Part shown: positions 1 through 64,000 of the stretch, piece after piece | Numbering within the stretch: the stretch's first letter is position 1 | How the letters are laid out: each line of letters opens with the position of its first letter | Origin: Desulfoluna sp. | GTDB taxonomy: Bacteria > Desulfobacterota > Desulfobacteria > Desulfobacterales > Desulfolunaceae | Length of the DNA stretch: 64,000 nucleotides | Direction of reading: 5' to 3' | NCBI RefSeq assembly: GCF_030145185.1 | Contig: NZ_JAQYWB010000024.1 | Coordinates: 1-64,000 of the forward strand | Notes under the pieces: model-generated | The model's database searches: none | What the model saw: the letters and a program-made list of their open reading frames with translations, nothing else | Told to the model about the DNA's origin: nothing | Position numbers and translations under genes: made by a program

Positions 1-255
1 ATATAACCCCCTTTAAAGTGTACGTATTATACAATGCATACACCTCAAAAAGCAAGGGAAAAAAGCTTGATTTTTCAATTGAATAACGCAAATGAGAGTG
101 GTTTTTTGGCTTAAGGTGTGCGCTTTATCCCATTTTCAGGATACCACGACGTCATTTTTGCCCTTACCAATAGGAGTGTCACTCGGTGTTATTGGACAAA
201 AAAAGGGGTGCCGACCTCACCGCCGGCACCCCTGATATTTTTTCAACCGCGCTAT
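1..255. other. AT-rich intergenic segment
   Basis: I see no convincing coding sequence here. The right part holds the terminator of the neighbouring lipoprotein gene; the rest is AT-rich and lacks a recognisable promoter. The only open frame in it has no plausible ribosome binding site and runs into the antisense of the lipoprotein gene. Confidence 0.5.
197..236 (-). terminator. Intrinsic terminator of the calcium-loop lipoprotein gene
   Basis: A perfect 10-bp stem (AGGGGTGCCG at 204-213 pairs with CGGCACCCCT at 224-233) is followed on the minus strand by a run of T. It lies 20 bases after the lipoprotein stop codon. Confidence 0.85.
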
Positions 256-1536
256 TTAATCAAACGTAACAACACCACTGAACGTGGCTTCTGTCTCCTG
301 CAGACCATCCCCACTAGCCTTGACGGTAATCATCACATCCCCAGGGGCCTCTGGCTCAGTAATTGAATTGGTAAGCGTCACGGCGTAGGTTATAATTTCA
401 ACCTGGTCAGCTGCGTTTTTTCCATATGCACCCGCATTATCAGGTATAGTAATTTTCTTAGGATAAACGGTCACCTCTTTACCCGCGCTATCTTTTGCAG
501 AAAACGCAATGGAGGCACCCGCAGGAAGATGGTTGAAATTGTGATCGCAAACAATCACATTGACCGATCCCGAGCCACCATTAGCAATCGTCTTATTCGT
601 CTTGTCCCATGCGATATAAGGCTGGTCCCCTGTCAGGATAAAAGTCACATTTCCAAAAATGAGCTTATCCGCATCCCACGTTTTATTAAAACTGTCCCGT
701 TGATTATTTTCATTGGCATCTTTAAAATACTCGCCCCAGTCCAAGGCGCCATTTCCATTGGTGTCGGTATAGGTATCACCAGCATCGAAGATTCCATTGC
801 TATTCTTGTCATCCCAAACTTCTTCAGGATCCCATTTTCCATTCTCATTCTCGTCAAGATAGGGATCATCCTCAGTATCTACAAAAAGCTCACCCGAATC
901 ATAACTGTCGTTATGATTCGCCCCTTCTTTCTCGGTGAACCACTCTTCGCCACGGGTGTACCAAAGAACCGAAACCCGCCCGCGACTGGGGACTCCTAAG
1001 GGGTTATCACCGCTCCACCATAGATAAGCAGGTATCTCCGCCGGAATAGTCGCCTCCCAGGCACCCGCGCCTTTAAGATACCCGCCATCATGGGACCGGA
1101 GTACCGCTGTGGCAATGCCATTCTCAACCGTCACCGATTCAATGGTTGCCGCCCCGTCTTCCGCTCTAAAATGAACATTATCTTTGTGAACCAAGTCAGA
1201 ATAAACACCATACCGGTCCTTAAAATAGACACTAAACTCCATTTTCTCGCCAATACGGTTTAAATAGGGATAACTCCCCTTTTCAACCCCTACACCGGTC
1301 ATCCATTCGCTGGGCATCCCACCAGTCGCGCTGGTCCCACCGCCGTCATCCTTATCGCCGTCATCCTTATCGCCGGTATCCGTGCCCCCATCACCTGAAT
1401 CCACTACACCACCGCTGGAGGACGGAGCATCGTCGCTCCCGCACCCGTTGACAACCAGCACCAGCCCAAGAAAAAGGACCGCAAAAAGGGTCTTCATGAC
1501 AATCGGTCTTACTCCGATCAGGGTTTGTCTTTTCAT
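256..1536 (-). CDS. Secreted lipoprotein with calcium-binding-type loops
   Basis: A 426-residue exported protein of unknown role. The N-terminus has a basic region and a hydrophobic stretch ending in a lipobox (VVNGC, Cys about 32), so it should be lipid-anchored. An Asp/Gly-rich linker follows (about 34-70). Around residues 225-290 there are four consecutive loops of the type DxNxNGxxDxxE at 15-16 residue spacing (DENENGKWDPEE, DKNSNGIFDAGD, DTNGNGALDWGE, and the degenerate DANENNQRD). These resemble dockerin/EF-hand calcium loops. The C-terminal part looks like a beta-sandwich (Ig-like). The ATG at 1536 has AAGGTG upstream. It lies behind the pilQ terminator, so it is probably a separate unit; a role at the cell surface or with pili is only inference. 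Confidence 0.75.
   Translation of the reverse strand: MKRQTLIGVRPIVMKTLFAVLFLGLVLVVNGCGSDDAPSSSGGVVDSGDGGTDTGDKDDGDKDDGGGTSATGGMPSEWMTGVGVEKGSYPYLNRIGEKMEFSVYFKDRYGVYSDLVHKDNVHFRAEDGAATIESVTVENGIATAVLRSHDGGYLKGAGAWEATIPAEIPAYLWWSGDNPLGVPSRGRVSVLWYTRGEEWFTEKEGANHNDSYDSGELFVDTEDDPYLDENENGKWDPEEVWDDKNSNGIFDAGDTYTDTNGNGALDWGEYFKDANENNQRDSFNKTWDADKLIFGNVTFILTGDQPYIAWDKTNKTIANGGSGSVNVIVCDHNFNHLPAGASIAFSAKDSAGKEVTVYPKKITIPDNAGAYGKNAADQVEIITYAVTLTNSITEPEAPGDVMITVKASGDGLQETEATFSGVVTFD
1342..1371 (-). repeat. 15-bp tandem repeat in the lipoprotein linker
   Basis: Two identical 15-bp units (gccgtcatccttatc) followed by a degenerate third encode the repeated DKDDG linker. The unit is a multiple of three, so slippage would change linker length without breaking the frame. 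Confidence 0.75.
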
Positions 1537-1591
1537 ATTCCGTCATCACCTTTGTCGAAATGATTAAAGGGGGTCGACCACATTACCCACA

Positions 1592-1629
1592 AAAAAATCC
1601 CTTGCAGGAACCTCATGCAAGGGATTTTT
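1592..1629. terminator. Bidirectional terminator after pilQ
   Basis: The inverted repeat AAAAATCCCTTGCA / TGCAAGGGATTTTT surrounds a 9-base loop. It has A- and T-tracts on both sides and lies 10 bases past the pilQ stop. It ends the pilMNOPQ transcript and separates it from the lipoprotein gene. Confidence 0.9.
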
Positions 1630-1638
1630 AATGATTGC

Positions 1639-3972
1639 TTAAATCTTCAATTCATCCATCTTCACCACCCGCGGCGTCAGGAAGACCAGCAGTTCCTGCT
1701 TCTCTTCAGTTCGCGTGCGGTTCTTAAAGAGCCAGCCCAACACGGGAATTTGCGAAAGCACAGGGTAGGCAGACTCGGCAAAGGTCTTATTGGACTTGAT
1801 GATGCCACCGATGACGATGGTCTCGCCATCGTTCATGATGAGCTCGGTCTCCACCCCTTTGGTGGTGAGGCCCGGGATCCCGTCGGTGATGCTTCCCACA
1901 TCGTTCTTATCAATCATAACCTGAAGGGCCACACGATTGTCTGCCGTCACATGGGGCGTCACCTCAAGCCTGAGCTCCACTTTTTTGAACTGAACGTCCA
2001 CATCCCCGTCTTCGACCGTCTGATAGGGAATTTCAACCCCCTGCTTGATGGTGGCCTTCTTGTTGTCGAGGGTGAGAATCTTCGGAGAGGAGACGATTTT
2101 ACCGGTGCCCTTGGTTTCAAGGGCTGTGAGCTTGGCGTCCAAAATCAGGGTAGAACCGGTGAGCCGGGAGAAGTTGATCCCGATACTGTTGTTGGTGTCC
2201 ACGCCGTAGTCCATGGCCACACCGTACCCATAGGTGCCCCCGAGACTTTGCTTGTAATTCCCCTCACCCAACTTCGGAAAATCTTTGGTGTTGGCATTCC
2301 ATGTCACTCCAAAAGCGCGGGTAAAGTTGGACGAGGCTTCTACAATTCGAGCCTCGATGATTACCTGGGGGGTGATTCGATCGATCTGGGCCACGATTTC
2401 ACGTGCTTTGGCGACTTTCTCCGCAGTGTCTGTAATAATCAGCTGGTTGGTTCGGGTGTCTACACTGACACTGCCCCGGCCCTGGGTCAAAATTCGCTCA
2501 ATGTGGGGCTTGATATCCGTTTCGGCATTGGAGTAGCTGATCAGGATATACTCCGTACTCGCAGGCGCGAGGGCCTTTTGGATCTCTTTGGAAAATTGCT
2601 GGGAAGCGATGTATTGAAGGCGGGCCTTCTCCTCATCCTTCAAATTCTTCAGGGTAGCGATACGGGTAATGCCGTTTTCTTTCACAGACCCCAGCAGGTT
2701 CATCTTCAGCACCAGGTCCAGAATCTGATCCCATGGAACCGGGTTCTGAAGCGTCATGGTCACCTGCCCTGTCACATCTTTATCAATGGCAAAGTTCTCC
2801 CCACTGATGGCACGGATAATACGGAACACATTCTTAATATCGGTCTCAAAAAAATCTACGGCAATTTTTTCGCCGCTGTAGCTCTTGGATTTCCCGACAG
2901 AGATAACCGGTTCCGTCGATTCCACCGCTGGGAGTAGATCAGGCTCGGCAACCACGGCGACGACACTCTCCGCCTCAGCAGCGGGGACGACCATCACCTC
3001 AGCCTCTGTGATCGCCTTCTTCCAGGTCGGAAGCTTGGCCTGGTCCTCTTTAAGAGGAGGAATGCTGGAAGGATCGATACTCACTTCGATCTGGCTGCCG
3101 CTCTGGGTCACCAGATAGGGCACCGCATCTCTGAGTTCAATAATAAAAAGGGTGTCGCCACCCAAGGTCTCGGTTTGAACCGGCAATATTCGGTTTACAG
3201 CACTGTTGAAGCGTGTGGTAATGATGGGGCGTTTCCGTGAATCAGGCAGGGTTGTTTCAGCAAGCTTGAGATAAAGGGTGGTCTCATCCTTTTTGCTGAC
3301 CGTGTAAGCCACCGGCCCTGTGGTTCCGATTAAAACCGTGGAAGCACCGCTCTGGGTGCTCGTAAAATCAATCTGACTGACCGTGGCGGGTCCCACCGCT
3401 ACAGGAGAGACCTCACGAGGTGCCGCGGTGACCGTCTCTTCAGATTCAACGGTTCTTTCCATCATGGACGCTTCTGCCGGGATATCCCCCAGAACACCAG
3501 CGACCTGCGGATTTGATACGGCTGAAGACAAAAAGATCACCTTCAATCCGTTGCCGCTTCGCACCACTTCATACTCCGACTCTTCTTTAAGAAGAATCTT
3601 AAGTTGTGTCGCATTGCCTTGGCTGGAAACCTTAATCGCGTCGATCACAGCATTTTCTACCGCAGGCTGAACCGCCGTTTCTTCAAAAGCCGCATCGGGA
3701 AAATGAAGAACCACTCCCGGAGGAAGAGACTGAGGTATCGAGGCATAGGTGAGCATGGCACTGCCCTGAATGGAGACAATTACCTCACCGGACTCCACAC
3801 GGGTTGTCACATCCGTAATGACCCGTTCAGCCATGACAGAAGGCGATGGCGAGTCGACCACAGGCTTGACGATGCCCTGGTCGGATGCACACCCTGCCGT
3901 CAACGCCGCAAGAGAAAAAAAGAGCACGACTGCAGCTGCCTGCCTGCGCAACATTAAGGTCTTGTCAAACAT
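1639..3972 (-). CDS. pilQ: Type IV pilus secretin PilQ
   Basis: Outer-membrane secretin through which the type IV pilus emerges. This 777-residue protein has a signal peptide with a lipobox-like TAGC, two AMIN-like beta domains (about 50-140 and 195-300), an STN/N0 domain (about 375-450, VDFFETDIKNVFRIIRAIS), a NolW/N1 domain (about 470-540) and a C-terminal secretin domain ending in LLVFLTPRVV. I chose the ATG at 3972 because GGAGAAG lies directly upstream; a longer frame would need a TTG at 3987 overlapping pilP. It is the last gene of pilMNOPQ, starting one base after the pilP stop. Confidence 0.95.
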   Translation of the reverse strand: MFDKTLMLRRQAAAVVLFFSLAALTAGCASDQGIVKPVVDSPSPSVMAERVITDVTTRVESGEVIVSIQGSAMLTYASIPQSLPPGVVLHFPDAAFEETAVQPAVENAVIDAIKVSSQGNATQLKILLKEESEYEVVRSGNGLKVIFLSSAVSNPQVAGVLGDIPAEASMMERTVESEETVTAAPREVSPVAVGPATVSQIDFTSTQSGASTVLIGTTGPVAYTVSKKDETTLYLKLAETTLPDSRKRPIITTRFNSAVNRILPVQTETLGGDTLFIIELRDAVPYLVTQSGSQIEVSIDPSSIPPLKEDQAKLPTWKKAITEAEVMVVPAAEAESVVAVVAEPDLLPAVESTEPVISVGKSKSYSGEKIAVDFFETDIKNVFRIIRAISGENFAIDKDVTGQVTMTLQNPVPWDQILDLVLKMNLLGSVKENGITRIATLKNLKDEEKARLQYIASQQFSKEIQKALAPASTEYILISYSNAETDIKPHIERILTQGRGSVSVDTRTNQLIITDTAEKVAKAREIVAQIDRITPQVIIEARIVEASSNFTRAFGVTWNANTKDFPKLGEGNYKQSLGGTYGYGVAMDYGVDTNNSIGINFSRLTGSTLILDAKLTALETKGTGKIVSSPKILTLDNKKATIKQGVEIPYQTVEDGDVDVQFKKVELRLEVTPHVTADNRVALQVMIDKNDVGSITDGIPGLTTKGVETELIMNDGETIVIGGIIKSNKTFAESAYPVLSQIPVLGWLFKNRTRTEEKQELLVFLTPRVVKMDELKI

Positions 3973-3973
3973 A

Positions 3974-4651
3974 TTATTCTTCTCCAAGAGGTTTCTGAAG
4001 TTTAAGTTCCCGTGTCCGAACCACTATTTTTCCAAGGAAATTTTCAACTTCCTCTTCAATCACCAACCGATCCCTTGCGATTTCCACAACCTGTCCCGAG
4101 TTGACTCCCATATAGGTCCCTTTACGAACCACATAGCCCTTGCCGCCGGTCTCTTGGACCATCGCCATGCTTCGGCCGGACATGCTGACAATCCCCACAA
4201 GCTTGAGCTGACCAATATCCAGCTTTTCAAGGGGGGTTAATCGGGAAATCCTGCTCTGCCGCACTGTCGGCCGAGAATCACCGGTCACAACGGAGGTACC
4301 GCCTCTACCCTTGGCATACAGAGGTTCAAAGGGGTCTACCCGCCCGGCAGGGTCATAGCTGCTTTTCCCATAAAGCATCTCATCAGAGGCCTTTTCAGAG
4401 AGCACTTCAGGCTGTGCTGCCTCCGGTTCCCCGAGCGGCACCTCACCGACAGCGGGAATCACAATGGGTGTCGGCCCGACCAGGTCGGGCTGAGGCTTCG
4501 CATCTTCGGCCTCTGTCTCTTTCTTGGACACCTTAAAGGTCTTCACAGGATCCTGGGACCGGGTGGCCTCATCGGCCGTGTCACATCCCGAAAAGAATGG
4601 CCCTGCAAGAAAGGCTATCGTCACTATCGATGTAATGATCTTTTTTGACAT
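3974..4651 (-). CDS. pilP: Type IV pilus assembly lipoprotein PilP
   Basis: Inner-membrane lipoprotein of the pilus alignment complex that links PilN/PilO to PilQ. The 225 residues begin with a signal sequence and lipobox (FFSGC). A Pro/Glu-rich linker follows (about 30-90), then a C-terminal beta domain (about 135-225, LDIGQLKLVGIVSMSGRSMA...KGYVVRKGTYMG) typical of PilP. That domain usually binds the N0 region of PilQ. The gene lies 21 bases after pilO and touches pilQ, in line with strict co-expression. Confidence 0.93.
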   Translation of the reverse strand: MSKKIITSIVTIAFLAGPFFSGCDTADEATRSQDPVKTFKVSKKETEAEDAKPQPDLVGPTPIVIPAVGEVPLGEPEAAQPEVLSEKASDEMLYGKSSYDPAGRVDPFEPLYAKGRGGTSVVTGDSRPTVRQSRISRLTPLEKLDIGQLKLVGIVSMSGRSMAMVQETGGKGYVVRKGTYMGVNSGQVVEIARDRLVIEEEVENFLGKIVVRTRELKLQKPLGEE

Positions 4652-4672
4652 GGCTCTCGATCTTTTGTTTTA

Positions 4673-5293
4673 TTATTTCTTGGCTTTTTTACCCGACGGG
4701 GCCGCTTTCTTCTCGATAAATTTGTAGGTTACAGCCGTACACTTGGCTGTAATCTTGCCCTCTTTATATCCACCTATTTTAATATCCCGTATATTCACAA
4801 TACGATTTAAACCGGTCACTTTATCAAAAAACATCACCGTATTATGAAAATTGCCTTTCATTTCAAGTCTGACGGGAATTTCCCCATAAAATTCTTTATT
4901 GACCTCTTTCTGGGGCTGAAACAAAATAAACTCCAAACCTGTGTCCTGCCCGGATTGCGAGATGCTCGTCAGAAGGGAAGGAATCTCTTTCTTTTCGGGA
5001 AGAGCTCGCATCACTTTCCTGAACTCCGCCTCCTTCATCTTCCACTCCCGCTGCAAGGCGGCAAGTCGACCTGCTTTCTTCCTCGCAATATCCAATTGAG
5101 TCCCCAAGGATTGGAGTGTCTGCTTCTGCTGATTGATTTCTTCGTATTTAGGCAGGATGGAAAAGTAGAAGACAGACCCGATCAGAGCAATGCAGGTGAT
5201 CACACAAATCGCGATTCTCTGTATCTTGTCAAGTTCTTCAACCCTTTTGAACAAGGGGTCCATCGATTGAAACACTGAGGACTTGTTCATCAT
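4673..5293 (-). CDS. pilO: Type IV pilus inner-membrane protein PilO
   Basis: Bitopic inner-membrane protein that pairs with PilN in the alignment complex. The 206-residue product has a short cytoplasmic N-terminus, one transmembrane helix (about 26-46, IAICVITCIALIGSVFYF), a coiled coil (about 50-100) and a ferredoxin-like periplasmic domain. The ATG at 5293 lies in an ATGA overlap with the pilN stop, preceded by AAGGT, so translation is probably coupled. The tail is Lys-rich (KKAAPSGKKAKK). Confidence 0.93.
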   Translation of the reverse strand: MMNKSSVFQSMDPLFKRVEELDKIQRIAICVITCIALIGSVFYFSILPKYEEINQQKQTLQSLGTQLDIARKKAGRLAALQREWKMKEAEFRKVMRALPEKKEIPSLLTSISQSGQDTGLEFILFQPQKEVNKEFYGEIPVRLEMKGNFHNTVMFFDKVTGLNRIVNIRDIKIGGYKEGKITAKCTAVTYKFIEKKAAPSGKKAKK

Positions 5294-5877
5294 TTTACCT
5301 TCATACCGGTTGCGTTGGTGGATTTTTGTTTCAACTTGGCCCGGGTACACACGATCTCAAAGTTCTTCATGGGCACGTTCTTCTCCGAGGCTCCCCGCTT
5401 CAAAAACCGCAGACTGGCACTGGAAAAATACTCCGACATTTCAAGCTTCCGTGTAAAATCAGCCACGGTAATCTCATCCAGAGCCGCCCCCTTAAGGGTC
5501 ACATTGTTCCCCACTTCATCGTAATTCCGAATCCACATACGGTCCGGAATCACCAGCTCTGTCATGGCCCCAAGGACCCTGACGGGCGTTTTGCGAACCA
5601 CTTGGAGGGTTTCAATGATATCGATTTTCTTCTGAAGCATCTTATTCTTCTTGTTGATGGCGTCCACCTCTTTGGCCTTCTTCTTGAACTTGTTCAGTTC
5701 GGCCTGGGTGTCACTAACCTTCTGCCTGTACTCATCAACCTTGGCACTCACGCTCAGAGAGAACCCGCCCATTCCCACAACAATTAAAAGGATCAGAAGA
5801 AGAAAGATCGTCACTTGACGTCGGACATTCTCTTTCGTTCGAGCATCTCGAAAAGGGAGTAAGTTGATTCGTATCAT
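5290..5877 (-). CDS. pilN: Type IV pilus inner-membrane protein PilN
   Basis: A 195-residue bitopic protein. It begins with the conserved MIRINLLP motif that docks into cytoplasmic PilM, followed by one transmembrane helix (about 21-42), a coiled coil (about 45-95) and a periplasmic ferredoxin-like domain. The start ATG at 5877 overlaps the pilM stop as ATGA, and its own stop overlaps the pilO start in the same way. Confidence 0.94.
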   Translation of the reverse strand: MIRINLLPFRDARTKENVRRQVTIFLLLILLIVVGMGGFSLSVSAKVDEYRQKVSDTQAELNKFKKKAKEVDAINKKNKMLQKKIDIIETLQVVRKTPVRVLGAMTELVIPDRMWIRNYDEVGNNVTLKGAALDEITVADFTRKLEMSEYFSSASLRFLKRGASEKNVPMKNFEIVCTRAKLKQKSTNATGMKVK

Positions 5878-6941
5878 TTGTCGTTCACTTTCCTTATCGC
5901 AAGCCCCATGCAAATGGCGGCCTGAGGAGCCATCTGCTTGAGATAGTCATCGTCAATGCGACCATCCCCTAAATCCATAGCCTTAAAGGGATCGATGGTC
6001 TCAACCTCTGTGGACGTTCTTAATGCCAGCATCTTCTTAAAATCGGTGATATTACCCCCACCGCCACTGATGAGAATTTTCTGAATTCTCTCTTCAGGAT
6101 AGGTGGAATAAAAAAAGTCGAGCGCGCGGCTGATCTCCGTACACCAGTCTGCAATCACAGCCGTCTCTATATCTTTGAGTTCATCGTTAGAGATACGCTC
6201 TCCGTTGTTGTTGAGCTTGATCTCTTCGGCCTCATCTGCCGAACAATCCAGCAGGGTAGAGATTTTCTGGTTTATCTGGCCGCATCCAAGGGAGACATCT
6301 CTCATGAACAACGACGCCCGCCCCCGGAGAATATTGAGTGATGTTTTGCTGGCCCCCACATCAATAAGCGCCACAAACTCCTCGCCCGTGGTTTCAGGAC
6401 CCATATATCCGAGTTCATAGATATTCTGAAGGGCGAAGGCGTCCACATCCACAATACAGGAGGCAAGACCCGCCATTTCCAAAACATTGACATAATCAGC
6501 AATCATCTCCTTTTTGGCGGCCACGAGAAGCACACTCATCTGATTCGGGTTGTGCTCACTTTCACCCAGAATCTGAAAATCGAGATTCACGTCACTGATA
6601 TCAAAAGGGATATACTGCTCGGCTTCAAAATGGATGGTGGACTGCAGGGCCTCTTCCGTCATGGACTGCACGTTAATTTTTTTTACAACAACGGAATAGC
6701 CCCCAATGGAAATGGCGGCGTTGGGGGTTTTGATATTATGAGCACGGAGGGCTTCACGGATGGTTTCAGCCACTTCTTCAGGGTCTCGTATCACCCCTTC
6801 TTCAATGGCACCATAGGGCATGTCGTAAAGGCCAAAGCGTTTCAGCGCATACCCGTTTTTCGTCTCCGTCACCTCAGCAACCTTGATGGTGCTGGAACCG
6901 ATATCAAGTCCGATGAGCTGATCTTTCTTGCCAAATATCAT
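5874..6941 (-). CDS. pilM: Type IV pilus actin-like ATPase PilM
   Basis: Cytoplasmic actin-fold protein of 355 residues, first gene of the pilus alignment operon. It shows the phosphate-1 loop (LIGLDIGSSTIKVAEV, about 9-24), a second phosphate motif (ALIDVGASKTSLNIL) and the adenosine motif (ILISGGGGNITDF). It binds the PilN N-terminus and senses the assembly state of the pilus machine. The start is supported by AAGGATG seven bases upstream. No pilB, pilT or pilA is in the window, so the motor and pilin genes lie elsewhere. Confidence 0.95.
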   Translation of the reverse strand: MIFGKKDQLIGLDIGSSTIKVAEVTETKNGYALKRFGLYDMPYGAIEEGVIRDPEEVAETIREALRAHNIKTPNAAISIGGYSVVVKKINVQSMTEEALQSTIHFEAEQYIPFDISDVNLDFQILGESEHNPNQMSVLLVAAKKEMIADYVNVLEMAGLASCIVDVDAFALQNIYELGYMGPETTGEEFVALIDVGASKTSLNILRGRASLFMRDVSLGCGQINQKISTLLDCSADEAEEIKLNNNGERISNDELKDIETAVIADWCTEISRALDFFYSTYPEERIQKILISGGGGNITDFKKMLALRTSTEVETIDPFKAMDLGDGRIDDDYLKQMAPQAAICMGLAIRKVNDK

Positions 6942-7677
6942 AAGTACATCCTTACAGGAATGGGATTGATGGACTTAATGCATAATGTATTGAACCCCGC
7001 AGGGCACATCATATTCCATGAGAAGACCACGCCGACTAACAGCACTCTTTTATTCTCAAATTTTCGCAAATAATTCAAGATAAACAAAGCCCCCCTTCGA
7101 AGCGAATCACTGTTGATGGCTTTGTTTAATTTCAGTTACATATATTCAAGTATTGCTACTATGAAGTCAAGAGAAATATATAACCCGCTCGGATGACTAA
7201 CATATCTTGTACCCCCGCGGTAAAGGTTCTCAAGATATTGTATTCATGAACAGTCTTTTTTTCTTTCTCAGGTTGCCAGACCCTCAATAGAGACAAAAAA
7301 AGGGGGCGTTCTTGTCGACTCTTGATGAGCAACACGACGGACATATATACAAGCGGTAAAGGGGAAACATGCACGAAAAACAGCGATTCATCCCGCTGAA
7401 AGCGAGGCTCAATTTTACAGGACACTCCTCTCGGGGGGATAGAGAGATCAAGCCTGAATGGAGAATAAAAAATAATATGTCTTAACAGGTTAGCCGTGGA
7501 TCCATGAGTCTGTCAAGACTTTTTGGGATCAGGCAAAATGAATCATGAAATTCAGGAAAAGGGCCGGAAAGATCCATGATATCTCAAAAAACCAACAGAT
7601 ATCAACCATGCGCACCCACACGAAACATGCGATGACCTTCCCTCGGAAGCGTCATCGCACGAAGCGAAGACCGGCCC
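6942..7677. other. 736-base gene-poor region between pilM and the TPR gene
   Basis: AT-rich, with no convincing gene; an 88-codon open frame on the minus strand (7159-7425) lacks a ribosome binding site and any family feature. It should contain the pilM promoter on the minus strand, but I cannot assign boxes with confidence. It contains a hairpin at 7082-7127 and a large folded element at 7559-7679. Confidence 0.5.
7082..7127. terminator. Hairpin with terminator character
   Basis: AAACAAAGCC (7082-7091) pairs with GGCTTTGTTT (7118-7127), with a 26-base loop that begins with a C-run. It could end a transcript coming from the folded element upstream on the minus strand. Confidence 0.35.
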
Positions 7678-7679
7678 TT
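7559..7679 (-). ncRNA. Candidate structured RNA (three-way junction) after the TPR gene
   Basis: An outer 9-bp helix (AAGGGCCGG at 7559-7567 with CCGGCCCTT at 7671-7679) encloses two further helices. One is TGATATCT/AGATATCA on the minus strand with a 12-base loop (about 7577-7604). The other is TGCGATGA/TCATCGCA with an inner TTCC/GGAA extension (about 7628-7659). The outer arm overlaps the stop codon of the TPR gene. It could be a 3' UTR structure, a processed RNA or an unusual terminator. I match it to no known RNA family. Confidence 0.45.
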
Positions 7680-8361
7680 ACAACCCTGCGACTTTATCTG
7701 CTGCCAGTTTTTTATACACAGAGGCCGAGTCGCTCTCCGCAAGATCACGGTACAACACCTCAGCGCCCGGAGTATCACCCTGGGACTCTTTGATGCGGGC
7801 AAGAAGAAAGGTCGCCTCTTCACGCTTCACAGACAACGCGCTCTTTCGAATTTTTTCATACAAAGGGACGGCCTCGGCCAATTTCCCCTGCTGCTCCAGA
7901 GCTTGGCCCTGACCGCACCAGGCAATATTAAGCAGGGAGCTGCCCGAACGGAAGGAACCGGCGGCCGTTCCATACCAGCCAGAGGCCAATTCAAAATCAC
8001 CGTTTTCATAGGCAAGACCACCATACCAGAGAAGCGCGGCGGCGTAAGAGGAAGCCCCTCTCTTCAAGGTTCTAAGGACATCCGGAGCCTCGCCCAACCA
8101 TCGAGCTCTCGCCATCTCACGCCCCTCGCTGGCTTCAAGGGCCTGGAAATCTGATTTCAAAGCCTGAAACGCCAGAGAAGCTTCTCCAGAAGCTCTCTGG
8201 TTAGACAGACCCACTCCGGAAACAATCGCCAGCAGAAGAACGACCCCGGCAACGCCTAAGCTCACCTGGGTCCGGTTTGCTTTGGCAAAAGCCACCGTTT
8301 TCTCGAAAAATACAACAAAGCGATCTTTCTCTGTCACCGCCTGCGGACTCTCTTTCTGCAT
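7678..8361 (-). CDS. Membrane-anchored TPR protein (YfgM-like)
   Basis: A 227-residue protein with one N-terminal transmembrane helix (about 30-52, VSLGVAGVVLLLAIVSGVGL) and a periplasmic TPR-like helical domain (about 70-225) built of Ala-rich pairs. The arrangement resembles YfgM-type Sec-associated anchors and other ancillary TPR proteins; the substrate is unknown. The ATG at 8361 follows an AGGA-type site. It ends 41 bases after the pfkB-type gene, so the two may be co-transcribed. A strongly folded element covers its stop codon. Confidence 0.65.
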   Translation of the reverse strand: MQKESPQAVTEKDRFVVFFEKTVAFAKANRTQVSLGVAGVVLLLAIVSGVGLSNQRASGEASLAFQALKSDFQALEASEGREMARARWLGEAPDVLRTLKRGASSYAAALLWYGGLAYENGDFELASGWYGTAAGSFRSGSSLLNIAWCGQGQALEQQGKLAEAVPLYEKIRKSALSVKREEATFLLARIKESQGDTPGAEVLYRDLAESDSASVYKKLAADKVAGL

Positions 8362-8402
8362 CTCACACCATCCTTTCCGTATCCTATTGAAACCCCATCC
8401 CC

Positions 8403-9404
8403 TTATGCCTGCGGCAGCGCCTCCTGGATGCGAGCCCACCCCTCCTCAGGGATATCAGCCCCTGTCACACGGCACACCTCGTACCCACACGCCGACGCAA
8501 TCCGTCCGCATATATCAACCGAATAGCCCATCACCAGACCGTAAAGGAAGCCTGCGGCCCAAAGGTCACCAGCGCCGGTGGTATCCACAATATCCACGCC
8601 CACGACGGGGGCAATCTCCGTCACCACACCGCCAACGGCAATGCGGCTCCCACGGGCCCCGAGCTTCAGCACCGCGACATCGGCACATTGGCTCATGGCA
8701 GAAAGGGCCGTCGCCTCATCCGCCGTCCCGGTAAACGCCCTGGCCTCATCCTCATTGGCAATCAAAATATCGACGGAAGGGATCACCTCAGCCTTGATAA
8801 AATCCAAGGCCTCTTCAACCACCGTAAAGCTTGCCAGATCCATGGCAACAGCGGCCCCGGCATCCTTCGCAGCGCGAAGGGTTTTCCGCATCAGGTCCTG
8901 ATTAAAAACCAGGTATCCCTCGATAAGAACAATCGCGGCATCTTTGAATTTTTCTGGGGTAATCTCATCCGGAATGAGCTCAGAGGCCGCTCCCAGATAG
9001 GTAAACATGGAACGCTGGGCGTCCGGGGTGATGATGGACAGAACACGCCCCGTCGACGTATCAGAGGTCACAAGATTCGGCGTCACGCCGTTCTTTTCCA
9101 GATCTTTTTCAAAGCTGTCCCCGTAGCTGTCCCGGCCGCGTTTCCCCACAAAGGTGGCCCTGCCGTTGAGGCGCCCCACCCCGACGATCGTATTGCACGC
9201 GGCCCCACCGGGTACCACCGTCACCTCCGAGGTGACCTTATCGAGCACCCCGTCAGCAAAAGAAGCGTCAACGAGGGTCATCCCCCCTTTGACATCGCTG
9301 ATCCCTTTCAGAAACGCGTCGTCCTCAAACACCAGGAGATCCATCAACGCCGACCCCACCCCGACAATGCCTCTCTTGTCGCTGCTCAACTTATCATACA
9401 TCAT
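8403..9404 (-). CDS. PfkB-family kinase, probably adenosine kinase
   Basis: Cytoplasmic ribokinase-fold sugar/nucleoside kinase of 333 residues. It shows the N-terminal substrate signature (VPGGAACNTIVGVGRLNG), the TPDAQRSMFTYLGA segment common in adenosine-kinase-like members, and the catalytic anion-hole motif DTTGAGDLWAAGFLYG (about 268-283). With ahcY in the same window it could recycle the adenosine released from S-adenosylhomocysteine, but that link is inference; other sugar kinases of the family look similar. I chose the ATG at 9404 because AGGAG lies seven bases upstream. Confidence 0.8.
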   Translation of the reverse strand: MMYDKLSSDKRGIVGVGSALMDLLVFEDDAFLKGISDVKGGMTLVDASFADGVLDKVTSEVTVVPGGAACNTIVGVGRLNGRATFVGKRGRDSYGDSFEKDLEKNGVTPNLVTSDTSTGRVLSIITPDAQRSMFTYLGAASELIPDEITPEKFKDAAIVLIEGYLVFNQDLMRKTLRAAKDAGAAVAMDLASFTVVEEALDFIKAEVIPSVDILIANEDEARAFTGTADEATALSAMSQCADVAVLKLGARGSRIAVGGVVTEIAPVVGVDIVDTTGAGDLWAAGFLYGLVMGYSVDICGRIASACGYEVCRVTGADIPEEGWARIQEALPQA

Positions 9405-9465
9405 CAACCACTCCTGCGAACCCACCGAATTCTATGGACGGGGGCCATTTGAAAAAAGGTGCGAC

Positions 9466-9909
9466 CTACCACACCAGAAATTTATAAATCCACCCCTTGT
9501 CACCGTCCGCGTGCTGAACCTGAATCCAGTTTCCTTTTCGGGTCAACACCTTGAAAGGAACGCCGCTGTCCACCACAAAGGCCAGGGGCTTCTTGGCACC
9601 CGGCCCTTTTCTTACATTGCATCTCTGTTTTTTGGTGATGACAGTCTGGGTTTTCTTGACCAGTTTTTTAAAAATCCAGCCGGTGTCGTTCTCAAAATCC
9701 TTGACATAATACCAGGATCCGGCTTGATCTAAAATGAGAAGCGGGTAGTGCTTTTCCACCCCTTTCCAGACAATTTCATACTTGGTTCCGGGGCCGGTCC
9801 GCACATTCGCGGATTCGACACTGACACTGACCCGCTGCCCAGCCAGACAAAACTGGGGCAACGCCAACAGCACAGCAGCCACCAAAGGAATAAACGCACG
9901 AATTTTCAT
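9466..9909 (-). CDS. Secreted SH3-domain protein
   Basis: A 147-residue exported protein with a signal peptide (cleavage near CLAGQ) and two bacterial SH3 repeats, about 28-85 (SANVRTGPGTKYEI...WYYVKDFENDTGWI) and 90-147 (CNVRKGPGAKKPL...WIQVQHADGDKGWIYKFLVW). Such modules usually bind peptidoglycan or partner proteins in the periplasm. The start at 9909 has GAGAGAGG upstream and gives a clean signal peptide. No catalytic domain is attached, so its partner is unknown. Confidence 0.82.
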   Translation of the reverse strand: MKIRAFIPLVAAVLLALPQFCLAGQRVSVSVESANVRTGPGTKYEIVWKGVEKHYPLLILDQAGSWYYVKDFENDTGWIFKKLVKKTQTVITKKQRCNVRKGPGAKKPLAFVVDSGVPFKVLTRKGNWIQVQHADGDKGWIYKFLVW

Positions 9910-9982
9910 GCCTCTCTCCATCTCTGAGGTTTGAAATATTCATCAAAAATCACAGCCTGACGCGTCTCACACCCCGTCCTGT

Positions 9983-10663
9983 TCAACGAATCGGCTCCAC
10001 CATTATTTTCTGCGCCATCCCTCGCCCCAGGATGTACCGTTTATTCTCAACGGCAATGACAAACTGGCCCCGTCCCTGGCAGGTGATGACTTCAATCACA
10101 TCACCTCGCCGAAGGCCCATGGAGAGCAAGCGCCCTTCAAGGTTTTCACCACACAGATACTCACGAATCATCAATTTTTCGCCAGGCTTGGCCAACATAA
10201 GCGGCATCAGGGCCACCCTTTTTTTCAGGCAGGCGGAGCAGATGCCATAGATGTCCATGCGATGCTGCAGCATATGAAACCCATGTCGAGAGGCGATCCC
10301 CTCCTGCAAGCGCTCCAGCTCGGGCTCGGAGAACTCCGTGATGTCACCACACCGGGTACAGATCATGTGATCATGATGATGTCCCAGGTGCCGATGCTCA
10401 TACAGAACAGGCCCGTTATCGAACAGGTGTTCCTGGGCAAAGCCATAATGACACATCAACTCAAGGGTCTCCTTGAGGAAATCCCTGTCCACCGTGTGTC
10501 CCTCGTCACCAAGAAGGCGATGCAGGTCATCGGCGGTGATGTGTTTTTCTGTTTTTAAAAAGGTTTCGAGAACAATGAACCGTTCATCAATATTATCAAT
10601 TCCCTCGCCTTTAAAAAGCGAGATAAACTGCTGTTTTTCAAGATCATGGATCTGTATTGTCAT
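9983..10663 (-). CDS. Fur-family / FeoA fusion metal regulator
   Basis: A 226-residue fusion. Residues 1-148 are Fur-like, with a winged-helix region, a His-rich metal segment (YEHRHLGHHHDHMICTRC) and paired CxxC zinc motifs (CTRC and CSAC). Residues 152-226 are a FeoA/SH3-like domain (REYLCGENLEGRLLSMGLRRGD...YILGRGMAQKIMVEPI). The usual Fur recognition-helix signature (ATVYRTL) is replaced by DRDFLKETLEL, so DNA specificity may be unusual. DtxR regulators also carry a FeoA-like C-terminal domain, so the fusion may act analogously in iron sensing. The gene stands alone; no feoB is in the window. Confidence 0.88.
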   Translation of the reverse strand: MTIQIHDLEKQQFISLFKGEGIDNIDERFIVLETFLKTEKHITADDLHRLLGDEGHTVDRDFLKETLELMCHYGFAQEHLFDNGPVLYEHRHLGHHHDHMICTRCGDITEFSEPELERLQEGIASRHGFHMLQHRMDIYGICSACLKKRVALMPLMLAKPGEKLMIREYLCGENLEGRLLSMGLRRGDVIEVITCQGRGQFVIAVENKRYILGRGMAQKIMVEPIR

Positions 10664-10671
10664 TATCTATG

Positions 10672-10686
10672 CCTCCGCCACGGAGG
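10672..10686. promoter_or_regulatory. Palindrome over the fur-feoA -10 region
   Basis: A perfect 6-bp inverted repeat CCTCCG-N3-CGGAGG covers the Shine-Dalgarno GGAGG and abuts the -10 box. If the promoter call is right, one arm lies outside the mRNA, so a DNA operator is more likely than an RNA hairpin. Confidence 0.35.
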
Positions 10687-10712
10687 ATAGTACAGTGCCT
10701 GGGAGATGTCAA
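10684..10712 (-). promoter_or_regulatory. Promoter of the fur-feoA gene
   Basis: A consensus -35 TTGACA (10707-10712) is separated by 17 bp from TATCCT (10684-10689). It predicts a transcript with a very short leader. Confidence 0.65.
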
Positions 10713-10785
10713 CCGGCCGAGACACGCGATCCGCGCTGTTTTCAACGGCCTCCCTCCGGCACGTCCGGTCCGTGGCTTGTGGGTT

Positions 10786-10827
10786 AAAAAAAAGGCCCGC
10801 CCTCCATCCCATGGAGAGCGAGCCTTT
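10786..10827 (-). terminator. Intrinsic terminator of htpG
   Basis: A stem built from AAAGGC/GCCTTT and CTCCA/TGGAG with a short loop is followed on the minus strand by eight T. It lies about 90 bases past the htpG stop. Confidence 0.85.
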
Positions 10828-10914
10828 ATAAACCCTGCCAACACGCCACACCAGGAGGAAACGTCCCCCCTCACCGCCCCATCAAAGACGAAAGGCATGG
10901 CGTGTTTCGATCCC

Positions 10915-12831
10915 TTACAGCGCCTTTGCCATCAAATCGCCCACGCGCTGGGAAAAGAGGGCCGGATCTTCGACACGTCCCCCCTCGCTGATGATGGCCA
11001 GATCATAAAGAAGCCGGGCATGATCGGGCAGCACGGGATTGCCCGCATCTTTTTCAAAAAGGCTCTTCACCGCCTCAACGAGGGGATGGTCGCCGTTGAG
11101 TTCCAAGACCCGCTTCTGCTTGGGCATCTCCTGGCCGGAAGCCTTCATGATTTTTTCCATGTAAGCGCTCATGCCCAGGGCGTCCCCGGAGAGACAGGAG
11201 ACAGAATCTTTAAGGCGACTGGAGAGTTTCACCTCTTTGATCTCCTCATCCAACTGTTTCGTCAGGTACTCCATGAAATTCTTGAACGCGTCTTTTTTGT
11301 CGTCGCCCACCTCGGTCAGGTCAAGATCCCCCATTTCGGCACTTTTCAGCTTCTTGCCATCAAATTCGGGAAGAGACTGCACCACCCATTCGTCCACGGG
11401 GTCACTCATAAGCAGCACTTCATAGTCCTTGGCCTTCAAGGCCTCAAGGTGGGGGCTGCCGGCAAGAGAGGCGAGATTTTCACCGGTGATGTAATAAATA
11501 AACTCCTGATCCTCTTTCATGTTGGCCACGTACTCATCAAAAGAGACGTAGGCCCCTTCAGACTTCGTGGTCTTGTATCGGATCAGCTTGGAGATCTTCT
11601 CACGGTTGTCATGATCCATGGGGATACCGGACTTAATCGCGGCCCCGAACTCGTCAAAGAAACCGTCGTAGGTCTCTTTTTCCATCTTGGAAAAAAGCTC
11701 GAGGACCTTCTTCACGAGATTTTTACGAATATTTCGAACCAGACGGTCCTGCTGGAGGATCTCCCGGCTCACGTTAAGATTCAGGTCGGAGGCGTCCACC
11801 ACCCCTTTGATAAACCCTAAGTATTCAGGCATCAGCTCCGTGCAGTCATCCATGATGAACACACGCTTGCAATACAGATGAATGCCCGTCTTCTTCTCGC
11901 TGTAGTACATGTCCATGGGTGCCTTGGCGGGCACGTAGAGAAGGGCGTCGTACTCGGTCGTCCCCTCAAACTTCATGTGGATCTTATCCAGAGGCGCGTT
12001 CCAATCGTGGCTGATATGCCGATAGAACTCGTCATACTCCTCGTCGGTTACCTCGCTCTTGGACTGAGTCCAGATCGCCTTCATGGAGTTCAGGGTCTCA
12101 TCCGCCCGGACCTTCTTGGTGGTCTCGCCAATGGGCTTGCCCTCACCATCCTTGATAATCTCTTCGTCGGGAAGGGGCTCTGTCTTTTCGACGTCCATGA
12201 TCACCGGGTACGCCACGAAATCAGAGTGCTGCTTCACCACACGCTTAATGGCCCACTCCTCGGTGAAATCTTCCTCAAGCCCCTCTTCCTTGAGATACAG
12301 GGTGATGGTGGTCCCGTGCTCTTTTTTAGAACAGGTTTCAATGGTATACGCGCCCAGACCATCGGACTCCCAACGCACGGCCTCGCCCTCACCCGCCTTG
12401 CGGGTTTCCACAACCACCTTGTCAGCCACAATAAAAGCGCTGTAAAAGCCCACCCCAAACTGACCGATCAGTTCCGGAGCGATCACGTCGGTTTTCTTGG
12501 ACTCTTCCATGGCCTTCATAAAAGCAGCGGTCCCGCTCTTGGCGATGGTACCGAGGTTTGCCACCACCTCATCACGGGTCATGCCGATGCCATTGTCAGA
12601 GACAACGAGAACCTTCTTCTCACTGTCAGGGGCGATACGAATATGGAGGTCGCCCTCCCCTTCCAACAGCTCCGTGTGGGTCTGCGCTTCAAAACGGAGT
12701 TTGTCGATGGCATCCGACGCGTTGGAAATCAGCTCCCGGAGAAAAATCTCCTGATTGGAATAAAGGGAGTTAACGATCAGATTCATCAGTTGCTGAACTT
12801 CCGTCTCAAACTGACGCGTCTCTTTGCTCAT
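10915..12831 (-). CDS. htpG: Hsp90-type chaperone HtpG
   Basis: Full-length cytoplasmic Hsp90 homologue of 638 residues. The N-terminal GHKL ATPase domain shows [21 protein letters not shown] and [15 protein letters not shown]. The middle domain (about 240-500) and C-terminal dimerisation domain follow. It is a stand-alone transcript with a strong terminator, a clear AGGAG start and a possible heat-shock promoter about 140 bases upstream. Confidence 0.97.
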
Positions 12832-13300
12832 GGTCTCTCCTCACATCTGTGTGTATTCATATAATTACCCTGGACCCGCAATAAAATACCCGCCGTTGAC
12901 GGCGGACACGCCCTGCAGAGACCCAATATGTCCCCTCCACCTTCGGCAGAGATATAATCCACATAAAAATTTAGGCAGAATTGCGTGATGTCAAGCGACC
13001 CTGCCAAAAAAAATATCGGACCCGCCATCCCCTTGAAAGGACTTGCACCACCCCACGATTCTAAGATAATGTGGCGTAATCATTCGAACCGACGCCTGAA
13101 CTTCCCATACAAACCGACCCGAGTCCGTTGATTTTGTTGGGGGTTCCAAAAGAAATAGAGAGGCCTGAACAGGCATACCGGGTATGCCGCCATGGCCTTT
13201 TTCATCCATTTTCTCTGCGCCGCGTTCACAACGACGACCGAAGCAACGCTTTTTTTTATTTTACGGGACGGCGTTCTTCCTCACCCGATCGGATACAACT
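12832..13300. other. Divergent 469-base region between htpG and a radical SAM gene
   Basis: No gene seen. The left part is the htpG leader and promoter. The right part should hold the promoter of the radical SAM gene, but I could not identify boxes for it. Confidence 0.5.
12969..12995 (-). promoter_or_regulatory. Possible heat-shock (RpoH-like) promoter of htpG
   Basis: CTTGACA (12989-12995) is followed after 13 bp by CCTAAAT (12969-12975). This resembles the RpoH pattern CTTGAAA-N13/14-CCCATNT, with one mismatch in the -35 and two in the -10. Confidence 0.35.
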
Positions 13301-14188
13301 ATGAATGACTACGGCATGGATTACGAAGGCATGATTTTTCGCCCCCCTTCGGAGGCGTACAGCATCCTGCTTCAGGTGACGGTGGGCTGTTCCCACAATA
13401 AATGCACCTTCTGCGAGATGTACAAAGAAAAAAAAATCTTCAAAATCAAAAGCGACGAGCAGGTCATGAAGGACCTCGCCTTTGCGGCAAGGCACCATCG
13501 CCACACCCGGCGCCTCTTCCTCTGTGACGGCGACGCCCTCATTCTGCCCCAGAAACGCCTGGTGAAGATTCTCAATGAAATCAAGAAGCAGCTCCCCTGG
13601 GTGGATCGTGTGGGCACCTACGCCAACACAAAAAGTATCGCAAAAAAAAGCGTGGAGGAGCTCAAGGAGTTGAAAAGCCTGGGGCTGTCCATCGCCTACA
13701 TGGGCCTTGAGACCGGGGACGACACCACCCTTGCCGCCATCAAAAAAGGGGCGGATGCCGACCGCATGATCGACATGGGCAAAAAAATCCGTTCGGCCGG
13801 TATTCACCTCTCCGTCACTGTCCTTCTGGGCATCGCCGGACGTGAGCGGACCATGATCCATGCCCGGGAAACCGGGCGGGTTCTCTCGGCCATTGATCCC
13901 GAGTACGTGGGCGCCTTAAGCCTCATGCTCACCCCGGGCACGCCCCTGTACGAGGATCATCTCGCCGGAAAATTTCCGGTGCTGGAACCCGACGAGCTGC
14001 TTCGTGAGCTGGGCGCCATGATCGCGGCCACCCACATGACCAACGGCCTCTTTCACTCAAACCACGCCTCCAACTACCTTCCCATACGGGCCAAACTGCC
14101 TGAGGAGAAGGAAGAGACGCTTGCGTTGATCAACCGCGCCCTGGACGGAAAGGTGGCCTTAAAGCCAGAGCACTTGCGCGCTCTCTAA
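13301..14188 (+). CDS. Radical SAM protein of the CX4CX2C type
   Basis: A 295-residue radical SAM enzyme. The cluster motif is CSHNKCTFC, that is CX4CX2C rather than CX3CX2C; a GCxHNxCTFCxMYK variant characterises a family often mislabelled as coproporphyrinogen oxidase. Downstream are a GxE-type motif (LETGDD) and a TIM-barrel pattern. The substrate is unknown. The ATG at 13301 is the first start that gives a domain-like N-terminus; its ribosome site is weak. It precedes transketolase by 256 bases, with a promoter between them. Confidence 0.78.
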   Translation: MNDYGMDYEGMIFRPPSEAYSILLQVTVGCSHNKCTFCEMYKEKKIFKIKSDEQVMKDLAFAARHHRHTRRLFLCDGDALILPQKRLVKILNEIKKQLPWVDRVGTYANTKSIAKKSVEELKELKSLGLSIAYMGLETGDDTTLAAIKKGADADRMIDMGKKIRSAGIHLSVTVLLGIAGRERTMIHARETGRVLSAIDPEYVGALSLMLTPGTPLYEDHLAGKFPVLEPDELLRELGAMIAATHMTNGLFHSNHASNYLPIRAKLPEEKEETLALINRALDGKVALKPEHLRAL

Positions 14189-14202
14189 TCCATTGATTTG
14201 GT

Positions 14203-14231
14203 TTGACAAAGGCCGGGAACCCCTGTACAGA
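14203..14231 (+). promoter_or_regulatory. Possible promoter of the transketolase gene
   Basis: TTGACA (14203-14208), 17-bp spacer, TACAGA (14226-14231). The -10 match is weak. It would give a leader of about 205 bases, in which I recognise no riboswitch. Confidence 0.4.
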
Positions 14232-14444
14232 CTGTGGGTCATCCAAGAATCCGAGCGAACCAGGCCTGCCGGAAAACCGGTGCACGGTGGATGAGGTATC
14301 CCTCCAAACGGGAGATCTCGGTTCAATGTTTCTGCGTATTTTTACCGGGCATTGCATCCAGAGGACACTCTCCCAAAGAGCGTACCTCCGTCTCCAGGCC
14401 ATGATAAATGATCTATTCGTAAAACAGTAAGGAGACAGTACGCC

Positions 14445-16460
14445 ATGAGCGACAGCCAGCTCACCCTTGACGATCTTTGCATCAACACCCTTCGCACCCT
14501 GGCCATGGATGCGGTTCAACAGGCCAACTCCGGTCATCCAGGTGCTCCCATGGGGCTGGCACCGGCCGCCTATGTGCTCTGGACCAAACACCTCACGCAC
14601 AACCCCAAAAACTCTGCATGGCCTGATCGCGACCGCTTTGTCCTCTCCGGTGGGCACGGCTCGGCCCTGCTGTACAGCCTGCTCCACCTCACGGGATACG
14701 GCCTCAGCCTGGATGACCTCAAAGCCTTCCGCCAGTGGAACAGCAAGACCCCCGGACACCCCGAATACGGCCACACCAACGGCGTGGAGATCACCACTGG
14801 ACCCTTGGGCCAGGGCATCGCCAATGCCGTGGGCATGGCCATGACCGAACGCCACCTCGCCGCCACCTACAACACCTCTGAGCATACCATTGTGGATCAC
14901 CGCACCTACGTGATGTGCGGGGACGGGGACCTCATGGAAGGCGTGGCCCTCGAAGCCATCTCCATGGCTGGCCACCTGGGCCTTGGCAAACTCATCTGCC
15001 TCTATGACGACAACCAGATCACCATCGAAGGCGGCACAGAGATTGCCTTTACGGAAGATGTGGCGGCCCGTTTCGAAGCCTGTGGCTGGAACGCTATCCG
15101 CGTGGAAGACGGCAACAACCACGAAGCCATCGATGCGGCCCTGACCGAAGCCAAGAGCCAGGATGAAAAACCCACCGTCCTGCTGATGCGCACCACCATC
15201 GCCTACGGCAGCCCCAACAAAGGCGGCACATCCGGTGCCCACGGTTCTCCTCTGGGAGACGAGGAGATCCTCCTCACCAAGAAAAACCTCGGCTGGCCTT
15301 ACACCGAGCCCTTCTTCGTCCCGGAAGCCGCCCAAGAGGTCTTTTCCGGCTGCAGCGCCAAAGGGGAAGAGGCAGAAAACGAATGGCAGGCCCGCTTCAA
15401 CGCCTACGCCAAAGCCCACCCCAAACGCACGAACCAGTGGGTGGACGGTGTCAGCGGATTTCTCACCTTCGGCTGGGATAAAGAGATCCCCACCTTCACC
15501 CCCGAAGATGGCAAAATCGCCACCCGCTCCGCTTCAGGCAAGGTCATCAACGCCATCGCCCCCAACCTGCCGGGCCTCATCGGTGGCTCTGCCGACCTGG
15601 CACCTTCCAACAACACTTACATGAACTGCAGCCACGCCCTCCAGAAAGGCTCCTTCGATGGCCGAAACATCCGATTCGGCGTGCGTGAGCATGCCATGGG
15701 TGCGGTCATGAACGGCATGTTCGTCCACGGCGGCGTCCGCCCCTTCGGCGGGACCTTCCTCGTCTTTGCCGATTACATGCGCCCCGCCATCCGCGTGGCC
15801 AGCCTCATGAAGCTGCCCATTATCTATGTCTTCACCCACGACAGCATCGCCGTAGGCGAAGATGGCCCCACCCACCAGCCCGTGGAACACGTGGCGGCCT
15901 TAAGGGCCATCCCCGGCCTCACCGTCCTGCGCCCTGGCTGCGCCTCCGAGACCGCCGACGCCTGGCGCCTGGCCCTTAAAATCACCGACGGCCCCACGGC
16001 CCTCATCCTCTCCCGCCAGGCCCTGCCCGTCTCCGACCGCAGCCAGTCAGAAGGCTCGGTACCCAGCGGCGCCTACATCCTGAAGGACACCGAGGGCACC
16101 CCCGACGCCATCCTCATCGCCTCCGGTTCCGAGGTCCACATCTCAGTCGAGGCCGCAGAAAAGCTGGCTGAAAAAGGCGTAAAAGCCCGTGTGGTGAGCA
16201 TGCCCAGCTGGGAGCTCTTCGAGATGAACCAGCAGAATTACAAAGACTGGGTCCTCCTGCCCGAGGTGAAAAACCGCGTGGCCATCGAAGCCGGCATCTC
16301 CATGGGCTGGGATAAATACGTCGGCGATAAAGGCACCATCATCGCCATGGACCGCTTCGGCGCCTCCGCCCCCGGTGGCACCCTCCTGAAAGAGTTCGGG
16401 TTTACCGCCGACAACATCGTCGAGAAAACCCTGGCACTGATCGAGAAGAACAAAGCATAA
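14445..16460 (+). CDS. tkt: Transketolase
   Basis: Thiamine-diphosphate enzyme of the non-oxidative pentose phosphate pathway, 671 residues as expected. Visible motifs are the N-terminal substrate segment ([19 protein letters not shown]), the ThDP-binding GDG motif ([20 protein letters not shown]), the catalytic Glu region ([17 protein letters not shown]) and the transketolase signature around [20 protein letters not shown]. The start is set by AAGGAGAC. It ends at a strong bidirectional terminator shared with convergent ahcY. Confidence 0.97.
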
Positions 16461-16469
16461 AAAACGCTC

Positions 16470-16494
16470 GCACCAGGCGCCCTGTGCCTGGTGC
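16470..16494 (+). repeat. Hairpin just after tkt
   Basis: GCACCAGGC/GCCTGGTGC with a 7-base loop, without a T-run. It may protect the 3' end ahead of the true terminator. Confidence 0.5.
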
Positions 16495-16512
16495 GGCCGT
16501 CACGTGATCACA

Positions 16513-16553
16513 AAAAAAAGCCCGACAGCGCATAACGCTGTCGGGCTTTTTTT
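16513..16553. terminator. Bidirectional terminator between tkt and ahcY
   Basis: A perfect 11-bp stem (GCCCGACAGCG/CGCTGTCGGGC) with a 5-base loop is flanked by A8 and T7. It serves both convergent genes. Confidence 0.95.
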
Positions 16554-16646
16554 ATAAAATAAGGGGCCACGGACGACCTCTGCCAGGCATGCCACAGGAC
16601 GCGTTAACCGCTCCTGTGACACCGCGACACGGCCGCCAGAAGGCTC

Positions 16647-18182
<1,536 letters not shown>

Positions 18183-18228
18183 TCAGGCACCCCGCAGCCG
18201 CATATATTTAAAGAATTAAGGTTGCAGG

Positions 18229-18258
18229 AAAAAATAAAAGCAAGGCCTCCGGTGAGGC
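18229..18258 (-). terminator. Terminator of sahR
   Basis: GCCTC-CGGT-GAGGC hairpin (18245-18258), followed on the minus strand by CTTGCTTTTATTTTTT. Confidence 0.65.
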
Positions 18259-18311
18259 ATTGTATCATTTTTATTCCCACCCACTTACGTGTTGAGTCTT
18301 CCATGTATCCA

Positions 18312-18338
18312 GTGACAACCACGGAGGTGGAAAGTCAC
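18312..18338 (-). repeat. Hairpin after the sahR stop
   Basis: GTGAC/GTCAC and CCAC/GTGG form an interrupted stem about 30 bases past the stop codon. It lacks a T-run and may stabilise the mRNA end. Confidence 0.45.
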
Positions 18339-18366
18339 CGGGATCACGCCTGCAACGCAGGGCAAA

Positions 18367-19281
18367 TCACGTTCTCACCGCCTGGCAAATCATGACGGCA
18401 GGACCCCGGGCGGGGGAAAAATGCCGCGTGCTCTCCACGGAAAATCCCGCCTCATGAATCCACCCCAAAAGCTCTGCTTCAGAAAAACCCAGCCATCGGT
18501 CCCCGAACCGGTCCCGAAGGGATTCGTCGGCATGCTGGCCAAATTCGGCGATAAGAAGCCGGCCGCCTTCAGCCACCACCCGGCCGGACTCTTTCAGGGC
18601 CAGCCTCGGGTTATCCAGGTGATGCAGGGCCAGAGAGATCACGGCCAGATCCACTTCTGCGTCTCTCATGGGGAGGTGCTCCAGCTCGCCCAGGCGCAGG
18701 TCAAACCCGCCCCCCAGCGCCTGCAGCCTTGCCTCGGCCTCCTTGAGCATGTTGGAGGAGCTGTCCACCCCCACCACCTGTTCCACACACTCGGCAAGGC
18801 GGTTCATCAGCGCTCCGGTCCCGCAGCCAAGATCCACCGCCATGCGGCAGGGTTGGATATCCGCCATCAAGGCCTCATTCAGGTCAAAATCCCCTATGAG
18901 ATCGACCTTGAGATGCTCCCAGCGAGGTGCAATATCGTCAAAAAACTTCTGCCGACGGAGTCTCCGGTCATGAATCACGGCCTCAGCCCGCTTGAAATCG
19001 GCCTGGATCAGAGGCTCGTCCATGGAGAGAGATTCAACCAGACTGGCCATCAGCGCGGTGTCTCCCACCTTTTCAGCCGAATAAAAAGCCCACACCCCGT
19101 CCCGGCGGCACACCAGCAACCCGCAATCCGTTAGAATCTTGAGATGCCTGGAGATGCGAGACTGTCCCATGTCCATCAAGGCGACAATCTCGTTCACGCT
19201 CATCTCGTGGTGAAGCAGGATATGATAGAGTCGAAGACGGGTGCTGTCCGCCATGGCTTTAAAATAAATAAGACTTTTCAT
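18367..19281 (-). CDS. sahR: ArsR-family regulator fused to a SAM-dependent methyltransferase domain (SahR type)
   Basis: Residues 1-90 are an ArsR-type winged helix (FKAMADSTRLRLYHILL, MGQSRISRHLKILTDCGLL). Residues about 125-300 form a class I methyltransferase fold (MAVDLGCGTGALMNRLAECVEQVVGVDSS). Fused regulators of this kind next to ahcY are the SahR family described in Proteobacteria, which senses S-adenosylhomocysteine through the methyltransferase domain and controls methionine-cycle genes. Its own promoter carries a perfect 9-bp inverted repeat over the -10, so self-repression is likely. Confidence 0.87.
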   Translation of the reverse strand: MKSLIYFKAMADSTRLRLYHILLHHEMSVNEIVALMDMGQSRISRHLKILTDCGLLVCRRDGVWAFYSAEKVGDTALMASLVESLSMDEPLIQADFKRAEAVIHDRRLRRQKFFDDIAPRWEHLKVDLIGDFDLNEALMADIQPCRMAVDLGCGTGALMNRLAECVEQVVGVDSSSNMLKEAEARLQALGGGFDLRLGELEHLPMRDAEVDLAVISLALHHLDNPRLALKESGRVVAEGGRLLIAEFGQHADESLRDRFGDRWLGFSEAELLGWIHEAGFSVESTRHFSPARGPAVMICQAVRT

Positions 19282-19314
19282 CCCAGAATCTTCTCCCGCT
19301 CAGTGGCAATATCC

Positions 19315-19338
19315 ATATATCAAGATGTATTGATATAT
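19315..19338 (-). promoter_or_regulatory. SahR-type operator palindrome
   Basis: ATATATCAA-N6-TTGATATAT, perfect over 9-bp arms. It overlaps the -10 box of sahR. The TATCAA/TTGATA half-sites are typical of ArsR-type operators. Confidence 0.75.
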
Positions 19339-19360
19339 AGACTTTCCATGCTCCTGTCAA
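19332..19360 (-). promoter_or_regulatory. Promoter of sahR
   Basis: TTGACA (19355-19360), 17-bp spacer, TATATC (19332-19337). The -10 lies inside the palindrome. Confidence 0.75.
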
Positions 19361-19394
19361 GAGGTTACCCGGACCGTCCGGGCAGGAAAATGAC

Positions 19395-19423
19395 CTTGCA
19401 CCCAGATGACGCCACCGCTATAA
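19395..19423 (+). promoter_or_regulatory. Promoter of the Hpt / phosphatase / kinase operon
   Basis: TTGCAC (19395-19400), 17-bp spacer, consensus TATAAT (19418-19423). It lies about 95 bases upstream of the Hpt gene start. Confidence 0.75.
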
Positions 19424-19518
19424 TAAAGGGTAACGCAGGCTCCATAGACACCCGGCACGCGGCCCCATCATGATCGGCAACCGCCTCCCCCTGACGAACC
19501 ACCGAAGGACTGAAACCC

Positions 19519-19845
19519 ATGGACTTAAAAGCGATCGGAGAAGATCTTGGCTTGGAAGAGAGCGAATTCCTTGAAATCGTTGAACTCTTCCTGGAAACAG
19601 CAGACATAGATATCGACCGTCTGAAACAAGCCATCATAAGCGGCGACCGGCAAACCCTGACCGAAGCCGCGCACTCCCTGAAAGGGTCTGCCGGGAACTT
19701 GGGGTTTACGGAAATCTATCGACTCTCCAAAGAGATCGAAGCCGCGGTCCGTGAAAATACCCTGGATAGCCTGGGCCCCGTCATGGAAGCCATTGAGGCA
19801 TTCAAGGTGGGTATCCAGAAGGCTCTGGAGACCCGTACAACCTGA
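19519..19845 (+). CDS. Histidine phosphotransfer (Hpt) protein
   Basis: Single-domain phosphorelay protein of 108 residues. The phosphoaccepting His is in EAAHSLKGSAGNLGF (His about 52) within a four-helix bundle. Hpt proteins relay phosphate between hybrid kinases and receivers. The hybrid kinase at 39544-44301 ends with two receivers and lacks its own Hpt domain, so it is a candidate partner; that pairing is inference. The gene opens an operon with a receiver-phosphatase and an RsbW-like kinase. Confidence 0.88.
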   Translation: MDLKAIGEDLGLEESEFLEIVELFLETADIDIDRLKQAIISGDRQTLTEAAHSLKGSAGNLGFTEIYRLSKEIEAAVRENTLDSLGPVMEAIEAFKVGIQKALETRTT

Positions 19846-19887
19846 CCACGCCCCCCGGCACATCGTCCATACCCGATGAGGTGATCC

Positions 19888-21003
19888 ATGTCCCCAAGCT
19901 TCACCATCCTGGTCGCCGACGACAACCCTGTAAACCGCGCAATGATGTCCAAAACGCTCCAAAAAGAGGGGTACCGGATTGTCACGGCCGACTCGGGAAA
20001 AAGAGCCCGACAAATGGCGACGGCGGAGCCTCCGGACCTCATTCTTCTGGATATCTGCATGCCAGGCGAGAGCGGATTTGATGTGATCAAACATTTTAAA
20101 TCCAATGCCCGCACCGCCTCCATTCCGGTGATTTTCCTCACCGCCCTCTCCGATGTCGACTCCAAGGTCGAGGGCTTCAACCTGGGAGCCGTCGACTACA
20201 TCACCAAACCCTTTCACCCCCAGGAGGTCTCCGCACGCGTCAGCCTCCACCTGAAACTCTCCATCGCCACCAACTCCCTCATCAACAGCCAGGCCGAGAA
20301 ACTCCGCCAGCTCACCGAAGCCCAGACATCCTTCCTCATCACCCCGGAGCAGGAACCTGGGGCTCATTTCGGGGTCCACTACATGGCTCTCCACGAAGCC
20401 GGGGGTGACTTTTATGATGTCCTTCACATTTCAGAAGACATCTACGGTTATTTTGTCGCCGATTTCTCTGGACACGACATCAGCACCGGCTACCTGACCT
20501 CCTCGGTCAAAGGGCTTTTAAAACAGAACTGCACCCAGATCTACACCCCCATGGAGAGCATGAACCTCATCAACGGCGTCCTGGTGGAGATCCTGCCTGC
20601 TGAAAAATACCTCACCGCCTGCTACGCACGGTTAAACCGCCGAAAACGCGTGATGGAGATCGTCTTCGCCGGTCACCCCCCGGTCTGCTACGTCCCCGCG
20701 GACGCCCCTGCCCGGCTCATCGGAGCCGAAGGGGACCCCATGGGCATCTTCAAAAGCACCCTGTTCGGCATCGTCTCCCTATCGGTCTCCGAGGGGGATC
20801 GCGTTTATATCTACACGGACGGCCTGGTAGAGTCTCCCGCCACAAAAAAAATGTGGCACAGCGAAACGGAAAAAATGCTCGACGCGTGTGAAAAGGGCCG
20901 CTCGGTTCCCATCGAGCAGGCCCCGCGCACCGTATCTGACCATCTCTGTCCCAACCGGGAAACCCAGGAAGACGACATGGTCATCCTCGCCATGGAGATC
21001 TGA
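19888..21003 (+). CDS. Response regulator with PP2C/SpoIIE phosphatase output (RsbU-like)
   Basis: A 371-residue protein. The receiver domain (1-125) shows the acidic pair VADDN, the phosphoacceptor Asp in LILLDICMPG (about 55) and the conserved Lys in YITKPF (about 107). A short helical linker leads to a PP2C/SpoIIE phosphatase domain (about 160-371) with metal Asp residues in EAGGDFYDV, DFSGHD, YTDG and EDDMV. Such proteins dephosphorylate anti-sigma-factor antagonists. The next gene encodes a RsbW-type kinase, but no STAS antagonist gene is adjacent. Confidence 0.9.
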   Translation: MSPSFTILVADDNPVNRAMMSKTLQKEGYRIVTADSGKRARQMATAEPPDLILLDICMPGESGFDVIKHFKSNARTASIPVIFLTALSDVDSKVEGFNLGAVDYITKPFHPQEVSARVSLHLKLSIATNSLINSQAEKLRQLTEAQTSFLITPEQEPGAHFGVHYMALHEAGGDFYDVLHISEDIYGYFVADFSGHDISTGYLTSSVKGLLKQNCTQIYTPMESMNLINGVLVEILPAEKYLTACYARLNRRKRVMEIVFAGHPPVCYVPADAPARLIGAEGDPMGIFKSTLFGIVSLSVSEGDRVYIYTDGLVESPATKKMWHSETEKMLDACEKGRSVPIEQAPRTVSDHLCPNRETQEDDMVILAMEI

Positions 21004-21008
21004 TACTT

Positions 21009-21425
21009 ATGGAACCGTTCTCCCTGAAAAAAATGCCCGATGGCCTGGAAATTAGGATGAAGCCCTCCCTCATCCTGGTGGACCGCGCCGTGGAAGAGGT
21101 CAAGACGTTCTGCAGGCAGCGCGACCTCTCCCTCTCTCTTTTTGCCATCATCATCACCATGCGGGAAGGCCTCACCAACACCATCCGGCATGGATCGGTC
21201 CTCTGCCCCGATGACCCGATTCGGTTCTCCCTTCTCCTCGACGAAAACACCCTGCAGATGGAATTTGAGGATCAGGGTCCAGGATTTGACTGGCAAGCCA
21301 CGATCAAAAAAAAACGAGCCACAAATTCTGAAGGAGGGCGCGGTCTTGAGATCATACAAAAATATTGCCACACCATGGTTTACAGCCAGCGGGGCAACCA
21401 TCTCCACATTACCCTCCATATTTGA
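21009..21425 (+). CDS. RsbW-like serine kinase / anti-sigma ATP-binding protein
   Basis: A 138-residue single GHKL ATPase domain with the N-box (MREGLTNTIRHGS), G1 box (EDQGPGFDW) and G2 box (EGGRGLEIIQKY). Members phosphorylate STAS antagonists or bind a sigma factor. It starts five bases after the phosphatase stop, so the pair forms a partner-switching module whose target protein must be encoded elsewhere. Confidence 0.85.
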   Translation: MEPFSLKKMPDGLEIRMKPSLILVDRAVEEVKTFCRQRDLSLSLFAIIITMREGLTNTIRHGSVLCPDDPIRFSLLLDENTLQMEFEDQGPGFDWQATIKKKRATNSEGGRGLEIIQKYCHTMVYSQRGNHLHITLHI

Positions 21426-21492
21426 GGTGAAAATACCATGATACGATGAGATCCATTGAATCACTGACTTTTCGCGATCCCGTCGATTAAGA

Positions 21493-22293
21493 TTGAAAAA
21501 ACGCACACAATTCTCTACCTTTACACCCATGGGACATGTATTTGATTTTCAGGAAGCCGGGCAGTATGCTCAATGGCTTGAAATGGACCGCCACAGCGAT
21601 GCGGCTGAACGCCAGAGCCAGCTGATGATAAAGCTCATCAACCCGGCTTATGGGGACCGGCTGCTGGATATCGGCTGCGGCACGGGGGTTACCCTTGCCG
21701 GCATGGATCGCATGAAACCGGGCCTGGATCTCACCGGCCTGGATGCCTCCACCTACATGCTTGATATCGCAGGTAAAAAATTAAGAAATCGCGCCGAGCT
21801 CTTCAAAGGCAATGCCGAAGCCCTCCCTTTTGAGGACAACGCCTTCAATTTTGCCGTCCTGAACCTCACCCTGGAATTTGTCGAATCCCCGGAAAAAGCC
21901 ATCGCTGAAGCGGCCCGCGTGGCCAAAGATCGCCTCTATATCGGTTTTTTCAATCGACTGTCCCTGGGAGCCGTTCCCTCCCTTGGCAAAGGACTCCACG
22001 GCAACACGGTCTATTCGAAAGCGCACTTTCTCTCCACATGGGAGGTACGGCAACTGATTCGAGGACTTCTGGGCAAAGTCCCCATCTCCTCGCGGACCAT
22101 CACCTACCACCCGCCCGCCGGCGGACGCCTCATCGGGCGTCTCTTTCGCCGTCTGCCCTACGGGGCCTACACGGGTATGTCCATCAGCCTGGTCCCCCGG
22201 TTCACGACCCGTCCCTTATCACTGTTTGCCGAAAAAACCCTGTCGCAAAACATGAGCATCGGGGAACAGTTTTTTAAACCCGATCCCCAGTAA
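21493..22293 (+). CDS. Class I SAM-dependent methyltransferase
   Basis: The protein has the Rossmann motif LLDIGCGTGVTLAGMDRMKPGLDLTGLD (split across about 54-82) and the post-motifs NAEALPFEDNAFNFAVLNLTLEF. This is the UbiE/COQ5-like or Methyltransf_11 pattern. The substrate is unknown; the following genes for quinone-type prenylation and decarboxylation make a quinone methylation possible but unproven. The start is uncertain: TTG at 21493 gives 266 residues and ATG at 21529 gives 254; neither has a strong ribosome site. Confidence 0.72.
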   Translation: MKKRTQFSTFTPMGHVFDFQEAGQYAQWLEMDRHSDAAERQSQLMIKLINPAYGDRLLDIGCGTGVTLAGMDRMKPGLDLTGLDASTYMLDIAGKKLRNRAELFKGNAEALPFEDNAFNFAVLNLTLEFVESPEKAIAEAARVAKDRLYIGFFNRLSLGAVPSLGKGLHGNTVYSKAHFLSTWEVRQLIRGLLGKVPISSRTITYHPPAGGRLIGRLFRRLPYGAYTGMSISLVPRFTTRPLSLFAEKTLSQNMSIGEQFFKPDPQ

Positions 22294-22319
22294 AACCGGA
22301 GAGGTCCCAGGAGCCCATC

Positions 22320-23348
22320 ATGGTCGAAGCCCTGCTGTATGAACGGTTGGAAAAAAATGCGGTCCGCTGCAACCTTTGCAGCCACCGCTGCACTATTAAA
22401 GAGGGAAGACGGGGGCGATGCAGCGTTCGCGAAAACCAGGGCGGCACCCTCATCTCCCTGGTCTACGGCCGATTGGTGGCCGCCGCGTCCGACCCCGTAG
22501 AAAAAAAACCAATCTGGCATCTGGCCCCAGGGAGTCTCTCTTTTTCAGTCGCCTCCGTGGGCTGCAACTTCAGCTGCAGCTTCTGCCAGAACGCCGACAT
22601 CTCCCAACTCGCCCCGGACGAAAACGACCCAACAGGCATCACCGCCACCCCAGAGTCTGTGGTGGACCAGGCCCTCGCCGCAGGCGCACGCAGCATTGCC
22701 TTTACCTACACCGAGCCCACGGTGGCCTTTGAGTTTGTCCTCGACACGGCCCGCCTTGCCAGAGAAAAAGGACTCTTCACCATCCTGGTCACCAACGGCT
22801 ACCTGACCTTTGAGGCCATCGACCTGCTGGCCCCCTATCTCACCTGTGCCAACGTCGACCTGAAAGCCTTCACCCACGATTTCTACAAACGCTACTGCCG
22901 TGCCTCCCTGGAACCGGTGAAAGACGCCATCCTCTATCTCAAGCAGAAAGGGGTCTTTCTCGAGATCACCACCCTTCTCATCCCAGACCTCAATGACAGC
23001 ATGGACGAAATCGACCAGATCGCCCGATTTATCGCCAGCGGGACAGGTCCCGACACCCCCTGGCACCTCAGCCGATTCTACCCCACCTACCGCATGACCG
23101 ATCGTCCACCCACGCCCATGGAAACCATCCTCATGGCACGAGATATTGGCATCAAAGCCGGATTGCGCTATGTATACACGGGCAACCTCCCGGAGAACAC
23201 GGGGGAAAACACCTTCTGTTACGGCTGCGGCCGAGCGGTGATCCAACGATCGGGCTACCGTCTTGTTACCGTGGATATCAAGGACAACCGCTGCATCTTC
23301 TGCGGCACCTACATTGACGGTATTGATATTGATGGACAGACTTCGTAA
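22320..23348 (+). CDS. amrS: AmrS-like radical SAM enzyme (AmmeMemoRadiSam type)
   Basis: A 342-residue protein. Near the N-terminus is a Cys cluster (CNLCSHRC...CSVRE), then the radical SAM motif CNFSCSFC (CX3CX2C, about 81-88), and a C-terminal pair of CxxC motifs (CYGCG, CIFCG). This layout matches the AmrS family, usually found with AMMECR1 (AmrA) and Memo (AmrB) genes, which are absent here. The start follows AGGAG. It overlaps the UbiA-type gene by 17 bases, which places it in the quinone-type operon. Confidence 0.85.
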   Translation: MVEALLYERLEKNAVRCNLCSHRCTIKEGRRGRCSVRENQGGTLISLVYGRLVAAASDPVEKKPIWHLAPGSLSFSVASVGCNFSCSFCQNADISQLAPDENDPTGITATPESVVDQALAAGARSIAFTYTEPTVAFEFVLDTARLAREKGLFTILVTNGYLTFEAIDLLAPYLTCANVDLKAFTHDFYKRYCRASLEPVKDAILYLKQKGVFLEITTLLIPDLNDSMDEIDQIARFIASGTGPDTPWHLSRFYPTYRMTDRPPTPMETILMARDIGIKAGLRYVYTGNLPENTGENTFCYGCGRAVIQRSGYRLVTVDIKDNRCIFCGTYIDGIDIDGQTS

Positions 23349-24252
23349 TCGGCTCAAAGCGGCCCTGGCCACCCCTTTTGCCGCAAAAATCAAAGAGACC
23401 CTCCTCGTTTACGGGCGCATGATCAAGTTCAGCCACACCATCTTCGCCCTCCCCTTTGCCCTCTCCGCCGTGGTTCTGGCCACCCTCGAAGCCCCCTTAA
23501 CGGTTGGAAAGCTGTTCTGGATTCTCGTGGCCATGGTGGGCGCCCGAACAGCCGCCATGGGCGTCAACCGCATCGTGGATGCGGACATCGATGAGAGCAA
23601 CCCACGGACCGCCATGCGAGCGATCCCCAAAGGGGAGATCGGGAAAAAAGAGGCGTGGCTCGTGGTGGCTGGGGCCGCAGGGCTCTTCATCTTCGCCGCG
23701 TGGATGCTCAGCCCCTTGTGCTTCAAGCTCTCGGTTCCCGTCCTGATCCTCCTCTGTGCCTACTCCTTTACCAAACGCTTTACCTGGCTCTGCCATATCT
23801 ATTTGGGTTTTTCCATCTCCCTGGCCCCCTTAGGCGCCTGGATCGCCATGACCGGCGGGTTCTCCTGGAACATCCTCGTCCTCTCCCTGGCTCTGCTTAC
23901 CTACATCGCCGGGTTTGACATCCTCTACGCCTGCCAGGACAGCGACTTCGACCGGGAAAAAGGGCTCCACTCCATCCCGGCAAATCTCGGCGTCAAAAAA
24001 GCGATGCAGATCTCCACCGGCATCCACACCGCCACCTTCGGCCTCATGCTCCTGCTCTGGCCCCTCTTTCGCCTGGGCTGGCCCTACGGCCTGGCCGTGG
24101 GCCTCATCGGCGTCCTTCTCGTGGTGGAACACAAACTCGTTAAGCCCGACGACCTCACCCACGTCAACATCGCCTTCTTCCACATGAACAGCCTCATTTC
24201 CCTGGTGCTCTTCGCGGGCATCCTCATCGGGCGCCTCACAGGAACCGTATAA
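23332..24252 (+). CDS. UbiA-family prenyltransferase, probably MqnP
   Basis: Integral membrane prenyltransferase of 306 residues with 8-9 hydrophobic helices. The first Asp-rich motif is NRIVDADIDESNPRT and the second YACQDSDFDREKGLHSIP. Both match 4-hydroxybenzoate-polyprenyltransferase-like enzymes of the futalosine menaquinone route (MqnP). UbiX- and UbiD-type genes follow, the usual partners MqnM and MqnL. The ATG at 23332 overlaps the end of amrS. Confidence 0.87.
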   Translation: MDRLRNRLKAALATPFAAKIKETLLVYGRMIKFSHTIFALPFALSAVVLATLEAPLTVGKLFWILVAMVGARTAAMGVNRIVDADIDESNPRTAMRAIPKGEIGKKEAWLVVAGAAGLFIFAAWMLSPLCFKLSVPVLILLCAYSFTKRFTWLCHIYLGFSISLAPLGAWIAMTGGFSWNILVLSLALLTYIAGFDILYACQDSDFDREKGLHSIPANLGVKKAMQISTGIHTATFGLMLLLWPLFRLGWPYGLAVGLIGVLLVVEHKLVKPDDLTHVNIAFFHMNSLISLVLFAGILIGRLTGTV

Positions 24253-24253
24253 C

Positions 24254-24850
24254 ATGGCTCGCATCGTCACCGCCTTCACCGGGGCCTCCGGTGCCCTCTA
24301 TGGGCTTCGGCTGGTCAAAGCCTTGGCCGAAGCCGTTACCGAGATCGATCTCATCGCCTCAAAAGCGGCCCTGATCGTGGCCAAAGAGGAGCTGGGGCTC
24401 TCAGCAGAAGCGTTTATAGAGACCCTCCACGCGCTCGTCCGGTCAACCTCCGGCTCCACCCTCCACCTCCACGAAGTCAACGACTTCACCGCGGGCCCCG
24501 CCAGTGGCTCCTGCCCGGTGGACGCCATGGTGGTCGTCCCCTGCACCATGGCCACCCTGGCCGCCATCGCCACCGGATGCGGCAGTAACCTCATCCACCG
24601 GGCCGCCGACGTCACCTTAAAAGAAAAGCGCCCCCTGGTCCTCGTCCCCCGGGAGATGCCCTACAACCTCATCCACCTCAAAAACATGACCGCCGCAGCC
24701 GAAGCTGGCGCCACCCTCCTGCCCGCGTCACCGGCCTTCTATTCCAGACCCCAGACCCTGGAAGCCCTGGCCGATACCGTGGTGGCACGCATATTGGACC
24801 ACATCGGCGTCACCCCGGCCGCAGACCTGGTGCCAAGGTGGAAGGGATAA
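24254..24850 (+). CDS. ubiX: UbiX-family flavin prenyltransferase
   Basis: A 198-residue enzyme that makes prenylated FMN, the cofactor of UbiD decarboxylases. It shows the FMN site (VTAFTGASGALYGLRL), the CTMATLAAIATGCGSNL segment and the C-terminal REMPYNLIHLKNM motif. It begins one base after the UbiA-type stop. A repeat element starts directly after its stop codon. Confidence 0.93.
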   Translation: MARIVTAFTGASGALYGLRLVKALAEAVTEIDLIASKAALIVAKEELGLSAEAFIETLHALVRSTSGSTLHLHEVNDFTAGPASGSCPVDAMVVVPCTMATLAAIATGCGSNLIHRAADVTLKEKRPLVLVPREMPYNLIHLKNMTAAAEAGATLLPASPAFYSRPQTLEALADTVVARILDHIGVTPAADLVPRWKG

Positions 24851-25009
24851 AAAAACAGCCTCCGGCGGCGAGGTGAGCCACCTCGAAAGCGGATTGCGAA
24901 TGCTCCCGCCCCTCGTTCCTCGGGTCGATCACATTCGCTGCGGGCTTCGCTCATAAACAACACCTTTGATTTCCCGTAGCAAAAAGCGACCCACCGGAGG
25001 CCTTTTTTT
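24849..25009 (+). repeat. Dispersed repeat, copy 1 (after ubiX)
   Basis: The left end is A6-CAGCCTCCGGCGGC, fused to the ubiX stop; the right end is CCACCGGAGGCC-T7. Inside are a GAGGTGAGCCACCTC palindrome and a GCGAATGC / CACATTCGC pair. The right end also carries the Shine-Dalgarno and TTG of the next gene. Confidence 0.8.
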
Positions 25010-25499
25010 GAAAAAACCGACAGAAAAAGCAGTCAAACTACTCAACCACGCACACATCATGACCCTGGCCACGTCCTGTAACGGAAAACCCTGGGCGGCA
25101 GCGGTGTATTATGTGGCGTACAAGGGGAGCCTCTACTTTTTTTCGAGCCCGGAGGCCCGGCACATTCTGGAGGGGGAAGGGGAAGCAGCTGCGGCCACGG
25201 TCCATGAGAACCCGTTTCATTTTCAGGAGATCGAAGGTCTGCAAATGGAAGGAGAAATCACAAAGGCAGGGTTAACGCCTACGGCCATGGCGGCTTTTTC
25301 CCGGTATGTGAAACGCTTTCCCTTTTTAAAGGACCTTTTCGCGTTGAAGAATCTGGGCAGCCTGGCCGGATTTCTTGCCGCCGGCAAACCAAAATGGTAC
25401 CGGTTTACCCCGGAAACCGTCCTCTACCTGGACAACAGCGAAGGGTTTGGCCACCGTGTGGCCTTGGAACCGGAAGATCTTTTTCCAGATGAGGGATAA
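25008..25499 (+). CDS. Pyridoxamine-phosphate-oxidase-fold flavin-binding protein
   Basis: A 163-residue split-barrel protein of the PNPOx-like FMN-binding superfamily (KLLNHAHIMTLATSCNGKP, then AAAVYYVAYKGSLYFFSS). The substrate is unknown; its place between ubiX and ubiD suggests a flavin- or quinone-related reductase, which is inference. I propose the TTG at 25008, seven bases after GGAGG, since it gives the natural family N-terminus. The Shine-Dalgarno and start are part of the right end of a dispersed repeat, and another copy begins right after the stop. Confidence 0.7.
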   Translation: MKKPTEKAVKLLNHAHIMTLATSCNGKPWAAAVYYVAYKGSLYFFSSPEARHILEGEGEAAAATVHENPFHFQEIEGLQMEGEITKAGLTPTAMAAFSRYVKRFPFLKDLFALKNLGSLAGFLAAGKPKWYRFTPETVLYLDNSEGFGHRVALEPEDLFPDEG

Positions 25500-25685
25500 A
25501 AAATGCCTCCGTGAATTGACGCGGAAGCACCGACAGCTCATGCACGTGCGACATCCGTTGTCACCCCTCACCCCTCGCGCGAATGCGGACGCATTTCAGC
25601 CCCGAGTGACGACTCCCGATGCGCATTCGCAAACCCGCTTTCAAGGTGGCGCCACCTTGCCGCCGGAGGCTTCTCTTTTTCTTTT
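25500..25685 (+). repeat. Dispersed repeat, copy 2 (between the flavin-binding gene and ubiD)
   Basis: It begins AAAAATGCCTCCG one base after the stop codon and ends GCCGCCGGAGGC followed by a T-rich run. The right half holds GCGCATTCGC, CCCGCTTTCAAGG and the perfect palindrome AAGGTGGCGCCACCTT, all in reverse order compared with copies 1 and 3. Confidence 0.8.
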
Positions 25686-25718
25686 GTTTGCTTTACCCAA
25701 TATGGAGTTGACCCGAGC

Positions 25719-27557
25719 ATGACCTATGCCAGCATGAGAGAGTGTGTGGAGGACTTGGAGACCCACGGCCACCTGATTCGGATTAAAGAGGAAGTCGACC
25801 CCTATCTGGAGATGGCTGAGATTCACAGGCGCGTTTACGCGGCAGGGGGACCGGCCCTGTTCTTCGAAAAAGTGAAAGGCTCGCCTTTTCCGGCGGTTTC
25901 CAACCTCTTCGGGACCTTGGAGCGCTCTCGGTTTATCTTCCGGCACACCCTGGACCGAGTCGCCCGGCTGGTGGAAGCCAAGGTGGATCCAAAATCCCTT
26001 TTGATGCACCCCATAAAAAATCTCATGCTGCCCTTCGCAGCCACCAAAGCCCTGCCCCGAAAGGTCAAGGACGCTCCGGTGATGGCGTGCACAACCTCCC
26101 TAAGCAAGCTCCCCCAGATCACCTGCTGGCCCGACGACGGCGGTCCCTTTGTGCTGCTGCCCCAGGTCTACTCTGAAGACCCCTCAAGCCCTCATATCTT
26201 ACGGTCCAATCTGGGCATGTACCGCATCCAGCTGGCCGGAAACGACTACGTCCCGGACAAAGAGATCGGCCTTCACTACCAGATCAAACGGGACATCGGC
26301 CGCCACCACGCCCACGCCATCGAAAAAGGGGAGCCCTTGAAAGTCTCCATCTTTGTGGGTGGCCCACCCGCCCACACCTTTGCCGCGGTGATGCCCCTTC
26401 CCGAGAATCTGCCCGAAGTGGCCTTTGCAGGCGCCCTGGCCGGTCGGCGGTTCCACTACGCCAAAGAAAACGGCCACACCCTCTCCGCCGATGCTGATTT
26501 TTGCATCATCGGCACCGTGGACCCAAAAGCCGTAAAGCCTGAAGGCCCCTTCGGCGATCACCTCGGCTATTACAGCCTCACCCACCCCTTTCCCTTTTTG
26601 AAAGTGGAAAAAGTCTACCACCGGAAGGACGCCATCTGGCCCTTTACCGTGGTGGGACGGCCGCCCCAAGAAGATACCAGCTTCGGCGCCCTCATCCACG
26701 AGATCACCGGACCCGCCGTGCCCGACGCCATCCCCGGGGTCTCGGCCATTCACGCCGTGGACGCCGCTGGCGTGCACCCGCTGCTTCTGGCCATCGGCAA
26801 GGAGACCTATGTCCCCTACTGCGAGAATGAGGACAAAAAACCCATGGAGCTCCTCACCCTCTCCAACGCGATTTTTGGTTTCGGTCAGTGCTCCCTGGCC
26901 AAATACCTCTTTATCGTGGCCGAAGGGGATAATCCCCAGCTTGATATCCATGACGAGCGGGCCTTTCTCATCCATCTTCTCGAACGCATGGATTTCACCC
27001 GGGACCTCCATTTCCAGACCCGCACCACCATGGACACCCTGGATTATTCGTCCGACGGCTTAAACGAAGGCTCCAAGGTGGTCTTTGCCGCCGCCGGAGA
27101 AAAAAAACGGGGCCTCACCACCACCCTTCCCACGGGTTTTTTACTACCCGAAGGATTTTCATCCCCGCACCTGGCCCTTCCCGGAGTTATGATGGTCCAG
27201 GCTCCTAACTTCACCGATGAAGCTCAAGGCGAAGCCACCGCCCAACGCCTGGCTGACCACCTTCATGAGACGCCCACCAAGGGCATGGCTCTGGTGGTAC
27301 TCACCGAAGACCCGGCCTTCGCCGCAAAAACGTTAGGCAACTTTCTCTGGACCACCTTTACCCGGTCCAACCCCAGCCACGACATCTACGGCGCCGGCGC
27401 CACCACCATCCACAAACACTGGGGATCCACCGGCCCCCTCATCATCGACGCACGGCTCAAACCCCACCACGCGCCTCCCCTCATCGAAGATCCTGAGATC
27501 TCAAAACGGGTGGACGATCTCTGCCAGAAAGGCGGGTCGTTATATGGGATTGTGTAA
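25719..27557 (+). CDS. UbiD-family decarboxylase, probably MqnL
   Basis: Prenylated-FMN-dependent decarboxylase of 612 residues, the length of MqnL-type members rather than of E. coli UbiD (about 497). Visible features are NLGMYRIQLAGND, the FVGGPPAHTFAAVMPLPE segment and the catalytic EGPFGDHLGYY loop. With UbiA- and UbiX-type proteins it would decarboxylate a prenylated naphthoate in menaquinone formation. A copy of the dispersed repeat lies on each side of the gene. Confidence 0.87.
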   Translation: MTYASMRECVEDLETHGHLIRIKEEVDPYLEMAEIHRRVYAAGGPALFFEKVKGSPFPAVSNLFGTLERSRFIFRHTLDRVARLVEAKVDPKSLLMHPIKNLMLPFAATKALPRKVKDAPVMACTTSLSKLPQITCWPDDGGPFVLLPQVYSEDPSSPHILRSNLGMYRIQLAGNDYVPDKEIGLHYQIKRDIGRHHAHAIEKGEPLKVSIFVGGPPAHTFAAVMPLPENLPEVAFAGALAGRRFHYAKENGHTLSADADFCIIGTVDPKAVKPEGPFGDHLGYYSLTHPFPFLKVEKVYHRKDAIWPFTVVGRPPQEDTSFGALIHEITGPAVPDAIPGVSAIHAVDAAGVHPLLLAIGKETYVPYCENEDKKPMELLTLSNAIFGFGQCSLAKYLFIVAEGDNPQLDIHDERAFLIHLLERMDFTRDLHFQTRTTMDTLDYSSDGLNEGSKVVFAAAGEKKRGLTTTLPTGFLLPEGFSSPHLALPGVMMVQAPNFTDEAQGEATAQRLADHLHETPTKGMALVVLTEDPAFAAKTLGNFLWTTFTRSNPSHDIYGAGATTIHKHWGSTGPLIIDARLKPHHAPPLIEDPEISKRVDDLCQKGGSLYGIV

Positions 27558-27563
27558 AGAGAC

Positions 27564-27669
27564 AAAAAAAGCCTCCGGCGGCAAGGTGGCGCCACCTTGA
27601 AAGCGGGTTTGCGAATGCGATTCGGGTGTCGTTACTCTAGCGACCTTGCGTCCGCATTCGTGCTGCGTG
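27564..27669 (+). repeat. Dispersed repeat, copy 3 (after ubiD)
   Basis: A7-GCCTCCGGCGGC leads into the perfect 16-bp palindrome AAGGTGGCGCCACCTT, then GAAAGCGGGTTTGCGAATGCG and the complementary CGTCCGCATTCG. It begins six bases after the ubiD stop codon. The right terminal GGAGGC end is missing. Confidence 0.8.
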
Positions 27670-27824
27670 TGACACGATGCATCGTTCATCACGATTACGT
27701 GAGCTGTTAGAAATTACACATCAACTCAGATGCTCTCTCGTTCCCAGGCAAAGCCTGAAAAGCATCCAGTAAATCTATGGATCGCCACCTTTGCCTTCCC
27801 CCCCATCTGTGATAAAAAGCCCCT

Positions 27825-28859
27825 ATGAACTGGAAAGAAATACTCAAAAAATCGGTGGTATCAGCGGAAGAGTTGGAAGGAATGCCTGGGGTTGACGTGG
27901 ACGAGGCCAATCGGGTCGCAGAAGTCTACCCCATGCGCATCAACCCGTACTGGCTCTCTTTAATGAAGACGGCAGGCGGCCCCCTCCAGCGCCAGGCGGT
28001 GCCCTCGGCAGCAGAACTCATGGACTCCCCCCTCTTGGAAGACCCCCTCTGCGAGGAGAAGGATTCTCCGGTATTCGGCCTCACGCATCGCTACCCGGAC
28101 CGGGTGATTTTTCTGGTCTCTAACCAGTGCGCACTCTACTGCCGCCACTGCATGCGGAAACGAAAGGTGGGAAAACACCTGGGGACGGTCACCGACGCCA
28201 CCATCGAGGCAGGACTCACCTACATTGAGCAGACGCCGGCCGTCAGAGATGTTATTCTCACTGGTGGAGACCCCCTCCTCTTAGACGACGAAAAAATCGA
28301 CGCCATTTTAGCCCGACTCTCAGAGATCCCCCATGTGGAAATGATCCGCATCCACAGCAGGATCCCTGCGACCCTTCCCATGCGCGTCACCGAAGAACTT
28401 TGTGCGATGCTGAGCCAATACGAAAACCTCTGGATCAACACCCACTTCAACCATCCGGACGAGATCACCCCCGAAGCGGAAAAAGCGCTGAGGCTTTTAA
28501 ACCGCACCGGAGCGCCCCTGGGATGCCAGACGGTTTTATTAAAAGGTGTCAACGACACGCCGGCGGTCATGGCCGAGCTCATGCGCAAACTCACAAAAAA
28601 TCGGGTCCGGCCCTACTACATCCACCACGGAGACGCCGTCAAAGGCACCGGCCACTTCCGCACGACCATCGAAACGGGCCTGGCCGTGGTCAAGGGCCTT
28701 CGCGGCCACCTCTCTGGGCTCTGCGTGCCTGCCTATGTCATCGATCTCCCCGGCGGGGGCGGAAAAATCCCTCTTCTGCCGGAATCCATTCTCGCCCGGG
28801 ACGAAGAAAAACTCACCGTTCGAGGCTACGACGGCAAGACCTACACCTACCCCCTGTAA
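27825..28859 (+). CDS. KamA-family radical SAM protein (lysine 2,3-aminomutase-like)
   Basis: A 344-residue member of the lysine 2,3-aminomutase/EpmB family with the cluster motif CALYCRHCMRKR (CX3CX2C, about 103-114), ILTGGDPLLL and the PLP region near the C-terminus (VIDLPGGGGKIPL). The length is closer to EpmB than to the catabolic aminomutase, but no elongation factor P gene is nearby, so the substrate cannot be decided. It is a single gene with a repeat copy before it and one after it. Confidence 0.82.
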   Translation: MNWKEILKKSVVSAEELEGMPGVDVDEANRVAEVYPMRINPYWLSLMKTAGGPLQRQAVPSAAELMDSPLLEDPLCEEKDSPVFGLTHRYPDRVIFLVSNQCALYCRHCMRKRKVGKHLGTVTDATIEAGLTYIEQTPAVRDVILTGGDPLLLDDEKIDAILARLSEIPHVEMIRIHSRIPATLPMRVTEELCAMLSQYENLWINTHFNHPDEITPEAEKALRLLNRTGAPLGCQTVLLKGVNDTPAVMAELMRKLTKNRVRPYYIHHGDAVKGTGHFRTTIETGLAVVKGLRGHLSGLCVPAYVIDLPGGGGKIPLLPESILARDEEKLTVRGYDGKTYTYPL

Positions 28860-28937
28860 GAACGCCCGATTCAACGGAAACTGTTGAATCAGGCGTTTAA
28901 AGCAGGCCATAGCCCATGGCTTTATTTTCGTTCTTTT

Positions 28938-29000
28938 GTAACTATTCAGCGTCCAAAAAGCCTCCGGCAGGGCCGCCGGAGGTATAAGCTGAATAGTTAC
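28938..29000. repeat. MITE-like element A, minimal copy
   Basis: Perfect 13-bp terminal inverted repeats GTAACTATTCAGC / GCTGAATAGTTAC enclose only 37 bases, which hold AAAAAGCCTCCGGC-AGGGC-CGCCGGAGG. It looks like an internally deleted form of element B at 37363-37602. Confidence 0.85.
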
Positions 29001-29161
29001 ATATCATTCTACCCTTTTCGCCCCACCCTCCCTGTGAAATTCTTGTCACACAACGACGGCTCATACATCCCGCGCAAGGTATAAATACCAAGACAGGTGG
29101 AGGACCTTGCAGCAGGCGTCCTCGGTGGACGCCATGCCAACCCAAATACGGAGAACAGGCG

Positions 29162-29743
29162 ATGAACATCTTGAGACGTATCCGTGGAACAGCAGTGCTA
29201 TTGCTTATCGGATCCATAGCCCTGACCGGATGTGCGAAACCAGGGCAAACAAACGAAGAAGCGCCACACAGTACCTATCAGAAGCTCCCGAGTCATGAAG
29301 AGGCGATGGGGGGCCACCACGACGCCGAACCTCTCAGCCATGCGGAAGACCCACACATGCAGCACATGCAAGAGGTCAAAATCTGGTTACAAAAAGAACT
29401 GGGCCATACATACGATCTGCCGCTTCCCCCGGCCACGAACGAGCAGCTCACGGCCGGCAGAAAAATCTATCTGCAGTCATGCGCCCCTTGCCATGGGGAA
29501 AAAGGCAGGGGCGACGGTCCGGTCTCCGAGTCTCTTGAGCAAAAACCATCCGATTTCACAGCCACAAAACACACGAAATTTTACTCTGAGCAAGGACGCC
29601 TTCATATCATCAAAAAAGGAATTGAAGGCACCCCCATGGCTGGCTGGGAAAACGCGCTCAATGAAGCGCAGCTCCAAGGGGTCTATGCCTATATTCGCTC
29701 CCTTTCCCCCTTCGAACCTGCGGGGGCACATCATCATCACTGA
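29162..29743 (+). CDS. Lipoprotein cytochrome c
   Basis: A 193-residue periplasmic monoheme cytochrome c anchored as a lipoprotein (lipobox ALTGC). The heme site is CAPCH (about 107-111), followed by EKGRGDGP and a distal Met in GTPMAGW, the class I pattern. An N-terminal His/Met-rich stretch (EEAMGGHHDAEPLSHAED, HMQHMQ) and a natural HHHH at the C-terminus suggest metal contact. It lies beside the cus genes but on the opposite strand, so a role in copper handling is inference. Confidence 0.86.
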   Translation: MNILRRIRGTAVLLLIGSIALTGCAKPGQTNEEAPHSTYQKLPSHEEAMGGHHDAEPLSHAEDPHMQHMQEVKIWLQKELGHTYDLPLPPATNEQLTAGRKIYLQSCAPCHGEKGRGDGPVSESLEQKPSDFTATKHTKFYSEQGRLHIIKKGIEGTPMAGWENALNEAQLQGVYAYIRSLSPFEPAGAHHHH

Positions 29744-29827
29744 TGAACCAGCAGCAGGCACTCATCTCTATTTGTGGTAGAAAAGCGTGCGCAGGACGCG
29801 CCCGTTTAACACCCCGTTCCAAACACA

Positions 29828-29862
29828 AAGCCCGATTCGACACGCGTGGTCGAATCGGGCTT
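29828..29862. terminator. Strong bidirectional terminator
   Basis: A near-perfect 14-bp stem (AAGCCCGATTCGAC / GTCGAATCGGGCTT) with a 7-base loop lies between the convergent cytochrome and Met/His-rich genes. Confidence 0.85.
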
Positions 29863-29905
29863 ATAACGTGCTGCACACGTCCCAGATACCGTGCCGTCCC
29901 TGTCT

Positions 29906-30445
29906 TTATTCTGCAACGTGGGTGAATGTATCTTTCACGGTTTTCTCACCAATCTTGATCTTTACGGTCACCTTATAGTTGCCTTTTTGTTTCATATCGA
30001 CATCCGCCCCGTGCCCGCCGCCCATCCCCATGGCCATGATTTTCTTCTTTTTGCCATCGGGGCCCGTCACGAGAAAACCGACCCGGGCGTCATGGGCCAG
30101 ACTCCCATCACTTTTTTTCACGTTCACCATCAGGTGATGCGAGGCCACCTTGCCCTTCATCTTCTCCATCCCCTCCATGTTTTCCATGCGTTTCTGCATA
30201 TCAATAAGGCGATAAGTCAAGGTCACGCCATCGGTGGTATGGGTTCGGATCACCGTCTCGTCCATGTCCATGGATGTCTCCATGTCATGCCCTTTCATCT
30301 TTCCCGTGTTCATTTTCGTCTCTTGCATTTTTTTCATCTCTTTGCCTTTGCCGGAAAGATTCTCTCCATGCTGAGCAAAAGACACAGAGGAAAAACTCAC
30401 GACTAAAAGCGCCAAAAGGCCAAAAATAAAAGTATGTCGTTTCAT
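29906..30445 (-). CDS. Met/His-rich periplasmic protein of the cus operon
   Basis: A 179-residue secreted protein with a signal peptide (cleavage near SFAQH). Met and His are frequent in residues 25-100 (KMKGHDMETSMDMDET, NMEGMEKMKG) and near the end (MAMGMGGGHGADVDM). The C-terminal half looks like a small beta domain of the FixH/YtkA kind. It begins 54 bases after cusA in the same direction. In Cus systems a small periplasmic chaperone (CusF) fills this place, so a similar copper/silver carrier role is likely, although it is not a clear CusF homologue. Confidence 0.68.
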   Translation of the reverse strand: MKRHTFIFGLLALLVVSFSSVSFAQHGENLSGKGKEMKKMQETKMNTGKMKGHDMETSMDMDETVIRTHTTDGVTLTYRLIDMQKRMENMEGMEKMKGKVASHHLMVNVKKSDGSLAHDARVGFLVTGPDGKKKKIMAMGMGGGHGADVDMKQKGNYKVTVKIKIGEKTVKDTFTHVAE

Positions 30446-30492
30446 GATTTATCTTCCTTTGGTTCACGGTTGTTTGTTGTAAAAAACGGATT

Positions 30493-30526
30493 CAGGGGAT
30501 CATCCCCTGACCGGAGGCTTTTTTTT
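30493..30526 (-). repeat. Repeat module at the cusA 3' end
   Basis: A8-GCCTCCGG followed by the palindrome CAGGGGATGATCCCCTG on the minus strand. The same palindrome and GGAGGC/T-tract recur at 34168-34204. The module contains the last codons and stop of cusA. Confidence 0.75.
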
Positions 30527-33500
30527 CATCTCCCTGGCCTTCAACCCATAATAGATGGCCGGAATAATAATCAGTGTCAAAAAGGTGGAGGAGATAAGCC
30601 CCCCCACCATGGGGGCGGCGATGCGTTTCATAATCTGAGCGCCGGTTTCACTGCCCCACATCACGGGCAACAGCCCGATGAGGGTGGTGGCCACGGTCAT
30701 GAGTTTGGGGCGAACCCGGTCCACGGCCCCTTCGATAACGCCCTCATAAAGATCGGACGGAGTGTTCATGCGTCCCTCTTCCAGCCGCCTGCCATAGACT
30801 TCATTCAAATAGACCAGCATCACGACCCCGGTTTCCGACGCCAGACCGGCCAGGGCGATAAAACCCACCACCACGGCCACCGAAAGGTTGTAATCCAGCC
30901 AGTAGATCAACCAGACCCCGCCCGTAAGGGCAAAGGGAAGACTCGCCATGACAAGGGTCGCCTCAGCGAGACTTCCAAAATGGAGATAGAGAAGCACAAA
31001 AATGAGAATAAGCGTGGCAGGAACAATGAGTGTCAGAGATTTCCGCGCCTTCTCCATGTATTCAAACTGACCGGACCAGACGAGAGAATACCCGGACGGA
31101 AGCGTCATGCTGTTCTCAATAAGGGCTTTTGCCTCTTTGACATAGCTCCCGACATCCACGCCTTTCAGATCCACATAGACCCAGGCCGTGCGTCGGGCAT
31201 TTTCACTCTTAATGCCGGCCGGCCCGTTTTTAAAGGAGAGGGAGGCCAGCTGAACCAGGGGGACATGGGCCCCGGATGGGGTGGGCACCAGCACCCGGCC
31301 CAGGCTGTCGAGGTCGTTCCGGTACTCCCGGCTGTACCGCAGGTTCACCGGATAACGCTCCAGTCCCTCCACGGTCCAGGTGATGTTCCTCCCGCCAATG
31401 GCGGTCATAATGACCTTCTGCACATCATCCACCGAGAGCCCGAAACGGGCAAGGTGATCCCGGTTGATGGCGATATCCAGGTATTTTCCTCCGGCGACCC
31501 GCTCAGAATAGACCGACAGAGTCCCGTTCAAAGGCCGCAACAGCGCCTCAATCTGAGTGCCCAGGTCAGAGAGCACCGACAGATCGGTCCCCATGATCTT
31601 AATGCCCACCGGGGTCTTGATGCCCGTGGAGAGCATGTCGATGCGAGTGCGGATGGGCATGGTCCAGGCGTTGGTCAGCCCCGGGAACCGAACGGCTTCG
31701 TTCAACTCATCAGACAATTCCGTAAGGGTCATGTACCGCTCTTCCGGCAGCACCCAAGCCAGGGGCTTGCTTAAAAACGATGGCCAGTCGGAAAAAAATC
31801 GATCCACGGGCCGCTTACGCCACTCATGAAGGATCTTCCCCTCCTTCTCCTTTGGAAAAACCAGGGAAAGCGGGCGCACCAGCCCCCCCGGCCACCCATC
31901 GTAAAACCGATCCACGGTCAGCCTTTCGTGCTCCACCTTCGGCCGCAGCACGATGGTGGTCTCAATCATCGAAAGGGGGGCCGGGTCTGTGGAGGTTTCT
32001 GCCCGCCCCACCTTGCCCAGGACATGCCGCACCTCGGGAAAACGCTTGATGATCTTGTCGGTCTGCTGCAACAGCTCCCGCGCCTTGGTCACCGAGATCC
32101 CGGGCAGGGTCGTGGGCATATAAAGAAGATCCCCTTCATTCAAAGGCGGCATAAACTCGCTGCCCAGCCGTGAAAAAGGAAACCAGGTCGCGGCCAGAAT
32201 CAAAACCGCAATGGCGATTGTCAGTTTTCGCCATGACAGCACCCCATGAATCACCGGACGATAAATCCGAATTAAGAATCGGCTCAAGGGGTTCTCCTTT
32301 TCGCTCAGGATCCGCTGGGGTAAAACCATCATCACAAGCAAAAAGCCCGCGATCATCGCGCCCCAGAAACTCCAGACAGGAAGATCAACCCCAAAAGAAC
32401 GGGCCGCCAGGACCGCCAGGGGAGGAAAGACCCCCGTCAGGCCATACATCAGACGGCGACGCCTTTTGGGCTGGGCATCAAAGACGCCCTTTTCCCGAAC
32501 GAAAAAAGTCATCAACACTGGAATAACCGTCACCGCAAGCACAGAAGAAGCGGCCATGGCAAAGGTCTTCGTGTACGCCAAGGGGCGAAAAAGACGTCCC
32601 GACTGCTCCACCAGGGTGAACACAGGCAGAAAGGAGACCGTAATAATCAGAAGACTGTAAAAAAGTGCCGGCCCCACTTCCCGGGACGCATCGATAATGA
32701 TCTGCTGATGGGAGCGCGTCCCATCGTTTCTCTCCATGTGCTTGTGGGCATTTTCCACCAGCACCACCGAGGCGTCCACCATCACCCCGATGGCAATGGC
32801 AATCCCTCCTAGGCTCATGATGTTGGCGTTGATGCCGTTGAGATACATGACGGTAAAAGCGATGAGAATACCCACAGGCAGCGTGAAAATCGCCACAAAG
32901 GCCGACCGGAAGTGCAGGAGAAAAATCACGCAGATAAGCGCCACCACGGCCATCTCTTCCACCAGCTTTACCTTGAGGGTGGAGACGGCCCGCTCGATGA
33001 GCCCCGAGCGATCGTAGCCCGCTTCGATGGTGACCCCCTCGGGCAGCCCCTGCTCAAGCTCTTTGAGTCGTTTTTTTACCCGTTCGATGGTGGCCAGAGC
33101 GTTTTCGCCGTAACGCATCACCACGATGCCCCCCACCACCTCGCCTTCCCCGTTCCACTCCAGCACACCGCGCCGCAGCTCCGGACCGATCTTCACCCGG
33201 GCCACATGCTTCAACAGGATCGGGGTGCCCTTCTCATCCACACCCAATGAGACCTTTTCCAGGTCCTCCACCGAAGAGAGATAACCCAGCCCCCGCACCA
33301 TGAACTCTGTCTCCGCCATCTCCACCAGACGCCCCCCCACATCGGTGTTGGAGCGCTTAATGGCAGAACGAATCTGGTCGATGGAGAGGTTGTAGGCATT
33401 GAGACGCGAGGGATCCACCTCCACCTGATACTGCTTCACAAACCCGCCGATACTCGCCACCTCGGAGACACCGGACACCGCCGTGAGTTCATACCGCAGA

Positions 33501-33988
33501 TACCAGTCCTGAAGACTGCGAAGCTGCTGGTTGTCCAGGGCACCTGAGCTGTCCTTGAGCACATACTCATACACCCAGCCCACCCCGGTGGCGTCTGGCC
33601 CCAGTGCCGGAGTGACCCCCTCTGGAAGTCGCCCGGCCACCACGTTCAAATACTCCAGCACCCGGGACCGCGCCCAGTAAATATCCGTGCCGTCTTCAAA
33701 GATAATGTAGACAAAGGAGAGCCCGAAAAAGGAGTACCCCCGCACGGACTTGGCGTAGGGAACGCTCAACATGGCCGTGGTTAAGGGATAAGTCACCTGG
33801 TCCTCCACCACCTGGGGTGCCTGCCCGGGAACGTCCGTGTAGACGATCACCTGGACGTCAGAGAGATCCGGGATCGCATCCAGTGGCATCCGCGATATGG
33901 ACACAAGGCCCGCCACCACCACAAAAAGCGTCACCAGAATCACCAGAAACCGGTTTCGCACAGACCATATAATCAGTTTTTCTATCAT
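30500..33988 (-). CDS. cusA: Copper/silver efflux RND transporter CusA
   Basis: Inner-membrane proton-driven pump of the heavy-metal RND family, 1162 residues against about 1047 in E. coli. It has twelve core transmembrane helices, the GIAIAIGVMVDASVVLVENAHK segment (split about 391-412), ETSTDPAPLSMIETTI and MLSTGIKTPVGIKIMG, all typical of Cu/Ag members. Two insertions explain the extra length: an added hydrophobic pair (about 512-566) and a duplicated amphipathic unit (VDRFYDGWPGGLVRP at 692, VDRFFSDWPSFLSKP at 728). The last residues (KKPPVRG) are encoded by a dispersed repeat. The start at 33988 matches the family N-terminus. Confidence 0.93.
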   Translation of the reverse strand: MIEKLIIWSVRNRFLVILVTLFVVVAGLVSISRMPLDAIPDLSDVQVIVYTDVPGQAPQVVEDQVTYPLTTAMLSVPYAKSVRGYSFFGLSFVYIIFEDGTDIYWARSRVLEYLNVVAGRLPEGVTPALGPDATGVGWVYEYVLKDSSGALDNQQLRSLQDWYLRYELTAVSGVSEVASIGGFVKQYQVEVDPSRLNAYNLSIDQIRSAIKRSNTDVGGRLVEMAETEFMVRGLGYLSSVEDLEKVSLGVDEKGTPILLKHVARVKIGPELRRGVLEWNGEGEVVGGIVVMRYGENALATIERVKKRLKELEQGLPEGVTIEAGYDRSGLIERAVSTLKVKLVEEMAVVALICVIFLLHFRSAFVAIFTLPVGILIAFTVMYLNGINANIMSLGGIAIAIGVMVDASVVLVENAHKHMERNDGTRSHQQIIIDASREVGPALFYSLLIITVSFLPVFTLVEQSGRLFRPLAYTKTFAMAASSVLAVTVIPVLMTFFVREKGVFDAQPKRRRRLMYGLTGVFPPLAVLAARSFGVDLPVWSFWGAMIAGFLLVMMVLPQRILSEKENPLSRFLIRIYRPVIHGVLSWRKLTIAIAVLILAATWFPFSRLGSEFMPPLNEGDLLYMPTTLPGISVTKARELLQQTDKIIKRFPEVRHVLGKVGRAETSTDPAPLSMIETTIVLRPKVEHERLTVDRFYDGWPGGLVRPLSLVFPKEKEGKILHEWRKRPVDRFFSDWPSFLSKPLAWVLPEERYMTLTELSDELNEAVRFPGLTNAWTMPIRTRIDMLSTGIKTPVGIKIMGTDLSVLSDLGTQIEALLRPLNGTLSVYSERVAGGKYLDIAINRDHLARFGLSVDDVQKVIMTAIGGRNITWTVEGLERYPVNLRYSREYRNDLDSLGRVLVPTPSGAHVPLVQLASLSFKNGPAGIKSENARRTAWVYVDLKGVDVGSYVKEAKALIENSMTLPSGYSLVWSGQFEYMEKARKSLTLIVPATLILIFVLLYLHFGSLAEATLVMASLPFALTGGVWLIYWLDYNLSVAVVVGFIALAGLASETGVVMLVYLNEVYGRRLEEGRMNTPSDLYEGVIEGAVDRVRPKLMTVATTLIGLLPVMWGSETGAQIMKRIAAPMVGGLISSTFLTLIIIPAIYYGLKAREMKKKPPVRG

Positions 33989-34012
33989 CTTGATCCCATG
34001 CCTTCTCTGGGT

Positions 34013-34204
34013 AAAACAAGGTGGCGCCACTTTGAAAGCGGGTTTGCGAATGCGCTACGGCTGTGGGTACACTGGGCACCTCGCGTCCGCATTCGCGTGA
34101 ATGTTAAGGCTTCGCAAATGATCTCAACCCGAGGAACGAGGGGTGAGATCATTCGCAACCTGGGGTCCAGGGGATCATCCCCTGGCCGCCGGAGGCTGTT
34201 TTTT
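34013..34204 (-). repeat. Dispersed repeat, copy 4, inside the cus operon
   Basis: Read on the minus strand it starts A8-CAGCCTCCGGCGGC directly after the cusB stop and ends near the cusA start with CGCATTCGC, CCCGCTTTCAAAGTGGCGCC. It includes the CAGGGGATGATCCCCTG palindrome shared with the cusA 3' end. It separates cusB and cusA by 216 bases and could affect polarity between them. Confidence 0.8.
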
Positions 34205-35665
34205 TTACATATCTTCAAAAAAATCATCGTCCTCAGAATCCGGCCCGGTCTTGGGAGGTTTTGGGTTCTTCACCTCCATCATTTTGGCCACGGCCTCTTT
34301 GAGCTGGGACTCCGAATCGAGGAGGAACTGGCCGGAGACCACCACCTCATCGCCGGGGGCGATGCCCCTAAGGACATGAAGCCGGCCATCATCTAAGGTA
34401 ATCCCGGTGATCACCTCACGGGGGGTGAATCGGCCCTGACCGGTTCGCACAAAGACCGTCTCTTTGCTGCCGGAGTGGAGGACGGCTTCAGCGGGAATCA
34501 CCACCCCGTTTTCGCCGGTATCGGTTATCAGGCTGACGTTGGCGTACATGTCGGGTTTCAGGTAGTCGTCACGGTTGTCGAACTCCAGGCGCACGGTCAC
34601 ATCCCGGGTGCGGCCCTGCATAAAGGGATACACATAGGCCACCTTGCCGGTAAGAATTTTCCCCGGGCTGAAGGGAAGGGCCATGGAGGCTGCCTGGCCC
34701 TGACGCACCCGCCCCACCTCATATTCATAGACATGGGCTTCCACCCAGACCCGAGAGAGGTCCGAGAGGGTGTAGAGCGTGGTGCCGGCATTAAAATATC
34801 CCCCTTCCATGACGCCCTTGGTCACCACCACACCGGTGTAGGGGGAGGTCACGGTGACACTCTCAAGGGCTCGTCCCAAGCGCTCTGCCCGCCGAATTTC
34901 GGGCGCAGGCATGGCATAGTTCTGAAGCTTTCGTTTGGCCGAGGCGAGGAGCCTTCGGTGGGTCTCACTGCCCCCTTGTGCAAGCCGTGACCGCGCATTG
35001 AGGTACTCCTCCTGGGCGGCGATGAGTTCCGGGGAATACACCGTAAAAAGGGGTTCCCCGCGATTCACCTTCTGCCCTTCAAAGTTGACATGAAGGGTCT
35101 GGATCCAGCCGGAGAAACGCGGGCTCACCCGATAGGTTCGGGTCTCATCGTAGGTCACATGCCCCCAGGTATGCAGGGTGCGAGAGAGCGAGGCCTGGGC
35201 GGCCCGTTCCAGACGGACCCCCATGTTCTGCTCCATCACCGGATCGATATGAATCGCGACCCCGCCCACCAGCGCATCCTCGTACACAGGCACCAGATCC
35301 ATCCCCATGGCACTCTGGCCCGGGCCATCATAGATTTCAGACGGGTTCATCGGGGCACGCCAGTAGGCCACCACCCGTTCTGCCGGGCTTTCTGACGCGG
35401 CCGCTTCCGCGATCTTGGGGATCAAGTTCATCCCACAAACCGGGCAATCCCCAGGCTCATCCACGAGGATAAAGGGATGCATGCTGCAGGTCCAAAGCGC
35501 TTCCACCGTCTCATGGTCATGGCCGTCCCGCGTGATGGACGTCCTCTCCCCTGGTGGATGGCCCGATTTCAACACGGGCATCAACACCCCTCCGACCAGA
35601 ACGGTCACAGCCACCCCCACGCCAAGCCCCAGAAGCCACGCCATTGCATTATTTTTCAGTCTCAT
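34205..35665 (-). CDS. cusB: Copper/silver efflux periplasmic adaptor CusB
   Basis: Membrane-fusion protein of 486 residues linking CusA to CusC. An N-terminal anchor helix (about 8-30) is followed by a heavy-metal-binding segment with TCSMHPFILVDEPGDCPVC and GMNL, then the family segment YWRAPMNPSEIYDGPG. Helical hairpin, lipoyl and beta-barrel domains follow (SPRFSGWIQTLHVNFEGQKV, SPYTGVVVTKGVMEGGYF). The tail is acidic (EDDDFFEDM). Its ATG overlaps the cusC stop (ATGA). Confidence 0.94.
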   Translation of the reverse strand: MRLKNNAMAWLLGLGVGVAVTVLVGGVLMPVLKSGHPPGERTSITRDGHDHETVEALWTCSMHPFILVDEPGDCPVCGMNLIPKIAEAAASESPAERVVAYWRAPMNPSEIYDGPGQSAMGMDLVPVYEDALVGGVAIHIDPVMEQNMGVRLERAAQASLSRTLHTWGHVTYDETRTYRVSPRFSGWIQTLHVNFEGQKVNRGEPLFTVYSPELIAAQEEYLNARSRLAQGGSETHRRLLASAKRKLQNYAMPAPEIRRAERLGRALESVTVTSPYTGVVVTKGVMEGGYFNAGTTLYTLSDLSRVWVEAHVYEYEVGRVRQGQAASMALPFSPGKILTGKVAYVYPFMQGRTRDVTVRLEFDNRDDYLKPDMYANVSLITDTGENGVVIPAEAVLHSGSKETVFVRTGQGRFTPREVITGITLDDGRLHVLRGIAPGDEVVVSGQFLLDSESQLKEAVAKMMEVKNPKPPKTGPDSEDDDFFEDM

Positions 35666-37005
35666 TTCGCCACTCCCTGCGCCTCGGAACGTTTAAAAAC
35701 TCGCTCACGTGTCAACGCCTCACGATTCACAATCGATGCCACCCCGGGAAAAACATCCCCGGCAACCACCTTAAGATTCGCTTCCGCCACCAGCGCGTCC
35801 CGTAAAAACATCCTGGCCTTCAACTCCGATCTCAAGACGGCCATCACCGCATCAATCATCTGGTCAAAGGAGGCCCCCCCGACCTCATAGCGTGAAACCG
35901 AGGCTTCGGAGAGCTGCCGGGCCCTCGGGACCAGATCGTCTCTATAGAAAAGGTGGCGATCCAAGGCCGTCGCCATATCCGTGGACAAGCCCTCAATGCG
36001 ATGGGGCAGCTCCCGCTCATAGCCTTGATACCCCAATATGGCCGCGCGCTCCCCGGCCCTCCGGGATGCGATCAGACGATCCTCCCGACGGTGCTTCCAG
36101 ACCGGCACGGGAATCGAGACAGAGAGAGAAAAAAAATCATCCCGGTTGTTTCCCATGGGGTCATCCTCCCGCTGCCCGTAGGCCACTTTGATATCCACAT
36201 CCGGCATCGCCTCTTTTTCTGCCAGCGACAGCGAGATACGGCTCAAGTCGAGGGTCCTTCCAAGCATCTCAAGACGAGGATTTTCGGCATCGGCCCGGGC
36301 CACCCACTCCTGGGCCGCCCTCAGCTGCGGGAGATCCAGGCGTACTTCCGGCCTCACGACACGATAGTATTCTCTCTGCAACAATCGGTTGAGGCCAACC
36401 TCCAGGCTGCGACGACGCCCCTCCAGAAGCATCCGCTCGTCGGTCAACTGGCTCAACTCCAGCTCCCCTGCAAGGACGGCGCGCTGAACCTCACGGCCTG
36501 CGCCATACCGTGATGCAGAGGCCTCGGTGGCCTGGGTGACCAGCTCAAAAAGTTCCGTGTTCAACCTCAGGCTCTCGCCCACAAACCAGAGCTCATAATA
36601 AAGGCTGGCCACCTCACGCTGAAGGACAAGCACCTGCTCTTTTAAACGGGATTCTGCCTTCTGAGCCGACACCCGTTTGGCATCGGCGGCAAGGCTCCGC
36701 TTTCCCGGCCAGGGAAAGCGCTGGGTGATGGAGAGCTGTTTCTGGGTCATGGGCTCCTGGTCCATGGCCAACCCATCCACCGGCAGGTTGATAAGCCCCA
36801 CCCCGAGTTTCGGGTTAGGCAGGGCCCCCGCATACCCCGACGCGGCCAAGAACCCGCGGACCTCTTCCCGGGTGGCCTGGATCTCCGCATTGTTCGCCAC
36901 CGCCTCCAGAACGAGCGAAGAGAGGGACACTTCCTGGGCCATGCCCAGGCTCGGGACAAGCCCCCACACCGCCACCACCAACATGTTAAAAATAAATCGT
37001 CTCAT
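35662..37005 (-). CDS. cusC: Outer-membrane efflux protein CusC (TolC family)
   Basis: First gene of the operon, a 447-residue TolC-family channel with a signal peptide (cleavage near GMAQE). It has two outer-membrane-efflux repeats: about 25-215 (LEAVANNAEIQATREEVRG, PNPKLGVGLINLP) and 225-430 (NPRLEMLGRTLDLSRISLSLAEKE, FFSLSVSIPVPVW). It forms the exit duct for the CusBA pump. Its leader begins at a sigma-54-type promoter. Confidence 0.9.
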   Translation of the reverse strand: MRRFIFNMLVVAVWGLVPSLGMAQEVSLSSLVLEAVANNAEIQATREEVRGFLAASGYAGALPNPKLGVGLINLPVDGLAMDQEPMTQKQLSITQRFPWPGKRSLAADAKRVSAQKAESRLKEQVLVLQREVASLYYELWFVGESLRLNTELFELVTQATEASASRYGAGREVQRAVLAGELELSQLTDERMLLEGRRRSLEVGLNRLLQREYYRVVRPEVRLDLPQLRAAQEWVARADAENPRLEMLGRTLDLSRISLSLAEKEAMPDVDIKVAYGQREDDPMGNNRDDFFSLSVSIPVPVWKHRREDRLIASRRAGERAAILGYQGYERELPHRIEGLSTDMATALDRHLFYRDDLVPRARQLSEASVSRYEVGGASFDQMIDAVMAVLRSELKARMFLRDALVAEANLKVVAGDVFPGVASIVNREALTRERVFKRSEAQGVAK

Positions 37006-37080
37006 TCCCTCTGTCCCTGTGAATTAATCTAAAAATCAATGAAGCGACACGCACCACATCTGCCACCTTACCGGCCAACA

Positions 37081-37098
37081 GTGCAGCGACTGTGCCAA
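37081..37098 (-). promoter_or_regulatory. Sigma-54-type promoter of cusCBA
   Basis: Minus strand TTGGCAC-AGTCG-CTGCAC has the -24 GG and -12 GC at exact spacing. Only one -12 base departs from the TTGCA consensus. The expected start site is near 37070, giving a leader of about 65 bases to cusC. Confidence 0.75.
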
Positions 37099-37179
37099 CC
37101 GCCTGGCGGTCCTTTTATAAGACTGTTTTTTAAGGATAAAATATCTGGATAATAAATATTTGCTTCCCCACGATCCAGG

Positions 37180-37217
37180 AACGTTAAAGAGTATTCTCTA
37201 CAACGCTGAAGAGTATT
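37180..37217 (-). promoter_or_regulatory. Tandem upstream activator repeats of the cus promoter
   Basis: AACGTTAAAGAGTATT (37180-37195) and AACGCTGAAGAGTATT (37202-37217) are direct repeats with 14 of 16 bases identical and a 22-bp period (two helical turns). They lie about 85-135 bases upstream of the -24/-12 element, where an NtrC-type activator would bind. Confidence 0.65.
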
Positions 37218-37362
37218 GTGAAGGGCTGACGTAAATCATTGCAGGAAACAAAAGGCCCTCAGGGCAGGGGCCTGAAATATAGGGAGAGGAAGAAAAATAT
37301 GCGGAGAAGAAAAAAAGGACTCGGGCAAAACCACGCAGCGTCACCCAAACAAAAAAATCGAT

Positions 37363-37602
37363 TCACTATTCAGCTCCCAAAAAAGCCTCCGGCGGCAAGG
37401 TGTGCCACCTTGAAAGCTGCTTGCGAATGCGCTTTGCCCCCATGTCACGGCGTAGCCGCAGGCGAAGACGGATTCCTCGGGCCAAATCACATCCGCATTT
37501 GGGTCGATGTAAAGCTGAAATATATATTTAAGACCTGTTTGTTAAACTTTTCAAAAGCTTAGCCCCCGGCAGGGCCACCGGAGGCTTAAGCTGAATAGTT
37601 AC
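37363..37602. repeat. MITE-like element B, full-length copy
   Basis: Ends ACTATTCAGCT (37365-37375) and AGCTGAATAGTTAC (37589-37602). Inside is a dispersed-repeat copy (copy 5: AAAAAAGCCTCCGGCGGC, AAGGTGTGCCACCTT, TTGCGAATGCG) and a segment CCTGTTTGTTAAACTTTTC shared with element C. The flanks AAAATCGATTCA and AAAATCGGTTCA differ at one base and may be a target-site duplication. No gene inside. Confidence 0.75.
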
Positions 37603-37808
37603 AAAATCGGTTCAGTTTAACATAACGATTCAAAAATATACATCATTCTCCCATTCCGGTCATGCCGCAGCGCAACCCGCCCAAAAACACGTCCGCACTT
37701 TTCCAGCTGGATGAAAACTGAAATGATTCTCTTCCGTTGTCTCCGTTACGTATTTTGGGTAACATGCATGGAGACACACCACCCATCCCCCGTTCCAAGG
37801 AGACCCTC

Positions 37809-38555
37809 ATGCACCACAAAACCCCACTCGTCATGGCCCTTGTCCTCGTTTTTCTCATCACCGGCTGCGGCACCAAAAACCGTTCTCCTCAGGAGCGGCC
37901 CACGCCCTTTACGGTGACCCTCCACAACCTCTCGGAGACCTCAACACTCCCCACGGCCATCGGCGCCGGGCTCTGGGCTGTCCATACCGTGCCTTACCCC
38001 CTGTACAGAGCGAAAAAAGTCGACAAAGAGTCGGGCCTTGAAGCCCTGGCCGAAGACGGCAACCCCGAGGCCCTCTTAACCCATCTTTTAAAAATGGAAG
38101 ATGTCGCTGCAGCCGGTCTCTTCCCGGCGTCCTTACCGGTGAAGGCTGCCGTCCCTCTGGCACCCGGTGGGTTCTACACGTTCACCTTCCTCGCCATGCC
38201 CGGAGACTCTCTCTCTTTTGCTGCCATGGTCACCGAATCCAACGATCTCTTCTTCGGGACCCCGTGTGCGGGAATTCCCCTGTTTCATGAAGGCACCCCA
38301 CTAAACGGCGACATCACCGCCCATATCCGGCTCTGGGATTGCGGCACGGAAATCAATGAGAAACCCGGCACCGGAAAGTACCAGGCCGCCCGACAAAAAG
38401 GCCCCGGCAGGGGGGCCCCCGAATATCGCAATGTCCATCTGGCCACCGGCCCCGCCCCGAAGGTTACCGACATGATTTGGGTCACCCTCACCCCCGTGAT
38501 AAAACCACCCGCCTTGCCCCAGAGCGCCCCACCGTCAAACGACAGGATAAAATAA
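37809..38555 (+). CDS. Spondin-domain lipoprotein
   Basis: A 248-residue lipoprotein (lipobox LITGC, Cys about 19). Residues about 33-235 match the spondin_N type: FTVTLHNLSETSTLPTAIG, then GLWAVH, GLEALAEDGNPEALLTHL, GGFYTFTFLAMPGDSLSFAAM and SNDLFFG. Such domains occur in secreted or surface proteins of many Proteobacteria with unclear function. The start follows AAGGAGACCCTC. It is a single gene with no partner in sight. Confidence 0.82.
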   Translation: MHHKTPLVMALVLVFLITGCGTKNRSPQERPTPFTVTLHNLSETSTLPTAIGAGLWAVHTVPYPLYRAKKVDKESGLEALAEDGNPEALLTHLLKMEDVAAAGLFPASLPVKAAVPLAPGGFYTFTFLAMPGDSLSFAAMVTESNDLFFGTPCAGIPLFHEGTPLNGDITAHIRLWDCGTEINEKPGTGKYQAARQKGPGRGAPEYRNVHLATGPAPKVTDMIWVTLTPVIKPPALPQSAPPSNDRIK

Positions 38556-38879
38556 GCAGGCAGGCATATCGCCACGTTCATCTAAGCGGCGGTATCAGCA
38601 GGAGACATTGCATGCGCCCGGTGTCGGTTTTCCTGATCCTTTCTGCGCGCATCCTTAACCCGGCTCGCCCGAAGGGTGAGAAAATCAAACAGAATACCGT
38701 GGATTACATTTTGCATTTTTGAAACGACTAAAAATATTACTACAAAGAACTGTAATTACGAATTATTCCTTAGTCCTGATTGTTTTCTCATGAAATATCC
38801 GGGTTAAAACCCTGAGAGCCCCAACGAACACACCATCAATAAGGGCGGGGACCCTCCAAACACGTCCAAACACGCCTTT

Positions 38880-38897
38880 AACAAATGATCGTTTGTT
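38880..38897. promoter_or_regulatory. Operator-like palindrome I
   Basis: AACAAA-TGATCG-TTTGTT, perfect 6-bp arms, followed by TTAAACAATTGT. It is related to palindrome II 245 bases downstream. Confidence 0.45.
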
Positions 38898-39125
38898 TAT
38901 TTAAACAATTGTCGATAAAGTATTTGTCCCTAAATACGGGATATTGCGCACGTCGGCGGGCTCAACACTCACAAAATAAAACACCCATCGACCAAACAAG
39001 CCAATCCGGTCACAGCCCATGACGCCCCCCTGCTTTTTAAGACTCACCCACACCCCAAAAAAACCGATAAAAATCATTTCACGCTCTCCACACTCTGATT
39101 TTCTCGCTTAACCATCGCACCCAGT

Positions 39126-39143
39126 TAAACGATCATTCGTTTA
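39126..39143. promoter_or_regulatory. Operator-like palindrome II
   Basis: TAAACGA-TCAT-TCGTTTA, perfect 7-bp arms, followed by TTAAATAATTGT. The layout of palindrome then TTAAA(C/T)AATTGT repeats that of palindrome I. TetR-type regulators bind sites of this shape. Confidence 0.45.
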
Positions 39144-39186
39144 CTTAAATAATTGTTAATAACGCTATTGTACTGAAATAACGAGA

Positions 39187-39260
39187 CCCGCAGCGCATTC
39201 GCAAGCCCGCTCTCAAGGTGGCGCCACCTGCCGCCGGAGGCTGTTTTCTGTTTTTTCGTG
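39187..39260 (-). repeat. Dispersed repeat, copy 6
   Basis: Minus strand AAAACAGCCTCCGGCGGC, then a one-base-shortened GGTGGCGCCACCTTG palindrome and GCGGGCTTGCGAATGCG. No gene stop is next to it, unlike most other copies. Confidence 0.7.
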
Positions 39261-39351
39261 GGTTCGCGGTGGCTTTGCGGTTCGCCCTTACAGGGCCTCT
39301 CCACGGTCGTGGGGACGCCATACCGCGGCCCGTCCCTGGGCCGTCCGCGCC

Positions 39352-39380
39352 TTGACACCACAGAGCCAATACCGTATTAT
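39352..39380 (+). promoter_or_regulatory. Strong promoter upstream of the hybrid sensor
   Basis: Consensus TTGACA (39352-39357), 17-bp spacer, TATTAT (39375-39380). The predicted start is near 39387. Confidence 0.75.
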
Positions 39381-39386
39381 TTTTAT

Positions 39387-39487
39387 TTATTGTTCTGATT
39401 TCAATGCCACCCAGCCTGAAGATAACACCTGAATTCTGAGTAAAAGCCTTCGTCACAGCACATGTCCCCTGGCGGGACATCCTTTTT
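39387..39487 (+). ncRNA. Candidate small RNA or attenuated leader
   Basis: The stretch runs from the predicted start of the strong promoter to an intrinsic terminator (hairpin ATGTCCC/GGGACAT at 39462-39480 followed by CCTTTTTCC). It would give an RNA of about 100 nt or a terminated leader of the sensor mRNA. I match it to no known RNA. Confidence 0.45.
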
Positions 39488-39489
39488 CC
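39462..39489 (+). terminator. Intrinsic terminator in the sensor leader
   Basis: Perfect 7-bp stem with a 5-base loop and a T-rich tail, 55 bases upstream of the sensor start codon. Confidence 0.65.
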
Positions 39490-39543
39490 TATTTTGACTC
39501 TCCCCGGGAATCAACCCCCTGGGTGACGGCTCCAGGAGTTCCC

Positions 39544-42500
39544 ATGGTTTCTCCGGTGCAGCGCACATATGGTCTCATGACCCTCATCATCTTCTTTTGG
39601 GGCATCCTCCTGGCCACACCTTCCTCTGTGTCCGGGGCCACCCTTCCCAAGCGGGTGCTTCTTCTGAATGCCTACCACAAGGGCCTCTCCTGGACGGATG
39701 GCATCACCGAGGCGGTGACCCAGGCCTTCGCAAAAGATGAAGTCGTGCTTCATGTCGAGTATCTCGACAGCAAGCGCTCCCCCATGGCCCGGATGGTGGA
39801 ACCGATGACGGAATTTCTGGCCAGAAAATACGAGACGACCCCACCGGATGTGATCCTCTGCTCGGACAACAACGCCCTCGCCTATCTTCGGCAATACGGC
39901 CCACGCCTTTTTCCAGGGATCCCCGTGGTCTTTTGCGGTATCAACGACTACGAGCCCGCCATGCTCAACGGCTTTCACGGAAACATCACCGGGGTGGTGG
40001 AAAAGACAGACCCCCTGGGTACGGCCCGACTGGCGCTCTCCCTCCTGCCTGAAACCAGGCGGCTTGTTGTCATCACCGGAATCACTCCCACCGCCCGGGC
40101 GATGAAGCACCAGGCTGAAAACGTTCTCACCCCATTATCAGAGCAGGTCGACCTCCTCTGGTGGAGCGAACTCTCCAGTGAGGAACTCGCCCATCGACTG
40201 AAACGTTTAAAGGAAGGAGATGTGGTTCTTCTCATCCTCTACAACCGAGATAAATCCGGAGAATATTTTTCCTTTGAACAGAGCGGCCAATTCATCACGG
40301 GCAAGGCCCGGGTCCCCGTCTTCGGGCTCTGGGACTTCTACCTGGGAACCGGGGTGATGGGTGGGCGCATGGCGAGCGCCACAGACCAGGGAAAAAATGC
40401 GGCGTCCCTTGCCCGCCGAATCCTCAAAGGCAAAAAAGCAAGTCAGCTGCCGGTCATTGACTCAAGCCCAAACATCTATATGTTCGATGACACCGTGTTA
40501 AAAAAATTCCGAATCAGTCAGGAGAAACTGCCCTCGGGAAGTGTTGTTCTGGGGGCTCCTGAAGGGGAACTGCCCCGCCCTTTTTACTACATCAATGCCG
40601 TGATTATTTTTTTCTTCTCCATGGCTCTGCTTTACATCATCCTGATCCTGTCCCGGATCTTCCGAAAAAAAGCCTCTCTCCCTCAATTTTCGGCACAGCT
40701 TTCCCAGATCGTCATTGCGGTCCCCGCCATGGCTCTGATTCTGGCGACCCTGCTCTGGGCGGGTCACGACTATCTGCAATTCAAGGAGAACAGCCGAAAC
40801 CTCAACCGAGAGCTGATGGAAGAGTTGCGTCAGACCATCATCTATCAGGTGGACCGAGCCATGGAGGCCATTGCCTTCCAGCGGGAGACCGAACGGGTTC
40901 GGCTGCGAAGGGACTTAAAATCCCGCACCGAAGAGGCCCTGGGCATTACCAGCCACCTGTACAATACTTACCGCCACCTGCCCCCGGCAGAGATTGAAGA
41001 GCTGATCCACGATGCCCTCTACGCCCTGCGGTGGAATGACATGAGAGGCTACTATTTTGTGCTGGACCTGAAAGGCCGCATGGTGGTCCACCCGCTGCTG
41101 CCTGAGCTTGAGGGACAAAACCTCCTTTACCTCACCGACGAAGACGGGGTGTTCCTGAATCAGAACTTCATCGCCACGGCGAAAGCATCGGGAGAAGGGT
41201 TCAGTCAATACAAATGGACCAAGTCCCCGGGGGCGACATTCCAGAGCCCGAAACTCACCCACCTGCGCCTCTTCGAACCCCTGGGGCTCATCATCGGCAG
41301 CGGAGAATACCTGGATGACATTCAGGGAGACACCCAGGCCCTTGCCCGGCAACAACTTGAGGACATCTCCTACGCCAATGGAAAGGGATTTGTCTTCGTT
41401 AAGAACTACAAAGGGGTGGAGCTAGTCAACCGCACCCGCCCCGACCTGATCGGTAGGAATCTCTGGGACCAGACCGATGCCCAGGGCCTGACAATCACCC
41501 AGGAGGTTATCGCAACAGCCAAACGAATGGATGGGGGATTTGTCACCCACCTATGGGAAGACCCTGTAGAAGGGGACCTCCAGAAAACACTCGCCTACGT
41601 TCGCGGGGTGGATGACTGGCAGTGGGCCGTCGGCTCCAGCCTCTCCCTGGACGAACTCAACCAGGCCGTCATCCTGGCCAGGCGCAAGATGCTCACCAGT
41701 TTTTCGGTTCGTCTCGGCCTGATGCTGGCCGCCATGGGAGCTCTCGGCCTCTTCTGCACATGGCTGGGCCGCCGATACTCCACCCGCCTGGCCTCACAGT
41801 TCCAGACCTTCCAGGAGGATTTCACCGCCTCGGAAGGCAACCCCATGGATATCACCATTTACGGCCACGCCGAATTCCGAAACCTGGCCGTGGGCATCAA
41901 CGAGGTCCTGGAAGAGCGCCAGCGGGTCTCCATGGTCCTGCTCAAGCAACGATCCCTGCTGGAGGCCATCTTCGCCTCCACCACCGATCTTCTGATGCTC
42001 AAGGACAAGAGGGGAGTCTATCGCATGGTCAATGCCGCCTGCACGGCCTTCATGGCATTGGATCGCCAGGCCATCGAAGGACGAACCGACTGGGAGCTGT
42101 TCCCCCCTGAACAGGCAGAACTCTTCTCCAAGGGGGACCCAGAGGTCTTAAAACAGGGGGAACCCATCATCGATGAGTGGGCCTTTACCCGAAAGGGAAC
42201 CTTGAAAAGCCTTTTAATCTCTAAAACAGCCGTACTCGAAGGGAATGGAACGATTACCGGGGTCCTCTGCTCTGCGAGGGACATCACCAACGTTCGCCTG
42301 GCCCAGGAGGAGCTGCAGCAAAGCGAAGAGCGATTCCGCAGCCTCTTCCGGGATACGGCCGATCCGGTCTTTCTCATCGAAGAAAATAAATATATTGACT
42401 GCAACCAGGCGGCCCTGCACATCCTTCGGATGGCCACCATCGAAGAGGTGGTGGACACCCATCCCTCCCGATTCTCCCCCACCCTGCAACCCGACGGCAC

Positions 42501-44301
42501 CCCTTCCGCCCCTGCCATCGACCGCCTCATGTCCAAGGCACTGAACGAAGGGCCCATCACCTATGAATGGATGCACCGAAGGGCGGATGGGGAAGCCTTC
42601 TGGGCTGACGTCAGCCTCACCCCTATTGCCTTTCAAAAACGGCAGGTCCTGCACTGTGTTATGCGCGATATCACCGAGCGCAAAGAGATGGAGCAGCAGC
42701 GACGGGACGCCCTGGGGCAGGCCAAAGAGGCCAGTCAGGCCAAGAGCTCTTTCCTGGCCAACATGAGTCACGAAATCCGCACCCCCATGAACGGCGTCAT
42801 CGGGATGATCGAACTGCTCCTGGACACCCGCCTCACGGAGGAGCAACGGGAGTATGCCAAAACAGCTCAGGCCTCAGGAGAATCCCTCCTCTCCCTCATC
42901 AACGACATCCTCGATTTCTCAAAAATAGAGGCGGGCAAACTGGACTTAGATATCCTCAACTTCGACCTGCGGGCCATGCTCGATGACTTAGTCAGGATGA
43001 TGGCCCTCAACGCCGAGGAGAAAAAAATAGAGTTTATCTGTGCCCCGGCGCCTGAGATCCCCTCCTACCTGAAGGGAGACCCCGGTCGCCTGAAACAAAT
43101 CCTCATCAACCTCACAGGCAATGCAGTAAAATTTACTGAAAAAGGAGAGGTCTCGGTACATGTGGAATTGCTCGAGGATACCGGGCAGAAAGTCCTCCTT
43201 AAATTTTCAGTCAAGGACACCGGCATCGGCATTTCCCCTAAAAAACAGCCCCTGATTTTTAAGAGTTTTCAGCAAGTGGATGCCTCCACCACCCGCCAGT
43301 TTGGCGGCACCGGCCTCGGCCTGACCATTTCAAAACAACTGGTGGGGTTAATGAAAGGCCAAATCGGGGTCATCAGCCAGGAAGGTAAAGGCTCCCATTT
43401 CTGGTTCACCCTTCCCCTCGACAAACAAAAAACCCAGCCCCCTCCCCCCCCTCTCACCATCCTGAAAGGTCTGCGCATGCTGGTCGTGGATGACAACCAC
43501 ACCAACCGCCGCCTTCTCACCTCCCAGCTGACGGCCTGGGGCATCCGCTCCGATGCCGTGAGCAGCGGAGCGAATGCGCTGAGTCACCTCACTCTGGCCC
43601 AGACCGAAGGGGATCCCTATCGCCTGGCCATCCTCGATATGCAGATGCCGGAAATGGACGGAGAGACCCTGGGCCGAACCATTCGGAGTCACAGCGAACA
43701 CAAGGAGACCCGACTCGTCATGATGACCTCCATGGCACGCCGAGACGACGCCAAACGCATGCAGGAGATCGGTTTTTCAAGCTACCTCATCAAGCCCGTC
43801 AGGCAAAAAGATCTGTACGAGGCCCTCTCCCTTGTGATGGAGAGCAAGCCCGCAGGCGATGGAACGCCAACCCTTGTCCCCCCCCAGGTTGTCGAGGAAA
43901 GCAAACGCCGCACAGAGCGAATCCTTCTGGTCGAGGACAACCTCACCAACCAGAAGCTCGCCTTGCTCCTTCTGAAAAAAATGGGGTTTCAGGCCGTGGC
44001 CGTGGCCAATGGAAAAAAAGCGCTGCACGCCCTCTCCGAAACCTCCTATGACCTGATCCTGATGGATGTCCAGATGCCGGAGATGGACGGCCACGAAGCC
44101 ACCCGACGTATTCGAACCCCCGACTCCCCTGTCCTTAACCGGACCGTCCCCATCATCGCCATGACCGCCTTTGCCATGAAAGGAGATCGGGAGGCCTGCC
44201 TGAACGCTGGGATGGATGACTATCTCAGCAAACCCATCCGACTGGCTGAACTGTCCCGCGTGATCGATCAATGGCTCCCCACGCCCCCAGAGGTTCCCTG
44301 A
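39544..44301 (+). CDS. Hybrid sensor histidine kinase with periplasmic binding-protein and Cache domains
   Basis: A 1585-residue membrane kinase. In order: signal/anchor (about 10-32); an ABC-type substrate-binding domain (about 36-330); paired transmembrane helices (about 347-365 and 389-408); an extracytoplasmic Cache region with two modules (about 485-585 and 600-710); a further helix (about 719-740); two PAS domains (about 804-910, 927-1045); HisKA with the His in SHEIRTPMNGVIGMI (about 1075); HATPase (NLTGNAVKF, DTGIGI, GGTGLGL); and two receivers (Asp in LDMQMPEMDG about 1365 and MDVQMPEMDG about 1507). It lacks an Hpt domain. The ATG at 39544 follows AGGAG. Ligand and target are unknown. 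Confidence 0.9.
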   Translation: MVSPVQRTYGLMTLIIFFWGILLATPSSVSGATLPKRVLLLNAYHKGLSWTDGITEAVTQAFAKDEVVLHVEYLDSKRSPMARMVEPMTEFLARKYETTPPDVILCSDNNALAYLRQYGPRLFPGIPVVFCGINDYEPAMLNGFHGNITGVVEKTDPLGTARLALSLLPETRRLVVITGITPTARAMKHQAENVLTPLSEQVDLLWWSELSSEELAHRLKRLKEGDVVLLILYNRDKSGEYFSFEQSGQFITGKARVPVFGLWDFYLGTGVMGGRMASATDQGKNAASLARRILKGKKASQLPVIDSSPNIYMFDDTVLKKFRISQEKLPSGSVVLGAPEGELPRPFYYINAVIIFFFSMALLYIILILSRIFRKKASLPQFSAQLSQIVIAVPAMALILATLLWAGHDYLQFKENSRNLNRELMEELRQTIIYQVDRAMEAIAFQRETERVRLRRDLKSRTEEALGITSHLYNTYRHLPPAEIEELIHDALYALRWNDMRGYYFVLDLKGRMVVHPLLPELEGQNLLYLTDEDGVFLNQNFIATAKASGEGFSQYKWTKSPGATFQSPKLTHLRLFEPLGLIIGSGEYLDDIQGDTQALARQQLEDISYANGKGFVFVKNYKGVELVNRTRPDLIGRNLWDQTDAQGLTITQEVIATAKRMDGGFVTHLWEDPVEGDLQKTLAYVRGVDDWQWAVGSSLSLDELNQAVILARRKMLTSFSVRLGLMLAAMGALGLFCTWLGRRYSTRLASQFQTFQEDFTASEGNPMDITIYGHAEFRNLAVGINEVLEERQRVSMVLLKQRSLLEAIFASTTDLLMLKDKRGVYRMVNAACTAFMALDRQAIEGRTDWELFPPEQAELFSKGDPEVLKQGEPIIDEWAFTRKGTLKSLLISKTAVLEGNGTITGVLCSARDITNVRLAQEELQQSEERFRSLFRDTADPVFLIEENKYIDCNQAALHILRMATIEEVVDTHPSRFSPTLQPDGTPSAPAIDRLMSKALNEGPITYEWMHRRADGEAFWADVSLTPIAFQKRQVLHCVMRDITERKEMEQQRRDALGQAKEASQAKSSFLANMSHEIRTPMNGVIGMIELLLDTRLTEEQREYAKTAQASGESLLSLINDILDFSKIEAGKLDLDILNFDLRAMLDDLVRMMALNAEEKKIEFICAPAPEIPSYLKGDPGRLKQILINLTGNAVKFTEKGEVSVHVELLEDTGQKVLLKFSVKDTGIGISPKKQPLIFKSFQQVDASTTRQFGGTGLGLTISKQLVGLMKGQIGVISQEGKGSHFWFTLPLDKQKTQPPPPPLTILKGLRMLVVDDNHTNRRLLTSQLTAWGIRSDAVSSGANALSHLTLAQTEGDPYRLAILDMQMPEMDGETLGRTIRSHSEHKETRLVMMTSMARRDDAKRMQEIGFSSYLIKPVRQKDLYEALSLVMESKPAGDGTPTLVPPQVVEESKRRTERILLVEDNLTNQKLALLLLKKMGFQAVAVANGKKALHALSETSYDLILMDVQMPEMDGHEATRRIRTPDSPVLNRTVPIIAMTAFAMKGDREACLNAGMDDYLSKPIRLAELSRVIDQWLPTPPEVP

Positions 44302-44865
44302 GAACAGCGCAACTGTCGCCCCACCCATCGCACCCAACCCCCTGAAAACAGACAAACCTTGACACAGGCACGAAACAGTGGTTATCAATGGAATACATCG
44401 TTTACTACGCATGCAAAATCCAGGGTTGGCCTATTGCTTGCTCGCATCTCGCCACAAGCAAACGGCCCCCACGCCTCGGAACGAAACCCCATGGTTTTTG
44501 TCATCACATCAACTGCCCTGGCCGGGATCATTCTGGCCATCAACGCCCAACCGCAGACGGGCGGTACCCACCGAAGGCGCCACGCCAAAAGCAAAGGCTG
44601 CCCCCATAAAATCTAAAGAGCCTGCCAAAAGGCAAAAACCCTGCAATCCCGCACCCTCCCCCTCCCTTTGGGTCCCTTTCCCCCCCATCTTTTCTATTGA
44701 TCCCATATACGCATTGTCGTATCGTCTTGGCATGTTAACCGGCCCCTTTTTTGTCCGAAGGGGCCGGTTCTGTCTGTGGCCCATCCTGGTATCGCCCCCA
44801 AAGGGAGCTTCCCTGATCGGTCCCTCGTTTTAACCACCCATCCGTTCTCACGGAGTGCCTATTAT
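44302..44865. other. 564-base intergenic region before the helicase gene
   Basis: No convincing gene; several short overlapping frames lack ribosome sites. I see two weak promoter-like pairs: TTGACA-17-TTATCA (44359-44387) and TTGATC-17-TATCGT (44697-44725). A very strong hairpin lies downstream of the second. Confidence 0.5.
44737..44769. repeat. Perfect 12-bp hairpin upstream of the helicase gene
   Basis: AACCGGCCCCTT pairs perfectly with AAGGGGCCGGTT around a 9-base loop. There is no T-run after it on the plus strand. It lies about 100 bases before the helicase start, at the expected mRNA 5' end, so it may stabilise the transcript. Confidence 0.6.
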
Positions 44866-46725
44866 ATGGAACTATCTCAGCAGCAGGAAGCCGCCGTGGA
44901 ACACCTCGGCTCCCCCGCCCTGGTTGTGGCCGGCGCAGGTTCTGGAAAAACCCGAACCCTCACGGCCCGTTTTGCAAGACTCATGGAACGGAACGTGGAC
45001 TCCCGACGCATCCTGGCCATCACCTTCACCAACAAGGCCGCAGGGGAGATGAAAAGCCGTCTCATGCAGATGACCGGGCGTCTCGACACCGACTTTCCCT
45101 GGGTTCGTACCTACCACAGCGCCTGCTACACCATTTTGAAGAAGCACTGCACCAAGCTGGGCTACCACATGCCCCTGGAGATCTTCAGCAGTTACCACCA
45201 GCAGAAGACCATCAAGGAGATCGCCCTCTCCCAGAACATCGACAAGAAACACGCTCCGGCCATCCTCTCGGAGATCTCACGGGCCAAAAACTCCGGCAAC
45301 GTCAACACGTACCTGGACGCCCTGCCCCTGATCACCCGAAGCCGCACCGAGGGAATTTACCGGGACTATGAACGCATCCTGAAAGAAAAAAACGCCCTGG
45401 ACTTCGACAACATCCTCTGCCTCACCCGCGACCTGTTAAGGGATCACCCCGAAATCAAGGCCGAATACCGGGACAAATTCCAGCACATCCTGGTGGATGA
45501 ATACCAGGATACCAACAACCTGCAGGAAGAGATCACCCGCCTCCTGCTGGGCCATGAGAACCTCTTTTGTGTGGGCGATGACTGGCAGGCGGTTTACGGA
45601 TTCCGAGGGAGCAACGTCAGCCATTTTCTCTCCTTTCCCGATAAATACCCCAACGCCCGAATCTTCCGACTGGAGCAGAACTACCGCTCCGCCGACGAAA
45701 TCGTCCAGCTGGCCAACGGCATCATCGGCAACAACGAAAGCCGTATGGACAAACACTGCTTCTCCGAAAAACGGGGGGCTGTCATCGAAACCCGCACCTT
45801 CTTCAATGAATTTGAGGAGGCCGAATGGGTCGCACGAAAGATTCGCACCGAATACAAAAGCGGTGTGGACTACGAAGACATGGTGGTGATGTACCGCACG
45901 AAAGCCTTGTCTCTTTGGTTTGAAAAAGCCTTGAGGCAGCTCCAGATTCCCTATCAGATGGTGGGTTCCAAGGGGTTCTTCGAACGAAAAGAGATTTTGG
46001 ATATCAACTGCTACCTCCTGGCCGCGGCCTTCCCCAGTGACGATGTGGCCTTTGAGCGTATCGTCAACACCCCCAAGCGGGGTATCGGCCCCTCCATGAT
46101 CTCCAAAATAGCCCAGGCGCGGGTGGGCATGATGAGCTTCCAGGAGTCGGCACGATGCATGGTCAAAGAGCGCGTCCTCTCCAAAAAAATCCATGAAGGC
46201 CTCACCAACATCTTCGAGCTCCTGGACACGATCAAGGTGATGACCCCGGCCATGGCCATCGAAGAGGTGTTGGGCCGGACCGGCTACCTGGATCATCTCC
46301 TGAGCTACTGCAAAACACGGGAAGAATTTGATACCCGCAAAGACCAGATTGATGAGCTGATCCACACGGCCTCCCTGAAAGAGACCCTCCACGACTACTT
46401 AGAGGACGTCAACCTCATCCGGGAAGACAAAGACGAGGACGACGGAGGCGGCAAAGGGGTTCACCTCTCCACCGTCCACGCCAGCAAGGGCCTGGAATAC
46501 CAGATGGCCTTTATCGTCGGCCTGGAAGAGCAGCTCTTTCCCCACTGGCGCTCCATGGAGAGCGACCGGGAGCTTGAAGAGGAACGCCGCCTCATGTACG
46601 TGGCCGTGACCCGTGCTGAGAGCCACCTCTACATCACCTCCGCCTCCTCACGCCGAAAAAAACGCACAAAAAAGAGCCGGTTCTTCTACGAACTCGACTC
46701 GGCCATGGATGAGTTGGGCATTTAA
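44866..46725 (+). CDS. UvrD/Rep-family DNA helicase
   Basis: Superfamily 1 ATP-dependent 3'-5' helicase of 619 residues. The motifs are Walker A (VVAGAGSGKTRTL), Ia (TFTNKAAGEMKSR), II (DEYQDTN), III (GDDWQAVYGFRG), IV (LEQNYRS), V (VHLSTVHASKGLEYQMAF) and VI (RRLMYVAVTRAE). It is shorter than UvrD or PcrA (about 720) and lacks their C-terminal extension, so it is closer to Rep-like helicases. It probably acts in repair or replication restart. The start follows a GGAG site; a strong hairpin precedes it. Confidence 0.92.
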   Translation: MELSQQQEAAVEHLGSPALVVAGAGSGKTRTLTARFARLMERNVDSRRILAITFTNKAAGEMKSRLMQMTGRLDTDFPWVRTYHSACYTILKKHCTKLGYHMPLEIFSSYHQQKTIKEIALSQNIDKKHAPAILSEISRAKNSGNVNTYLDALPLITRSRTEGIYRDYERILKEKNALDFDNILCLTRDLLRDHPEIKAEYRDKFQHILVDEYQDTNNLQEEITRLLLGHENLFCVGDDWQAVYGFRGSNVSHFLSFPDKYPNARIFRLEQNYRSADEIVQLANGIIGNNESRMDKHCFSEKRGAVIETRTFFNEFEEAEWVARKIRTEYKSGVDYEDMVVMYRTKALSLWFEKALRQLQIPYQMVGSKGFFERKEILDINCYLLAAAFPSDDVAFERIVNTPKRGIGPSMISKIAQARVGMMSFQESARCMVKERVLSKKIHEGLTNIFELLDTIKVMTPAMAIEEVLGRTGYLDHLLSYCKTREEFDTRKDQIDELIHTASLKETLHDYLEDVNLIREDKDEDDGGGKGVHLSTVHASKGLEYQMAFIVGLEEQLFPHWRSMESDRELEEERRLMYVAVTRAESHLYITSASSRRKKRTKKSRFFYELDSAMDELGI

Positions 46726-47242
46726 ACCGCCCCCGCGAACAACACCCCGCCTCTGACAACGTTTGACAGCCTCACCCGTGAGCGCATGGGGCTGTCACAC
46801 GTGGTCCGTGCCCGGCCTGTCGGCCATTCTTGGCACAAATGATGCCCAAAGCGGCAACCGCTGCGATTGTCTGTAAATTAAAACCGTTCCCCTTCTGCTC
46901 TCAAAAAAGCATGCCATTTCCTGCCGTTTCGCCCCCCTCTGCCCACAGCACCCGGCCTTCATAGAAAACGCATCATTTCAGTCTTTTATTTGATTTTTAT
47001 ACCGAGATGGCATCGAATGTGCTTTATCCGTCCCCCATCAACAGGGGAGTTGCGAGGGCGCCCCCTTTGTTAAAGGCAAGGCCATGGCCTGCCTGTCACC
47101 TGAGGCGGTCACAGAACACAGCCAGCCATGCGTCTTCTCTCCTTTGAAATAAACCGCAGCCCCCGGCAAGACTCTCCCGCCTCATGTGTATCGCAAACCG
47201 CCCCTATGGCCCTTTACGATCAACCTATCCATGGAGTGACAT
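46726..47242. other. 517-base region between the helicase and chemoreceptor genes
   Basis: No gene seen. It contains a sigma-54-like element and the ribosome site of the chemoreceptor gene. I see no clear terminator for the helicase gene. Confidence 0.5.
46831..46845 (+). promoter_or_regulatory. Sigma-54-like element upstream of the chemoreceptor gene
   Basis: TGGCAC-AAATG-ATGC has the -24 GG and -12 GC at exact spacing. It lies about 400 bases from the chemoreceptor start, which is rather far. Confidence 0.4.
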
Positions 47243-49309
47243 ATGCTCGATAATCTCAAACTGAAAACCAAAATGATCGCCACGATCTGCACCATTGTCC
47301 TGGTCTCCTTTGCCGCCGTGATCACCGTCATCACCATCCAGGCCTCCGGCGTCGTCAAAAAAAATGCCGTCCAAACAGGCCTGGAGATGGCCCACCGGTA
47401 CGGAGAAGAGATCAAAGGGGAGATGGGAAATGCTCTGGATACGGCCCGCACCCTTGCCCAGACCTTTTCGGCTCTGAACACCGAAACCCGTCCCCTGGAA
47501 CGGGAGACGGTAAACGACATCCTGAAGCACGTGCTTAAAGACAACAATCACTTCATGGCCACCTGGTGCGCCTGGGAAAACATGGACGGCCGGGACGCAG
47601 AGTCGATGAAACGAGTCGATTCCCACCCCAGGACGGGGGCCTTTGTGCCTTACTGGTATCGATCGGGCGGACAGATCGAGCTCGATATCTGTGACAGCTA
47701 CAATGCCGCCGACAGGGAAAAATCCGCCTATTACTCGGTCCCCATGTCCACCAACCGGGAATTTCTCATGGAACCGACCACCTACACGGTCAACGGCAAA
47801 GACGTGATGATGATCAGTCTCATTGTCCCCATCCGGATGGCCGGCCATCCGGTCGGCGTGGTGGGGGTGGACTTCTCCATGGAAGATTGTGCCAGCCTGG
47901 TTAAGGCCATCAAGCCTCTGGAGACCGGATACTGTACTCTGATCTCAAACCAGGGATTAATCGCGGCGAATCATGAAAACAATGATGTGGGCAAAAATCT
48001 CAGCGAATTTAAAGACCAGAGAGAGAGACTTGAGGCCATCCGAAAGGGCGAAGAATCCATCGAGTTCAGGCGCTCATCTCTCCTGGGTGAGGTGGTCTCC
48101 ACCTACAGCCCCTTCACACTGGGAGAGACACAGACGCCCTGGAGCTGTGTCATCACCCTCCCCATGAATAAAGTGCTGAAAGATGCCAAAAGCTTACGAA
48201 ACACGAGCCTTCTCATTGGCCTTCTCTCGGTGCTCGCCCTCTTCGGGGTCGTCTTTTTTATTGCGCACACCATCATCGTCGCGCCCATCAACAAGGTAGT
48301 CGACGGCTTAAAAGATATCGCCCAGGGTGAAGGGGACCTCACCATGCGCCTGGACATTACCAGCCGGGACGAAATTGGCGAGCTCGCCCGCTGGTTCAAT
48401 ACCTTTGCCGAAAAAATCCATACCATTATCACCGAAACCGCATCAAACGCCCAAGAGGTAGGGGCGGCCTCAAGCGACCTCCTGGGTCTTTCCCGAGACA
48501 TGTCAAAAGGCGCGGAGTTCACCTCCGAACGATCCAACACCGTGGCCGCGGCCACGGAAGAGGCCGCCACCAGTATTAACTCTGTGGCTGCGGCCATGGA
48601 ACAGGCTGCTACAAATATCAATATGGTCTCCGTGGCCACGGAGGAGATGACCTCCACCATCCAGGAGATCGCCAGGAATTCAGAGAAATCCAGAACCATC
48701 AGCAGCGAGGCCGTGACCGGATCGAAAAACGCCTCGGCCGTGATGCACACCCTGGGTGCGGCGGCTCTTGACATTGGCAAAGTCACCGAAACCATCTCAG
48801 ACATCTCCGAGCAGACCAATCTTCTGGCGTTAAACGCCACCATTGAAGCGGCTCGGGCGGGAGATGCAGGGAAGGGATTTGCCGTGGTGGCAGGGGAGAT
48901 CAAGGAGCTCTCAAAACAGACCGCGATTGCCACCCTGGAAATTCGTCAAAAAATACAGGGGATCCAAAGTGGCACGGAGACAGCGGTGACCGAGATTGAT
49001 GGCATCTCGCAAATCATCAATGACGTCAATGATATCACCATCACCATCGCAACGGCCATTGAAGAACAAACCGCGGTCACCAATGAAATCGCCGGCAATG
49101 TCTCCCAGGCTTCAGCGGGACTGCAGAGCGTCACCGAAAGCATGGCCCAGGTGTCAGGCGCTGCCTCCGAGATTGCATCGGATATCTCAGCCGTCAACAC
49201 CTCCGCCGGAGAGATGTCAGACAACAGCAGCCAGACCCAAGCCGGGGCCGACAAGCTGGCCCGACTCGCCCGGACCCTGTCCGATCTGGTGAGAAAATTT
49301 AAAATTTAA
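47243..49309 (+). CDS. Methyl-accepting chemotaxis protein with dCache sensor
   Basis: A 688-residue chemoreceptor with a transmembrane helix (about 11-33), a periplasmic dCache_1 sensor (about 36-315, with the [11 protein letters not shown] and [19 protein letters not shown] segments), a second helix (about 322-345), HAMP (about 345-400) and a long cytoplasmic signalling coil. The conserved tip is [20 protein letters not shown] (about 527-546). It would control the CheA kinase. It carries no CheR-tethering pentapeptide. The start follows GGAGTGACAT. Confidence 0.95.
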
Positions 49310-49324
49310 AGGATCGTTTCGGGC

Positions 49325-49351
49325 ATCAGGGCGTTCTTATCACGCCCTGAT
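49325..49351 (+). terminator. Hairpin after the chemoreceptor gene
   Basis: ATCAGGGCG / CGCCCTGAT with a 9-base loop, 16 bases past the stop. There is no T-run, so it may act with the adjacent repeat copy. Confidence 0.5.
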
Positions 49352-49360
49352 ACCCGGCAG

Positions 49361-49433
49361 TGCATTCGCAACCCCGCTTTCAAGGCGGCCCCACCTTGCC
49401 ACCGGAGGCAGTTTTTAGCGCTGAATCATTACC
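49361..49433 (-). repeat. Dispersed repeat, copy 7, with MITE-type end
   Basis: Minus strand GTAATGATTCAGC (a two-base variant of the MITE end), then AAAAACTGCCTCCGGTGGCAAGGTGG and GCGGGGTTGCGAATGC. The stop codon of the ZIP gene lies inside the MITE-type end. Confidence 0.75.
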
Positions 49434-50244
49434 CAAGCGCCACATCCAGCACCATCATCACGGAAAACCCCACCATGGTGGTCATGGTCACCATATCAAT
49501 GTGTTTGTGCTCGGCCTGAGACTCTGGGATCAACTCCTCCACCACCACAAAGATCATGGCACCGGCTGCAAAGGCCAGGGCGTAGGGGAGGATCCCCTGC
49601 ATTTTCAAAACGAAATACGCCCCAAACACTCCGGCAATCGGTTCCACCATCCCGGAGGCCTGGCCCATAAGAAAGCTCTTCCCCTTGCTCAATCCCTCGC
49701 GCCTCAACGGCATGGACACGGCCGTGCCTTCGGGAAAATTCTGGAGCCCGATCCCAATGGCCAGGGCGATGGCTCCCCCCATGGTGGCGGAAGGAAGATT
49801 GGCGGCCACCGCTCCGAAGGCAACCCCCACGGCCAGCCCCTCAGGAATATTGTGCAGGGTGATGGCAAGAACGAGCAGGGTACTTCGCTGCCAGGAGGTC
49901 TTGATCCCCTCACTCTCATCCATCCCCAGGCCGGGGTGAAGGTGGGGAAGAAATTTATCCGTAAGCCGCATAAAAATCCCCCCCCCCATAAACCCGATCA
50001 CGGCGGTCAGCCATGGGATGTACCCCAAATGCTCCGCCATCTCAATTCCAGGCGCAAGAAGGGACCAGAAGCTGGCGGCGATCATCACGCCAGCGGCAAA
50101 ACCTAAAAGGGCATCCATCAGCTTCCGGTCTACTGCGGTGACAAAAAAAACAAGTGAGGCCCCTGCGGCCGTCACTCCCCAGGTAAAAAGAGTGGCAATA
50201 AAGGCCTGCATCACGGGGTGAAACTGCCGCATGAATTCAATCAT
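49429..50244 (-). CDS. ZIP-family divalent metal transporter (GufA-like)
   Basis: Inner-membrane metal importer of 271 residues with eight predicted helices. The metal site is in helices 4-5: [13 protein letters not shown] and [14 protein letters not shown], with EEL in helix 7 ([16 protein letters not shown]). This matches GufA/ZupT-type ZIP proteins for zinc, iron or manganese. The ATG at 50244 follows AGGAGG. A repeat end provides the sequence around the stop codon. Confidence 0.92.
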
Positions 50245-50507
50245 AACGCCTCCTGTTTGATAACAGATCGATAAGAGTGGGAACCAAAGGATCAAAGGCT
50301 GGGGGACAGGAAAAGCCTCCCGGTATATCAACGGATGATTCTCCTATTGTAACCAAAATTACAGGTTCTGCACAACGCCAACCTGCATGGCTCAGAGGAA
50401 AAGAAGAGGCGTCCCCGCGGGGCTCCTCCCAGGAGACAGAAAGGCCGCAACGCCCGAAGCCCCCCCACCCATAGGTCTCTCTTTTTTTTGCGGTCTCCAC
50501 ATTTTGC

Positions 50508-50536
50508 TTGACACAAGTATGGCAAGGAAATACCTT
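50508..50536 (+). promoter_or_regulatory. Promoter reading towards marR
   Basis: Consensus TTGACA (50508-50513), 17-bp spacer, weak TACCTT (50531-50536). Confidence 0.5.
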
Positions 50537-50550
50537 TGCATACAAAGTAT
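50530..50550 (+). promoter_or_regulatory. MarR-type operator candidate
   Basis: The imperfect palindrome ATACCTTTG-CATA-CAAAGTAT overlaps the -10 box. Position and size fit autoregulation by the MarR protein. Confidence 0.45.
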
Positions 50551-50737
50551 TAATTTAAATTAAGAGAACGGCTCTATTTTAGATAATATCACCGTTTTAT
50601 TTAAAAAAAAGACCAATTAGCCTTAATAACCAGCGTTTTCTAAAGGCTAGCTCTACAAACTTTAACGCAAACTGTATGACCGATGGAACCAGACAAACGA
50701 CGCAGTATTCTTATTAAAAGCACGCGCATATCAAAGA

Positions 50738-50786
50738 GGCCCGGAAACGTTCCAACCGCCGTCCCGTGTCCGGGGCTTTTTTTGTT
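50738..50786 (+). terminator. Terminator-like hairpin in the marR leader
   Basis: GCCCGGA pairs with TCCGGGgC (one bulge) and is followed by seven T. It lies 37 bases before the marR start codon, so it could attenuate transcription of the operon. Confidence 0.5.
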
Positions 50787-50822
50787 GGGGCATCGGTACA
50801 AACACATAAGACATTGACTCAC

Positions 50823-51236
50823 ATGATAAACAGCTATGAAGATTGTATCTGCTTCCTTTTTGCGAAAGCCAACCAAAAGGCGCAGGCAACCCTTAAAAAA
50901 ACGCTCAAGCCATACGGCATCACAGCGGTTCAGATCCTCATCCTTGAAGCACTCTGGGAGGACGAGGGGCTGACGGCCGGGGAGATTGGAAAACGCCTTG
51001 TTCTCGACAACGCCACCACCTCCGGCGTCCTCGACCGCCTGTCGGAAGCCGGGTGGATCTCTAAAGAGACCGCAAGGGACGACAAAAGGGCCTTAAAAAT
51101 CACCCTTTCTAATAAGGCGAAAGAATATCAAGGGGACCTTTTCCAGATCCGTGAGAATGTCAATGACATTGTTTTACAAAGCTTTTCCCAGGAGGAGAGG
51201 CTTCTTTTAAAACGTCTTTTAAAGGACTTGAGGTAA
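50823..51236 (+). CDS. MarR-family transcriptional regulator
   Basis: A 137-residue winged-helix regulator (LKPYGITAVQILILEALWED, then LTAGEIGKRLVLDNATTSGVLDRLSEAGWI and the wing KETARDDKRALKITLS). MarR proteins often sense aromatic acids or acyl-CoA thioesters. Its place ahead of an acyl-CoA dehydrogenase, etfBA and a flavoprotein suggests it controls this cluster. The ATG at 50823 lacks a good Shine-Dalgarno. Confidence 0.9.
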   Translation: MINSYEDCICFLFAKANQKAQATLKKTLKPYGITAVQILILEALWEDEGLTAGEIGKRLVLDNATTSGVLDRLSEAGWISKETARDDKRALKITLSNKAKEYQGDLFQIRENVNDIVLQSFSQEERLLLKRLLKDLR

Positions 51237-51369
51237 GGAGGTCTTGAAAATACGTCTGCATGCAGGCGGATCGTCTCCGCGATTTTGCCCGCCGATCCCA
51301 GGCCTTCATTCAAGCAGCTTCATAACCGTATTAACACCCTTACATCAATGAAGAAGGAAAGGAATTGAA

Positions 51370-52518
51370 ATGGATTTCAACTTAACACCTCTGAACAAGA
51401 TGGTCATCAAAACGGCAAGGGCGTTCTGTGAGACAGAGATCCCCGCGATTGACGCCTACATGAAAGAGCATAACGACTATCCCCCCTATCTCCAGGAGAT
51501 CTTTGCCAAGCACCACATGCTCGGTATGGACATTCCCAAAGAGTTGGGCGGCATCGGTGCGGACAACTTCAACCTGATTCTCATTGCCGAGGAAGTGGGC
51601 AAAACCGCATCCACCTGTATGCTCCCCTTTTTCATGAACAACTCCGTCGCAGAGACCATCTGCCACTGGGGCACCGAAGAGGTGATCAAAAAATTCGTTC
51701 CGCCCCTGTGCGACGGAACCGCCTGGGCCTCCATGGCTTTTACCGAGCCCAACACCGGCTCAGACCCCCGCGCCCTGACCCTGACGGCAGAGCCTGACGG
51801 CGACGATTTTATCTTAAACGGCACCAAGCGTTTCATCAGCATGGCCAACAAACCCGGCCCCGGCGTCTTCTTCGCCAAAGACCTCTCCATGAAGGGCAAG
51901 CCCTTCGACACCACCGCCTTTATCGTCGACAAAATGTCTCCGGGCATCACCTTCTCCGGCCACTACGAGCTGATGGGCCTGGATGGCGCCGACACCTGCG
52001 ATGTTTTCTTCACGGACGTCCGTGTGCCCAAAGCCAACATCCTGGGCAGGCAGGGCAAAGGCTTCCCCATCCTCCTCAGATGGATCGCCGGCGAACGCAT
52101 CCAGCAGTGTGCAGCCACCATCGGTGGTGGCCAGGCCGCCCTGGACGAATCCGTCAAGTACGGCAACCAACGCGTTGTGGGCGGCTTCCCCATGGGCTAC
52201 ATGCAGGGTTTCTCCTGGATGCTGGCCGACATGAAGACCCGCGTCGAAGCATGTCGCCTCTTGTGCTACAAGACCGTCAAACTCCAGGACGAAAAAAATA
52301 AGGGGTTTGAAGCGGCCTCGTCTGAGCTCAAAGTGCTGACCGTGCCCCTGATCCAGGAAGTCTGCCGCCAGGCCGTTCAATTCCATGGATCCTACGGGTA
52401 TTCCAAGGAGTACAAGGTCGAAAAAATCTTCCGAAACGCCATGCACTTAGGCGTTGTCGCATCAAGCCTTGAGATCAACAAAACCATTGCCGGCATGACG
52501 ATTCTGACTCAAAAATAA
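51370..52518 (+). CDS. Acyl-CoA dehydrogenase family protein with atypical active site
   Basis: FAD-dependent enzyme of 382 residues with the family folds: SMAFTEPNTGSDPRALTL (about 118-135) for FAD and acyl-CoA, and QFHGSYGYSKEYKVEKIFRN near the end. The usual catalytic Glu in the YEGT motif is replaced: alignment of the last helix puts Ala364 at that place (VVASSLEIN). The alternative Glu site of isovaleryl-type enzymes also lacks Glu (NQRVVGG). The reaction may therefore differ from normal alpha,beta-dehydrogenation. It would pass electrons to the adjacent EtfBA. Confidence 0.88.
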   Translation: MDFNLTPLNKMVIKTARAFCETEIPAIDAYMKEHNDYPPYLQEIFAKHHMLGMDIPKELGGIGADNFNLILIAEEVGKTASTCMLPFFMNNSVAETICHWGTEEVIKKFVPPLCDGTAWASMAFTEPNTGSDPRALTLTAEPDGDDFILNGTKRFISMANKPGPGVFFAKDLSMKGKPFDTTAFIVDKMSPGITFSGHYELMGLDGADTCDVFFTDVRVPKANILGRQGKGFPILLRWIAGERIQQCAATIGGGQAALDESVKYGNQRVVGGFPMGYMQGFSWMLADMKTRVEACRLLCYKTVKLQDEKNKGFEAASSELKVLTVPLIQEVCRQAVQFHGSYGYSKEYKVEKIFRNAMHLGVVASSLEINKTIAGMTILTQK

Positions 52519-52633
52519 GGCGCCCCTGAAACGTCAGCCACCCCGCATGCCAACCCTGACGCGGAGTGAGGCGATCGTTCAACAAGGCGGTCACACGTGA
52601 ATCGACGACTTTACTGATTAAGAGGATTTTAAG

Positions 52634-53416
52634 ATGAAAATCATTGTATGTATAAAGCAAGTTCCCGACGTCACCGAGGTAAAATGGGACGAGAACGGCT
52701 CCCTCATCCGAACCGGACTTCCCAGCATCATCAACCCCAACGATAAGAACGCCATCGAGGCCGCCCTCACGCTGAAAGAGGAGAAAGGGGCCGAGATCAC
52801 CGTCGTCTCCATGGGCCCTCCCCAGGTGGAAGAAGCGCTTCGCGAAGCCATGGCCATGGGATGTGACCATGCGGTCCTTCTCACCGACCGCAAATTCGGC
52901 GGTGCAGACTGCTGGGCCACGGCGTATACCCTCGGCATGGCGATCAAAAAACTGGGCCATTTCGACCTGATCTTCTCCGGCGTAGAAGCCATGGACGGTA
53001 ACACCGCCCAGGTCGGACCCGAAATCGCGGACTTCCTGGGGCTGCCCCTGCTCTCCTATGCAGAAGCCATCGAAGTGGGCGAAGGCACCGTAAAAATCCA
53101 TCAGAAACTCGGTGACCTGACGCGCGTCATCGAAGGCCCCATGCCTGCCCTCATCACTTGCGAAAAAGAGCTCAATGTCCCGAGAATCCCCCGCATGGAC
53201 CTCGTCTTTGAATGCTTTGAAAAAGAGATCAAGGTGCTGGGCATGGCCGATGTGGACGGTGAACTTGAAAACTTCGGCCTCAAAGGCTCCCCCACACGCC
53301 TCCGCAAGGTCTTTTCGCCCAAGCGAGCCAAGGCCCAGGTAGAGTTTCTGGAAGGAACGCCGAAAGAGTCCTCACAGAAGCTGGTCGAAAAACTGCATGA
53401 AATCAATGCTATCTAA
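52634..53416 (+). CDS. etfB: Electron transfer flavoprotein beta subunit
   Basis: A 260-residue EtfB that forms a heterodimer with EtfA. It shows MKIIVCIKQVPD at the start, the INPNDKNAIEAALTL segment and the GVEAMDGNTAQVGPEIADFLG nucleotide region (about 115-135). It takes electrons from the acyl-CoA dehydrogenase encoded just upstream. Whether the pair bifurcates electrons cannot be decided by eye. The start has an AGAGG site. Confidence 0.95.
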   Translation: MKIIVCIKQVPDVTEVKWDENGSLIRTGLPSIINPNDKNAIEAALTLKEEKGAEITVVSMGPPQVEEALREAMAMGCDHAVLLTDRKFGGADCWATAYTLGMAIKKLGHFDLIFSGVEAMDGNTAQVGPEIADFLGLPLLSYAEAIEVGEGTVKIHQKLGDLTRVIEGPMPALITCEKELNVPRIPRMDLVFECFEKEIKVLGMADVDGELENFGLKGSPTRLRKVFSPKRAKAQVEFLEGTPKESSQKLVEKLHEINAI

Positions 53417-53426
53417 GGAGACGATC

Positions 53427-54449
53427 ATGACTGCAATAAAAGATCTGAGCGCATATAAAGGTGTCTGGGTATTTATCGAACAGTTCGAAGGCAAGCTGAC
53501 GAACTCTACCCTCTCCCTGGAAATCCTGGGTGAAGGGCGCAAGCTGGCCGATAAGCTGGGGACCGACCTCACCGCCGTCATTCTCGGCGAGAACCTTGAA
53601 AAGACCGCCGGGGATCTCATCAAATACGGGGCGAACACGGTCCTGGTGGCCGATGCGCCCGTGCTGGCCAACTACCGCACCGAACTCTACACCGACATTA
53701 TCTGCCAGGCCGCCAAAGAGAGAAAACCCGAGATTCTTCTGGTCGGCGCCTCGGCCACCGGCCGCGATCTGGCGCCCCGCATCTCGTTCAGGCTCCACAC
53801 AGGCTGTACGGCTGACTGCACCGAGCTCGACATCGACGACGAAAAGAAAATTCTGGTCTCTACCCGTCCGGCCTTTGGCGGCAACGTCATGGCCACCATC
53901 CTCTGCCCCGATCACCGTCCCCAGATGTCCACGGTCCGCCCCGGCGTGATGATGCTGCCCACCTGGGACGAGGCCCGCACCGGTGAGGTGATTAAACTGG
54001 AGGTCACGGCCAAAGAAGAAGACGCCAAGGTCAAGATTCTGGAAGTCAAAAAACACGAAGCCTCTGCCCAGAACATCCAGGAAGCGGTCCGTGTCGTCTC
54101 TGCCGGCCTGGGCGCATGCACCGGCAACTGCTTTGATCAGCTCAAAGAGCTGGCCAAAGAGCTGGACGCAGAGATCGGCGGCACCCGCCCCGTGTTTGAA
54201 ACCGGCCTCATCTCCCATGATGTCCAGATCGGCCAGACCGGCAAGACCGTCCGACCTGAGCTTTACATGGCCGTGGGAATCTCCGGCACGGTTCAGCACA
54301 CCACCGGCATGGCCAACTCCAGGACCGTGGTCGCCATCAACAAAGACCCCAACGCGGAGATCTTCAAATTTGCCCATTACGGCATTGTCGGAGACGCAAA
54401 AGCCGTGGTTCCCGCGCTGATCGCACAGCTCAAGGCGTCCAGAAACTAA
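53427..54449 (+). CDS. etfA: Electron transfer flavoprotein alpha subunit
   Basis: A 340-residue EtfA. The C-terminal FAD domain shows the family signature AVGISGTVQHTTGMANSRTV, then VAINKDPNAEIFKFAHYGIVGDA. The ATG at 53427 follows AAGGAGACGATC and lies ten bases after the etfB stop. No ferredoxin-like extension is present at the N-terminus, unlike some clostridial-type EtfA. A strong terminator follows. Confidence 0.95.
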   Translation: MTAIKDLSAYKGVWVFIEQFEGKLTNSTLSLEILGEGRKLADKLGTDLTAVILGENLEKTAGDLIKYGANTVLVADAPVLANYRTELYTDIICQAAKERKPEILLVGASATGRDLAPRISFRLHTGCTADCTELDIDDEKKILVSTRPAFGGNVMATILCPDHRPQMSTVRPGVMMLPTWDEARTGEVIKLEVTAKEEDAKVKILEVKKHEASAQNIQEAVRVVSAGLGACTGNCFDQLKELAKELDAEIGGTRPVFETGLISHDVQIGQTGKTVRPELYMAVGISGTVQHTTGMANSRTVVAINKDPNAEIFKFAHYGIVGDAKAVVPALIAQLKASRN

Positions 54450-54467
54450 TGATTTTACCAAGGTCAC

Positions 54468-54502
54468 GGGGCCTGTCAGAATAGACAGGCCCCGCCCTTT
54501 TG
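54468..54502 (+). terminator. Terminator after etfA
   Basis: Perfect 11-bp stem CGGGGCCTGTC / GACAGGCCCCG followed by CCCTTTTG. Confidence 0.85.
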
Positions 54503-54626
54503 CCTGTTGATGCGGCAGCACACGATGCGACCCGCGACCGTTGGCGCTCACCCCTTTTGTGGTGACGCCACCCTGCCACGGAGCACTCACCGATCCGGCC
54601 GCCGCCTTCAACCTTAAGGAGGAACG

Positions 54627-55619
54627 GTGATTCAGACAAAAATAACCGAGATGTTCGATATCGACTACCCCATCATCTGCGGTGCGATGATGTGGATCTG
54701 TAAACCGACACTGTGTGCAGCCATCTCCAACGCAGGCGGCATGGGAAACATCACAGCGGCAATCTACAAAACAGAAGACGAATTCCGGGCCGCTCTCAAA
54801 GAGACCCGAACACTGACGGACAAGCCTTTCACCGTCAACATTACCCTGCTGCCCTCCATCAATATCGGACCGGAGCATCACAAGATGTACCTCAGGGTCT
54901 GCGCCGAAGAGCGCGTGCCTGCCCTTGAAATCTCCGGTGCACCCATCGACAAGGCGTGCGGCATGGAGTACATCGACATGCTCAAGAAAGCCGGCGTCAG
55001 ACTCTTCCACAAGGTCGGGTCCGTCCGTCACGCCCTCCACGCCGAAAAAGCCGGGTACGATGGCATCTACGCCGCAGGCATCGAAGAGGGCGGGCATCCC
55101 CTCTCCGACGACGTCACCACCATGCTCCTCACCCCCCGTATCGTGGAGTCCGTCAGCATCCCCGTCGTTACCACCGGAGGCATCGCCAACGGCAAAACCA
55201 TGGCCGCCGCCCTGATGCTCGGCGCCGACGCCGTTATGATGGCCAGTCGGTTCATGGCCACGCAAGAGTGCGAAATCCATCCCAAAATTAAAGAGGAGCT
55301 GGTCAAGCGCCAGGAGCGCGACACCACCCTGATCTGCAAGTCCGTCAACCTCCAGGGCCGAGCCCTGATCAACCAGACCACCCAGTCGGTTCTCGATGTA
55401 GAACGCGAAGGCGGCGGGCTTGAAAAAATCATCCCCCTGATCACCGGAGACAAATGCCTCAGGGCCTGGGACACCGGCGATGTCAACATCGCCCCCATGA
55501 TGGTGGGGCAGTCCATCGGACTGATCCACGAGGTCCTTTCCTGCAAAGAGCTCATCGCCACCATGGCGGCAGAAGCCGAGGCGCAGATCGGTCGCGTCAC
55601 GGAGAAAATTCGCGCATAA
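54627..55619 (+). CDS. Nitronate monooxygenase / FabK-like flavoprotein
   Basis: FMN-dependent TIM-barrel protein of 330 residues (PIICGAMMW at the N-terminus, GIEEGGHP at about 150 and PVVTTGGIANGKTMAAALMLGAD at about 179-201). The family includes nitronate monooxygenases and FabK enoyl-ACP reductases; the context of acyl-CoA genes makes a reductase on an acyl substrate possible. The GTG start is fixed by AAGGAGGAACG. It lies after the etfA terminator, so it may have its own promoter. Confidence 0.85.
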   Translation: MIQTKITEMFDIDYPIICGAMMWICKPTLCAAISNAGGMGNITAAIYKTEDEFRAALKETRTLTDKPFTVNITLLPSINIGPEHHKMYLRVCAEERVPALEISGAPIDKACGMEYIDMLKKAGVRLFHKVGSVRHALHAEKAGYDGIYAAGIEEGGHPLSDDVTTMLLTPRIVESVSIPVVTTGGIANGKTMAAALMLGADAVMMASRFMATQECEIHPKIKEELVKRQERDTTLICKSVNLQGRALINQTTQSVLDVEREGGGLEKIIPLITGDKCLRAWDTGDVNIAPMMVGQSIGLIHEVLSCKELIATMAAEAEAQIGRVTEKIRA

Positions 55620-55650
55620 AACACGGCCATTTTTCTATCCCACCCGTGAC

Positions 55651-55688
55651 AAGGGCGGAACGTTTAAAAACGTTCCGCCCTTTTTTTT
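55651..55688. terminator. Bidirectional terminator after the flavoprotein gene
   Basis: Perfect stem AAGGGCGGAACGTTT / AAACGTTCCGCCCTT with T8. It is shared with the convergent araC-type gene. Confidence 0.93.
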
Positions 55689-55721
55689 GGCGGCCACACA
55701 AACAAGGCCTTTATCCCCACC

Positions 55722-56552
55722 TCAAGACCTGTTGGCTTGAATAAATCGACCAGGGGTTGTCCCCACCACACGCTTGAAATGGCGGGTAAGATGACTCTGA
55801 TCCGAAAATCCGGTGGCCAGAGCCGCGTCACCGATAGCGGCCCCTTTCACCAGGAGCTTCCGGGCTTCAGCGATGCGATAGTGAGTCACATACCGATGGG
55901 GTGAGATGCCATAATGAAAGGTAAAAAGGCGTTGAAGATGAAAGGGGCTGAGGCAGGCCACGTCCGACAGGGACGCCAAGCTGATCGGCGCATCATGGTG
56001 GGCCTGGATATAAGAGCGTACCCGTGCCATGGCTCCCTGCTGCCGTCCCACCCGGCACACCTCTGGAGGGGCCTGGGCAAAGGCAAGGACAATCTCCGCA
56101 AGAAGGGTATAAAGATGACTCTCTTTCTCAAACGAAGGAGACAATGGATCTGAAAGCATCTCAAAAAAGTCGCCGAGTCTTCGACTGATCATTCCATGCG
56201 TTCTGTGAACACCCTCAAACCACACCCCGGGCTCGGCTCTTTCCGAAATCTGAGAGGCCACACGGGCCAAAACAGAAGAGGCGATGGAGAGGAGCGCGTA
56301 GCTGTGAGCGCCCCCTTCCCCGGAGGTACAAGCATGCACCAGCCCGGGGTTCACAACAAAAAGATCCCCACAGGGGATGCGCACCTCATCCCCATCATGG
56401 GAGATCATCCGAACCCCCTTTTGAACCCGCCCCACAATACAGGTCGCGTGGATGTGCTTCCCAAAAACGTTGGTGACATCCTCCCCTGACACGGCTTCAA
56501 TGCCTCGCAAAAAGGGGAGGCTCGTAAACGTGATCCGCTCTCGTGTTCCCAT
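55722..56552 (-). CDS. AraC-family transcriptional regulator
   Basis: A 276-residue regulator with an N-terminal cupin sensor domain (about 15-150, VRIPCGDLFVVNPGLVHAC) and a C-terminal double helix-turn-helix (about 180-272, ISLASLSDVACLSPFHLQRLF, then GDAALATGFSDQSHLTRHFK). Members of this kind often control exporters or the adjacent gene. It lies 51 bases after a cupin gene on the same strand; the ligand is unknown. Confidence 0.92.
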   Translation of the reverse strand: MGTRERITFTSLPFLRGIEAVSGEDVTNVFGKHIHATCIVGRVQKGVRMISHDGDEVRIPCGDLFVVNPGLVHACTSGEGGAHSYALLSIASSVLARVASQISERAEPGVWFEGVHRTHGMISRRLGDFFEMLSDPLSPSFEKESHLYTLLAEIVLAFAQAPPEVCRVGRQQGAMARVRSYIQAHHDAPISLASLSDVACLSPFHLQRLFTFHYGISPHRYVTHYRIAEARKLLVKGAAIGDAALATGFSDQSHLTRHFKRVVGTTPGRFIQANRS

Positions 56553-56603
56553 GCCGCGTCCGTTCCCTCCAAAAACTTTTCTGGCTTTAAGCCTTCCCCC
56601 AGT

Positions 56604-56993
56604 TTAGACCAGAGCCGGGAAAAATTTGGCAAGGAGCATCAACCCCGCATCCCCGGCCGTCACGCTGTGGTCCTCGCCTTGGGGGATCACTGCCATGCGT
56701 CCCATATGGTAAGGATAACTCGCCCCGCTAAACTCAAGGAACCCGTCCCCGCCCACCACCTCATGAAGTTCCCACTGCCCCTGGTGCGCATGCTGCTCCA
56801 GGGTACAGTTCGGCTCGATGCGAACCACGTGGGCGCTCAAGGCCCCTTCTGTCTTCTCCCCCGTGATGAGGGACTTCAAATACACCCCTTTTAAACTGGG
56901 GTGCGCGCACCACGCCCCGGCCCCTGAGGACACCTCGTCCCCTTTGTATGTCACTGAGCCGTTGGCCATCGCTGCAAAAAATTCTCTTTCCAT
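56604..56993 (-). CDS. Small cupin-domain protein
   Basis: A 129-residue single cupin barrel. The metal site is visible as EQHAHQGQWELHEVV (motif 1) and IPQGEDHSV (motif 2). The GGAGG before the ATG at 56993 sets the start. It is probably co-transcribed with the araC-type gene that follows. Confidence 0.85.
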   Translation of the reverse strand: MEREFFAAMANGSVTYKGDEVSSGAGAWCAHPSLKGVYLKSLITGEKTEGALSAHVVRIEPNCTLEQHAHQGQWELHEVVGGDGFLEFSGASYPYHMGRMAVIPQGEDHSVTAGDAGLMLLAKFFPALV

Positions 56994-57129
56994 AAGATCC
57001 TCCAGATACAAGACATGTGGGTTGATGTTGACTACAGGGACAACCTACCGACATCCCTTTCGACCGTCTTGAAGGATCTTGCGAAAATGGCCGGGTGCCT
57101 GTGTAAAGACAACCCGGCCAACAGCCTTC

Positions 57130-57168
57130 GTACCCTGCGTTCAAGGTGGCACACAGTGCCGCAGGGTG
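57130..57168 (-). repeat. Dispersed repeat, copy 8 (diverged), after creD
   Basis: Minus strand AAGCACCCTGCGGCAC, then TGTGCCACCTTGAACGCAGGG. It aligns with the AAGCCTCCGGCGGCAAGG / TGTGCCACCTTGAAAGCAGG core of other copies. It also forms an 8-bp stem ACCCTGCG / CGCAGGGT and begins eight bases after the creD stop. Confidence 0.55.
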
Positions 57169-57176
57169 CTTATTTT

Positions 57177-58514
57177 CTATTGATTTTCGTCTCTCTCCAG
57201 AGCGTACCAGTCAATCTGTCGGCTCATATACATAACCCCGGTCAAGGCCAGAAAAAGGCCAACGCTGCCCATAATCAAGGCATAATCTTCCAGTTGAAGG
57301 ACGATGTAGAGGTAGGCGTACAAGATGGCCAGGATGCCAAACACCGTCAAGGAGAACTGGTTGTTTCTCAAAATTCCCCGGGAATAACCCGTGATGAGGA
57401 CGGTGACGGCCGACGCCGACAGGAGATAGGCCAGATCGAAGGTCAGGTGCTCAGAGAGGGAGAGCAGCAGGACGTAGAAGAGGAGCACGGCCAGCCCGAT
57501 CAGGAGATACTGAATCGGGTGAACGCGTTTTTTGGTGAGGATCTCGGAAAAAAAGAACGCCGAAAAGGTAAACACGATAAACATCACCGCATATTTGGAG
57601 AGACGCATCGATTTCTGATAGATATCCGCCGTGATCAGCAGCTTCAGCCCAAAGGCTGCGTCACCCACCTTATACTGATTCCCCGCCCAGAACTGGGGGA
57701 AGTTTCTATTTAGGTGAAGCACGGTCCAGCCCGCGGTAAACCCCTCGCCTGTCACCTCCCGTTCGGCAGGAAGAAAGGCCCCGTTGAAGCTCGGAGACGG
57801 CCAGCTTGAGGCCAGGGTCACCTGGGTTGTCTCTCCCACCGGGATAAAATGAATCTCCTCACTGCCGTTGAGCTTTATCCGCAGGGAAAAATGGGTGCCG
57901 TCCATGCCTGGAGAGAGGGGAATCGCACACTTCACGCCGGAGGCGGCGATGTCTGTTGTGTTCAATCCCGGACTCGCCTTGTACTCCCGGTCCCCAAAGG
58001 TCACCGTAATCTTGTCCTGAATCCCCCGCATGTCGGTGAGCCCCATGGAAAAAACGGCTTTTTCCCAAAGCACATGCTGTGGATCGATATTGGACTGGGC
58101 CAGCACGGGAAGCTCAAAATCACCGTTTATCTCCATCTCAGCCGTGTACAACACCGCCTCATAAAGACTCCGGTATCGAATTTGAGGCGCAAGCCGCCCA
58201 TGAATCGTCACTTTTTCCGGTAAAAAATGAAGATATCGAAGGGTATATTTCAACCTCTCATCGTCTTTATCACGGTAAAACGATTTGTAGGGGACGGTGA
58301 AAAAGGGACCGGTCAAGGTCTGGCTGTTGCCCCACTTGGCGTTGATCTCCCGGACCACATCATCTCTTCTATACTCCCGCTCCCGCATCAACGATGAGAT
58401 CATGGACATGGGAATCAGAAGGACCAGCACCAGCACGCCGATGGAGATCACCTTCACCGTGGCAGAGTTTCGAATAAACGCACCGGTCTTTCTGATTGTC
58501 TCCTGCTTTTTCAT
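57177..58514 (-). CDS. creD: Inner membrane protein CreD
   Basis: A 445-residue membrane protein of the CreD family (cell envelope integrity). It has one N-terminal helix (about 20-43), a large periplasmic domain (about 45-290, with the WGNSQTLTGPFFTVPY segment) and five or six C-terminal helices (about 300-430). E. coli CreD belongs to the CreBC regulon; no creBC genes are in the window. The ATG follows AAGGAGACGGT. It lies 57 bases after the DUF1456 gene. Confidence 0.93.
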   Translation of the reverse strand: MKKQETIRKTGAFIRNSATVKVISIGVLVLVLLIPMSMISSLMREREYRRDDVVREINAKWGNSQTLTGPFFTVPYKSFYRDKDDERLKYTLRYLHFLPEKVTIHGRLAPQIRYRSLYEAVLYTAEMEINGDFELPVLAQSNIDPQHVLWEKAVFSMGLTDMRGIQDKITVTFGDREYKASPGLNTTDIAASGVKCAIPLSPGMDGTHFSLRIKLNGSEEIHFIPVGETTQVTLASSWPSPSFNGAFLPAEREVTGEGFTAGWTVLHLNRNFPQFWAGNQYKVGDAAFGLKLLITADIYQKSMRLSKYAVMFIVFTFSAFFFSEILTKKRVHPIQYLLIGLAVLLFYVLLLSLSEHLTFDLAYLLSASAVTVLITGYSRGILRNNQFSLTVFGILAILYAYLYIVLQLEDYALIMGSVGLFLALTGVMYMSRQIDWYALERDENQ

Positions 58515-58571
58515 ACCGTCTCCTTAAAAGCGTTGGGCTCACACAAAAAAAGGGCTCCCCTTCACTCTGAG

Positions 58572-59036
58572 CTACTTCGTCGCCCGAAACTTCACCTGAA
58601 CCCCCTTGATAAAATTACGCAGGATCTGATCCTTGCACTCCCGGTAATGCTTGTGGCCCTCTTTTCTAAAAAAAGCGCTCAACTCCGACTTGCCCAGGTT
58701 GAAATCCCCCAGGGCCAGAATGGCCAAGACCTCTTCAGAGCTTAAGTTCAAGGCGATCTTCAATTTTTTGAAAATCAGGTTGTTCGTCAAACGCCTCTCC
58801 GGCTCGGGCTGGGGCCCCTCTTTTTTGCCCCGTTTGTCGTTGATGAGCCCATTTAAAAAAGTTGCCAGATCACGGTCGGGGAGCGCCACATAGGAGGGCT
58901 CATCTTCTCGTTTCAACCACGTGAGCACCTGCTCGCGGGTCACCTCACGGCCCCCGGAGGCAAACAGATCCACCACTTTGGGGTCGCTGAAATCAAAGGC
59001 ATACCGAATCCGTCGTAACACATCGTTATTATCCAT
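58572..59036 (-). CDS. DUF1456 family protein (YehS-like)
   Basis: A 154-residue soluble protein built of two similar halves of about 68 residues (MDNNDVLRRIRYAFDFSDPK and NNLIFKKLKIALNLSSEEV, each followed by a TREQVLTWLKRE or GKSELSAFFRKE segment). This matches the DUF1456/YehS family, whose function is unknown. It is probably in one transcript with creD. Confidence 0.92.
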   Translation of the reverse strand: MDNNDVLRRIRYAFDFSDPKVVDLFASGGREVTREQVLTWLKREDEPSYVALPDRDLATFLNGLINDKRGKKEGPQPEPERRLTNNLIFKKLKIALNLSSEEVLAILALGDFNLGKSELSAFFRKEGHKHYRECKDQILRNFIKGVQVKFRATK

Positions 59037-59312
59037 CTTGTTGTCCTTTATTTTAAAATATAATGAGCTTGTCCATCCTCGGATTTCTGCTCATTTTTTT
59101 AGAAAGCCCACATAGAGGGCCTTATTGAAAAGCCCACAGGTGAAAAGAATCCCTGGGCGCTATTCTCATTTCCCTTTACATCCCATACACACTTGAATTA
59201 GTAAATCAAAACTGTTTGACTTAAATGCGTAAAGACAGAAAACGCGATCTCACTTTATATCCTGCTGTCCCTGCGCCCCCTGTTATACGCTTCATGGAAA
59301 GAAATAAGTAAC

Positions 59313-60335
59313 ATGAAATCTTCCGGTATCCTCCGTCACACCCCCAGCGCCCTGACCACGCTGTTTGCTCTCATCGTCTTCCTGGCCGGAACCGCGCACG
59401 CCGACTGCAGAGGATGCTGTTCCGGCCACGGCGGGGTCACCTGCTCAGGAGGCCACGCCCAATGCGCCGACCAGACCCCGCTGTCCCCCGCATGCCGGGC
59501 AAAAGACTGCGCCCCCTGCGACACAGGGGCCGTCAGCTCTCGCCGGGGCCTAAGCGCCCCCTCTGAGCCCCTCACCATCGCCAACTTCAATATCCAGGTC
59601 TTCGGCAGGTCAAAGGCCGGCAAACCCGAGGTCATGGAGACCCTGGGAGCAATTATCTCACAATTTGATGTGGTGGCCATACAGGAAATCAGAGACAAAT
59701 CGGGGCAGGCCATAAAAGCCCTGGAAAAAGAGGTGGACGCCCTCGGGCAGGACTACCAGGTCGTTCTCGGGCCGCGCCTGGGACGCACCGCCTCCAAAGA
59801 GCAATACGCCTTCATGTACCGGAGCGAGACCCTCGAATACCTCCGCTCCTACACCTACGATGACTCGCGAGAGGACCGCTTCCACAGAGACCCCTTCATC
59901 GCCCGGTTCAAAGCAAAACACGGTAACTTTTCGTTTGTTCTCATCACCCTCCACACCGACCCGGATGAGGCCACCGCAGAAATCAACGCCCTGCCGGAGG
60001 TGGTGGCCGATGCCCGCGCCCACTTCCCGGAAGAACCCCACCTCCTTATCCTCGGAGACTTAAACGCCGACTGCGCCTATTACGATGAAGACGATACCTC
60101 CTCGGCCCTGAGAAGCCCCAACTACCGATGGCTCATCACCAACGCCATGGACACCAACCTCGCCGCCTCGACGTGCACCTATGACCGCATCATCATCACC
60201 GCCGAGACCGCCCCCTACGCCCCCGACAAGGCAAAGGTCTTCCGCTTCGATCAAGCCTTCGGCCTCTCCCCAAAACAGGCAAAAGCCGTCTCCGACCACT
60301 ACCCGGTCTATGGCACCTTCACCCCCACAGAATAA
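59313..60335 (+). CDS. Secreted DNase-type nuclease with Cys-rich N-terminus
   Basis: A 340-residue exported protein. After the signal peptide (about 1-30) a Cys-rich segment follows (DCRGCCSGHGGVTC...CRAKDCAPC), a motif seen on secreted nucleases. The rest (about 85-338) is an endonuclease/exonuclease/phosphatase domain with IANFNIQVFG, the catalytic Glu in AIQEIRD, GDLNADC and the final SDHYPV. All catalytic signatures are intact, so extracellular DNA degradation is likely. A MITE-like element starts ten bases after the stop. Confidence 0.88.
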   Translation: MKSSGILRHTPSALTTLFALIVFLAGTAHADCRGCCSGHGGVTCSGGHAQCADQTPLSPACRAKDCAPCDTGAVSSRRGLSAPSEPLTIANFNIQVFGRSKAGKPEVMETLGAIISQFDVVAIQEIRDKSGQAIKALEKEVDALGQDYQVVLGPRLGRTASKEQYAFMYRSETLEYLRSYTYDDSREDRFHRDPFIARFKAKHGNFSFVLITLHTDPDEATAEINALPEVVADARAHFPEEPHLLILGDLNADCAYYDEDDTSSALRSPNYRWLITNAMDTNLAASTCTYDRIIITAETAPYAPDKAKVFRFDQAFGLSPKQAKAVSDHYPVYGTFTPTE

Positions 60336-60344
60336 AAATAAGAC

Positions 60345-60535
60345 GTAACTATTCAGCTCTTGAAAAGCAGCCTCCGGCGGCAAGGTGTGCCACCTTGAAA
60401 GCAGGTTGCGGATGCGCTTTGTCCCTCGTTCCTCGGGTCAAATCACATCCGCCTTCAAAGATAAATTCATCGGGTCAACTCATAAAAACCTGTTTGTCAA
60501 ACTTTTCAAAAGTTTGGCCCCCGGCAGGGCCGCCA
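60345..60535 (+). repeat. MITE-like element C, right end lost
   Basis: It begins GTAACTATTCAGCT and runs colinear with element B (AGCCTCCGGCGGCAAGG, TGTGCCACCTTGAAAGC and CCTGTTTGTCAAACTTTTC). The right GGAGGC and GCTGAATAGTTAC end is replaced by another repeat copy. Confidence 0.75.
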
Positions 60536-60626
60536 GCGGCAACGTAGCGCCACCTTGGAAATGGATTTACACATGCTCTGCGGCTATCGGTACTCTCTAC
60601 ACCTCGCGTCCGCATTCGCATGAAGG
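60527..60626 (+). repeat. Dispersed repeat, copy 10
   Basis: CCGCCAGCGGCAACGTAGCG, then CCACCTTGGAAATGG and CGCGTCCGCATTCGC. It is a diverged copy joined to the broken end of element C. Confidence 0.6.
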
Positions 60627-60664
60627 GTGAGGGGATGCCTCGTACGGCGCAAGCGCACGATCAA

Positions 60665-61465
60665 TCACACTCTCCCGCGCAACACCTCTTCAGCCAGAAA
60701 ACGAATCACCGAAGGGCCGGAAAGAGCCTGAGCCGAGAGGCCTTCTCCCCCGGCCAGGCCCTGAAAACAACGGAGGGCGTCCTCGTCCGCCAGGACGATT
60801 TTCTCCGGAACCCAGCGCAGGGTGTCCTCCTCAAGATTGTACACGACAAAGGGGCCGAACCCGTCGCCCCCTCTCTCATCTTTCGAGAACCGGCCCCGGA
60901 TATGACAGTGATCCATCCGCAAGGTTCCGGGAGCCGGCAAAAGCCCAAGCAGCTCCCCAAAAAGAGCGAGGCTTTCAACCACGGCATCGGCATCTTTCCA
61001 CTCCACGGCGGCCCGGCCTTCATACTCCAGCTGACGAATATCTTCCTCACAAAAGGAGAGATCCAGCCGGGAGAGCCCTTCCTGGTAGACGGTCTCCACC
61101 GATGTTTCTTTTCGGCTGACCAGCACATCCGCGTCATTTAATATGCGCATGGCATTTCGAATGCTGATCATCTCCTTTAAGGTCGGCTCTTTCCGCAAGG
61201 CCACATCCCCCACGGTGGTGTGGTAAGCCGGGAGATCGTTGTCCAGCACAAAAATGGTCTGTACCTCGTCATCGGCGGTGCCTTCACGCAGATAGAGCTC
61301 CAGCCCCCGAAGCGGCAGGCACCGGAACCCGGCAGACAAGAGCAGCGCTTTCATGGCTTTTTTATCGACGTGGCAACCGCTGCCCACCGGCCCCAGGGTA
61401 GAAAGGACCCGCTGTCTCCGCTGTCCCATCGCTATTTTTTTTAAAAGAATCTCTTTAAACGGCAT
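60665..61465 (-). CDS. Unknown protein coupled to a transposase-derived gene
   Basis: A 266-residue soluble protein that I do not recognise. It has no signal peptide or membrane segment. The N-terminus is basic (KKIAMGQRRQRVL); the middle shows alternating beta and helix patterns with several Asp/Glu clusters (EGTADDEVQTIFVLDNDLP); His and Cys pairs are few (MDHCHIRGRF). Its ATG overlaps the end of the RAYT-like gene by 11 bases in another frame, so the two are translated together. Co-conservation would be the best clue to a joint function. Confidence 0.6.
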   Translation of the reverse strand: MPFKEILLKKIAMGQRRQRVLSTLGPVGSGCHVDKKAMKALLLSAGFRCLPLRGLELYLREGTADDEVQTIFVLDNDLPAYHTTVGDVALRKEPTLKEMISIRNAMRILNDADVLVSRKETSVETVYQEGLSRLDLSFCEEDIRQLEYEGRAAVEWKDADAVVESLALFGELLGLLPAPGTLRMDHCHIRGRFSKDERGGDGFGPFVVYNLEEDTLRWVPEKIVLADEDALRCFQGLAGGEGLSAQALSGPSVIRFLAEEVLRGRV

Positions 61466-62462
61466 GGGGACTCTCGTCTCCGGGAGCTCTCTGTCCGTTC
61501 ACGTAGACCGGAAAAGAGATGGATTCGAGAAGTTCCCGGCGCCTCGTCCCCAGGCGTCCGCGCTTCAGGTAGGTGCGTTGCATCTGGACCCAGTACCTCA
61601 GGCCGTCGTAATGGGGTGCATTCTTGGGAAAGCGAGCCGACCCATTCGTGGCCACAAAGGTCTGGTATGCGTCATAAAAGCCCATCCACGCCGCATCGGT
61701 CAGCAACGCCTTCTTTTGCCGTCTTCGGCTGCGTTTTCGGGCACTTTCGATTTTTTTGTCGTCCACTTCCCCGCAGGAGGGACGCACCACACGCGCCGCC
61801 ATCTCCGCCACGGCCTCCCCGAGGCAACTTCGGGCCGACTCCCATGATCTCATTCCCGTCAGCTCCCGATAGGCCTTCCGACACGAGCTGTCTCCGGAAT
61901 CCGCCAGGAAAAGCGAAGAAAATACCCCCGTATCGGGCTCTCCATGGGGCCGTGTGTGAAGATATCCGGCAAACCGCGTGCGCACCTCCGGGGAATCCTC
62001 GAGCAGATAACTTCGAAACCTCTGACGCCAGACCAACCCGCGACGCCCGTGCTGCCGGTTTGAATACCGAGAAAACCGAGGCTGAAACAGACGGGCATAC
62101 TCCAGAATCGAGTGCATCTTCTTCAAATAGCCCTTAGAGAGCGAGACAAACTTCTTTCTCTCTTTCACCCCCGCACTCACCAGGGCCTCGGCCGCGTCAT
62201 CGCCATACCAGAGAGCGACCCGCCGACTCAACTCTGCCTCATCCACCTCGCCCGGTGGGTAGACCCGAACCAACGCCCCATACCCCCTGGGCGTCACATG
62301 CCAGCACAACCGTTCCACCCCACAATACTCTGCTGCATCTGCCATTAATTCGACGAGTTCCTCTTGCGCTTCCAGGCTCAAGTCCGGCAAATCCAGCGCG
62401 ATCTCGTTGCTGATGGCGTACAGCGCCACCTCTCCCTCCAGCATCAAACGCAATTCTCGCAT
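61455..62462 (-). CDS. REP-transposase (RAYT)-like protein lacking HUH, with helicase-associated domain
   Basis: A 335-residue protein. Residues about 10-200 follow the Y1/RAYT transposase pattern (EYCGVERLCWHVTPRGYGALVRV, split about 47-69; FSRYSNRQHGRRGLVWRQRF). The two metal-binding His of the HUH motif (normally NHxH) are replaced by RGYG, so nicking is unlikely. Residues about 260-320 match a helicase-associated domain (WMGFYDAYQTFVATNGSARF, GLRYWVQMQRTYLKRGRLG). The start ATG at 62462 has AGGAG six bases upstream. It lies behind a strong promoter and looks domesticated. Confidence 0.72.
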   Translation of the reverse strand: MRELRLMLEGEVALYAISNEIALDLPDLSLEAQEELVELMADAAEYCGVERLCWHVTPRGYGALVRVYPPGEVDEAELSRRVALWYGDDAAEALVSAGVKERKKFVSLSKGYLKKMHSILEYARLFQPRFSRYSNRQHGRRGLVWRQRFRSYLLEDSPEVRTRFAGYLHTRPHGEPDTGVFSSLFLADSGDSSCRKAYRELTGMRSWESARSCLGEAVAEMAARVVRPSCGEVDDKKIESARKRSRRRQKKALLTDAAWMGFYDAYQTFVATNGSARFPKNAPHYDGLRYWVQMQRTYLKRGRLGTRRRELLESISFPVYVNGQRAPGDESPHAV

Positions 62463-62642
62463 CACAGGCTCCTTTTCTGGTTTCTATGAACAAGCAGACA
62501 GATGAAAACGTTGACTTGCTGCGATCTCTCCCTGGCCAACAAAGCCCCCAAAAGGGGGCATTCGTCCATCCAAAACGCATCGGGTTTGTACCGACGCCAG
62601 GATTCTTTACGTGAAACGGATTAAAAAAAGGAGGGCAGCAGG

Positions 62643-62660
62643 ATAATTAACCATAATTAT
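62643..62660 (-). promoter_or_regulatory. Operator-like palindrome over the RAYT operon promoter
   Basis: ATAATTA-N4-TAATTAT, perfect 7-bp arms, overlapping the -10 box. Confidence 0.55.
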
Positions 62661-62682
62661 GTGAATAAATGTATTTTGTCAA
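62654..62682 (-). promoter_or_regulatory. Promoter of the RAYT-like operon
   Basis: Consensus TTGACA (62677-62682), 17-bp spacer, TAATTA (62654-62659) on the minus strand. Confidence 0.65.
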
Positions 62683-62819
62683 ATATCTGGACGGTTTCTG
62701 CAGGTCTCGCATCCCTGAAACCAGGCAACAAAATATAAAAAAGGAGTGCGGAAGGGCAAAGGAACCAATGACGGTATAGAAAGACACCGGGCCCACCCTT
62801 CATATACACGAAACGCATC

Positions 62820-62890
62820 CACAAACCGGCTTTCAAGGTGGTTTGTGCTACTTTGGTTTCGCCACCTTGCCACCGGCGGGAGACTTTTTC
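62820..62890 (-). repeat. Dispersed repeat, copy 11, at the RelA/SpoT gene end
   Basis: Minus strand AAAAAGTCTCCCGCCGGTGG, then CAAGGTGGCG, a 16-base insertion and CCACCTTGAAAGCCGGTTTG. It provides the last codons and the stop of the gene. Confidence 0.7.
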
Positions 62891-63987
62891 TCTGAGGGCC
62901 CTGTTTTTTTAGCCACGGAAGGCTGTTTTTTTTCTGCATGCCCGTTCTCGTGACCATTCTCATGCACGTTCTCATGCCTGTTCAACCAGGCATCAAATCG
63001 ATCTCTTTGATCGTTATACAAAATACGCTGATACCGATCATTGTCTTCCTTGTACAGCAGATGCCTAATCACCATGTAGGGGTTCAGGGCATGGCGCTGG
63101 GTATCATTTTGCCCCAGGTACTGCTTGTAGTCATCCACCGTCTGATAGCTGGCATCGACGATGGCCTTAAACCGACTCGGAGAGAGGTCCCCATAGTCCA
63201 CCAGCTCCAGGACAAACCCGTCGACCTTGTGGGGCTGAAAGCGATAATCAGGAAATTTTTCTTCTGCGATGGCCAGAAAAGAAAAGGCGTTTAACGGTTC
63301 ATCATCCGAGAGTCTGTCCCTTTTCAGCTTCTCTTTTTCTGCTGATTTTATCGTCTCTTCCCGAATGCTGAAGAACTCTCTGTCTGCCAGTTCAAAGAGA
63401 GCCGCGAGGGTGTTAATTCGACGTTTTAAATAAAGAGGAATGGATTTTTTATACTTAATCTTATGGTCCAGAGCGCTCCAGGCGTCCTGAATAATCGTTC
63501 TTATCTGCATCTCAAAGCGAAAGTCATTGTAACGGGAATACTCGCGCATTCCGCGCCGGGGTTCCTTGAGCCTCAGATCGACATGCAGCCCCTTGTATCC
63601 GAAGGAATCCTCTTTGCTCTCCATCGCTTCGATCTTGTCGGTGATCTCGATGAATTCAAACTCTTCGGAGAGAATATCACGAATCCTCACGATATCGGAT
63701 TCATACAGCGAAACAACGCGAAGGCCTATCAAATCTGTAATATGGTCCTTAATTTCATAAGGAATACGGTCTGCTTCAAGCTGGGTCTGATATTTTCTTG
63801 AAAATTTCTTGATGCACTCTTCTTTATCTTTCACTCGGCCTGTGACCGAGGAAATAGGAATATCCTCTGCCAGAATTGAATTAATAATCACAATAAAGGC
63901 GTGCTTGGCGGCTTCAAGCAATTCGTGATTTTCACTGTGATAGTCACGAAAGACCTGTTTCTCTTTCTCAAAATCCAATGATGCCAT
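62848..63987 (-). CDS. RelA/SpoT-type nucleotidyltransferase (alarmone synthetase-like)
   Basis: A 379-residue protein with a (p)ppGpp-synthetase fold at about 40-215: SSVTGRVKDKEECIKKFSRK, ITDLIGLRVV, DSFGYKGLHVDLRL and FRFEMQIRTIIQDAWSALDH. It lacks the hydrolase and TGS/ACT regulatory domains of full Rel proteins, so it is a small-synthetase type with a long helical extension (about 215-335). Near the end is a His/Asn-rich repeat (HENVHENGHENGH). The last residues (SPAGGKVAKPK) are encoded by a dispersed repeat. The gene is complete, with AAGGA before the ATG. Confidence 0.85.
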   Translation of the reverse strand: MASLDFEKEKQVFRDYHSENHELLEAAKHAFIVIINSILAEDIPISSVTGRVKDKEECIKKFSRKYQTQLEADRIPYEIKDHITDLIGLRVVSLYESDIVRIRDILSEEFEFIEITDKIEAMESKEDSFGYKGLHVDLRLKEPRRGMREYSRYNDFRFEMQIRTIIQDAWSALDHKIKYKKSIPLYLKRRINTLAALFELADREFFSIREETIKSAEKEKLKRDRLSDDEPLNAFSFLAIAEEKFPDYRFQPHKVDGFVLELVDYGDLSPSRFKAIVDASYQTVDDYKQYLGQNDTQRHALNPYMVIRHLLYKEDNDRYQRILYNDQRDRFDAWLNRHENVHENGHENGHAEKKQPSVAKKTGPSEKKSPAGGKVAKPK

Positions 63988-64000
63988 GGGATATCCTTAC

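Follow-up and report, generated by a model that had tools for sequence, protein, structure and literature searches.

The window analysed here, a stretch of 64,000 nucleotides from a bacterium of the sulfate-reducer type, encodes a RAYT-like protein that, judging from its sequence and from a predicted model, is best explained as a catalytically dead, domesticated derivative of the RAYT/TnpA-REP proteins (Y1, HUH superfamily), acting as a nucleic-acid binder and most likely as a regulator. We put the probability of this reading at about 0.62. Lost cleavage with retained binding is the simplest account, given the replacement of the three expected metal ligands and the purifying selection acting on the gene. 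RAYTs are seen as transposases that have been domesticated and whose benefit to the host is unknown. That a clade lacking the metal site is conserved indicates that selection can maintain the RAYT fold for something besides cutting, and such a clade allows a clean test of whether a host gains anything from RAYT-type hairpin binding alone. The features of the locus are collected in Table 1.

Table 1. Features of the RAYT-like locus, numbered from the first letter of the window.
Feature	Position	Strand	Remark
Palindromic repeat copy, downstream, outside the gene's system	60370..60415	(+)	
Adjacent core gene, 266 aa, not part of a dedicated system	60665..61465	(-)	single copy, 50/58 genomes
RAYT-like protein that lacks the metal site and bears an HA domain	61455..62462	(-)	335 aa
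PF03457 helicase-associated (HA) domain	61512..61697	(-)	residues 256-317, E 1.9e-9
Y167-L-H-T-R171-P172: Tyr kept, R171 at the expected Asn (E. coli N119)	61947..61964	(-)	alignment
R59-G60-Y61-G62 (RGYG), aligned to canonical N-H-F-H (HUH)	62277..62288	(-)	alignment
Sigma-70-like promoter TTGACA-N18-AATTAT; palindrome CATAATTATG over the -10	62653..62682	(-)	10/12 matches
Degenerate repeat copy (3 mismatches), upstream, 3' end of the RelA/SpoT-like gene	62863..62880	(-)	

The open frame of the RAYT-like gene (61455-62465, minus strand) has a GTG one codon before the ATG at 62462, and the ATG is backed as the start by the orthologues, in which MREL/MREA/MRES is conserved. By sequence, residues ~10-160 give weak matches to RAYT-like proteins of the same genome (E 1e-6 to 1e-3). 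The AlphaFold2 model, calculated from an alignment of five orthologues (mean pLDDT 78.6), is predicted to adopt the ferredoxin-like HUH fold of Y1 transposases. Its first Foldseek match was 4ER8 (E 2.3e-3, probability 1.00), the E. coli REP-associated tyrosine transposase with a bound REP hairpin, which was also the top VIA-align match (Z 10.9, 154 residues, rmsd 3.2), followed by the IS608, ISDra2 and IS200 transposases (Z 8.6-10). Since 4ER8 comes first in both comparisons and Y1 transposases come next, the RAYT assignment is sound. The RAYT pattern that a sequence-only reading had recognised, proposing structure prediction as a check, is thus borne out by the predicted fold. The attached helicase-associated (HA) domain noticed in that reading is also present: PF03457 scores 38.1 bits against a curated cut-off of 28.4, and this is the sole HA domain found in the genome. 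The C-terminal half of the protein (residues 191-335) is basic, with a net charge of +12, and the added HA domain is probably a DNA-binding domain. HA is a small helical domain that occurs also in the solved putative helicase fragment 2KTA, an example of PF03457. The present protein resembles such HA-domain proteins in carrying HA above the curated cut-off, in one or two copies across the clade, and differs from the helicases among them in that the helicase part is absent and HA is fused to a RAYT fold. The function of the HA domain itself is poorly established, which we count against our explanation.

The metal site was compared in an alignment of 37 canonical RAYTs and the six members of the clade to which the protein belongs. 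All 37 canonical sequences have H-x-H, whereas neither histidine is retained in any clade member, the six having RGYG (three times), RGYA, LGYD and QGYV at this position. In the canonical enzymes the third metal ligand follows the tyrosine at a distance of four residues (N119 in E. coli), and the class 2 signature is Y---NP (Quentin et al. 2018, PMC6006769). Asn occupies this place in 37/37 canonical RAYTs and Arg in 6/6 clade members, so that the Y-[IV]-[DE]-L-N of canonical relatives reads Y-[LIV]-H-T-R throughout the clade; the W/RF core is retained. Motif signatures and alignment suggest that these clade residues are the equivalents of E. coli Y115 and N119. The equivalence rests on motif signatures because profile mapping onto 4ER8 failed, canonical RAYTs having missed 4ER8 with a HMMER sequence profile. 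As far as the alignment can tell, all three expected metal ligands are replaced in every clade member. The replacement of the HUH histidines by RGYG had been seen before from the letters of this gene; the loss is in fact fuller, taking in both histidines and the third ligand in all six homologues.

In its fold, W/RF core motifs, tyrosine position and Y+4 helix position, as well as in its patchy distribution and the absence of IS features, the clade is like TnpA-REP/RAYT (class 2 TnpA-Y1, Quentin et al. 2018; 4ER8). It is unlike them in the replacement of His, His and Asn, in the C-terminal HA domain and in that we detected no REP association for it. Extra C-terminal DNA-binding-like domains on RAYTs are already known from subclass 2.1 (TIRYT-like), whose members bear a helix-turn-helix or DnaA_C-like extension. 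The clade shares with subclass 2.1 a length of about 300-340 aa, an additional, probably DNA-binding C-terminal domain and a lack of REPs near the gene; however, subclass 2.1 proteins keep HUH and Y---N, and their extension is not HA. The intact RAYTs of the genome under study (G000) look like subclass 2.1, as a matter of resemblance only.

The six homologues (this gene and those of G004, G003, G025, G053 and G261) form one clade with a support of 100/100, and all belong to a single order (6/389 genomes sampled). Identity to the RAYT-like protein is 67% for G004, 59% for G003, 33% for G025 and 30% for G053. Among the 84,980 species contigs scanned there were only four relatives, apparently those of G004, G003, G053 and G025; no further members were found at E 1e-25 in a sample of 395 genomes of the phylum, and none on the plasmids or viral contigs scanned. 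HA was found in all five full-length members scanned, in two copies in two of them (G025 is among the HA hits listed). The G261 homologue has no HA domain and may be a shortened copy. Among 30 relatives scanned, HA domains are confined to genomes that carry the HUH-less RAYT clade: in G000, G003 and G004 they occur only in the RAYT-like gene, and in G025 there is in addition one short HA-only ORF (G025:C75:6602-6982, minus strand, L147), which consists of two HA domains. A literature search, of incomplete coverage, yielded no description of a RAYT clade that is conserved, lacks HUH and bears HA domains. Selection could be followed within the genus. Against G004 we obtained dN 0.26 and dS 1.73 (dN/dS ~0.15), and against G003 dN 0.36 and dS 1.85 (dN/dS ~0.19); these ratios are approximate, because dS is saturated in both pairs. 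The differences at codon positions 1/2/3 (79/72/175 for G004, 104/86/179 for G003) show a clear third-position excess. With dN/dS at roughly 0.15-0.2 within the genus, the gene is subject to purifying selection and is not decaying.

These data bear directly on the possibility that the protein is a decaying, functionless remnant of a transposase. The catalytic motifs are lost, the gene is rare in the order and the G261 homologue is truncated; moreover, a survey of the family excluded sequences without the HUH/Y core motifs, judging that they probably have no function (Quentin et al. 2018, PMC6006769). However, a remnant would hardly be expected to leave five full-length open frames, with identities as low as about 30%, in a single clade with the same residues replaced throughout, nor a third-position bias with dN/dS well under 1. 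In one and the same pair of genomes, a core gene changed faster (54% identity) than the RAYT-like gene (66%). We consider decay unlikely. We give about even odds to the wider proposal that the six proteins constitute a new clade of pseudo-transposases that shed the metal site, kept the tyrosine and gained HA, and that serve as sequence- or structure-specific DNA/RNA binders controlling host genes.

The conserved tyrosine raises a different possibility, namely that nucleic acid is still cut or joined through a metal-free or relocated site that uses it. Tyr167, aligned with the Y of canonical YIDLN, is invariant in the six members despite the loss of both HUH histidines and of the Asn, and it is adjoined by two new invariant residues, H169 and R171. 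Residual or altered chemistry could account for its retention, and we count this against our explanation. Nevertheless, Y1 enzymes depend on a metal that is coordinated by HUH and Asn/Gln (PMC6006769, PMC8266576), and the tyrosine is possibly structural. Continued cutting or joining therefore seems improbable to us.

We attach a similarly low likelihood to a role in replication, repair or transposition control, such as that of a dominant-negative competitor to the canonical RAYTs resident in the same genome. Dead transposase relatives can repress active ones, and G000 has several intact canonical RAYTs. However, the branches between the clade and the resident RAYTs are very long (2.35 and 2.76 changes per column), which makes a shared DNA target doubtful.

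The preferred reading, a dead RAYT derivative that binds nucleic acid, leads us to the following scenario. The protein would descend from a RAYT/TnpA-REP protein and would have lost DNA cleavage. Its RAYT domain may still bind a stem-loop or single-stranded element, and the basic linker together with the HA domain could provide a second nucleic-acid contact. The output would be the control of expression, perhaps of its own gene by way of the -10 palindrome and leader hairpins. The consensus promoter with an overlapping palindrome described in the sequence-only reading holds up as a sigma-70-like element (Table 1). This promoter recurs at a similar distance from the G004 orthologue, with about 29/34 bases identical; it is not visibly conserved upstream of the G003 orthologue. 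Between promoter and start codon, the leaders of G000 and G004 contain terminator-like hairpins, few in number and above the shuffled mean. Leader hairpins and a palindrome over the -10 would fit autoregulation or attenuation.

We then considered the gene that follows, which had been proposed as a translationally coupled partner of unknown family; its 266-aa ORF shares 11 bp with the RAYT-like ORF. The lack of a family stands: neither Pfam nor NCBIfam has a family that the protein matches above cut-off, there is no PADLOC match, and a PDB profile search gave nothing convincing. Its model, from a two-sequence alignment, reached a pLDDT of 54, and the Foldseek matches (E 0.8 or worse) are meaningless. 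The dedicated partnership was rejected because the gene is an order-wide core gene: its homologue is present in 50/58 relatives (30-62% identity, about 44 families), mostly without the RAYT-like gene, which occurs in 5/58, and also in a few genomes from other orders of the phylum. The two genes adjoin in two of the five carriers, G000 and G004. About 200 bp separate them in G004, and the 11-bp overlap is therefore peculiar to G000; coupling is seen in G000 only and is not general. In G025 and G053 the two genes lie on separate contigs, the 93% complete assembly of G003, which has the RAYT-like gene, gave no 266-aa match, and the sister genomes G001, G002 and G005 have the 266-aa gene and lack the RAYT-like gene. 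A check for co-occurrence thus went against the pairing, and transcription from the RAYT-like promoter here incidentally runs on into the core gene. In G002 and G005 its neighbourhood is as in G000, and in G001 it stands beside pot genes. The G003 RAYT-like gene adjoins the same putrescine/spermidine-type ABC genes as the 266-aa gene of G001, and this synteny hints at a single old insertion of the RAYT-like gene upstream of the 266-aa gene within the genus, followed by losses. A gene family (F1), which by eye we take to resemble citrate synthase, lies divergently upstream of the 266-aa gene in 14/40 stretches examined. A conserved core gene without a known family is arguably as interesting as the RAYT-like finding.

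The genome is rich in palindromic repeats, as had been stated: the repeat CTCCGGCGGCNAGGTGNNNCACCTNGAAAGC, also written CTCCGGCGGCAAGGTGNNNCACCTTGAAAGC, has 391 copies in G000 against none for a reversed-pattern control, and its stem shows paired A/T and G/C exchanges. Five genomes of the genus carry 251-852 copies of this REP-like repeat, and it is absent from the others tested; in the window, copies lie at 24858, 25653, 27571, 34179, 37385, 39224, 49392, 60370 and 62863. The link drawn between repeat and gene did not survive the co-occurrence check, since the counts do not track the gene: the repeat has 852 copies in G001, 693 in G002 and 258 in G005, all without the gene, and 251 in G004 and none in G003, both with it. 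Co-evolution of the two was rejected on these counts. No copy was found in the stretches around the orthologues of G004, G003, G025, G053 and G261, and seven canonical RAYTs of G000 likewise had none within about 1.5 kb, so that no flanking RAYT driver of the repeat was found. Repeat copies do flank the two genes in G000, as closely as for ~0.5% of random same-size intervals of the window, a post hoc figure for repeats that favour intergenic DNA. With no copies found around the orthologues and genome-wide counts that do not follow the gene, this does not make a REPtron, a gene flanked by its cognate REPs. It is thus very unlikely that the protein reads the palindromic repeats with the 266-aa protein as its partner: the 391 copies, their presence on both sides and the adjacency also in G004 speak for it, but the repeat counts and bare orthologue surroundings, and a core gene present regardless, unlinked in G025 and G053 and missing in G003, speak against it. 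The absence of co-occurrence removes the new repeat-binding two-gene system that had been proposed, and not the protein itself.

Beside the locus, positions 62848-63987 of the minus strand encode a 379-aa RelA/SpoT-domain protein, which may be a stand-alone alarmone synthetase and weakly matches PDC-S33, a PADLOC candidate.
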